Positions 1-36,746 of a stretch of 36,746 bases of DNA are shown here, one piece after another. Location of the stretch: assembly GCA_038040445.1 (NCBI GenBank), contig JBBPIG010000029.1:1-36746 (forward strand), written 5' to 3'. The position numbers and the translations under genes were made by a program. Position 1 is the stretch's first letter, and each line of letters starts with the position of its first letter. The notes below the pieces were generated by a model. It was not told the DNA's origin. It worked only from the letters and a program-made list of their open reading frames with translations, and did no database searches. Source of the stretch: Acidobacteriota bacterium (GTDB lineage Bacteria > Acidobacteriota > Blastocatellia > UBA7656).

Positions 1-11
1 CCGTGAGGCAG

Positions 12-49
12 GCAGGCAGGGATGCCTGCGCTCCCAAGGGGGCTTTTTT
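12..49 (+). terminator. tandem hairpins with T-tract, probable terminator of the upstream gene
   Basis: Two adjacent stems are visible. The first pairs GCAGGCA (12-18) with TGCCTGC (23-29) over a GGGA loop. The second pairs GCTCC (30-34) with GGGGC (39-43) over CAAG, with one G-T wobble, and runs directly into six T (44-49). This is the layout of a Rho-independent terminator for a + strand gene left of the window; in many bacteria that gene would be tsf, but it is not visible here. The first palindrome could instead be a dispersed repeat. Confidence 0.6.
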
Positions 50-90
50 GTTGTCAATCCAACGGCACTCAGCAATAATCTCTCCCGATT

Positions 91-858
91 ATGTCGCGAA
101 AATCAAAACCAATCTATAAGCGAATTCTGCTCAAACTTTCCGGCGAGGCGCTGATGGGAGAGCAAGGCTACGGGATCGATCCCGCGACCATCACTCGCAT
201 AGCCGGCGAAATCAACGACGTTCACAATCTCGGCGTCGAAGTCGCCACCGTAGTCGGCGGAGGAAATATTTTTCGCGGGCTGGCGCTTTCCGCCAAAGGC
301 CTGGACCGCGCGTCGGCCGACTACATGGGAATGCTTGCGACTGTGCTCAACGCGATCGCGCTCCAGGACGCGCTCGAGGGTCAGAACGCGTTTACTCGAG
401 TAATGAGCGCGATAGAAATGCACGAAGTGGCCGAGCCGTTCATCCGCCGCCGCGCGATTCGCCATCTGGAGAAGGGCCGCTTAGTCATCTTCGCCGCAGG
501 CACCGGTAATCCTTTCTTTACAACCGACACAGCCGCCGCCCTGCGAGCGCTCGAGATCAAGGCCGACGCAATACTGAAGGCGACCCAGGTGGACGGCATC
601 TACACTGCAGACCCGGCTAAAGACGATACGGCGACGATGTTCGAGACGCTCACCTACCTGGACGTCATTCAACGCGACCTGCAGGTGATGGACACATCAG
701 CCATCAGCCTGTGCCGCGATCAGGGCCTGCCGATACACGTGTTCAATCTGAACACGCCCGGCAACATAGCTCGGGTCGTTTGCGGCGAACCCGTCGGAAC
801 CGTTGTTAGACCTGAAGTCAGGCCCGAAGTCAGAGGTCAGGGGGCAGAAGTGGAATGA
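91..858 (+). CDS. pyrH: UMP kinase PyrH
   Basis: Phosphorylates UMP to UDP with ATP in the cytoplasm, the committed step toward UTP and CTP. The 255-residue product has the bacterial UMP kinase motifs: KLSGEAL (15-21) for phosphate binding, GGGNIFRG (56-63), [10 protein letters not shown] (137-146) at the nucleotide site and DGIYTADP (168-175). It belongs to the amino-acid-kinase fold family, usually about 235-245 residues. The extra length is a C-terminal tail (about residues 240-255, with a duplicated RPEV) encoded by repeat-like DNA that forms a perfect 15-nt inverted repeat with the spacer before frr. The ATG at 91 is the natural start. frr follows after 107 bases, the classic pyrH-frr order, so cotranscription is likely. 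Identity is secure; whether the tail matters is unknown. Confidence 0.97.
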
Positions 859-950
859 TCAGCCATAAGACGACACGAGGGACGACCGGCCGCTCGCTGA
901 CCTCCCGACGTCGGACTTCTGACCTCTGACTTCTGACCTCTGACTTCTGA
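811..950. repeat. 14-nt tandem repeat and 15-nt inverted repeat spanning the pyrH-frr junction
   Basis: The unit acttctgacctctg occurs at 915-928 and 929-942 with a partial copy at 943-950. GAAGTCAGAGGTCAG (826-840), inside the pyrH tail, is the exact reverse complement of 919-933. The transcript could therefore fold a 15-bp stem enclosing the pyrH stop codon, about 30 bases before the frr start. The pyrH-side sequence is itself quasi-repetitive (cctgaagtca, then cccgaagtca). It looks like an expanding simple repeat that has entered the coding end. Confidence 0.8.
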
Positions 951-965
951 TGGTGGAGGATTCGG

Positions 966-1526
966 ATGGAGATCAAAGATATCGCCAGTGACGCACGCAA
1001 GCGGATGGACTCCGCGGTCGAAGATGCGCGAAAGAAGCTCTCAACTGTGCGCACCGGACGCGCATCGGTGAACCTGCTCGACAATGTGATGGTCGAGTAC
1101 TACGGCGCTGAGATGCCGCTCAATCAGGTCGCAACTATTCACGCGCCTGAGCCGACTATGTTGACGGTCCAACCGTTCGATCCAACGCAGCTAGCCAGCA
1201 TCGAGAAAGCGATTCGCGCATCGGAGCTCGGGTTCAATCCTTCAAACGATGGCAAGCTTATTCGCGTCCCGATACCTCCGCTCACCGAAGAGCGGCGCAG
1301 ACAGATGGTGAAAGTCGTTCACGAGATCTCAGAAGAACATCGAACGGCGATCCGCAACGTTCGACGGGACGCCAACGACCACCTGAAAAAGATGCTCAAG
1401 GATAAAGAGATCTCCGAAGACACGGAGAAGGATGGGCTCGATCAGATTCAGAAACTCACCGACCAGCACATCACAAGGATCAACGAGCTGTCAGAGCATA
1501 AAGAGAAGGAAGTGATGACGGTATGA
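966..1526 (+). CDS. frr: ribosome recycling factor
   Basis: Splits post-termination ribosomes together with EF-G. The 186-residue product matches the family length (E. coli 185) and the whole family pattern: an N-terminal helix with [22 protein letters not shown], the domain II stretch [38 protein letters not shown], and the C-terminal helical hairpin with [11 protein letters not shown] and the KDKEISED stretch. The start at 966 follows a GGTGGAGGA ribosome site (952-960). Its stop (1524-1526) overlaps the ATG of the following small gene, so the two are probably translationally coupled. It is essential in most bacteria, and I see nothing broken. Confidence 0.97.
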
Positions 1527-1753
1527 GCGCGACGATTGAGTTAGACGAACAGCGGCGTAGTGCGCTCGCGAAGTTAGCGCGTCGTCGCAAGCTGCCTTTG
1601 CGAAGCGTCCTCGAGCGTGCGGTCGATGAGTTCATCGACCGCGCGGAGGACGAGGATCTGTTAGAAAGCTCCGCTCGCACTGCACGCCAAACTGGCTTGC
1701 GAGAAGCGGACGCAGTGGAGATCGTTCGTAGCTGGCGACGCGCACGCAACTAG
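1523..1753 (+). CDS. ribbon-helix-helix (CopG/Arc-type) small DNA-binding protein, antitoxin-like
   Basis: A 76-residue protein whose ATG overlaps the frr stop (ATGA at 1523-1526), implying translational coupling to frr. The first ten residues ([10 protein letters not shown]) can form the beta strand, and the following [20 protein letters not shown] plus [13 protein letters not shown] can form the two helices of a ribbon-helix-helix dimer. The C-terminal third ([19 protein letters not shown]) is helical and could be a partner-binding tail as in antitoxins. No toxin gene follows; the next gene, tsaE, is convergent and its stop overlaps this stop by two bases. It could be an orphan antitoxin or an autoregulator. 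The fold call is by pattern only. Confidence 0.7.
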
Positions 1754-2226
1754 TCAGGCTGTCTGATGACAAGCCGACGCTCGGAAATCGAAACGTAGAA
1801 CATCTCCACAACGGTCGCGCGGGCGGGGACAAAGTCCAATCTCTCGGCCCATTCAATAATAGTCACCGCCTTCTCTTCTTCGAATATCCCTTCAAGCCCC
1901 AACCCCTGATGCGCTCCGATATCGAGCCGGTACAGATCAATGTGATAGAACCGCAGGCGGCCTTCGTGGACATTGACCAGCGTGAAAGTTGGACTGGTAA
2001 CGTCGGCTGAAGCGATTCCTAAACCCGCTGCCAGCCCTTTGGCGAAGACCGTCTTGCCGGCGCCGAGGTCGCCTCTAAGAAGAAACACTTCGCCGCCTTT
2101 GAGTTGATCGCCGATGCGTCTTGCAAGCGCGAAGGTCTCTTCAGCCGAATGCGTGATGAACTCACCGAATATGGTTTCTGGTTTCTGGTTCGGGGTTTCT
2201 GGTTCGGACACCAAGCCGTCTGTCAC
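1750..2226 (-). CDS. tsaE: tRNA threonylcarbamoyladenosine biosynthesis ATPase TsaE
   Basis: ATPase partner of TsaB/TsaD in making t6A37 on ANN-decoding tRNAs. The 158-residue product carries the Walker A motif GDLGAGKT (52-59), SPTFTLVN (78-85), HIDLYRL (95-101) and IIEWAERL (123-130), all typical of TsaE. The GTG start (2226-2224) overlaps the nnr stop as GTGA, so nnr and tsaE are coupled, a common pairing. Residues 7-18 are encoded by a 14-nt tandem repeat (2173-2207) lying between the start and the conserved core; I find no ATG, GTG or TTG in frame between the repeat and the core, so translation must read through it. The 3' end overlaps the convergent ribbon-helix-helix gene by two bases. 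Confidence 0.95.
2173..2207. repeat. 14-nt tandem repeat inside the tsaE N-terminus
   Basis: On the + strand ggtttctggttcgg occurs exactly at 2180-2193 and 2194-2207, preceded by a half unit ggtttct at 2173-2179. It encodes tsaE residues 7-18. The unit is not a multiple of three, so loss or gain of one copy would put the gene out of frame. Confidence 0.85.
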
Positions 2227-3833
2227 CTGACCAACCTTTCGGCCTCGCCGCCGACTGAGATGAACGCATCGCCGAGGTGAGTAATGATGTCGGACGCGAT
2301 CATCGCGCGAGTGCCCATTTGCGAAGCCGCGATGTCCCCGGCAAGCCCGTGCAAGTACACCGCCGCGATTGTCGCGCTCAGCGGATCGTCGGGCTTCTGC
2401 GCGACTAACGAGGCGATCATACCGGTCAGCACATCTCCGGTCCCTCCGGTAGCCATTCCCGCGTTACCAGTCCGACTCACGTACACCTGGCCATCCGGCG
2501 CGGCGATGACGCTGGGACTGCCCTTTAAAACAAGGACCACGTTGCGATCCACCGCGAACGAACGCGCCATGTCGATGGGGTCCTTTAGAATCTCGGCAAT
2601 GGGTTTCGAGACGAGTCTTGCCATCTCGCCAGGGTGAGGAGTGAGTATCATCGGCAGCTCGGCGCTCCCGAGCAGATTGTCGGCCCACGGAGCAAGCGAG
2701 TTCAATCCGTCAGCATCGATCACCATCGGCCGTTGCCGTTTCACCGTCACAACTCGCATAAACGCGCGAGTCGATTTGTCGGTCGAGCCAAGCCCGGGAC
2801 CTATCGCAAGAACATCGCGTTCTGCTGCCAGCTCGAGCACACGGTCGGCAGCTTCGCGAGAGACCGCGCCTGCTGACGTCTCGGCGAGCGCTTCGGTCAT
2901 GCATTCCGACATAACCCGCGATGCAACGATCGGCTGGCATGATTCCGCTGTCGCAATAGTCACCAGCCCGCAACCGGCTCGCAACGCGGCTTCCCCTGCC
3001 AGGCACGCGGCTCCGGTCTTTCCGCGCGAGCCGGCGACGATCAGAACTTTTCCGACGTCGCCCTTGTTAGCGTGCGAGCTGCGGCGCGACGCTGAGAGCC
3101 ACAACTCTATGTCGCGCAGCTCAACCAAATTCAGACGCGATCCCGATTGTTCGATCAGTTCTTCAGGCGAACCGATCGAAGCGATGACCAACTCTCCGCA
3201 AAGATCGGCGGCCGGTGGAAAAATGTTGCCGATTTTCGGCGCCGTGAATGTCACGGTCAGATCAGCCTTCACTGCCGGACCGATCGGCTCGTGAGAATCT
3301 GAAGCAATGCCTGAAGAGATATCAACCGAGATGACCGGCGCGTCGGTGGTGTGATCGTTGAGAAGGTGAATTGCTTCTTCGAACAGGCCCGAAGCCGGGC
3401 GCGTTAAGCCCGTGCCGAATATCGCGTCGAAGAACAGAGCATGTGGATAGGCGGTCGCTTCCGCCCAGAACTGTTCTGCGGTTGTGATCTCCACGAAGCG
3501 AAAGTTAGAGCCCCCGGTACTGGCGATATCGAGCGCGGCTTCGAAGTTTGTTCTTGCATCCCCGCTCGAATCTTCAACACGGCCGAGCAACAGCACATCA
3601 ACCGATGCGCCCTTGTTATGCAGCAGCCGCGCGATCGCAGCTCCGTCGCCGCCGTTGTTCCCGCGTCCGCAGATCACCAGCGAGCGTTTACCTTCGACTT
3701 CGCCAAACTTTTTTTCGACGGCTTCGACGGTGCGCTCAGCGGCGTTCTCCATCAGCAGAAGGCCCGGCACGCCGTACCGCTCGGTTGTCAAACGATCAAC
3801 CTCGCGCATCTCGGCTGCTGACAGGATCTTCAT
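2223..3833 (-). CDS. nnr: bifunctional NAD(P)HX epimerase / ADP-dependent NAD(P)HX dehydratase
   Basis: Repairs hydrated NADH and NADPH. The 536-residue product is the usual bacterial fusion. The N-terminal YjeF_N epimerase domain (about 1-225) shows GRGNNGGDG (56-64), FDAIFGTGL (135-143) and ISVDISSG (168-175). The C-terminal ribokinase-like dehydratase (about 245-530) shows KGDVGKVLIVAGSRGKTGA (257-275), IDADGLN (372-378), LTPHPGEM (397-404), LKGSPSVI (436-443) and NAGMATGGTGDVLTG (457-471), where the GTGD is the expected catalytic and nucleotide-binding element. It starts 12 bases after the stop of the PQQ-repeat gene and overlaps the tsaE start, so these three probably share a transcript. 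All key motifs look intact. Confidence 0.96.
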   Translation of the reverse strand: MKILSAAEMREVDRLTTERYGVPGLLLMENAAERTVEAVEKKFGEVEGKRSLVICGRGNNGGDGAAIARLLHNKGASVDVLLLGRVEDSSGDARTNFEAALDIASTGGSNFRFVEITTAEQFWAEATAYPHALFFDAIFGTGLTRPASGLFEEAIHLLNDHTTDAPVISVDISSGIASDSHEPIGPAVKADLTVTFTAPKIGNIFPPAADLCGELVIASIGSPEELIEQSGSRLNLVELRDIELWLSASRRSSHANKGDVGKVLIVAGSRGKTGAACLAGEAALRAGCGLVTIATAESCQPIVASRVMSECMTEALAETSAGAVSREAADRVLELAAERDVLAIGPGLGSTDKSTRAFMRVVTVKRQRPMVIDADGLNSLAPWADNLLGSAELPMILTPHPGEMARLVSKPIAEILKDPIDMARSFAVDRNVVLVLKGSPSVIAAPDGQVYVSRTGNAGMATGGTGDVLTGMIASLVAQKPDDPLSATIAAVYLHGLAGDIAASQMGTRAMIASDIITHLGDAFISVGGEAERLVR

Positions 3834-3845
3834 AATTTCAAGTGC

Positions 3846-5102
3846 TTATCGCGGCTTGATGTCGTAACACGCGAGCGTTCCCTGATTGCGTATGTAGAAC
3901 CTGCCGCCGCACACGACTGGATGCGCCCAGCTTGGCCATCCCTGATCGGCAATTTGGAATCGGCCGTTCTCTTTGTAGCCTGTCGGTGACGCTTCGGCCA
4001 GCCCGACGACGTTGTTCTCACTGAGCAAGTAAAGCAGACCGTCGGCGTAAGTCAGCGTTCCCTTCCCCACGCTGCGGTCGCGCCAGACCATCTTGCCAGT
4101 GGCGAACTCGATGCAGGTCAAGATTGCGTTGTTGAATCCGTACAGGTAGCCGTTGAGCAGCACCACGCCACCGTGATGGTTCATCATCTCGCGGCTGAAA
4201 TAGATCTCTTCGGCTTTAACCTCGCCGCCCTGCGCCTTCAAGCCGAGCAGCGCGCACCCGGTGCCGTAGTCCGACGTATAGAAGACCTTGTTGTCGTGAA
4301 CGATCGGAGTGGCAATGTTGGCTGTGCGATTTGAAACCGGTTCGTAGCGCCACATCAGCTTGCCATCCGAAGCGCGAACGCCAACGCCTGCGCGCCCGGT
4401 GAAACCTACAATCGTTCGCACGCCTCCAATGTCGGCCGCAACGCACGAGGAATAGCCGGCCTCGTCGCTCAGCTCCTTTGTCGTCCAGATGGTCTTGCCG
4501 GTCAGCTTGTCGAGCGCCACGATGCAGGCCCCTTCGCCGCCCGGCGTCACAATCAAGCGATTGCCGTCAATAAGGGGGGACTCGCTGATGAGCCATTTCG
4601 GATTGCGCCCGCCGAAGTCCTTGAGGATGTTTCGCTGCCATAAAATCGAGCCGTCCGTGGTCTTGAGACAGCCGAGGTCGCCGCTCTCCGCGAGCGCATA
4701 GAGCCTGTCGTTTTCGACCGTTGGAGTGCCCCTTGGTCCGGGTCCGCGATCCTGCCCCAAACGCGGGCCGAGCGCAGTCACCCACACGGTCTTGCCGTCG
4801 GCGCGGTTAAGACAGAAGACCGAGCTCTGACTGTCCTTCACACCTTGCACGTAAATTCGGTCGCCCTTGATCGCAACTGAACCGTAGCCTTCGCCAAGGC
4901 CTGCTATCGACCAGACGACCGGAGGTCCGTTGGCCGGCCAGGTCTTTAGCAGACCCGTTTCCGTCGAGAGGGCGGTTCGATTCGGCCCGTGCCATTGTGG
5001 CCAGTCGGGCTGGGCGATTGGTTTGCCCGTAGTGGCATTAGCCACCAGCAAGCTGAGTAACAACGCGAGTCTCATCGTGTATTTCACAAATCCAATTCTC
5101 AT
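3846..5102 (-). CDS. exported PQQ-like beta-propeller repeat protein
   Basis: A 418-residue secreted or periplasmic protein. An N-terminal signal sequence (hydrophobic MRLALLLSLLVANATTG from residue 10) is followed by WPQWHGPNRTAL, the usual opening of PQQ_2/BamB-like propellers. Repeated blades then show the pattern 'DG(K/S).(V/L)W' followed by a glycine-rich strand (RADGKTVWVTALG, TTDGSILWQRN, KLTGKTIWTTKE, ASDGKLMWRYEP, FATGKMVWRDRS). Relatives are often of unknown function and only some bind PQQ, so a quinoprotein role is not claimed. ATG at 5102 is used here; ATG at 5075 would start directly at the signal peptide and is equally plausible. It lies upstream of nnr with 12 bases between, probably in one operon. 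Confidence 0.85.
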   Translation of the reverse strand: MRIGFVKYTMRLALLLSLLVANATTGKPIAQPDWPQWHGPNRTALSTETGLLKTWPANGPPVVWSIAGLGEGYGSVAIKGDRIYVQGVKDSQSSVFCLNRADGKTVWVTALGPRLGQDRGPGPRGTPTVENDRLYALAESGDLGCLKTTDGSILWQRNILKDFGGRNPKWLISESPLIDGNRLIVTPGGEGACIVALDKLTGKTIWTTKELSDEAGYSSCVAADIGGVRTIVGFTGRAGVGVRASDGKLMWRYEPVSNRTANIATPIVHDNKVFYTSDYGTGCALLGLKAQGGEVKAEEIYFSREMMNHHGGVVLLNGYLYGFNNAILTCIEFATGKMVWRDRSVGKGTLTYADGLLYLLSENNVVGLAEASPTGYKENGRFQIADQGWPSWAHPVVCGGRFYIRNQGTLACYDIKPR

Positions 5103-5215
5103 TCACAAGTTCGAGTGAATTCAAGACGAAAAGCTGCGGCAGATCTCACGTCCCGCGTGACTCGGGCAATGGGATGCCGTTAGCTCGAACCGCCGTAACC
5201 AAATCGATTGACTGC

Positions 5216-5716
5216 TCAACGCGCGCCGAGCAGCTCGAAGTTCTCGCCGCGCAAACCGACGAGCACGCTATCGCCGGCGGGCGTCACTTTGAGTTCGCCG
5301 TAGCGTGCGCCTGAATACAAGTCGGCTTGCCCTTCTTGAAAGAAAAACGATTCCGCGCCCAGGCGCAACCCTCCGCGGCGCCGATAGCGCAAGAGTCTCT
5401 CGCCCTCCCCGAGCGGCTCGCTACGGTGCATGCGCAGGAAGCTCGCCACATTGTGGTCATCGAGCGTGACGACGATCTGTCCATCAGCGTGGCTGGCTTC
5501 AATGGCCTGCGCTGCCGGACCCATCGCGATGTCGTAGCTAAGCGTCATGTAGTCGCCCTGCATCAACGAGCGCGGATCTATTGGGGCAATTCGCAGAAGC
5601 ATGGTCTGGCCGGACGTAAATACAGTCTGTTTATTCAGAATCAGGGCATTCATCACTCCAAACACCACGAGTGTGACGCCCCAGAAAACAATTCCTCTCG
5701 CCGTTGTTAGGCTCAC
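5216..5716 (-). CDS. GDYXXLXY-domain membrane-anchored protein
   Basis: A protein of about 166 residues with an N-terminal membrane segment (GIVFWGVTLVVFGVMNALIL) and the diagnostic GDYMTLSYDI motif soon after it, the hallmark of the GDYXXLXY family. A longer open frame reaches 6079, but I place the start at the GTG (5716-5714) that overlaps the stop of the upstream DUF4401 gene (GTGA). That gives the family length, and the frame upstream of it is only the antisense-like shadow of that gene. The family is habitually encoded next to DUF2157 and DUF4401 proteins, exactly as here. Its molecular function is not established; the domain presumably lies outside the membrane. Confidence 0.82.
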   Translation of the reverse strand: MSLTTARGIVFWGVTLVVFGVMNALILNKQTVFTSGQTMLLRIAPIDPRSLMQGDYMTLSYDIAMGPAAQAIEASHADGQIVVTLDDHNVASFLRMHRSEPLGEGERLLRYRRRGGLRLGAESFFFQEGQADLYSGARYGELKVTPAGDSVLVGLRGENFELLGAR

Positions 5717-6762
5717 AACATTGCCTCCCGAGCCCACGGGCGGCGGCTCATATACCAACGCGCCGCGAGCAGCACGGCGCCGCTCCCAGCCATAATCCAT
5801 GACTTGGTAGCGAGGTCTACGTTGAGATCGTAATAGTAGGCCACGATGAACGCAGGCATGAAGATCAGGCCCAAACTCAAGACCACTGCATCGCGTCGCG
5901 CGTAACCCAGCACAGCCAGCCCAATCGCCGCCAGTATGCCCGGCGTCGAAACGATGCCCAGCATCACCGTCACCACCACTGCCCAAATAATCGGCTCGCG
6001 CCGCAGACTTTCCTTGCCTCCCGCCGCCCATTGATAGAGCCAGATCAAGCCCGCAATCATCACGATTTTGGACGGCCACCAGCGAGTGTGAATCTCCAGG
6101 TCAGAAGTTAACGCCAGGTACAGAGTCAGCGGAATCGAGACGGCCAGTGCGTAAGCCATCGGGCGTAGCGCTGATGAGAGCCACCGATCAGTAAACAAGC
6201 AGCCGAGGCCGATCGTTTCCAGCAAGATCACAACGTGCACGCCGTGATGCAGATTCGCGGTGATGAGCCAAGCCGTCAGCGTGGCGGTGACTGCCAAACA
6301 CGACAGAAACCGATGCCCTGAATCTTCATACAAGGCATACAGGACAGCGCACAGAATCGCGGCGGCCACGGGCACGGCTCCAAAGCGTTCGATTTGTTGG
6401 TATGCGCCGAACAAGATCATTGAATGACCAGCAATGCTCATCGCCAACGCAAGCTGGGCGACGAAGACCTGCTGCGTTCGACGATGGAGTATGACTGCCC
6501 CGGCTATGAAGGCGAACCCCCACGCCAGCAGCGGACCGGGTTTGGAGGAAATCAACTCGGCCATCCCCAGGAAAACCAGAAAACAAATCGCGGCAAACCA
6601 CGCGCCCACCGCCATCAGCAGCTTGATGTACCACGGCGTGTGTGGCTCGTTGCTTGTGACCGCCAGATGCTGCGTGATGCGCTCGACGCCGGCTTCATCA
6701 AGCTGCCCTGCCCTCTGCAAACGGCCGAGGACTTCACCGATAGAGAGAATCTGTTCAGGCAT
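5713..6762 (-). CDS. DUF4401-type polytopic membrane protein
   Basis: A 349-residue integral membrane protein. A cytoplasmic N-terminal region (MPEQILSIGEVLGRLQRAGQ, then LDEAGVERITQHL) is followed by about nine to ten hydrophobic segments, beginning with WYIKLLMAVGAWFAAICFLV and ending near SGAVLLAARW. Its start overlaps the end of the DUF2157 gene by eight bases, and its stop overlaps the start of the GDYXXLXY gene. The order DUF2157, DUF4401, GDYXXLXY is a known conserved trio, and that context is the main support for the family call. No enzymatic motif is visible. I infer a membrane complex made with its two neighbours. Confidence 0.78.
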   Translation of the reverse strand: MPEQILSIGEVLGRLQRAGQLDEAGVERITQHLAVTSNEPHTPWYIKLLMAVGAWFAAICFLVFLGMAELISSKPGPLLAWGFAFIAGAVILHRRTQQVFVAQLALAMSIAGHSMILFGAYQQIERFGAVPVAAAILCAVLYALYEDSGHRFLSCLAVTATLTAWLITANLHHGVHVVILLETIGLGCLFTDRWLSSALRPMAYALAVSIPLTLYLALTSDLEIHTRWWPSKIVMIAGLIWLYQWAAGGKESLRREPIIWAVVVTVMLGIVSTPGILAAIGLAVLGYARRDAVVLSLGLIFMPAFIVAYYYDLNVDLATKSWIMAGSGAVLLAARWYMSRRPWAREAML

Positions 6763-7795
6763 CCGGCTCTCCTTCGATCGCCACGCTCACCGCGCGCAGC
6801 CAAAAGGCGACGGCGCTGAAAACACCAATCACCATCAGGCCAAAGACTAAAAACGCTCCAGCCCCGTCCCATCCCACAGTCTTAAACAGCCCGCGCCCAA
6901 TCGCCGTCAGCACCACCGCGCAGGCCGAGAGGGCGCACATAGTCAAAGACAAGAGATCGCGATCCCGGAAGCGAAAGAACCTGTAGCTCGCGGCGAGCGT
7001 CGCCATCAGCAACATCAAGCTCAGCGCGGATGTTTCAAACAAGGATCTCGCTCCTGCAATGAATATCGTGCCGGAGATCGTCAGGTAAATTAGGATCGAA
7101 CCGAGCAACACCCATCGCAACCAGCGCGGAGCCAGCCAGCTAAGGTTCTGCGCCGCGCCGTATTCTCTAGCCACCAACGCCGCGCCGTTGATCAGCGCCA
7201 GCAGCATAAACATCGTTTCAGGCGTCGCTCGCCCGTTGGGCTCAGCCACCTGCGACCAGTAAGCCATAATTCCCACGTTTATGAGTGACAGCCACATCAA
7301 CCAGAACGCGCCGAAACGCGCGACAATCACCCAGCCGAGTATCAAGAGCGACCAGCCCACGAACAACTCATACGCATCTGCACCGGTCTGATAGACCTGC
7401 CCGTACACCGCCAGCAACACTCCCACTAGCAAGCCCGCGCCGAGCAGCAGCACCTGGCCCGTGATTCGATTGAGACCTGCGATCCAGGCCGCCACGATAC
7501 ACGACAACAGCGCGCCTTCGATCACCGCGAACTTGGAGAAGGGACTCATCCTCGCCCAATTGAAAGCGAAAAAGAAAACTATCCCGGCGAGCAACAACGC
7601 TGCCCCTAAGAATAACAGCAGCCGGTTGACCCACCCCCACCACTCCTGCGGCGGTAGCATCCACTTGAGGGTCGCGTTTCTGGCGGCGGCGCTCAGATGC
7701 CCGGCGGTGAAAAGCCGATGGATCGTCGCCCGATCCACTGGACGATCCAGTGCACCGTGAAACCTCGTATTTTCTTTCTCGTCTGGGGGAACCAC
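6755..7795 (-). CDS. DUF2157 polytopic membrane protein
   Basis: A 346-residue membrane protein, first gene of a three-gene operon. The N-terminal soluble part (DRATIHRLFTAGHLSAAA) matches the DUF2157 opening, and WWGWVNRLLLFLGAALLLAG starts a run of about ten membrane helices. GTG at 7795 is the assigned start; I see no strong ribosome site, so the true start could lie slightly downstream. The segment about 110-140 (ITGQVLLLGAGLLVGVLLAV, then YGQVYQTGADAYELF) resembles the signature usual in this family. Function unknown. Confidence 0.8.
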   Translation of the reverse strand: MVPPDEKENTRFHGALDRPVDRATIHRLFTAGHLSAAARNATLKWMLPPQEWWGWVNRLLLFLGAALLLAGIVFFFAFNWARMSPFSKFAVIEGALLSCIVAAWIAGLNRITGQVLLLGAGLLVGVLLAVYGQVYQTGADAYELFVGWSLLILGWVIVARFGAFWLMWLSLINVGIMAYWSQVAEPNGRATPETMFMLLALINGAALVAREYGAAQNLSWLAPRWLRWVLLGSILIYLTISGTIFIAGARSLFETSALSLMLLMATLAASYRFFRFRDRDLLSLTMCALSACAVVLTAIGRGLFKTVGWDGAGAFLVFGLMVIGVFSAVAFWLRAVSVAIEGEPDA

Positions 7796-8020
7796 CGGAA
7801 TATCATAGCCTCAAGGGTCACGGAATTCACAGGGAGACAAACAACAAACCGCTCGGTGATCTACGCCTTGTTAGGCATGACCAGGCGCCCATACTCACAA
7901 CTAAACAAAGTAGCGTTCCGTTCTTGACTGTTCTTTCACACGGGCTCGCCGCGCTTGCACGCACAAGCTGCTCAGTTGCGCGAGGGAGGTACGTTCGGAT
8001 GAGAGTGCTCACGATCATCA

Positions 8021-8541
8021 ATGGTTCCCGCTCTGATGAGCACCGCGGTTGGGCAAAGGCAGCCGGCCGGCCGCAACCGGCCTTCGTTTAGAGGCGATCA
8101 CGCGACCGGCATCGCCGACGCAGAACCTGCCCGATACGTGGAACGGCGAGACGGGCGCCAATATCAAATGGAAGGCTCGCATCCCGGGACTCGCCCACTC
8201 GTGTGGCAAGGAACTCTGGCGTCTCGGGGGCAGCTCGAAGATCACCGCGCCGACGCCGGTGTTTTCCGATCCTGGCGTGTTATGACTTGCCGACCGGTGA
8301 GCAAAAATACCTCGAGCGAATTCCGCATCAAGGGAGCGGCTTCAGCGGATCACCGGTGGCGTCTGACGGGAAGATCTATCTGTCGAGCGAGGACGGGGAA
8401 ATCTTCGTCGTGAAGGCCGGTCCGAAGTTCGAGCTTGCGGCCACGAATCGAATCGGCCAGCCGCTTATGGCTACGCCGGCGATCTCAGAAGGCGTGATGT
8501 TCGTTCGAGCGCAGAATGATTTGTTTGCGATCAGCCATTAA
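8021..8541 (+). pseudogene. decayed PQQ-like beta-propeller gene
   Basis: Three reading frames each hold part of one recognisable protein. The first (from 8021) has [15 protein letters not shown]. The frame then shifts at about 8120 to [20 protein letters not shown] and PGLAHS, after which the text jumps to [21 protein letters not shown] second shift at about 8275-8285 leads to [20 protein letters not shown] and a long C-terminal part ending [20 protein letters not shown]. In intact relatives (from memory) a large block of blades lies between LAHS and GKELWR, and another between VFSD and CYDL, so at least two deletions and two frame changes are present. Probably non-functional. It differs from the intact PQQ protein at 3846-5102. 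Confidence 0.8.
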
Positions 8542-8585
8542 CGGTCGCACGCGGCCGTCACATTCGCGTTGACCCGACGTTTCCC

Positions 8586-9491
8586 TTACCTCGCGAGCCA
8601 CATCTTGATTGTGCGCGTCACCAGGTCTGAAGCGTCCTGCTGAACGAAGTGCCCCGCGCCCGGAATCGTCACCAGTGTCAGATCCTTCTCGAGCCACTCC
8701 CACGTGTTGTTGAGCGCGCCGGCCAGCAGCGCCGTGTCATTCAACCCGTGAATCATCAGCACCGGCATCTTGACCTTCACCACCGGCGACTTGTCTTCGG
8801 TGTACGGTTCACGCGGATAGTTGCGCTTGTAGTAGTTGAGCATCGCTTCCAAGTCCGACCGCTTGAACGCTTCGATGTACTTTTTCTTAGCCTCCGGGTC
8901 TTTCACCCAGCGGGCCAGGCCCTCGGCGGTCAGCTTAGTGTGAGCGTCGGGCTGTTGGAAGCCTCGCGCGTACTGGCTGTTCTTCTGTTGCTCTGGATTG
9001 TTTGCAAGCTCACGGCTGAGACCGCGCGGGTGCGGCAGATTCAGGATGATCAGCTTCTCAGTCATATCCGGCATCATCATGGCGAACGTCCACGCGACGA
9101 TGCCGCCCCAGTCGTGCCCGACGATGATGGCCTTGTCCTGCTTCAGATGTTTCACCACTGCCGCAACATCGCCGACCAGCAATCGCATATCGTAGTTCTC
9201 GACGCCCTTTGGCTTGTCTGAAAGATTGTAGCCGCGCTGGTCGATCGCCACGACTTGATAGTTTTTCGACAGCGCTTCCATTTGATCGCGCCACGAATAC
9301 CAGAAATCGGGAAAGCCGTGGATCATTACAACGAGCGGTCCCTTTCCAAGACTGGCGTAATGAATTTTCACGCCGCCCGAGTCGGCATAACCATGCTCGA
9401 CACGCTTCTCGAGATCGGATTCAGCCCGCGCAGTGGCGCCGAGCAGCGCCAGCGCGATGAACAAACAGCAGACGGAAGTCTTGTTCTTCAT
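8586..9491 (-). CDS. exported alpha/beta hydrolase, epoxide-hydrolase or dehalogenase-like
   Basis: A 301-residue hydrolase with a signal peptide ([20 protein letters not shown], cleavage near ARA). Core motifs in order: oxyanion region HGFPDFW (58-64), nucleophile elbow GHDWGG with Asp127, acid loop GLNDTALL with Asp252, and GAGHFVQ with His281. An aspartate nucleophile is typical of epoxide hydrolases and haloalkane dehalogenases, and tyrosines in the cap ([13 protein letters not shown]) suit epoxide ring opening, though the substrate is unknown. ATG 9491 is chosen because AAGGAG precedes it and it starts the signal peptide; an in-frame extension to 9536 lacks support. It is a single gene, convergent with the decayed PQQ gene. 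Confidence 0.88.
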
Positions 9492-9608
9492 CGGAATTCT
9501 CCTTGGTAGTTGATAGGATCGCAAAACCGTTTGCATATTGACAAGCTCATCGTGAGAGCTTCTCTGTCATTGAAAACCGCAACTGAACACCGACCGTATG
9601 GCGGGTCT

Positions 9609-9663
9609 CGCTGAGCAATCAGCGATAGGTTGTTCCCCCTAACCATGGGGGTTTTTCTTTTTC
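9609..9663 (+). terminator. GNRA-loop hairpin plus intrinsic-terminator-like hairpin without a + strand gene
   Basis: CGCTGA (9609-9614) pairs with TCAGCG (9619-9624) around a GCAA tetraloop. Eleven bases later CCCCC (9635-9639) pairs with GGGGG (9647-9651), followed by TTTTTCTTTTTC. The T-tract orients the terminator to the + strand, but both flanking genes are on the - strand. It may end an unannotated small + strand RNA, or be incidental. No promoter was identified. Confidence 0.4.
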
Positions 9664-9733
9664 TACACCTCACGGACAATCCAATGCCGGCGGGCTTCCT
9701 GATAGAGTTCCTGGGCGTAGACTTCCCCCTCAA

Positions 9734-11041
9734 TTAGCTAGTCTTGCGCGCTTTTCTTTTGTCGACAACCACGACGCCACCCTTCATCACCCATCTCACG
9801 TGGTTGATCACCACGTTGATGTCGGCAAGAGGGTCTCCCTCGACCGCGACGATGTCTGCGTAGTAACCCGGCAAGACCGCACCCAGACTCTTCTCCATTC
9901 CAAGCAGAGCCGCGCCGTTTGTCGTGGCCGCCGCCAGCGCCTGTTCAGGTGTCATGCCGGCTCTTATGAACCACCCCAACTCGCGCGTGTTCTGGCCGAA
10001 CATCGTGAACACCGCATCGGAACCCATCGCGAAACGCACCCCGGCTTTGAACGCGCGTCGCGCGGTCTCGAGGTTGCGCTCAACGTAAGCGTTCAATCGG
10101 CCGGCAACCTCAGGGCCATACCCGAATTGATCCCGGTACTCGGCGTAGTAGCGATTGTGGTCGACGGTCGGAACATAAAATGTCCCGCGCCGAACCATCT
10201 CTGCAATGGTGTCGTCATCCATATCGGTCGCGTGCTCTACGGAGTCGGCGCCGGCTCGGACGGCATCGCGCGCTCCCGCGGGACCGTAGGAATGAACAGC
10301 GATCCGCTTGCCGAAATTGTGAGCCGTATCAACAGCCGCTTTCATCTCTTCAAAGGTGTACGTCTGATTTCCGGAGACATCCTGGGCACTGCCGGTCGAA
10401 CCGAACATCTTTACCCAGTCCGCTCCGGCGGCTATCTGTTCCTTGGCCGCGCGCGCAACTTCGTCAACGCCGTTGGCTTGCCCTTTACTCGGAGTAGGAG
10501 CCACGCTTCGCGAAGCCGGCGAAGCAACGTGCAATCCGTAGCCCGAGACAAACATTCGCGGACCTGTCATTGCTCCCATGTTTATCAAGTCCCGCATCGC
10601 GACGTCCGTATACTCCGCCGCGTGAAGATTGCGAACGGTGGTCACCCCAGTCTCCAGCGTTTTGCGAGCATTCTCCTGGGCGAGGAACATCGATACCGCC
10701 GGCATCCTCGCGCCGAGTTGACCCCAGGGGCGGGTGCCCGGCGCCTGGTCCCAATAGTAAGTCATGTGAGTATGAACATCGATGAGCCCTGGGATTCCAG
10801 TGTAGCGGCTGAGGTCCAGGACTTGAGCACCGGCGGGAATTGAGGAACGGCCGGCGCTGATGACGCTCTTAATGCGATCGCCCTCGACCAGGACTAAGGC
10901 ATTGGTAATGACTTTCCCGGCGCCGTCAACCAGCTTACCGAAAAGGATTGCCTTGATGGGCGAAGCAGCCCAGGACGCGGGCCACGGGAGCGAAGCAGCT
11001 ATAAACAACAGCAGACTCGCGTAGACTCTTGCGGCGCGCAT
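9734..11041 (-). CDS. exported amidohydrolase (imidazolonepropionase / Xaa-Pro dipeptidase-like group)
   Basis: A metal-dependent TIM-barrel hydrolase of 435 residues with a signal peptide (LLLFIAASLPWPASWAAS). The N-terminal beta sandwich (FGKLVDGAGKVITNALVLVE) leads to the metal motif DVHTHM (His90, His92), then WVKMFGSTG with a lysine in the position of the bridging residue, IAVHSYG, DSVEHATDMDDDTI and MGSDAVFTMFGQNTRELGWF, followed by the usual tail (GYYADIVAVEGDPL). This pattern is common in exported amidohydrolases annotated as peptidases or cyclic-amide hydrolases; the substrate cannot be told. ATG 11041 is preferred over 11074 because AAAGGAA precedes it and it opens the signal peptide. 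Confidence 0.9.
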   Translation of the reverse strand: MRAARVYASLLLFIAASLPWPASWAASPIKAILFGKLVDGAGKVITNALVLVEGDRIKSVISAGRSSIPAGAQVLDLSRYTGIPGLIDVHTHMTYYWDQAPGTRPWGQLGARMPAVSMFLAQENARKTLETGVTTVRNLHAAEYTDVAMRDLINMGAMTGPRMFVSGYGLHVASPASRSVAPTPSKGQANGVDEVARAAKEQIAAGADWVKMFGSTGSAQDVSGNQTYTFEEMKAAVDTAHNFGKRIAVHSYGPAGARDAVRAGADSVEHATDMDDDTIAEMVRRGTFYVPTVDHNRYYAEYRDQFGYGPEVAGRLNAYVERNLETARRAFKAGVRFAMGSDAVFTMFGQNTRELGWFIRAGMTPEQALAAATTNGAALLGMEKSLGAVLPGYYADIVAVEGDPLADINVVINHVRWVMKGGVVVVDKRKARKTS

Positions 11042-11220
11042 AGATATTCCTTTCAGGTTGAAGACGTCCGGCAAACCTCAGGTTGTCACTGTGCCGGCAT
11101 TTAGGCCGTGAAAGACAGACTGAAGCTTGCCGCTTACGCGAGTGAGGAGAGCGAGCAGTCTATGTTAGGGTGGTGTCGACGTCAACGGTTAGAGCGGTGG
11201 AGTGAGGAGTCAAGCTTTGT

Positions 11221-12375
11221 TTAGCCCAGTCGTTTTACCCACACGTCTCTCTTGCCCAGCAGGAAGAAGACCAGGCCTATTAGAGCAGCGGCGTTCATCA
11301 GCGAGAACACATAGGCCAGATTCAACAATCGAACGCGGCGATTGTGCCTGAGTAGCCAGGCCCCCGTCGCTACGCCGGCATAGAAAACCAACTGACCCGC
11401 GAGTGCAACTCGATAGAAAAGCGCGGCGGCATTGCTTGCCGGCGTAGCTGCGAGAAAGACATTAGCTGCGAGAATGAGCAGCAGGAAAATCGGAGCTCCG
11501 AGCCGCATGAGCTTGTGCGAATAGAATTGGAACAACAGTACGTTGTTTGGAAACAGCAGACGCGGCATCAACTGGCAAAGCTGATAGTTTCCGGTCAGCG
11601 TTCGCACCTTGCGCGCAAATTCACGACCCGCGGATTCGACCGCCTTGTCGTGGGCGCGAGCTTTCTCGTCGAAGACCACACGATGCCCGCCGAGCGCAAT
11701 TCGCATCGGAGTGTACACGTCATCGAGTATCGTGCTCTCGGGAAGCGGCCGCCACAACTCACGCCTCATGGCATAGATCGCGCCGGTTGCGCCGATCGTA
11801 GAACCCGAACGGCTCTCGCTCTTGCGAATCCATTTCTCATATTTCCAATACACCCCAACGCCTTCGCCAACCGAGGAGCCGCCGGCGCCGTCCAGCAGCA
11901 ACTCGCCGGACACTGCTCCGACGCTCGGATCTGCAAAGTTGGCGGCCAGCTCTTTGATCGCGTCGCGCTCAAACGACTGCCGGGCATCGGCGAAAACAAT
12001 GATCTCGCCCGAAGCCATCTCGACTCCAATGTTCAGAGCCGCTGCCTTGCCTCTTTGTTCTTCATAGCCGAACAAGCGAACGCGATCTGATGTATGCCTT
12101 CGCGCAATCTCGGCCGTGGAGTCGGTCGAGCCGTCAGAGACGATGACAATCTCGAGCAGATCGTTCGGGTAGTCGCAGCCCAGGAGATTCTTGATTCGAG
12201 CCTGGATGTTGTCCTGTTCGTTGTGGCAAGCGATGACCACTGACACCCGGGGCACGATGTCGGCTTTGATTACCTCGCGCTTCCTCACGCGCCCCAGCAG
12301 CCAGACAACGATCGGATACCCCAGGTATGTGTAGAGGATTGCCCCAACGGAAATCCAGAAAAGCGCCTCGATCAT
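11221..12375 (-). CDS. membrane GT2 glycosyltransferase
   Basis: A 384-residue family 2 glycosyltransferase of the cellulose/hyaluronan-synthase-like type. One N-terminal membrane helix (ALFWISVGAILYTYLGYPIV) precedes the GT-A domain: VSVVIACHNEQDNI, IVSDGSTDST for nucleotide-sugar binding, IIVFADARQSF where DAR replaces the usual DxD, and ILDDVYTPMRIALGGHRVVF as the acceptor-side element. Three C-terminal helices follow from about residue 290. The processive QxxRW motif is not evident (KVRTLTGNYQ stands there), so it may transfer single sugars. ATG 12375 was chosen; an in-frame TTG lies at 12402. It is divergent from the next gene across a palindrome-rich spacer. Confidence 0.88.
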   Translation of the reverse strand: MIEALFWISVGAILYTYLGYPIVVWLLGRVRKREVIKADIVPRVSVVIACHNEQDNIQARIKNLLGCDYPNDLLEIVIVSDGSTDSTAEIARRHTSDRVRLFGYEEQRGKAAALNIGVEMASGEIIVFADARQSFERDAIKELAANFADPSVGAVSGELLLDGAGGSSVGEGVGVYWKYEKWIRKSESRSGSTIGATGAIYAMRRELWRPLPESTILDDVYTPMRIALGGHRVVFDEKARAHDKAVESAGREFARKVRTLTGNYQLCQLMPRLLFPNNVLLFQFYSHKLMRLGAPIFLLLILAANVFLAATPASNAAALFYRVALAGQLVFYAGVATGAWLLRHNRRVRLLNLAYVFSLMNAAALIGLVFFLLGKRDVWVKRLG

Positions 12376-12892
12376 GATCGCCCTCGACCTCAACTCACCC
12401 AATCAGGCGAGCCTCTCTCTCATGAGGACTAAAATGACGAAGCCGGGGTTATTTCCTAAGAAAAGCCTGCTTAGCCGGACCCTCAGGGTCGCAAGCTGAG
12501 CGGGGACCGCCCCGCGGTTGAAATAGTATTCCATTCGAGGCCTGAGTGATGTTATAAGGTTGCGGGACGACTCGACCGCGCGCGCGTCGTTTGACCCGCA
12601 GATTGGAGCCCGCCCCTCTCTCGATCAGCTCGAAGCGCTCGAAACGCCTTCTCCCGTCGTGACGAGTCGCCTCCTGACGCACGCTGCTCTCGATTTAGCT
12701 TCCTGCCTCCAGAATTGTCTTTGCGAGTTCCGTGATTGCCCCGACGGTTCAGCGCGAATTCTTCCCGGCGAATGTCGCGCTTACATCGTGAAGGACATCG
12801 TGAAGAATGGGGCGCGGCCAAAGCGCGCGCCTGCTCTTGGTAGAGTTAGCGCGGGCTCGGTGACTCGCGAAATTTAGGGGGAGAAACGATTC
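12376..12892. other. 517-base spacer with nested palindromes between divergent genes
   Basis: Between the divergent GT2 and HTH genes. GACCCT-C-AGGGTC lies at 12478-12490, and GCGGGG-ACCG-CCCCGC at 12500-12515. They could be operators or structured leader elements, but I see no consensus -35/-10 pair with correct spacing. The right half contains a doubtful small open frame, listed separately. Confidence 0.4.
12560..12877 (+). CDS. doubtful small open frame upstream of the HTH gene
   Basis: A TTG-initiated frame of 105 codons ending 15 bases before the next ATG. Third positions are GC-rich as in neighbouring genes, and the product has a cysteine-containing middle (LASCLQNCLCEFRDCPDG) and a following ARILPGECRAYIVKDIVKNG. 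I do not recognise the protein, the start has no good ribosome site, and competing frames exist on the other strand. It may be a real small leader gene, the remnant of an N-terminal domain, or chance. Confidence 0.22.
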   Translation: MRDDSTARASFDPQIGARPSLDQLEALETPSPVVTSRLLTHAALDLASCLQNCLCEFRDCPDGSARILPGECRAYIVKDIVKNGARPKRAPALGRVSAGSVTREI

Positions 12893-14143
12893 ATGATGGA
12901 GATTGACTGGTCCGGGCTCCTCGCCGAAGAAGACGTGGAAGGCCTGTGGAATGGATTGTTCCAGTTGGTTTCTCGTCACCCGGCGGTGCGTCCGCTTCAC
13001 TTCGCCACCGATGGCGCCGCAGTGTCGTCGCAGACCGAGATCAATGCCGACCTTACTCAGGAGCTGTTCCTCGAGCTCTTTCAGAAGCGGCGCTTCGATC
13101 ACTACGCTAACAACAGCTACAAGAGCGTCGAAATCGAGAACGAACTGGCGCGCATAGAAGTGCCGAACCTGGTGGGTGCGCGATTGCGGAAACGGTATCC
13201 TGAGTCATTTCGAATGGCACGGCGGGTGAGCTCACTATTAAAGACCAGCGCGCGCTTTCGGCGCATCGGCGCCGAAGGTCAAAATGGAGCGGATTCGTCA
13301 TCGGAGAAGAGTATGGCGCGTCGCGGACGACCTTCGAAAAAGGCCAAGCCATCTGCTGAAGAAGCCGCGCGGCAAGCGGCTTCTCTCGAGGACGATGACG
13401 ATATCGAGACGCTCGTTGTTCCGCCGGCGGACGACCACTCCGCGGCGAAGCACAATGGCAATGGAACTGAGCCTCGCCGCCGCCGCATGGTTAATCAAGT
13501 CTTCGGCCTGCCGGAATGGAATGAGTCGAAGCCGCTCCGCGATTCCGGGCACTTCACCGAGCTGATCAAAACGGTTCCTATGAGGAGACGCGACACCCGA
13601 TTGGTCGGCCGTTCGGGCACGTCGCAGTTGATATTATCGAATCCGGATCTCGAAGATTTGATCGTCGAAGTTCTGGAGGCTATCGACTCGCCTGCCGACG
13701 TGCGCACGATTCGTCAACTGGTGCTGTCGAAGATCCCGCTTCAGGACTACAACGTCTCATCGCTCGACGAGGAGATGAGCTCAGCGAGCAATGGAAGCAT
13801 GATGCGCAGAGAAGCTCGCGACATAAGGGACACTCCCGAAGACGCTCTGCTCCGCGGTGAGCAAGACAAACGGGTCGTTCTAATGGCTGACGAGTTCTTG
13901 TCGTCACTGCGCCGCGCCGTGAACAACAACGAGCGGCGTTACACTCGGCTGCTATCCACGCTCTGGCATTGCTACTACAATCCGGCGGGACCTTCGCAAT
14001 TGGAGATCGCCAGGCTGCTCGGTGTTTCTGACTCTCTGGTAAGCGACAATCGAAGGCTGATCGAGCACGAGTTGAAAAAGCTGAAGCTTTCGGTTGAAGA
14101 AGGCCCGATTTTCTCCGAGGCGCTACAGCAGTTGGTAGCTTAA
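12893..14143 (+). CDS. putative DNA-binding regulator with AT-hook-like motif and C-terminal sigma-like HTH
   Basis: A 416-residue protein that I cannot assign to a named family. Three parts are visible: a helical N-terminal region (1-125, starting MMEIDWSGLLAEEDVEGLW); a low-complexity linker (about 126-200) holding RRGRPSKK (143-150), which resembles an AT-hook core, plus an acidic run and RRRRM; and a C-terminal region (about 335-416) where LSTLWHCYYN is followed by SQLEIARLLGVSDSLVSDNR, a good helix-turn-helix like sigma-70 region 4, then RLIEHELKKLKL. GGGGGAG lies just before the ATG. It may be a sigma-like factor or transcription regulator; the call rests on pattern alone. It is divergent from the GT2 gene. 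Confidence 0.6.
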   Translation: MMEIDWSGLLAEEDVEGLWNGLFQLVSRHPAVRPLHFATDGAAVSSQTEINADLTQELFLELFQKRRFDHYANNSYKSVEIENELARIEVPNLVGARLRKRYPESFRMARRVSSLLKTSARFRRIGAEGQNGADSSSEKSMARRGRPSKKAKPSAEEAARQAASLEDDDDIETLVVPPADDHSAAKHNGNGTEPRRRRMVNQVFGLPEWNESKPLRDSGHFTELIKTVPMRRRDTRLVGRSGTSQLILSNPDLEDLIVEVLEAIDSPADVRTIRQLVLSKIPLQDYNVSSLDEEMSSASNGSMMRREARDIRDTPEDALLRGEQDKRVVLMADEFLSSLRRAVNNNERRYTRLLSTLWHCYYNPAGPSQLEIARLLGVSDSLVSDNRRLIEHELKKLKLSVEEGPIFSEALQQLVA

Positions 14144-14476
14144 GCCGCTGGCCTCGTTTGTCTTACCTCCATCCCAGACTCCCTCTCCTCTAATCGACAG
14201 TCGGTAATTTACCGGGCGAACGCGCCTCTCCAGGTTTGCAACTACGCATCGGATGGGATAGACTGCCGGAAATCCTAGACATTCACAGTGGATTCATGAT
14301 GGTCGGGAGAAGTGGTCCTCGATTGCGACCGAATAGGGCTCGCCAAGTTCTCGACGCCGAGAATTTGGTGGAATGGCCCTCTCGAAGTGATCGACCAAAG
14401 CGGGCACGATCGAATGATTTAGATCCAACTAAGGTCGTCTCCGGCATTCAGCTTATCTTTGAAAGGAAGGAACGCT
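14144..14476. other. 333-base spacer with a 13-bp stem-loop
   Basis: No convincing gene. The strongest structure is a stem 14341-14353 / 14358-14370 around an ACGC loop (13 pairs, two of them G-T), about 107 bases before the hydrolase ATG. No T-tract follows, so it is more like a leader hairpin than a terminator. A good ribosome site GAAAGGAAGG lies at 14461-14470. Confidence 0.45.
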
Positions 14477-16018
14477 ATGTGGATTCCAAAAGGGCTTAGA
14501 GACTTGAAAAAGGGAGTGGACTCGCCGATGCCGACGCAGGTGGTGTCAAACGAGGAATTCATCCCGCGCCGGCAGACTCCGAAACAGAAGGAGGTCGAGT
14601 ACTTGATCGGCCAGATGGGCGAGGAACGCGCCAAGAAGCTGGGCTTCTCGCGCCGCGCGTTTATGGCCAGTTCGATGGGCCTCGCAACCTGCTTTCTCGC
14701 CTCGAACAAGGTGTACGGCAAGTACTGGGATGTGGACGAGGCCGAGACGTGGGAACCCGCAGCCTACGATGAGAAATGGCCCAAGGGCGAATACTTCATC
14801 ATCGACGTGCAGTCCCACTTCACAAATGGTTACGCGATCCCTGGCTTCCGCGATGCTGAGTTCGTGAAGAACATGGGCTTTCAGCTCAAGAAAGACGCCG
14901 AAGCCTACGGCTTCAAGAATTTCGTCAAGGAGATGTTCTTCGATAGCGAGACGGCCATGGTCGTTATCTCCGGCGTTCCCGGCAAAGAGAACCTCAGGGA
15001 CAAGGACGGCAAGGTGCTGGAAGGCGCGGCTCGCACACCTGGAGTGGCAGGGCGCGTCCTGCCGAGCTGGCTCATGTCTGAAGCCCGCAAACAGATCAAT
15101 GAAATCGCCGGTTCGCAGCGCGCGCTCAATCAGGGCAACCTCGCGCCGAATCATTACTGGGACAAAGCAACTAACAAGATAGACAAGGCAGCGTGTCTCG
15201 AACAGATGGAGCGTGAGTTGAAGGTCTACGGCATCAACTCATGGAAATGGTATTGCCACACTGATCCGGGACAGTCGGGCAATGGCTTCCAGCTTGATGA
15301 CGACAACGCGCAATGGTTCATCGAAGAATCGCGCAAGCGCGGCCTCAAACTGATCAGCACGCACAAAGGCTATTCGTACCAGTCGCGCACGCTCGGACAT
15401 CTGGCAAATCCGAAAGACGTCGAGAAAGCGGCGTTGCGCAACCCCGACTTCAACTTCGTCGTCTACCACTCGGCTATAAAACACGGCTTGAATGAGCCGG
15501 GCGGTCAGGCGGGGAATTGGCTGGACAAAGACCACAATAACTACGATCCGACGACCGGCGACTTCGAGTGGCACCGCATACTGATGGACATCAAGAAGCG
15601 CAATCCGAAGATCAACAACGTCTACTGTGAGGTCGGCAGCTTCTTCAACACGCTGGCCATCATGCACCCCGAATTGTGCATGCACGGCATGGGTAAGAAC
15701 ATCAAGTACTACGGCTCCGACCACGTCGTCTGGGGCACAGATTGTCTGTGGTGGGGATCGCCGCAGTGGGGCATCGACGCTCTGAAGCGGTTCCAGATCA
15801 GCGACGAGATGTGCGAGAAGTTTGGCTACAAGAAGATCACCAAGGAAGACAAGGCGAAGATCTTCGGGCTGAACGCCGCGAAACTTTATAACGTCGATGT
15901 GAAAGCCAAACGAAAGGCATTACCGGCGGATGCACTCGAGAAGATAAAGATAGCGTACGTGAATGACGGCGGGCAGCGCAGCAACGTAGCGTACGGCTGG
16001 GTGCGATCCGACGACTAG
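14477..16018 (+). CDS. Tat-exported amidohydrolase-2 family metal hydrolase
   Basis: A 513-residue protein of the amidohydrolase-2 (ACMSD-like) superfamily. [18 protein letters not shown] near residues 57-74 is a twin-arginine-type signal with an unusually long, charged leading region. The barrel begins at [10 protein letters not shown], where the usual HxH metal pair reads Q-S-H. Later motifs include [43 protein letters not shown] and [20 protein letters not shown], the last carrying the expected barrel-end Asp. The substrate is unknown. ATG 14477 follows a strong ribosome site; an upstream TTG at 14459 is less likely. A VOC protein follows after a strong hairpin, and the two may act on related compounds. 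Confidence 0.85.
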
Positions 16019-16052
16019 TACGCTCCTGTCCGTAGCTTTTCAAAGGTGACTA

Positions 16053-16094
16053 CAGCGGCCCGTCGATTGAGCGCAGTCGACGGGTCGCTGCTTT
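16053..16094 (+). terminator. 14-bp hairpin after the Tat hydrolase gene
   Basis: A stem pairs 16053-16066 with 16077-16090 (14 pairs, one G-T) around a ten-base loop, followed by CTTT. It lies about 35 bases after the stop and about 45 before the VOC gene. The T-run is poor, so it may be a partial terminator or a transcript-stabilising stem. Confidence 0.55.
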
Positions 16095-16135
16095 GACCGT
16101 ACAGCTATCCGCTGTTGCTTCTTTAAGGACCGGCC

Positions 16136-17116
16136 ATGACTAAGATCAAACATCGCGGGCGCAATACGCGTCATGCAGTTCTCGGGCTTTCATCGCTGTG
16201 CGCGATGATTCTTCTGTGCGGACTAAATCTCAAAGCTGGGGGGTTCGAGCAAGCCAAGCCCCAGGAGCCGGCTGCTCCAGCTCCTATCGCGCACTTTCAT
16301 CATCTACATCTGAACGCGACAGACCCTGTGGCCGCGATCAATTTCTACACGAGCAAGTTTGACTGCGAGAAGGGACGCTTCGCCGCTCTTTTGGACGGCG
16401 TCTGGGCGCAGAAGTCGTGGATGCTGTTCACCAAGGTTAGCGCTCCTCCGCCGTGGGAGCTGACTTCGGCCATCTGGCACTTCGGCTGGGGCGCCGAAGA
16501 CATGAAGGCTACCTATCAGAAACAGCTAGACAGCGGGACGAAGTTCTTCACGCCGTTGACTGATATCAGCGACATCAGCGGCCGCAATCCCGGCGCCACC
16601 GGCCTCGTCTACTATGCCTATGTAGAGGGACCGGATCACGCGCTAATCGAGTTGAACACCGCCTCACACCACCGTTTCGGACACCTTCACATGTTCAGCG
16701 AAGATCCGGTGTCGGCAGGCGAGTGGTACACCAAGCACTTCGGCGCGGTGCGCAGGGGCACTGCTCCTCCGTCTCGCGAACCGCGCTTCTACCGCGATGT
16801 CCAGATCGGGCCAAACGCGTCGCTCATGATGGACAACGTGAACATCATCATCTTTCCGATTGGCTACTCGAAGAAGGCCTACGCGGAGCATTGGAAGAAC
16901 CAGACCGCCATGTCTTCGACCAAGGGACGAGTCGTCGATCACGTTGGCTTCAGCGTCGACAACCTTGCCGAGACGCTCGAGAAGTTGCGCAAGGACGGTG
17001 TGAAAGTGACCGACGAGATCAAAACGGCGGCGGGTGGAAAGATCAAGTACGCCTTCATCGAGGGGCCCGACAAGATTCGAATCGAGCTTGTGGAAGGCCA
17101 CGCGCGTAAGGAATAG
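16136..17116 (+). CDS. exported two-domain VOC (glyoxalase/bleomycin-resistance fold) protein
   Basis: A 326-residue protein with a signal sequence (HAVLGLSSLCAMILLCGLNL). Two VOC domains follow. The first, about 47-178, opens HFHHLHLNATDPVAAINFY and closes EGPDHALIELN; the second, about 180-322, opens FGHLHMFSEDPVSAGEWYTK and closes EGPDKIRIELVEG. Each has a leading His and a trailing Glu at the positions of metal ligands, so each could hold a metal. VOC proteins include dioxygenases, isomerases and binding proteins; no narrower call is possible. AAGGA precedes the ATG. The preceding Tat hydrolase gene is in the same direction, and a shared catabolic role is plausible but unproven. Confidence 0.85.
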   Translation: MTKIKHRGRNTRHAVLGLSSLCAMILLCGLNLKAGGFEQAKPQEPAAPAPIAHFHHLHLNATDPVAAINFYTSKFDCEKGRFAALLDGVWAQKSWMLFTKVSAPPPWELTSAIWHFGWGAEDMKATYQKQLDSGTKFFTPLTDISDISGRNPGATGLVYYAYVEGPDHALIELNTASHHRFGHLHMFSEDPVSAGEWYTKHFGAVRRGTAPPSREPRFYRDVQIGPNASLMMDNVNIIIFPIGYSKKAYAEHWKNQTAMSSTKGRVVDHVGFSVDNLAETLEKLRKDGVKVTDEIKTAAGGKIKYAFIEGPDKIRIELVEGHARKE

Positions 17117-17136
17117 GACCAGCTTTGAGGTTAAAT

Positions 17137-17154
17137 CAAAGGCATCCGCCTTTG
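17137..17154 (+). terminator. short hairpin after the VOC gene
   Basis: CAAAGGC (17137-17143) pairs perfectly with GCCTTTG (17148-17154) around ATCC. It is 20 bases past the stop, but only CTTAG follows, so termination strength is doubtful. Confidence 0.4.
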
Positions 17155-17231
17155 CTTAGTCATACCGCTGTCATCGCGTCTCTTCTCGGCTGCATTATTC
17201 TAAAAGAACGAACTTTTCCGGAGTCCTTCAT

Positions 17232-17525
17232 ATGGAACAGCCAATCTGGAACTTCGAACAGGATCCTTCCGACGAACCAATGGACGAAACGAGCGTCAAC
17301 CTGCGCGCTTATTTCGATCGTATGGCGGATGAAAAGATGCAGCAGTATTCACCCTCCTGGAGCGATGAGCAGCTAATTGAATGGGACGGGCACTTCCGCG
17401 ATGATGGCAACTTCATGATGCTATGCTCGGAGCGGGACGTTGATGTGAGCGAGTATCGAAGAGTGTTGCAGGAGGCTATCCGCTACCGCGATCGCGTGCG
17501 CCCGGAGTTGAAGAGAGGCGCATGA
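17232..17525 (+). CDS. small acidic protein of unknown function
   Basis: A 97-residue cytoplasmic-looking protein, rich in Asp, Glu and aromatic residues ([20 protein letters not shown]; later [20 protein letters not shown]), ending in a basic helix ([20 protein letters not shown]). No signal peptide, membrane segment or metal motif is visible, and I do not recognise a family. A GGAG element (17219-17222) sits about ten bases before the ATG, and codon use resembles the neighbours, which supports a real gene. It converges with the multiheme cytochrome gene; 66 bases separate the stops. Confidence 0.6.
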
Positions 17526-17591
17526 ATGCACTCTTCGTCGATTGCTGTTCGGCCAGGTGCTTGAGAGAACACCACCTGCCGACTCAATGGT

Positions 17592-18650
17592 TCAGTATTC
17601 ACACAAGGCGCTGCGGACTGCATAAGCCTTATTGCCTTTGATCGGTCCTTCGGCGTTATGGCAGTCGTTGCATATGGCTGTCCGGGGGGCGCGTCGATGT
17701 TTGACGCTCGACTGCTTATGCAGGTCGTGACAGTTGATGCATGTTGGAAATTCGGATCCATAGAGCGCCACATCACGCACGTTGCGCATGATGTGTCTGT
17801 CGCCCGGGTTTAAGCTCTCATCGTCAGCCTTGGCAAAGTCGACCTCGAAGTCCTGAAACAGATTATCGCCCGCTACGAAGTTGTTCGGATACGGCAGACC
17901 GGTTGACTTCGACTTAGCCGTTCGCAGATGACACTGCGCACACGTTGAAGTAATGACTCTTGCGTCGCTTCTGCGTTTCTTGGAAAGTAAGACTAATGAG
18001 ATGTCGTTGGTATGATCCAAGTCGACTACGCCGTGACATGTGTAGCAATCAAGCCCGAAGGCTGAGAACGACTTCGTCAAAGGGTCCACGGCGGTTGCGT
18101 GACAGCCTGCACAGCGACTGGCGAAGCGGTCCTTATCCCAGACAGGTTTCTCGGCTTCGATCCACTTCTGAACCTGGCGGCCGCTTCCGAGTTCGGCTTG
18201 GGTGCTGAGTATGGCGAACTTGCCGTAACCTTCTTTCTTCAAGAACCGCAGGCGGTGCCGGCTTCCCAGAAAGTATTCGACCTGAGACGCGATGGCTGAC
18301 AATGCCGGCTGCCCTTTGAAAACATCTCGCCACTCTGCCGCGTCTTCCCGCTGGCGAATGGTGATGCCGTGCGTGTTCTTCTGCCAACCCGGCCCTATGT
18401 CGTTCCTGTGACAGAAGAGACACTCATCGCCATGAACAAACTCGGGAACCGGCTTTCCAACGTGATTGCCTCCCCATGCCGACGGATCGATTGTTTTTTG
18501 AGCAGCGAAGAGCCCGGGTTCGCGAAGCGTATTCACCTTCTTAATAACTAGCGGGTGGGGCTCGCGTAACGCCAGGCCGGACGTGTTTGACAAGAGCAGC
18601 GCCGCAAGAGCGATCACTATCAGCAAGGCGAGTTTGAAGCTTTTCAGCAT
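17592..18650 (-). CDS. exported six-heme cytochrome c
   Basis: A 352-residue multiheme c-type cytochrome, exported across the inner membrane (hydrophobic LALLIVIALAALLL at 7-20). Six CxxCH heme sites are visible at residues 77-81 (CLFCH), 180-184 (CAGCH), 202-206 (CYTCH), 237-241 (CAQCH), 304-308 (CINCH) and 327-331 (CNDCH). A heme-free stretch of about 100 residues after the first site may be a separate fold; several lone His could be distal ligands. The arrangement suits periplasmic electron transfer with an unknown partner, since no oxidoreductase gene adjoins it. ATG 18650 directly precedes the signal sequence. Confidence 0.88.
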   Translation of the reverse strand: MLKSFKLALLIVIALAALLLSNTSGLALREPHPLVIKKVNTLREPGLFAAQKTIDPSAWGGNHVGKPVPEFVHGDECLFCHRNDIGPGWQKNTHGITIRQREDAAEWRDVFKGQPALSAIASQVEYFLGSRHRLRFLKKEGYGKFAILSTQAELGSGRQVQKWIEAEKPVWDKDRFASRCAGCHATAVDPLTKSFSAFGLDCYTCHGVVDLDHTNDISLVLLSKKRRSDARVITSTCAQCHLRTAKSKSTGLPYPNNFVAGDNLFQDFEVDFAKADDESLNPGDRHIMRNVRDVALYGSEFPTCINCHDLHKQSSVKHRRAPRTAICNDCHNAEGPIKGNKAYAVRSALCEY

Positions 18651-19016
18651 AGCGGGTTTTTAGGATAGAGAGGTGAACTTCATTAGTCAAACAAGGGTAG
18701 TGCGCGGAATTCTCAATGGCTTCCTCGGGGCCGGGGTTTTGCAACCGCATATTGGGTAAGGTTCTGGTCTTTGGTTTGACACTTCAATACGCCGCCAATG
18801 GCCGCTCGTTGTTAACAGGGCGGGTGTGTTTTTAAGCTGGCTCTGCTTGTTTGAGGTCGAGCAAAATACCTACGCACAGCAGCGCCGACTTTGGGCTCTT
18901 GTACAATAAATCTGCAGCCGCTAGCATCTAGCAGAATGTAGGCTCTGTGCGACGCCTCAAAGTCGCGCTATAAGGGTCAAACGATAGAGCTAAAAAAAGA
19001 CAGGCTGCGAGGCGTT
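18651..19016. other. 366-base spacer with an imperfect long-range inverted repeat
   Basis: Divergent region between the cytochrome and the coiled-coil glycosyltransferase. AGCGCCGACTTTG (18881-18893) is mirrored by CAAAGTCGCGCT (18958-18969), 12 pairs with one bulge, enclosing an inner GCTAG-CAT-CTAGC (18920-18932). This could be a folded leader of the glycosyltransferase. I see no open frame and no confident promoter. Confidence 0.4.
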
Positions 19017-20654
19017 GTGACTCAAGGTTCGGAACAAAGCGGTGAAAAAGAATCGCCGGACGGGCAGCGAGCCCAGATAGAGAAGGCTCGCTCGACCGGC
19101 ACAACAGATTTGGAAACCGTTGTTGAATCACTTAGGGCTAAGCTAGCAGAGAGCAAGAAGGCCCTGAATGCTTTATCCGCGCAAGCAGCCGAAGGCGAGC
19201 AGGCGAAGGCAGAGCTAATTGCGCAGTTGACCGAAAAGGAGCGGAAGATTTCCTCATTGTCGGCACAGCTCGCCCAGAGTGAGCTGGAGCTTGAGAGAAT
19301 AACCGGGACACTTGGTTGGCGACTGCTCAGGTCGTACGGCCAGATCAAATACCGTTACCTCTTGCCCGTGTATCGACTGCTCGGCTCGGCGACTCTTAGG
19401 CGAAGGGCGAGAACGAAAACACTTGTTGAACATTCTTCTTCTATCGACAAGTCGGCGAGGAACTCGCAGCCGCAGTTCGCGGTTGGCGGCGCCGTCGGGG
19501 CTGGGGTCGCTCAAACGCCGGTCGAGATTCAGCCGCTTGTTTCCGATTCTAATACCTATGACATTGTTTGCTTTCCAATCATCGAGTGGGACTTTCGTTT
19601 TCAGCGGCCTCAGCAATTAATGCTGCGCTTTGCTTCAGAAGGCCATCGTGTCTTTTACGTGTCTCAAACATTTGGAACGTCGGGCGAGCCATTCGCGCTC
19701 AGCGAGAAGTGCCACAACGTTTTCGAGGTATCTCTTTGCGGCCCTGAGCGGAATGTCTACAGCGAAGTCCTAACCGATCGCGTGCGCGATGTCCTGTTCG
19801 CTTCCATTGACGTGCTTCGACGCAAGTTGTCGTTGGGGGCCACCGTCGCGTTTGCGCAGTTGCCCTTCTGGTGGCCCCTTGTCGAAAAAACCCGCGCTGA
19901 GTTTAGGTGGCCGATTGTATACGACTGCATGGATTATCACGCCGGCTTTTCCACGAATCGCAGGCAGATGATCCGCCAGGAAGGCGCGTTGTTAAAATCC
20001 GCCGACCTTGTAGTCGCGTCGTCGGCGTTCCTGGAGAACGAAGCGAAGATTCACAATTCAAACGTGATTCTCGTGCGCAACGGCTGCGACTACGAGCACT
20101 TTTCTAAGGCGATATGGAGCAACGGTGAACGGCCAGCTATTGGTTATTATGGGGCGATCGAAGATTGGTTCGACTCTGATCTTGTCGCCGACCTCGCAGG
20201 TAGGCGCCCCGACTGGGATTTCATATTGGTAGGCTCAAAACTGTTTGCGAACACCAAGCGGCTATCGAAGCTGCCAAACGTGTCAATGCCCGGCGAGAAG
20301 CACTATTCAGTCATTCCCGACTGGCTCGGGCGTTTCGACGTAGCGATATTACCATTCAAGCGCATGTCGCTGACCGAAGCCACAAACCCGGTGAAGGCGT
20401 ATGAAATCCTGGCCGCTGGAAAACCGCTGGTCTCGGTACCCATCCCTGAGATGGCGTCACTCGTACCATTGGTTCGACTCGCATCCACTGTCGACGAGTT
20501 TGAGAAAGAAATCAGTGAAGCGCTCGCAGAAGAACCCGGCGAGCTCAAAGAAAAGCGGCAAGCGTTTGCGAGATTGCATACCTGGGAGGAGCGATTTGAG
20601 ATTCTTTCTTCTGCCGTTGGGCTGACCTCGTCGAAAGCCTCGATCCAGGATTAA
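19017..20654 (+). CDS. coiled-coil glycosyltransferase (GT-B type)
   Basis: A 545-residue cytoplasmic protein. Residues about 35-95 are a coiled coil (ESLRAKLAESKKALNALSAQ, LIAQLTEKERKISSLSAQLA), followed by the linker GTLGWRLLRSYGQIKYRYLL seen before glycosyltransferase domains in related loci. From about 180 the fold looks GT-B: FRFQRPQQLMLRFASEGHRV, PIVYDCMDYHAG, SADLVVASSAFLENEA, VRNGCDYEHF, then the C-terminal half with GYYGAIEDWFDSDLV, ILVGS, VAILPFKRMSLTEATNPVKA and YEILAAGKPLVS, the donor-site Glu region. The donor sugar is unknown. GTG 19017 is used. It is a single gene, convergent with the next at only ten bases. Confidence 0.87.
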   Translation: MTQGSEQSGEKESPDGQRAQIEKARSTGTTDLETVVESLRAKLAESKKALNALSAQAAEGEQAKAELIAQLTEKERKISSLSAQLAQSELELERITGTLGWRLLRSYGQIKYRYLLPVYRLLGSATLRRRARTKTLVEHSSSIDKSARNSQPQFAVGGAVGAGVAQTPVEIQPLVSDSNTYDIVCFPIIEWDFRFQRPQQLMLRFASEGHRVFYVSQTFGTSGEPFALSEKCHNVFEVSLCGPERNVYSEVLTDRVRDVLFASIDVLRRKLSLGATVAFAQLPFWWPLVEKTRAEFRWPIVYDCMDYHAGFSTNRRQMIRQEGALLKSADLVVASSAFLENEAKIHNSNVILVRNGCDYEHFSKAIWSNGERPAIGYYGAIEDWFDSDLVADLAGRRPDWDFILVGSKLFANTKRLSKLPNVSMPGEKHYSVIPDWLGRFDVAILPFKRMSLTEATNPVKAYEILAAGKPLVSVPIPEMASLVPLVRLASTVDEFEKEISEALAEEPGELKEKRQAFARLHTWEERFEILSSAVGLTSSKASIQD

Positions 20655-20664
20655 CAAACGTCGG

Positions 20665-21204
20665 TCACTTATTAGGCTGGGTAGGTAATTTCGGTAATGT
20701 TGATTCTAGGCGCGCCGACAAGTCAAAGAGGAATCCGTAGGAGCGTCTGACACTGCGGTTTATTCTCCCTCCTTCCGCTGTCATGCGCCCGGCCTCTGTA
20801 CTAATGGTGAGGTAAAGCCGGCTCTGGTTTCCGAGCTTCTCTACATCAACTACAAATGCGCGCTCCTGTTTGTCCAGAAAGCGGGTCGTGACGGACTGTT
20901 TCGTTCCCACAGCCTCTTCAGTAAAGGCGAACTTTCCAGCCTCTACCATCATCGCCCTGAGAATCTGAAGCTGTTCTATAGAGAACGTGCCTGAGATGAC
21001 ATGTTCCTGGTCGTCGGACAGTACAAGACTGTAACGCTTTGGGTCTTCAGGCGTGCGAGTTAAAGTAAAACTGAAATCTGGCATCTCGGCTGCGCCGTCC
21101 GGTCGGGAAGGATTTTGCCCGCTACCATGACCGGCAGCCACTACCGCGACAAGCAAGCATGTGAAAAATGACTTCGACAGTTCTATTACCAGGTTTGTGC
21201 GCAT
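20665..21204 (-). CDS. small secreted protein of unknown function
   Basis: A 179-residue protein with a signal peptide (MRTNLVIELSKSFFTCLLVA, continuing VVAAGHG). The mature part is beta-rich (DFSFTLTRTPEDPKRYSLVL, HVISGTFSIEQLQILRAMM, SRLYLTISTEAGRMTAEGGR) and ends with a helix FLFDLSARLESTLPKL. I do not recognise a named domain. ATG 21204 follows AAAGGTGA and opens the signal sequence; an in-frame extension to 21270 lacks support. A second, broken copy of the C-terminal part lies at 26689-26841, so the family is duplicated here. Confidence 0.7.
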   Translation of the reverse strand: MRTNLVIELSKSFFTCLLVAVVAAGHGSGQNPSRPDGAAEMPDFSFTLTRTPEDPKRYSLVLSDDQEHVISGTFSIEQLQILRAMMVEAGKFAFTEEAVGTKQSVTTRFLDKQERAFVVDVEKLGNQSRLYLTISTEAGRMTAEGGRINRSVRRSYGFLFDLSARLESTLPKLPTQPNK

Positions 21205-21769
21205 AGAAATCACCTTTGGCGATGATATTAAACATCGCCACCGCGAGCAAGTTCTCTTTTCACGAAACAATTCGCCCGCACAGCGGAAACCAGTGCATCG
21301 CTAGTAATCGAGGTCCTCGCCTCGTCACCAACTTAATTCGAGCAACTCATGCCGAAGGGCAATCCCGCTCGGCGCTACCCCCGCGTTAGGCATCGCGGCT
21401 TTAACCACAACAACCAAGATATCAATCGATCTGTTCGAACTGCAATGCTCGATTCGCTATCCCGGCATTTCATACTAGCCACGCCGGACATATCACCTGC
21501 CGACGACACCTGTGCAAAATATTGACGCCACCCTTGCAAAATATCGGTTGACTTCTTGGGCAAAAAGTCATATTGTTCGCCCCGCTACATATTTGTCGAT
21601 TATGACTTCTTCGTTCGAGAATTCGTAATCGTGGAGTGCTCGAATGTGTAGTGGCGACTTGAGCAGCAATTCCGGTAAGGGTATGACAGTCGGCTTCCGG
21701 GATTCTTTGGAAGCGCTCTAAACGTCGGCTGCTCAGGATCAGGAAAGAGACATACAAGGAGAAAGCCTT
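21205..21769. other. 565-base upstream region of the HYR gene
   Basis: No gene is seen. It holds the promoter and direct repeats listed separately, then an untranslated leader of about 187 bases with TTCGAG/CTCGAA inverted elements, ending in AAGGAG seven bases from the HYR start codon. It also contains the start-side region of the divergent small secreted gene. Confidence 0.6.
21513..21576 (+). promoter_or_regulatory. sigma-70-like promoter with upstream 22-bp-spaced direct repeats
   Basis: TTGACT (21548-21553), a 17-base spacer and TATTGT (21571-21576) form a good vegetative promoter pointing at the HYR gene. Immediately upstream, TGCAAAATAT occurs exactly at 21513-21522 and 21535-21544. 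The 22-base period is about two helical turns, and the copies centre near -65 and -43 relative to a start around 21583, typical positions for an activator dimer. The regulator is unknown. Confidence 0.55.
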
Positions 21770-24700
21770 ATGAAACCCCCTACTGGCTCAGAGTGCGCAT
21801 ACCATGCTAGCAAGGCGAAGAAGATCATTTCAAATACACGAATTGTTAGATTATTGACGCACCGAATCAGCCCTCTTGCGCGTCTTCGTTTTGCCGCCAT
21901 AGCTTTGGTGGCCGTTTTTTTTCTTGTGACCAGCGGAATCAACTCCATGTTTTCGCGCGGTAGTGCGGTCACCGCGTTTGCAGAAAGTATAGACACCTTC
22001 TCGTCTCTTGATTGTACGACGCCAAAGGACTCGTGGAGTCTCGGCCAGACTGCCTGCGCGGTCGCGACAGGAGCGACGGGCACGCGGCGTATTGGGTGGT
22101 TTGCGCCCGATGGTACTATTGTGGATATAAGCGGTACCTTCACGAGCACCGGGACTGACACCTACGCAATCCCATTAACAGCCCAGGTTGGAACATGGAT
22201 CGTGCGGAGCATCAACGTCGACGGTGACGCGACTGCGACCGCGACCTTCGTGGTTAGTGATCCCGATCAAGCGAAAGCTAATCTTTCGATCATTAAGTCT
22301 GGCCCGCTCCGGATTCCTTCTGACAGTGACATCGTATATAAGGTGACTGTATTCAACCTGGGCCCGGACCCAGCGCCAAATGTCCAGGTCACCGATGCAA
22401 CTCCAGCTAACACCACTTTCGTTTCCGCTACGCAAGATCCTGGCCCAGGCCCGACCTTCACCTGTACGGGTGGGGACTGCTCGACAGGGCCGACAGGATT
22501 GCTAGCTGTAAATGAAAGTGTAAGCTTCACATATGTTTATCATGTAACCGCCGGTACGCCAAACGACACAGTCATCTCCAATACGGCCATCGTCTCCATG
22601 GCCGTAAGCGAACCCCCGACGGAGGAAACTAACCCGGCCGATAACAGTTCGACCGCCGAAGCCATTGTCACCAGTCCGGTCGCCAATCCTTGCACAATCA
22701 ACTGCCCGGCGGACATCAATTTGGATAACAACCCCAACGACCCCAACCCGTGCGTTGCGGTCGCCACCTACACGGATCCTATTTTGTCGGGGAATTGCGC
22801 GGATCCCGACACCGGTCAAACGCCTGCTGTGGTCTGCAGTCCGCCATCAGGCTCGACGCTCCCTCTAGGAACGACTACCGTTACTTGCTCGGGCGGGACA
22901 GCTACTTGCAGCTTCACGGTGACATTAAATGAGACGCGGGCGGCCACTACGCCGACGATCGCTTGCCCGGGGGATATTACTGTTTCTGAAGAGTTCTCCG
23001 GCGCGGAATCGGCCACGGTAACGTATACCCCTACCGTAACAGGCAACTGTGTCGAAGTCGCCTGTACTCCGCCTTCAGGTTCTAGATTCAATTTAGGAAC
23101 CACGCCGGTTACCTGCAGCGGCACGGACTCGTCCAACACCAGCACCGCCCTCTGCACCTTCAACGTAACGGTCAACGCTAGTCCCTGCGGGCTCGCCTGT
23201 GCGGATGATCAAACCGTTAATGAAAGCTCGCCAGGTTCGGGTACTGCCAATGTCACCTACTCAACAGCGACTGCAGTGGGCACTTGCCCAGCCCTGACAA
23301 TCACCTGTACTCCGGCCTCGGGCTCTAGTTTCCCTGTGGGGCTGACTGTGGTTAATTGTACCGGAAGAGACGGGTCGAATAATTTGGTTGCCGGTTGCAG
23401 CTTCACAGTGAGGGTCAATAGTTCTTCTACTTGCGCAATCACGTGCCCGGCTAGCCCCGTTACTGCAAGTGAGAACCCCCCTAACTCAGGCTCGGCTACG
23501 GTCAACTACCCAGCGCCGACAACGGCTGGGAATTGTTCAACTCTTACATGTAATCCGGGGCCATCAGGCTCTTTCTGCTGTAATCCGCCTTCGGGCTCTA
23601 GCTTCGGGGTAGGTACTACGACCGTTAATTGTAGCGCGACAGACCCGGCGGGCAACACTAGTTCTTGTAGCTTCACTGTGGTGGTTACAGGCGGAACTCC
23701 CTGCGTGATCACTTGTCCGGTCAACATCAGTCAATCGGGCAGTGGGTGCGGAAATGTAGTGACTTATTCAACTCCCACCACAACGGGCAGTTGCGGTGGT
23801 GATCCTAACGAACCGCCTTTCCCACCTATCCCGACTTGCAATCCTCCATCCGGCTCCTTCTTCCCTGTGGGCACCACGACCGTTATCTGCTCCACAGATG
23901 TTGGAACGCAGTGCTCATTTACCGTAACGATTACTGGTACTGATACAATCAAACCGGTGATCAGCTTCTGTGCGGTGCCGAGCTTTGCCCCAGCAGATTC
24001 CTGTCAGGCTGTGGTGCCAAATGTGACGAGCCAAGTGGAGGCTTCGGATAACTGCACGCCAGAAAACTTATTGATCGTCACGCAGAGTCCATTGCCCGGA
24101 ACGCTCGTCGGCACTGGCACGACAACGATCACTTTGACGGTCACAGATGCCAGCCTTAACTTTATCACCTGCATGACCACGTTCACGGTTACCGAATCAA
24201 TTCCGCCGACGGCAGTGTGTCAGCCCTACACCGCAGTGCTGGATGCTACCGGCAATGCTTCGATCACCGCGGCTAATGTAGACAATGGCAGCAGTGATAA
24301 CTGCGGCGTTATTGCCTCGCGGACCGTGACGCCCAACACATTCACGTGCGCAAACAAGGGGCCGAATACGGTGACGCTGACGGTGACAGATCCGAGCGGG
24401 AACAGTGCTAGCTGTCTGGCTACGGTCACGGTGGTAGACAACACACCGCCGACGATCACCTGCCCGGCCAGCTTTACTCAATCTACCGACCTGAATCTGT
24501 GCTCGGCAGTGGTGAGCTTCTCTGCGACGGCGAGCGATAACTGTCCGGGCGTAACTTACAGTTGCACCCCCCCATCTGGCTCAACATTCCCGAAGGGGCC
24601 CACGACTGTTAATTGCACTGCAACTGATGCCGGCGGCCTTACGTCGTCAGCCTGCTCGTTCACAGTAACGGTCAACGACACGCAACTGCCGGCGATCGCT

Positions 24701-25201
24701 TGCCCGGCCAACATCGTGGTCGAACCCACCTGCCCGGACGGCGCGGTGGTCACTTATACCGCACCGGTAGGCACAGACAACTGTCCTGGCGCTCTGACGA
24801 TACAGACAGCAGGGCTGGCCAGCGGTTCGACTTTCCCGATCGGGGTGACGACAACCAATACCTTCAAGGTTACCGATACGTCTGGCAATTTCGTGACCTG
24901 CAGCTTTACGGTGAGGGTGAAGACAGCGGCGGAGGTGATCCAGGATCTGATCACTCGGGTCCTGGCGCTGCCCTTAACCGGACAACAGAGTCAGGGATTG
25001 GTTTCCAAACTTCAAGCGGCGCTGGATGCCGTGAACACCGGTAAGACTAACGTCGCCTGCAACAAGCTCGCTGACTTCATCAGTCAAGTTACGGGCTTTA
25101 TCAATAACGGAACTCTTACGTCAGCTCAAGGACAGCCGCTAATTGTCTCGGCTGCGAAGGTCCGGAATACCCTTGGCTGTACGAACCTTGGCTGCACGTA
25201 G
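21770..25201 (+). CDS. giant secreted HYR-repeat protein with DUF11 and FIMAH domains
   Basis: A 1143-residue surface or extracellular protein. A basic leader precedes a hydrophobic segment (41-57), with likely cleavage near 71. An Ig-like part (about 73-165) is followed by a DUF11-like domain (about 170-300; LSIIKSGPLRIPSDSDIVYK, VTVFNLGPDPAPNVQVTDAT). About nine HYR-type repeats follow (about 305-1060); most carry the pattern C.PPSGS.FP.GTTTV.C followed by (A/G)TD, and cysteines are abundant and paired. The C-terminus (about 1063-1140; AAEVIQDLITRVLALPLTGQ, AALDAVNTGKTNVACNKLAD) matches a FIMAH domain. HYR domains are linked to cell adhesion. No LPXTG, C-terminal membrane anchor or sorting tail is visible. 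AAGGAG precedes the ATG. Confidence 0.9.
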   Translation: MKPPTGSECAYHASKAKKIISNTRIVRLLTHRISPLARLRFAAIALVAVFFLVTSGINSMFSRGSAVTAFAESIDTFSSLDCTTPKDSWSLGQTACAVATGATGTRRIGWFAPDGTIVDISGTFTSTGTDTYAIPLTAQVGTWIVRSINVDGDATATATFVVSDPDQAKANLSIIKSGPLRIPSDSDIVYKVTVFNLGPDPAPNVQVTDATPANTTFVSATQDPGPGPTFTCTGGDCSTGPTGLLAVNESVSFTYVYHVTAGTPNDTVISNTAIVSMAVSEPPTEETNPADNSSTAEAIVTSPVANPCTINCPADINLDNNPNDPNPCVAVATYTDPILSGNCADPDTGQTPAVVCSPPSGSTLPLGTTTVTCSGGTATCSFTVTLNETRAATTPTIACPGDITVSEEFSGAESATVTYTPTVTGNCVEVACTPPSGSRFNLGTTPVTCSGTDSSNTSTALCTFNVTVNASPCGLACADDQTVNESSPGSGTANVTYSTATAVGTCPALTITCTPASGSSFPVGLTVVNCTGRDGSNNLVAGCSFTVRVNSSSTCAITCPASPVTASENPPNSGSATVNYPAPTTAGNCSTLTCNPGPSGSFCCNPPSGSSFGVGTTTVNCSATDPAGNTSSCSFTVVVTGGTPCVITCPVNISQSGSGCGNVVTYSTPTTTGSCGGDPNEPPFPPIPTCNPPSGSFFPVGTTTVICSTDVGTQCSFTVTITGTDTIKPVISFCAVPSFAPADSCQAVVPNVTSQVEASDNCTPENLLIVTQSPLPGTLVGTGTTTITLTVTDASLNFITCMTTFTVTESIPPTAVCQPYTAVLDATGNASITAANVDNGSSDNCGVIASRTVTPNTFTCANKGPNTVTLTVTDPSGNSASCLATVTVVDNTPPTITCPASFTQSTDLNLCSAVVSFSATASDNCPGVTYSCTPPSGSTFPKGPTTVNCTATDAGGLTSSACSFTVTVNDTQLPAIACPANIVVEPTCPDGAVVTYTAPVGTDNCPGALTIQTAGLASGSTFPIGVTTTNTFKVTDTSGNFVTCSFTVRVKTAAEVIQDLITRVLALPLTGQQSQGLVSKLQAALDAVNTGKTNVACNKLADFISQVTGFINNGTLTSAQGQPLIVSAAKVRNTLGCTNLGCT

Positions 25202-25507
25202 CAAACAAGGGCCCTGCGCGGCAACGCGTATGGCTGTGGGAGGGACTTGGGATCCAGCGTGGGTCGGCGGCCTTGTCGTCTATTGATTGTAGGCTGGACG
25301 ACGGCAGTGACGGCGCGAGGAACTTCAGGTTCAGGTAGGGGAGAATCGATTTCTACATGGAGCGTCGGTTCTCAAACGAGGCGCCTGTACAACCCGACGT
25401 AATGAGTGGGGTCAGTCCTTAGAATCCGTCTATAGGAGTAGAGGGGTCGGGACGAAAGAGAAAGATTTTTAGCTTAACAGTTTGAAAAACTCAAAGGAGA
25501 TCAGTTT
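25202..25507. other. 306-base spacer between HYR and beta-helix genes
   Basis: I see no gene and no T-tailed hairpin. The last 20 bases hold AAAGGAG, the ribosome site of the following gene. A -10-like TATAGG near 25430 is not paired with a good -35. Confidence 0.4.
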
Positions 25508-26446
25508 ATGACCAAGATGAGACTAATGCTCAATATGCTTGCAGTCTTCGCCGTGTGCCTGCTTTGCAGCTCAATGGCCCAGGCGCAAGCGTGCCGAACT
25601 TGGGTATCAGGTGTCGGCGATGACGCCAATCCGTGCAGCCGCACCGCGCCGTGCAAGACTTTCGCTGGCGCCATCTCGAAGACCGCCGAGGGCGGCGAGA
25701 TCGACGCGCTCGACCCGGGCGGATTTGGCTCGGTCACGATCACAAAATCCATAACCATTGATGGGACTTACGGAGCAGGATTCGGGTCGATCCTGGCCAG
25801 TGGAGTCACTGGTGTAATTGTCAACGTGACGACCAATGCAGCAACTTCTAAAGTCACCCTCCGCAATCTCTCGATCAATGGAACCAACGGTCCCGGAACA
25901 TGTGCTGCAGGAGTACACGGCATCAGCTTTATAGCCGGAAAATCCCTGCATGTACAGCACTGCGACATCTTTGGTTTCGGCCAGAACGGCATTAACGTGA
26001 ATAAGACGCTTGATGGAACAAACATAACTGTGCAAGACACGACCATCAGGGAATGCACCGGATCCGGCATCAGCGTTACCACCAGCGTTGGAAATGTCGC
26101 CGCAGTCATTACCGGTGGTCAGATAGACAAGTGTGGGGTGGGGGTTTCATCGGCAACTAACGCTGTAGTCACAATTTCACACAGCAACCTGGCGCTGAAT
26201 ACGACAGGAGTAAATACAGCCAGTAACTCGCAAACTAATGTTACCGACACGCTATTTGCGAACCATACGACTGGCATCAATGTCGTCTCAGGCGCGACTG
26301 TGCGGGTGAACAATGATATCTTTGCGAATAACCTCACAGGGATACAAAACGCGGGTACCGTCAACTCCGCCGGCAATAACAAATTCATGGGGAACCTTGC
26401 CAACACAGCCGGAGCCGCATTTGGAGCCGCGCTTGCAGTGCTATAG
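25508..26446 (+). CDS. secreted right-handed beta-helix repeat protein
   Basis: A 312-residue secreted protein. The signal peptide (MLNMLAVFAVCLLCSSMAQA) is followed by the conserved opening CRTWVSGVGDDANPCSRTAP, then CKTFAGAISKT, seen in a widespread family of exported parallel beta-helix proteins. The rest is short Val/Ile/Asn-rich rungs (VTLRNLSINGTNG, LHVQHCDIFGFGQNGINV, ITVQDTTIRECTGSGI, VTISHSNLALNTTGVN) consistent with a pectin-lyase-like solenoid. No catalytic triad of polysaccharide lyases is evident, so it may be structural or a glycan-binding protein. An AAAGGAG site precedes the ATG. Confidence 0.87.
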   Translation: MTKMRLMLNMLAVFAVCLLCSSMAQAQACRTWVSGVGDDANPCSRTAPCKTFAGAISKTAEGGEIDALDPGGFGSVTITKSITIDGTYGAGFGSILASGVTGVIVNVTTNAATSKVTLRNLSINGTNGPGTCAAGVHGISFIAGKSLHVQHCDIFGFGQNGINVNKTLDGTNITVQDTTIRECTGSGISVTTSVGNVAAVITGGQIDKCGVGVSSATNAVVTISHSNLALNTTGVNTASNSQTNVTDTLFANHTTGINVVSGATVRVNNDIFANNLTGIQNAGTVNSAGNNKFMGNLANTAGAAFGAALAVL

Positions 26447-26474
26447 CGCGGTGCACGCCATCTTCTCGCTTTGC

Positions 26475-26504
26475 CCCATCCGCCACCTTGCCGTGGTGGA
26501 TGGG
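26475..26504 (+). terminator. 12-bp hairpin after the beta-helix gene
   Basis: A stem pairs 26475-26486 with 26493-26504 (one G-T wobble) around a six-base loop. It is 29 bases past the stop and is followed by a degenerate T-rich stretch (TTGTTTATTGTT). Confidence 0.65.
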
Positions 26505-26688
26505 CATCCTTGTTTATTGTTGGACGATGGGCGGTTCCAGGACAAGGGCGGGCGACGAACTTCTTTGAAAGTGAGTTATGTCCGTTCGACAAACATCTGC
26601 TGGTAGCAACGACTTTCTGTCTGGCTCTGGGGGGAAGCGGATTAAGCTATTTTTCCTTTTGAGCGAACGGCTGTTCGGGGGGGCACTT

Positions 26689-26841
26689 TCACTTACCAGG
26701 CTCGTCCGTCAGTTTTGGCAGCACCGATTCGATGCGTGACAGCAGGTCGAAGAAGGATCCCCTCCTCTCGCCTGGTACCCGGCTGGTTTTCCCGCCTTCA
26801 CAGTCACGCGGCCTCTCTCTGTTTTGAACCTTCTGAGTCAT
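26689..26841 (-). pseudogene. C-terminal relic of a paralogue of the small secreted protein
   Basis: The frame ends with GSFFDLLSRIESVLPKL and a Lys-terminated tail, matching the end of the protein at 20665-21204 (GFLFDLSARLESTLPKL). An upstream EGG(K/R) followed by basic residues also corresponds. No signal peptide or beta-rich mature region precedes it, so only about 40 residues of the family remain. It is probably a fragment of a duplicated gene. The rest of the 26505-26989 spacer shows no gene. Confidence 0.6.
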
Positions 26842-26989
26842 TGCCCGACCCCTTTGATGTTGACGAAGGTGACTAAGGAGGAAGGCGGCGACGGTTCTTG
26901 TAGTGAGTACCGTGTATTCAATGGACATCGGCTGCAGCGAAGAGCATTTGCCTGTTTCTGGTGCGACCCGCTTTCAACTGCGTCCTAAT

Positions 26990-28270
26990 CTATTTGAGCA
27001 ACCCCGAAAGCCAATGCATGACGTTGAGAGCCAACTGCCGGTTGTCATTGCCGGAGAGGTTCATTCCAAAGCGAAATCCGCTCGGCGCTACTTGGGCCGT
27101 GAGCATGGCGGCCTCACTCAAAATAACCACGCGCCCTTTGCCGAACTCCAGTGCTAATCCCTGAGCGCGACCGGCGGCAGAGACGGTCTTGTGATCAGGC
27201 GCCGGTTCGTCGGGGGAGCTCGGCTTCCGATCCGGGGGCAAAACGTCCATTGCGGTTGAGCCTAATTTTAGGAGCAGGACACTTTCGGGCGGTCCTTTGA
27301 CCGAGGTGCCGCTGAAGGTTATGATCCGATTGATTCGCTCAGTATCATCCCGTCCCCGGGTGATAGGGTGCTCGCCCAGGAGCCCGTCTTCTCGGCTAAA
27401 AAGGAGCTCAGTCTGATCTCCCGATTCCTTATTGTAGTGTAAGGTGTCGAACGTATGGCCGATGGTGAGCTCAACGCCGAACCGTTTGGCGAGCGCTGTG
27501 GCCGCCGCGCTGAACGGAGCGTGATCGGTAATCAGCAATAAAGCACCCCCCGCATCAACCCAGTCGCGCACGGCGTCACACTCCGCTTCGGTGAACGCCG
27601 CTGCATCTCTCCGCCCTCGTGGACCGGATGCATTGACTATCACCAAAACTTGATGGCCCTTGAGCGTGCTCTGGGAGAATCTCTGGCCGTTAGGCACAAC
27701 TCTGTAACCGTCGCCGGTTATCAGATCCGAAAACGGTTTGTAGCGGCCCGCGGAAGTATCGGTGTTTTCGTGCGCCTCGTCGAAGAGCACATTCGGAGAA
27801 TCTGCCAGGTATGCCCGATGTGCTACTTTCGCGTCGAAGGCCGGATCGCTCCCCGGTTGAGCGCCAGGCGGACTGCTGGTCTGAAGGTCAAACGTACCCG
27901 ACCATCTCCCCGCTAAGACTTCTCCTCGAGGACCTGGCTTTTGCCGCGTAACAACCCACGTTCCCCTTGAGATTTGGGTGCTTCCCTGAAAGCCCTCCAC
28001 GGTCCCGCGCAGGCGGTCGCCAGTGAGCTTACCCCTAAAGCGCAGTTCGATTGCCAGCACATTGGTGGTGAATGTGACCTGGTTACGAGTGACCTTGAGA
28101 TCGCGCAACACGTTCGACGGTTGCTGCCCAGGAGCAATGATCCTCGCGTCACCTTTCCACAGCGCTCCGTTGCGAATCAACGTCAACTCAATGCCTCCCG
28201 AGGTCTGAGCAAGCGTCGCCGTCCAGCCGCCCAAGGCTGATAAGATCAGTGTTAGTAATGTCTTTTTCAT
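26990..28270 (-). CDS. secreted DUF4350-like protein
   Basis: A 426-residue exported protein: the signal peptide MKKTLLTLILSALGGWTATL is followed by a beta-rich region (about 25-125; FRGKLTGDRLRGTVEGFQGS). From about 158 a Rossmann-like domain begins (NVLFDEAHENTDTSAGRYKP), with VLVIVNASGPRG, DWVDAGGALLLITDHAPFSA and, near the end, GKGRVVILSEAAMLTAQ. These are features of the DUF4350/GATase-like group, where a glutamine-amidotransferase-like fold lacks the catalytic Cys and may bind ligands. No nucleophile Cys is visible here either. Function unknown. It is read away from the glycan locus, across a repeat-containing spacer. Confidence 0.72.
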   Translation of the reverse strand: MKKTLLTLILSALGGWTATLAQTSGGIELTLIRNGALWKGDARIIAPGQQPSNVLRDLKVTRNQVTFTTNVLAIELRFRGKLTGDRLRGTVEGFQGSTQISRGTWVVTRQKPGPRGEVLAGRWSGTFDLQTSSPPGAQPGSDPAFDAKVAHRAYLADSPNVLFDEAHENTDTSAGRYKPFSDLITGDGYRVVPNGQRFSQSTLKGHQVLVIVNASGPRGRRDAAAFTEAECDAVRDWVDAGGALLLITDHAPFSAAATALAKRFGVELTIGHTFDTLHYNKESGDQTELLFSREDGLLGEHPITRGRDDTERINRIITFSGTSVKGPPESVLLLKLGSTAMDVLPPDRKPSSPDEPAPDHKTVSAAGRAQGLALEFGKGRVVILSEAAMLTAQVAPSGFRFGMNLSGNDNRQLALNVMHWLSGLLK

Positions 28271-28791
28271 TTTTCTTGATCGTCACCTCGACGTGGTTGG
28301 TAGGCCCGCAAGCACCTCTGCACCCGCATCGCCCAGTAGCATACTAGCTGGCCGGGCCGACCCCTGACAAGAAACCCATTATGCACATCGTCGCCACTTC
28401 AAACCACAGGGCGATGGAGATGTGAAGGCGAAAAAGGCGTGTAGCGGTTATGTACCGCTATCCTTAGCCAGACAAATGCGTTCTCTTTTGGAATGCTTTT
28501 CTAATTGTGCCGGAGCCACCGCTTTTAGCGGTTCAGTTTGGATTTCAAGTTTTAGCTTGCGCTTGCAATCAGCAGCCTGAAGGCTCAACTCTCAACTTAC
28601 CTAAACCACTAGCCTCTGTCACTAAACCACTACCCTCTTGTGCATTTAGTAGCGGCCCGCTAGCATTTGTCTTCTGATGCTCAATGGCCGGCACTAATGG
28701 GCCCTGTCGCGAATCAACAAGAGTCTAGGTTCAATAATCTGGTATGAACTGACTCGGTATGGTCGGCTTAAACGCCGCTATTGTTAGAGCT
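28271..28791. promoter_or_regulatory. spacer with related palindromes and a 21-bp direct repeat
   Basis: About 520 bases with no gene, upstream of the glycan locus. TAGCGGT-TATGT-ACCGCTA lies at 28442-28460 and ACCGCT-TTT-AGCGGT at 28518-28532; the two palindromes share the AGCGGT half-site. A 17-base direct repeat starting CTAAACCACTA occurs at 28601-28617 and 28622-28638 with one mismatch and a 21-base period, two helical turns. These are candidate regulator sites for either flanking gene. I find no convincing -35/-10 pair. Confidence 0.45.
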
Positions 28792-30867
28792 ATGACTAGC
28801 AATCCACTGGTTTCTGTCATAATAATTTTCTTTAACGCTAGGAAATTTTTCCGTGAAGCTACAGAGAGCGTCTTCGCGCAGACTTATGATAACTGGGAAT
28901 TGTTGCTGGTGGATGATGGCTCGACCGATGCCGGCACAGACATCGCCCGGCATTACGCTGAACAACACCGAGGGAAGGTTCGCTACTTTGAGCACAAAGG
29001 TCATCAGAATCGAGGCATGAGCGCTTCGCGTAACCTGGGAATCAGTAACGCAAAAGGTGAATATATCGCTCTGCTCGACGCTGATGACGTGTGGCTGCCG
29101 AACAAACTGGAACGCCAGGTGACTATCCTTAGCTCGCAGCCCCAGGCCGCGATGGTCTATGGGTTATCAGAGTACTGGCACAGTTGGAAGGGGAATCCTG
29201 AAAATGGGCAACGCGATTTTGTGCCGGAGCTTTCCGTTGAGTCCGACACTCTTTTCGACCCGCCTGCGTTGGTCACGCTCTCGTACCCGTTGGGAAGCGC
29301 CCCTACGCCCTGTCCCTCTGATCTCATGTTCCGCCGCGAGATGGCAGAGCGAATAGGCGGATTCGAAGAATCATTCCAGGGCATATATCAGATGTACGAA
29401 GACATAGCCTTCCTGACAAAGGTATACCTCGCGGAAAGAGTGTTCGTAGCGAGCGAGTGCTGGGACAAATATCGCCTGCATCCGGATTCGTGCCATTCAG
29501 TCGTCAAAGGGGCGGGACATTATCACCAGGTGCGATTCTTCTTCTTAAAGTGGCTTAAGAAATATCTGTCCAAACAAGGTGTCGAAGATCGTGAAATCTG
29601 GCTGGCTTTCCATAAGGCGATGGAGCCTTATTGGGCAAACCGCCATCCGTTTGCGAACCGCCTAGCCCCGATCTTGAATCGTATGTTTGGGCGCAACTTG
29701 CATCTGGTGAAGAGTGGCAAACAGAGTATGGTTGCACCGACGAATCTGAAGCCTGCGATTGAAACCAACGATAGCGCCGCACCATCATACGAAGGCTATC
29801 ACGACATAGGGGACTGCGAGATTATCCACGGCTGGGCCTGGGACTCGAACCACCCGGACTTGCCTCTTGAGGTTGACATCTATGACGGCGACCGACTGCT
29901 CGCCACGGTCACAGCAGACGAGTACCGCAAGGACTTGCATGATGCGGGTAAGGGAAGTGGAGAGCACGCGTTCAGCTACAGGGTGCCGGCCAGTTTGAGG
30001 GATGGAAGGGCGCACAGCATCAGGGTGAGGGTCGCCCTTACCGACTTCGATCTCGGATCTACTCCCAAGGAAATCAATTGCGAATTGCAGATAGTTGCCG
30101 ACATCAGAGCGCTTAAAAACAAACTTCGCGGGCAGGCGGCTAAAATAGCGGCGAGGACGCCCCTAGGAGTTCGTCGCTGGGTAATAGTTCGATGGCAAAG
30201 CCTTGAGTACATCCCGCCGGCCGGGCGTGTGCGCTTTGGCGACCTGAGGCGCGTGACTCCGATAAGCCGAGTGTGGGGATTCGACCGCGGCCGCCCCATT
30301 GATCGCTACTACATTGAGAACTACCTCAATCGCCACACTGACGATATTCGAGGGCACGTTCTGGAAATAGGCGACGACACTTACACTTATCGATTCGGCG
30401 GCGATCGTGTTCGCAAAAGTGACGTGGTTAACGTGGTGGAGGGTAACCCGAAAACTACCATCTTGGCAGACATCACATGTGCTGATCATATTCCGTCCGA
30501 CACTTTTGATTGCATACTCTTCGTGCAAACTCTTCAACTCATCTTTGATGTGCGGGCGGCGATCAAGACGCTTCACCGCATACTCAAGCCCGGTGGAATC
30601 CTTTTAGCGACATTTCCGGGCATCAGCCAGATCAGCGACCAACTTTGGGGAGATTACTGGTGTTGGAGTTTCACAACACTGTCAGCGCGGAGGCTGTTTG
30701 CGGAGGTCTTTTCCGAGGACAAGCTTAAGGTGGAGGCCCACGGCAATGCGCTGGTAGCGATCAGCTTTCTCGAAGGACTGGCGGTTGAAGAATTGCGGCA
30801 GGAAGAATTAGACTATCACGACCCCGGCTATGAAGTGTTGATAACGGTCGAGGCAGTGAAAGCATAA
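28792..30867 (+). CDS. GT2 glycosyltransferase - GWAWD module - SAM methyltransferase fusion
   Basis: A three-domain protein of about 691 residues. First, a GT2 domain (about 5-300): VSVIIIFFNARKFF, LLVDDGSTD, RGMSASRNLGIS, LLDADDVW with the DxD element at 95-98. Second, a beta-rich module of 98 residues (333-430) with EGYHDIGDCEIIHGWAWDS and VDIYDG. Third, a class I methyltransferase (about 515-690) with GHVLEIGDDTYTYRFGGDR, DTFDCILFVQTLQLIFDV and LKPGGILLATFPG. I infer sugar transfer and methylation or related tailoring of one glycan. The start at 28792 is chosen from the GT2 family pattern; an in-frame ATG at 28759 is possible and neither has a strong ribosome site. The substrate is unknown. 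Confidence 0.85.
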   Translation: MTSNPLVSVIIIFFNARKFFREATESVFAQTYDNWELLLVDDGSTDAGTDIARHYAEQHRGKVRYFEHKGHQNRGMSASRNLGISNAKGEYIALLDADDVWLPNKLERQVTILSSQPQAAMVYGLSEYWHSWKGNPENGQRDFVPELSVESDTLFDPPALVTLSYPLGSAPTPCPSDLMFRREMAERIGGFEESFQGIYQMYEDIAFLTKVYLAERVFVASECWDKYRLHPDSCHSVVKGAGHYHQVRFFFLKWLKKYLSKQGVEDREIWLAFHKAMEPYWANRHPFANRLAPILNRMFGRNLHLVKSGKQSMVAPTNLKPAIETNDSAAPSYEGYHDIGDCEIIHGWAWDSNHPDLPLEVDIYDGDRLLATVTADEYRKDLHDAGKGSGEHAFSYRVPASLRDGRAHSIRVRVALTDFDLGSTPKEINCELQIVADIRALKNKLRGQAAKIAARTPLGVRRWVIVRWQSLEYIPPAGRVRFGDLRRVTPISRVWGFDRGRPIDRYYIENYLNRHTDDIRGHVLEIGDDTYTYRFGGDRVRKSDVVNVVEGNPKTTILADITCADHIPSDTFDCILFVQTLQLIFDVRAAIKTLHRILKPGGILLATFPGISQISDQLWGDYWCWSFTTLSARRLFAEVFSEDKLKVEAHGNALVAISFLEGLAVEELRQEELDYHDPGYEVLITVEAVKA
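29788..30081 (+). repeat. GWAWD module copy A (in the GT2-methyltransferase)
   Basis: A 98-codon unit from YEGYHD to KEINC. By eye it matches copy C at 84 of 98 residues, and the DNA is also highly similar over long stretches, indicating recent duplication or gene conversion among three copies in this locus. Predicted beta-rich, with conserved GWAWD, VDIYDG, LLAT, EYRKDL, AGKG.G, HAFSYRVPA, TDFDL and TP(K/R)E elements. Confidence 0.85.
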
Positions 30868-31122
30868 AGTCGTAAAGACATGCGCCAGAGCAGATTGCGG
30901 CCAGCGGGGTTTTTCTCGACATCCAGGTTGCATCCAGGAATCTCATCCTGAGATACCAAGGCGTTGACTGGCATTGAAGAAAAGTTATGGTGCCGCGTCG
31001 TGAAAGAGCGCGAGATAGAGATATATATTCGGGGCCTCAATTATTCCTCTTTTGACGCGCTGGAGATCAGCGGCACTCAAAGTTGTCTGGGCATTCGCCC
31101 GCAAGCAGCCTAGCTGAGTCGT
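30868..31122. other. 255-base spacer with a short direct repeat
   Basis: No gene is seen. CATCCAGG occurs at 30920-30927 and 30931-30938 (11-base period). A GGGC-ATTC-GCCC hairpin lies near 31090-31102. This part is locally more AT-rich than the flanking genes. Confidence 0.35.
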
Positions 31123-31605
31123 ATGTTTATGCCGAGTAAACTTGTGTGAGTGATTATTCCCTGCTACAACCAGGCTCATTTCTTAAGCGAAGCGATTGAA
31201 AGTGTACTCTCTCAAACTTACCCCCACACCGAAATCATCGTGGTTGATGATGGTTCAACGGATAACACCTCAGAGATAGCCGCCCGCTATTCGTGTGTCC
31301 GCTGCGTACGCCAGAGCAATCAGGGCCTGGCGGCGGCGCGCAACAGAGGGCTCAGCGCGAGTAAAGGGAGCCACCTGATTTTTTTGGACGCGGACGATCG
31401 CCTTGTGCCTGATGCTATTGAATACGGCTTATGCTGTTTGAATGCTCACCCGGAATGCGCTTTCGTCGCCGGGCACGTCAGGCTTATTGCCTCTGACGGT
31501 TCACCGCTTCCTACCCCGCCGCAGCCCTGCGTAAAGAGAGAGCATTACCTCGAGACGAGTTCATATCAAGCACTGGTTCCCTCTGATCGAAAGCGAGGAG
31601 AATGA
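31123..31605 (+). pseudogene. broken GT2 glycosyltransferase (in-frame stop and truncation)
   Basis: The frame starts ATG TTT ATG CCG AGT AAA CTT GTG, meets TGA at 31147-31149, and continues VIIPCYNQAHFLSEAIESVL, IIVVDDGSTDNTSEIAARY, AAARNRGLSASKG and LIFLDADDR. GT2 proteins of this type read '...LVSVIIPCYN', so the stop occupies the expected Ser codon (TCA to TGA is one change). The protein also ends near residue 160, shortly after the nucleotide-binding half, whereas the family usually runs to about 300. A GTG at 31150 could restart translation, but the missing C-terminal half makes a working enzyme unlikely. Confidence 0.75.
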
Positions 31606-31802
31606 GATTAGGCGATGCAGCGAAAGTATAATGCGGATGATATATTTATCGGTGGCCTCCCGACAATATTTTACAGATACGAGGCTCGTGTTTATACTTT
31701 GATTCGCCCAATAACCTATCGCCTATGTCGTTGAGGATATGGTTCTGCTATTGAGTATCTGGAATAGGGAGTTTCAAAGATACACACACCCTGTCTAATC
31801 AG
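31606..31802. other. AT-rich remnant region
   Basis: Two overlapping frames give protein-like but unassigned text: one reads HIKHWFPLIESEENEIRRCS, the other GLPTIFYRYEARVYTLIRPI and ends in a basic Arg. They may be the eroded C-terminal part of the broken GT2 or another gene, but I cannot place them. Base composition is clearly more AT-rich than in the neighbours. Confidence 0.3.
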
Positions 31803-34481
31803 ATGAGCACTGCTAAGACCAAAAAAAGGGACGGCGCGGTTGATGACGCGCCGTCATACGAAGGGTATCACGACATAGCGGACTGCGAGATAGTCGAGGG
31901 CTGGGCCTGGGACGCCAGCCGCCCGAACTTGCCGGTCAAGGTAGACATCTACGACGGCGACCAGTTGCTTGCAACCGTGACCGCCGACGAGTACCGCAAG
32001 GACTTACAGCAGGCTGGCAAGGGAGGTGGCAGCCACGCGTTTAGCTACCGGGTGCCGGCGAGGTTGAGGGATGGGAAGGCGCACTTCATCACTGTGAGGA
32101 TATCTGATACTGATTTCGACCTTGAGTTTACTCCTAGGGAATTCCAATCTGCGCCTGTAATGACCATTGACAATCTTTCACCTCATCAAAACGAAACAAT
32201 CTACGATGACCAATTCTTTGATAAGATCACGGACTCCGCTTTAACTTCGGCGCGAATCATCGTCCCCTTACTGCTGAATTACATAGACCCCAAAAGCGTG
32301 ATAGACATTGGCTGCGGGCGGGGCGCATGGCTAAAGGCATTCCAAGAGAATGGCATCACAATCGTACGAGGGCTGGATGGCGACTATGTAGACCAGTCGA
32401 AACTATTAGTTAATCAGGCGAATTTTACAGCGACAGACCTTAGCGAGCCATTTGATGTAGACGGGCAATACGATCTAGTTGTTTGCCTCGAGGTTGCAGA
32501 ACATTTGCCTGCCAGCTCCGCTAAACAATTGATTGCCACTTTGACGAAAGCCGTCCAATTAGTTCTGTTTTCGGCGGCGATCCCTTATCAGGGCGGTGAC
32601 GGCCATCTAAATGAACAGTGGCCGGAGTATTGGGAATCGCTATTTGAAGAGTATGGATTCCGAAGACTCGATCCCATTAGGCGGTACATATGGCAAGACA
32701 AACGAGTTGCTCCCTGGTATCAACAGAACTTATATCTATTCGTCAGCGACGTCGCTATCGCAAACTCAGAAATCCTAACAACAGAGCAGCAGCGTGCGCG
32801 CAATCAGCCGGTTGAATGCGTCTGCAAAGACATTCTCAATCATCTAGTGCGGCTCTCATCTCGGATAGCGGCAAGCGAACGGAGGGTCGAGGCGCTGATG
32901 GCGAAGTTGACAGGCAAAGAAAGAATCATTGGTGCACGAGATGAGGAAATCGAATGGCTCTCCGCACAGGTCGCCGAAAGGCAAAAGACCATTGTCGCGC
33001 AGGAACAAAAGATTGCACATCTCTCCTCTCAGAAGGCAGAAAAGATAGAGGCTTTGCCTAGTTTAGAATCCGTTTCGGATGCGAATAGCGACGCGCCGAA
33101 ATACGAAGGGTATCACGACATAGCGGATTGCGAGATTATTCACGGCTGGGCCTGGGACTCTAACCACCCGGACTTGACTCTCAAGGTGGACATCTATGAC
33201 GGCGAACGGCTGCTCGCCACCGCCACGGCAGACGAGTATCGCAAGGACTTGCAGCAGGCGGGTAAGGGAAGCGGAGAGCACGCATTCAGCTACAGGGTGC
33301 CAGCCCGATTGAAGGACGGTGAAGCGCACAGCATCAGGGTAACAGTCGCTGCTACTGATTTCGACCTCGGATTTACACCCAAAGAAATCAAATGTGTCTC
33401 CGAAACGGCTACTGAAAGACGTATATCGAATGTGGAGCAGAGCCTCGACCCGGCGCGCGCGGGCCACCTCGCGGCTCGTGCGCTTATCCTGATGTATCAC
33501 AGCGTTGGCGAAGTCAAATCAGACCCCTGGTCGCTGTATGTGGCGCCCGGCCACTTTGCTGAACAATTAGAGGTTCTACGAAAGAACTATCACCCTATAG
33601 GATTACGGCAATTAACTCAGGCGCTTCTGGATGGCGGCATTCCAGACAACGCGGTGGTCATCACATTTGATGACGGTTACGCAAACAACCTGTATAACGC
33701 CAGACCGTTGCTTGAGCGATTTGATGTGCCTGCAACTGTCTTCATGACTACGGGAAACATCGGTCGCGAGCGCGAGTTCTGGGATCACGAGCTGGAAAGG
33801 CTATTGTTGCAGCCCGGCACTTTGCCGGAAGTGCTGCGATTGAGAGTTAATGGGAATGCTTACGAATGGAAACTGGGTCGAGCGGCTCACTACAGTGAAG
33901 ACGACTATCAGACTAATCTCAAGTGGAGGGGCTGGGAGACGTATAATCCGACGCGTCGCCATACACTCTTCCGCTCGCTTTATGACTTGTTGCTTCCTTT
34001 GTCTAGCGGTGATCGTCAAAAAGCAGTCGATGATTTGGTTTCGTGGGCGGGCGTTGAAAGGGCGGGCCGGGCAACGCACCATCCTCTTTCGCTCGACGAG
34101 TTAATAACTCTGGGTGATTGTGAACTGGTCGAGATCGGCTCTCACTCGGTGACGCATCCGGTGTTCTATCATCTCTCACCGCCATTGCAGCGAGGTGAGA
34201 TTCACCAGAGCAAAGCTCATCTGGAAGAGATACTGGGTCGGGCGGTGACCAGCTTTGCGTATCCCTATGGCTGTTACGTCGAAGAGACGGTCGCCATCGT
34301 TCGGGAGGCAGGCTATACTTGTGCCTGCTCCACGGTTGTTAACCCTGTGGAGTCAGGCGCAGACCCGTTTCAACTGCCTCGAATTGAAGTGCACGATTGG
34401 AATGGTGAAGAGTTCGCTGAACAGCTATCGCGCTGGCTCCAGGTTCGCTCCATCTCTGCGAGGCGCGAGTCACCGCAGTAG
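31803..34481 (+). CDS. GWAWD - methyltransferase - coiled coil - GWAWD - NodB polysaccharide deacetylase fusion
   Basis: An 892-residue five-part protein. Module copy B (19-115) is followed by a class I methyltransferase (about 150-315): SVIDIGCGRGAW (165-176) binds SAM, then DLVVCLEVAEHLPA and a C-terminal YWESLFEEYGF. A coiled coil (about 345-415; KERIIGARDEEIEWLSAQVA) leads to module copy C (434-531). The last part (about 555-885) is a NodB-type carbohydrate esterase: LILMYHSVGE, TFDDGYANN (621-629) with the metal/base Asp pair, HSVTHP (781-786) with the His pair and FAYPYG (818-823). It should remove acetyl groups from a polysaccharide. No signal peptide is seen, which is odd for a deacetylase, so it may act on a cytoplasmic, lipid-linked glycan. 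ATG 31803 has only a weak ribosome site. Confidence 0.87.
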   Translation: MSTAKTKKRDGAVDDAPSYEGYHDIADCEIVEGWAWDASRPNLPVKVDIYDGDQLLATVTADEYRKDLQQAGKGGGSHAFSYRVPARLRDGKAHFITVRISDTDFDLEFTPREFQSAPVMTIDNLSPHQNETIYDDQFFDKITDSALTSARIIVPLLLNYIDPKSVIDIGCGRGAWLKAFQENGITIVRGLDGDYVDQSKLLVNQANFTATDLSEPFDVDGQYDLVVCLEVAEHLPASSAKQLIATLTKAVQLVLFSAAIPYQGGDGHLNEQWPEYWESLFEEYGFRRLDPIRRYIWQDKRVAPWYQQNLYLFVSDVAIANSEILTTEQQRARNQPVECVCKDILNHLVRLSSRIAASERRVEALMAKLTGKERIIGARDEEIEWLSAQVAERQKTIVAQEQKIAHLSSQKAEKIEALPSLESVSDANSDAPKYEGYHDIADCEIIHGWAWDSNHPDLTLKVDIYDGERLLATATADEYRKDLQQAGKGSGEHAFSYRVPARLKDGEAHSIRVTVAATDFDLGFTPKEIKCVSETATERRISNVEQSLDPARAGHLAARALILMYHSVGEVKSDPWSLYVAPGHFAEQLEVLRKNYHPIGLRQLTQALLDGGIPDNAVVITFDDGYANNLYNARPLLERFDVPATVFMTTGNIGREREFWDHELERLLLQPGTLPEVLRLRVNGNAYEWKLGRAAHYSEDDYQTNLKWRGWETYNPTRRHTLFRSLYDLLLPLSSGDRQKAVDDLVSWAGVERAGRATHHPLSLDELITLGDCELVEIGSHSVTHPVFYHLSPPLQRGEIHQSKAHLEEILGRAVTSFAYPYGCYVEETVAIVREAGYTCACSTVVNPVESGADPFQLPRIEVHDWNGEEFAEQLSRWLQVRSISARRESPQ
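31857..32147 (+). repeat. GWAWD module copy B
   Basis: 97 codons, residues 19-115 of the deacetylase fusion. It has the same landmarks as copy A (GWAWD, VDIYDG, ADEYRKDLQQAGKG, HAFSYRVPARL, TDFDL), but is more diverged than copies A and C are from each other. Confidence 0.85.
33102..33395 (+). repeat. GWAWD module copy C
   Basis: 98 codons, residues 434-531, between the coiled coil and the deacetylase domain. It is closest to copy A (14 residue differences counted by eye) and shares EIIHGWAWDSNHPDL with it. Confidence 0.85.
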
Positions 34482-34623
34482 AAATATTTTGTTTGTAGCC
34501 GTTCGACCCGGCTTATCTAAACTCATTATGCCGATATTACGACTCGCGGCGTAAACCAGCGGAGTTGGTTGTCTTGCACGCAGCCCGCACTGGGTGGTTA
34601 TTTTCGTTCGCTGACAAGGAATA

Positions 34624-35985
34624 ATGAAGATCGCCGTTCTGACTCCCACTATACCTGAGCGCGAAGTGTTCCTCAGAGAATGCATAGAGGCAGTGCGCCG
34701 CCAGACTTTAAAACCTTATGTGCACGTCATAACGATAGACTTCGGTCGGGTCGGCCCCACACGGATACGAAACGGGATGGCCGCAAGCACAGACGCGGAT
34801 TGGCTCGCGTTTGTGGATGATGACGATCTGATTGATCCCGAACATCTGGAAGTGTTGGCAAGACACTCAGTCGGATTTGACATCATCTACTCAGACTGCC
34901 GCGTGGTAGGAGCCGAGGTGCCCTGGAAGGTACGGCAATTCGATTTGCAGGCAGTGAGGCAGGCTAATTACGTACCGATCACCGTGTTGATGCGGCGAGA
35001 ATTATTCCTCGAGCTGGGCGGGTTTCATTTAGATCGCGGACCAATTGGCGAGGACTGGGACTTGTGGATTCGCGCCGGTGAAGCCGGAGCACGGTTCCGG
35101 TTTGTGCCTCAGGTCACATGGACGTACAGGCTCCACAGCGGCAGCCGCACGTTGTTGTCGTCTTCCGAGCAGGAATTTGCCGGTCAAACTCGTTCCACCA
35201 GTGCAGAGTTTGAAGCGCAAGTCGCCGATGCTGATGCGGCCCGAAAGGAGTTAATGAAGACGAGCACGGATGGCGCGAATCAGACGGATCTTGACTCGCC
35301 GTTGCCTCTCATCCTGGCTAGAGAGACAGTCATAGATAATCAGCGTCTCGGACTAAGCAACGGGATTGAATACTGGAGCCGCACATACGATGGTGGAGAT
35401 ACAATCGTCAAACAAACTAGTCTGGATTTGGCAGAGCGCGAAGCCTACTTTCTTTCGCAGTTGACCGGCGAGTATTTCCCGCGAGTGAGGGATAATAAGT
35501 CAGAAGATGGATATTCAGTGATCGTGATTGAGGGAATTTACGGTGTTCCTCTGTCAGAGGCAGTGGCGAGCATTAATTCTCGCCCCGCCAGCTTGCTCAA
35601 CTTTATCTATCATTGTTTGAGCGCGCTTGCCGAGTTAAAAAGTAAAGGGATCATCCATCGAAATATCTGTTTTGAGAATATTTTCGTCAGGGATGAGAAG
35701 CCGATACTGATTGACTTCGCTCAGGCTATCTCCGAGAGACGACCTTTCACGGCCACAGAGCACTTAGGCGGCTACGGCAGACCGCCCGACGGAGGTTTTT
35801 GTGACGTTTATTCGATGGGCAAAGTGATCGAGCGAGTAAATCGCCACCGTCACCTCTCATTCGATCCCGTGATAGAGTTGATGACGGAGTTGGATGCTTC
35901 GTTAAGAATTACAGACTTGAAGACACTACGGATGCTCTTTACGCACGCGATCCAGCGGCCCGCGAAAAGGAAACAAAAACAATGA
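34624..35985 (+). CDS. GT2 glycosyltransferase - kinase-like domain fusion
   Basis: A 453-residue two-domain protein. The GT2 half (1-180) opens MKIAVLTPTIPEREVFLREC and shows the acidic FVDDDDLIDPEH (DDDD at 65-68) and GEDWDLW (142-148). After an acidic linker, a protein-kinase-like domain runs from about 228: IVKQ with Lys263, EREAYFLSQL as the C-helix, IIHRNICFENIFV as the catalytic loop, ILIDFAQAI as the DFG position and CDVYSMGKVI as the F-helix. The catalytic-loop Asp is replaced by Asn347 while Asn352 and Asp364 remain, so phosphotransfer may be lost or altered. It may phosphorylate a sugar or lipid carrier, or act as a pseudokinase scaffold. The following gene overlaps its stop (ATGA). 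Confidence 0.82.
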   Translation: MKIAVLTPTIPEREVFLRECIEAVRRQTLKPYVHVITIDFGRVGPTRIRNGMAASTDADWLAFVDDDDLIDPEHLEVLARHSVGFDIIYSDCRVVGAEVPWKVRQFDLQAVRQANYVPITVLMRRELFLELGGFHLDRGPIGEDWDLWIRAGEAGARFRFVPQVTWTYRLHSGSRTLLSSSEQEFAGQTRSTSAEFEAQVADADAARKELMKTSTDGANQTDLDSPLPLILARETVIDNQRLGLSNGIEYWSRTYDGGDTIVKQTSLDLAEREAYFLSQLTGEYFPRVRDNKSEDGYSVIVIEGIYGVPLSEAVASINSRPASLLNFIYHCLSALAELKSKGIIHRNICFENIFVRDEKPILIDFAQAISERRPFTATEHLGGYGRPPDGGFCDVYSMGKVIERVNRHRHLSFDPVIELMTELDASLRITDLKTLRMLFTHAIQRPAKRKQKQ

Positions 35986-36746
35986 GGACTATAGATACTT
36001 GTGAACAGTCCGAAGATCATCAAAATCCCGAAGCATACGACCTGACAATTCGCCACCTTCTGGATCAAATTTCGAAGCGGAGCCAGCGCCTCAATCTCTT
36101 GAGGATGGAGCAGGAACGGCTGACTCAGCAGATCGCAGTGAAAGAGCAAGCAATAGAGGCGCTGAGAAAACAACTGACAGACAAAGAGAGAGTTCTTCTC
36201 GCGCGCGACGAGTCAATTGCTTCTCTATCGACCCGAGTAGCGGAAAATGACGACATCATTGCCGAGCGGAATAACGCGATAGACTGCCTCCGGGACGTAT
36301 TGGCCAAGGCTCAACAGGCTGCGTCAAATCAACTGGTCGAGCGCGAGCGAGCTGTGCAATCGCTTTCGGAGCAGCTGGAGCAAATGCAGAGTGCTCTCGA
36401 CGAAAAAGAGAAAGCCGTTCGGGCCGGGGTTGAAGCGAATCAATTACTGGAATCACAAATAGAATCGCTTTCGGCAGAACTGGCTGGGCAGCAAGAAAGA
36501 GTTTTAGAGCTTGCAGTGCAGCTATCGGAGAGAGAGGAGGCGGCGCGGAATCGTTCAGCGCAAATCGAGGAGAGAGAAAGAATCATTCGCGAAACGAAGG
36601 AGTCGATTAACTATCTGGAAAGCGAGCTGGCTGATTCCCAAAAGAAGTCGGCTGATTCCCAAAAGAAGTCGGCTGACTCCCAAAAAAAGTCGGCTGACTC
36701 CCAAGAGAAGTTGGCTGACTCCCAAGAGAAGTTGGCTGACTCCCAA
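35982..36746 (+). CDS. long coiled-coil protein (partial, runs off the window)
   Basis: The ATG at 35982 overlaps the stop of the GT2-kinase gene (ATGA), so it is coupled to it. The 255 codons seen are open to the window edge. After a short leader (MRTIDTCEQSEDHQNPEAYD) almost the whole product is coiled coil (RMEQERLTQQIAVKEQAIEA, LRKQLTDKERVLLARDESIA, ESQIESLSAELAGQQERVLE). From residue 217 it becomes an exact seven-residue repeat, ADSQKKS changing to ADSQEKL. Coiled coils with similar 'KER...SLSAQL' text occur in the glycosyltransferase at 19017 and the deacetylase fusion, where they precede catalytic domains, so a glycosyltransferase or methyltransferase domain may follow beyond the window. 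No signal peptide is seen. Confidence 0.8.
   Translation, partial: MRTIDTCEQSEDHQNPEAYDLTIRHLLDQISKRSQRLNLLRMEQERLTQQIAVKEQAIEALRKQLTDKERVLLARDESIASLSTRVAENDDIIAERNNAIDCLRDVLAKAQQAASNQLVERERAVQSLSEQLEQMQSALDEKEKAVRAGVEANQLLESQIESLSAELAGQQERVLELAVQLSEREEAARNRSAQIEERERIIRETKESINYLESELADSQKKSADSQKKSADSQKKSADSQEKLADSQEKLADSQ
36630..36746 (+). repeat. 21-nt tandem repeat encoding coiled-coil heptads
   Basis: Units begin at 36630, 36651, 36672, 36693 and 36714, with a partial sixth at 36735-36746. Each encodes a seven-residue unit (ADSQKKS, later ADSQEKL). Units 1-3 and 4-5 form two sequence variants. The period equals one heptad, so copy-number change lengthens the coil without frameshift. The array continues past the window. 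Confidence 0.95.

Follow-up and report, generated by a model that had tools for sequence, protein, structure and literature searches.

What does a small, beta-rich module contribute when it recurs within one locus on a GT2 glycosyltransferase, two methyltransferases and a NodB-type deacetylase? Three copies of such a module, here called GWAWD, occur in the window, by which we mean the whole analysed stretch of 36,746 nucleotides from an Acidobacteriota genome (Table 1). They lie, to the base, where the original prediction, made from the DNA letters, had placed them, and searches with copy C recover the other two with E values far below chance. Its count of 84 identical residues in 98 was likewise right for copies A and C, which agree at 83 of the first 97 positions and in the last cysteine, and open reading frames (ORFs) together with Pfam matches confirm the fusions it had described to a GT2, two methyltransferases and a NodB deacetylase. 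The domains that flank the three copies are mutually non-homologous.

Table 1 Features of the window discussed in the text, in forward-strand coordinates.
Feature	Position	Strand	Basis or remark
GT2–GWAWD–class I methyltransferase fusion, 702 aa	28759..30867	+	ORF; PF00535 E 2.6e-32, PF13489/PF08241
GWAWD copy A, linking GT2 to methyltransferase	29788..30081	+	copy C query, E 3.9e-56
Methyltransferase domain, Methyltransf_11/23-like	30229..30864	+	Pfam; other modules or none on G011, G421 and other homologues
Short GT2 ORF, 151 aa, between both fusions, probably truncated	31150..31605	+	ORF, Pfam
GWAWD–methyltransferase–probable coiled coil–GWAWD–NodB-type deacetylase fusion, 892 aa	31803..34481	+	ORF, Pfam
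GWAWD copy B, without C-terminal Cys	31857..32147	+	copy C query, E 3.8e-49
GWAWD copy C, directly N-terminal of deacetylase	33102..33395	+	search query; structure modelled on copy C
NodB-type polysaccharide deacetylase domain	33477..34445	+	Pfam; methyltransferase gene neighbour in relatives
GT2 with protein-kinase-like (RIO/Bud32-type) domain	34624..35985	+	RIO1 22.5 bits, cut-off 22
Coiled-coil-like ORF, leaves window into N gap	35982..36746	+	ORF

Inspection by eye for a signal peptide found none in the 702-residue fusion, and Pfam models cover only the second half of its methyltransferase domain. In the 892-residue fusion, the methyltransferase (PF13489, E 1.9e-12, residues 160–259) and the deacetylase (Polysacc_deac_1, PF01522, E 3.5e-23) are joined by a stretch around residues 340–425 whose assignment as a coiled coil comes from weak Pfam matches only. 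By-eye comparison of the 151-residue ORF found look-alike GT2 genes of 308–316 residues in the locus of another genome (G020).

Long near-identical DNA had also been claimed for the copies, with the suggestion that they are still recombining; the first part failed and the second found no support. Over 291 nucleotides, 249 positions are identical between A and C, 226 between A and B and 224 between B and C (77–86%), with longest identical runs of 20, 20 and 26 nucleotides; four-fold sites differ at 14 of 34, 17 of 29 and 16 of 28 positions in the three pairs, and dS ranges from 0.56 to 1.2. Given this dS, and longest shared runs of 3–4 of 84 polymorphic sites that are no excess by permutation (P = 0.42–0.98), ongoing gene conversion is unsupported. 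The copies form one clade (support 95/83), and their dN/dS of 0.11–0.19 points to constraint on the GWAWD sequence.

GWAWD has no existing family model in Pfam or NCBIfam: the three window modules match no Pfam family at E values up to 10, and so no known CBM family, and nothing in NCBIfam. A sequence search of the PDB returned a single match at chance level (E 1.7), and among copies from three other loci searched against Pfam one (L032) matched CBM_4_9 at 16.3 bits (E 0.013), below the cut-off of 25.9, a hit to which we give no weight. Searches of the open-licence literature found no published description of the module. AlphaFold2, run as a family model on copy C, gave a confident 98-residue beta sandwich with seven strands of at least three residues (mean pLDDT 97.1). 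A VIA-align fold search placed the Nir2 C-terminal domain at the top (Z 8.5), followed by mixed matches at Z 6.6–7.8, many of them Ig-like or FN3-like; Wzt_C could not be spotted in the 50 fold matches listed, an absence without evidential value, and Foldseek reached a best E value of 0.011. GWAWD, as modelled, is best explained as an unnamed, probably Ig-like beta-sandwich accessory domain.

Across 162 genomes of the class, 21 ORFs have a strong GWAWD match, and 18 of these were read, some partly: glycan proteins and exported surface proteins account for 8 each, and the remaining 2 are unknown. This even split does not bear out the expectation of modules mainly in glycan loci; that the module is joined to unrelated proteins is supported. 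For the eight ordinary surface proteins a structural role would be enough, which counts against reading the module as CBM-like. Two proteins considered as deacetylases, on contig C1 of G000 and in G005, were counted as unknown (no Pfam match, and 14.6 bits against a cut-off of 23.1, respectively). Module contexts comprise exported surface proteins, lone lipoproteins, PMT-type membrane proteins and sugar enzymes of Azospirillum plasmids, and Larkinella soli alone has 46 matches. All five matches on Azospirillum brasilense p5 fall in four genes, annotated as acetyltransferase (one) or glycosyltransferase (three), and in Azospirillum and Neotabrizicola the module is joined to GT group 1. On plasmids, all 8 hits examined have an annotated glycosyltransferase nearby, as do 4 of 7 control stretches; this comparison, which covered 8 of 30 records and lacked a drawn control for one of them, we set aside as weak. 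Both short distant relatives examined have non-glycan neighbourhoods, and the fifth copy of the source genome sits in a protein without a Pfam match, among what we take to be trp/aro genes; both observations weigh against a CBM-like role. Scanning genome contigs with the bare module, a method that reaches close relatives, yielded a single relative. Phage or viral spread was rejected, as phage records contained no match and none of 24 viral stretches that fit a pattern was confirmed.

The principal finding comes from relatives of the window enzymes, in which GWAWD, PNPI and CBM_4_9 interchange at a single slot. In G011, G020, G019 and G108, a homologue of the window's methyltransferase adjoins one of its NodB-type deacetylase. 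In G011, both start with a common beta module, PNPI, which lacks a Pfam or NCBIfam model, is rarer than the widespread GWAWD, has no detectable relation to it (hhalign probability 0.2%) and is modelled as a similar beta sandwich. In G421, CBM_4_9 stands directly N-terminal of the methyltransferase in all three homologous proteins, two of which repeat the window's order with a GT2 in front. PF02018 reaches 27.7 bits in one of the three and 22.6 and 18.2 in the others; that a single protein exceeds the 25.9 cut-off counts against a CBM-like reading. The same slot holds a coiled-coil-like stretch in G243 and is empty in G020 and G186. Plain local duplication could also produce the matching of modules within a locus. 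No module is present in 15 of 20 aligned methyltransferase homologues (a label assigned without reading in two rows, G341c3 and G243c104), indicating that it is dispensable for catalysis. Module-bearing rows cluster on the methyltransferase tree at a support of 75/87, which is not significant, so one gain with later swaps would fit equally well, and separate gains of each module type are unsupported; the deacetylase tree was unable to settle the branching order.

A second arrangement concerns PMT-type proteins, which in G027 and G015 have GWAWD at the C-terminus. The G000 and G002 orthologues (36–48% identical to these) are without it and have as neighbour a gene for a small lipoprotein in which GWAWD is the sole recognisable domain, a fusion-or-neighbour (Rosetta-stone) pattern. 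PNPI parallels GWAWD in this, being found at the C-terminus of a PMT-type protein and in lone-module lipoproteins.

That other modules, one of a recognised carbohydrate-binding type, fill the slot of GWAWD in relatives suggests that GWAWD probably holds a sugar chain. We give about even odds (roughly 0.5) to GWAWD being a CBM-like module of polysaccharide assembly that works on both sides of the membrane, with sugar binding as its predicted activity and the polymer of its own locus as its predicted ligand. As in CBMs, it is a discrete domain on carbohydrate-active enzymes (GT2 in one window fusion and Polysacc_deac_1 in the other, GT group 1 elsewhere), and its AlphaFold2 model is a beta sandwich. 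The window fusion proteins appear cytosolic, and the lipoproteins and PMT C-termini outward-facing, judging by eye from the sequences and from knowledge of the families. In the cytosol, GWAWD would keep a growing, probably lipid-linked, polysaccharide near the extending GT2, the methylating enzyme and the de-N-acetylating NodB domain, presumably acting in that order; outside the inner membrane, GWAWD on PMT-type proteins and small lipoproteins would touch the exported polymer. The module is best read as recruited from exported proteins. Of the original proposal of a recombining docking or glycan-binding unit, the glycan-binding part thus gains indirect support from CBM_4_9 in the same slot in G421, and the recombination part is unsupported.

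Glycan binding appears favoured over docking, in which GWAWD would bind another protein or itself and so gather the enzymes of the locus into one complex. Ig-like domains often mediate protein contacts, and one module type is found on several enzymes per locus (GWAWD in the window, PNPI in G011, CBM_4_9 in G421), both of which speak for docking. However, GWAWD is also carried by presumed exported or periplasmic proteins (the PMT C-terminus and lipoproteins), out of reach of cytosolic enzymes, and the modules that interchange with it include a carbohydrate-binding family, CBM_4_9; we regard docking as unlikely.

We also doubt, somewhat less strongly, that GWAWD is an inert spacer, a stable Ig-like fold spread by duplication that separates catalytic domains without binding and that a similar fold or a coiled coil could replace. 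The coiled-coil-like or empty slots of some relatives, the abundance of the module on surface proteins (46 matches in L. soli) and the single clade of window copies, which fits local duplication, would agree with such a role, but the dN/dS values mark a constrained sequence, the small lipoproteins have nothing to keep apart, and copy B begins at residue 19 of its protein with no domain before it. Finally, GWAWD could mark substrates, the proteins that bear it being themselves glycosylated by the locus, as the adjacency of lone-module lipoprotein genes to PMT-type genes and the occurrence of GWAWD on surface proteins of several genomes might suggest; yet cytosolic-looking GWAWD enzymes would not encounter a periplasmic PMT, which leaves this highly improbable.

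A CBM-like reading of GWAWD would give a testable role to two modules without a Pfam or NCBIfam model, GWAWD and PNPI, and the homologous methyltransferases and deacetylases, whose modules nature has already swapped, could show whether the choice of substrate or chain in surface-polysaccharide assembly depends on the accessory module. It would also add candidate proteins with CBM-like modules in relatives of the source genome and on Azospirillum plasmids; according to a 2024 paper, one Klebsiella protein was the sole terminator enzyme with an identified CBM (PMC11231755). More speculatively, and with considerable doubt, polysaccharide-assembly enzymes may have in common a fixed place at which a glycan-recognition cassette can be exchanged, with one cassette per locus on both membrane sides and the whole set switching with the polymer. 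If true, the cassette would be a readable label of the polymer that a locus makes.

Among known systems, CBM_4_9 (PF02018) occupies the same slot before a homologous methyltransferase in G421 and differs as a separate sequence family that none of the three window modules matches. The nodulation enzymes NodC, NodS and NodB act on one amino-sugar oligomer and comprise the same trio of GT2, methyltransferase and NodB-type deacetylase as the window; we know of no accessory module in them, and the model for NodB proper (TIGR04243, cut-off 240) matches the window protein at 18.8 bits. Wzt_C (PF14524), the carbohydrate-binding domain of Wzt, binds capped O antigen in O-antigen export (PMC9445017). 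Like the proposed GWAWD, it is a cytosolic-side beta sandwich, and it recognises a lipid-linked polysaccharide by its modified end, but it is a jelly-roll dimer on a transporter ATPase (PMC9445017). GWAWD has no Pfam match to Wzt_C and is fused to GT2, methyltransferase and deacetylase domains, not to an ABC-transporter ATPase. Wzm/Wzt with Wzt_C is absent from the window locus on contig C29, the only Wzt_C match of the genome being on C4; in G019 and G020, the enzyme pair has a Wzt_C match at a distance of about 5 kb and 8 kb, respectively. An Ig-like CBM is also predicted in ORF6-O7, the O7 chain terminator of Klebsiella pneumoniae, which resembles the window proteins, by description and not by sequence, in placing an Ig-like beta module within a multidomain methyltransferase/coiled-coil/GT2 protein of surface-polysaccharide assembly (PMC11231755). 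Of the features of such WbdD/ORF6-O7-type terminators, which serve ABC-transporter-dependent O-polysaccharide assembly, the window has the methyltransferase, and weak Pfam matches suggest a coiled coil. Whereas ORF6-O7 has a single module, after a kinase-type domain and before the coiled coil (PMC11231755), those of the window precede the methyltransferase or NodB domain, occur several to a locus and, across relatives, interchange with modules of two other families.

The GWAWD module is a genuine and widespread domain for which the libraries searched contain no family model, and we read it as an accessory module resembling a carbohydrate-binding module (CBM) that sits in an exchangeable slot just before homologous methyltransferases and deacetylases, a reading to which we give a probability of about one half. 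Its three copies in the window, whose coordinates the original prediction had exactly right, lie in two fusion proteins, and none of them matches a model in Pfam or NCBIfam. The AlphaFold2 model, built from 34 aligned copies, is a seven-strand beta sandwich with a mean pLDDT of 97.1. Foldseek returned no match to this fold at E < 0.01; with VIA-align the top row was the Nir2 C-terminal domain (Z 8.5), followed by a mixed set (Z 6.6-7.8) with many Ig-like or FN3-like entries, a list that suggests to us an Ig-like module. A copy from another genome (G058, L032 1501-1794) has a sub-threshold match to CBM_4_9 (E 0.013, 16.3 bits versus 25.9), which could be due to chance or reflect a faint relationship of GWAWD to that family.

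Features of the window discussed here
Position	Feature	Length (aa)
21770-25201	Probable surface protein containing DUF11 and four HYR stretches	1143
28759-30867	GT2 - GWAWD - methyltransferase fusion, at the window's right end	702
29788-30081	GWAWD copy A
30229-30864	Methyltransferase domain
31150-31605	Probably decayed GT2 gene, lying between the fusion genes	151
31803-34481	GWAWD - second methyltransferase - probable coiled coil - GWAWD - NodB-type deacetylase, at the window's right end	892
31857-32147	GWAWD copy B
33102-33395	GWAWD copy C
34624-35985	GT2 with protein-kinase-like (RIO/Bud32-type) domain
36629-36746	21-bp tandem repeat (ADSQKKS-type residues), crossed by a coiled-coil-like ORF and continuing into an N gap where the window ends

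By eye, the short GT2 ORF resembles longer GT2 genes (308-316 aa) at the G020 locus (L125). At its start, the methyltransferase family of the first fusion has a conserved RVTPIS...RGxPIDRYYIE stretch. The Pfam models for methyltransferases cover just the second half of the domain, whose SAM-binding motif I seems atypical on visual inspection.

Searching relatives by enzyme rather than by module, we found homologues of the window methyltransferase in 8 of 158 class genomes and 12 of 297 phylum genomes (E up to 1e-30), and of the deacetylase in 6 of 158 class genomes (E up to 1e-40); the two genes adjoin in G011, G020, G019 and G108. A module stands directly before the methyltransferase in 5 of 20 aligned rows (16 genomes), all from three genomes: GWAWD in the window, a second beta module, PNPI, in G011, and CBM_4_9, a recognised carbohydrate-binding domain, in three G421 proteins, only one of which exceeds the Pfam cut-off (two of the 15 module-less rows were labelled as such without reading). 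The deacetylase is preceded in this way in 2 of 10 rows, by the window's GWAWD and by the PNPI of G011. A single gain with later exchange of modules could explain these patterns as well as independent gains. One 1166-aa protein of G421 (L169 5053-8547, minus strand) unites the whole enzyme set as GT2 - CBM_4_9 - methyltransferase - NodB deacetylase. The window GT2 shares 48-51% identity with its counterparts in G020, G421 and G108. The GT2-PNPI-FkbM protein of G011 has a layout similar to the window fusion; we rejected its GT2 as an orthologue because identity is only 32% over 121 residues.

G243 carries a coiled-coil-like stretch in the slot, G020 fuses GT2 and methyltransferase with nothing recognisable between them and G108 has three separate genes. 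That GWAWD acts as a spacer we consider doubtful, and a docking unit, one of the two roles named by the original prediction, somewhat more so. CBM_4_9 filling the same slot points to glycan binding.

PNPI mirrors GWAWD in its protein contexts. It is modelled as a beta sandwich (pLDDT 96.4, best fold row Z 9.3), and a profile comparison with GWAWD gave a probability of 0.2%. None of five copies matched NCBIfam, Pfam gave nothing beyond one chance-level row, and no plasmid record matched; 8 of 158 class genomes hold it. In G011 it ends a PMT-type membrane protein at the C-terminus, next to a gene for a lone-PNPI lipoprotein; further such lipoproteins occur in G157 and G003, and PNPI is also found on YD-repeat-like and other exported proteins. 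GWAWD is likewise fused to PMT orthologues (G015, G027) or carried by a separate neighbouring lipoprotein gene (G000, G002). The G000 orthologue, which has no Pfam match of its own, is tied to PMT_2 by its 44-48% identity to the G027 and G002 proteins.

The source genome holds five GWAWD copies: the three in the window, one on a 158-aa lipoprotein-like protein (lipobox by eye) roughly 7 kb past the 892-aa gene on the same contig, and one on a 452-aa protein of another contig. With a cut-off of E 1e-5, the module is matched in 52 of the 162 class genomes. Strong matches (E < 1e-20) are confined to 14 genomes and 21 ORFs, and several of these copies were themselves rows of the search profile. 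Among the 18 of these ORFs that were read, some in part and with export judged by eye, eight are exported multidomain proteins, three are membrane proteins with a C-terminal module (PMT_2 in two, DUF7657/DUF7654 in one), three are lone-module lipoproteins, two are sugar-enzyme fusions, both from the window, and two are of no recognised kind. Eight ordinary surface proteins thus stand against eight of glycan kinds, which argues against a glycan role, and the plasmid neighbourhood control was weak, with a glycosyltransferase annotated near 8/8 hits and in 4/7 control stretches.

More widely, 23 of 247 genomes in the phylum draw match, including a protein (L103) in which three modules precede a GT2 domain and a GT group 1 match that falls below threshold. 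In Larkinella soli the matches number 46, and 30 of 72,556 plasmid records match, 15 of them from Azospirillum. Many genomes of f3 and f6 also encode proteins of about 150-170 aa (at L105, L106 and comparable loci) that combine a short GWAWD-like module with what looks by eye like a single membrane helix; neither of two short-form neighbourhoods examined is a glycan locus. Sulfatase-type membrane proteins in several genomes of genus g111 (L107, G244:C10) bear weakly matching modules near the C-terminus.

In the alignments, a cysteine near residue 10 and another near residue 98 are conserved in full-length copies carried by exported proteins; the second is missing from copy B, and the pair from the seven plasmid copies. 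From this pattern we infer an exported ancestor for the window copies. These are homologous over the module itself and a few residues ahead of it, and their flanks differ. DNA identity among the three is 77-86%, dS is 0.56 (A-C), 0.85 (A-B) and 1.23 (B-C) and dN 0.08-0.16 (NG86). In the tree they group in one clade (support 95/83) that excludes the remaining 32 copies, and so appear to be local duplicates maintained by purifying selection; the original prediction had them still recombining, and we saw no sign of ongoing sequence exchange. Local duplication alone could yield matched modules within a locus.

We favour glycan binding because one function then covers cytosolic enzymes, the outer side of PMT proteins and lipoproteins. 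The module would bind something present on both membrane sides, the polysaccharide or its lipid-linked form, and may hold the chain on the enzyme set during extension, methylation and deacetylation. The GT2-kinase gene of the locus and an APH-type kinase gene, which in G011 lies beside the module-bearing enzymes, recall O-antigen methyl/phosphate capping; since the only Wzt_C match in the source genome is on another contig, we do not assign the locus to that pathway. Precedents for the proposed role are the carbohydrate-binding domain of Wzt (PMC9445017) and the predicted Ig-like CBM of the Klebsiella O7 terminator (PMC11231755).
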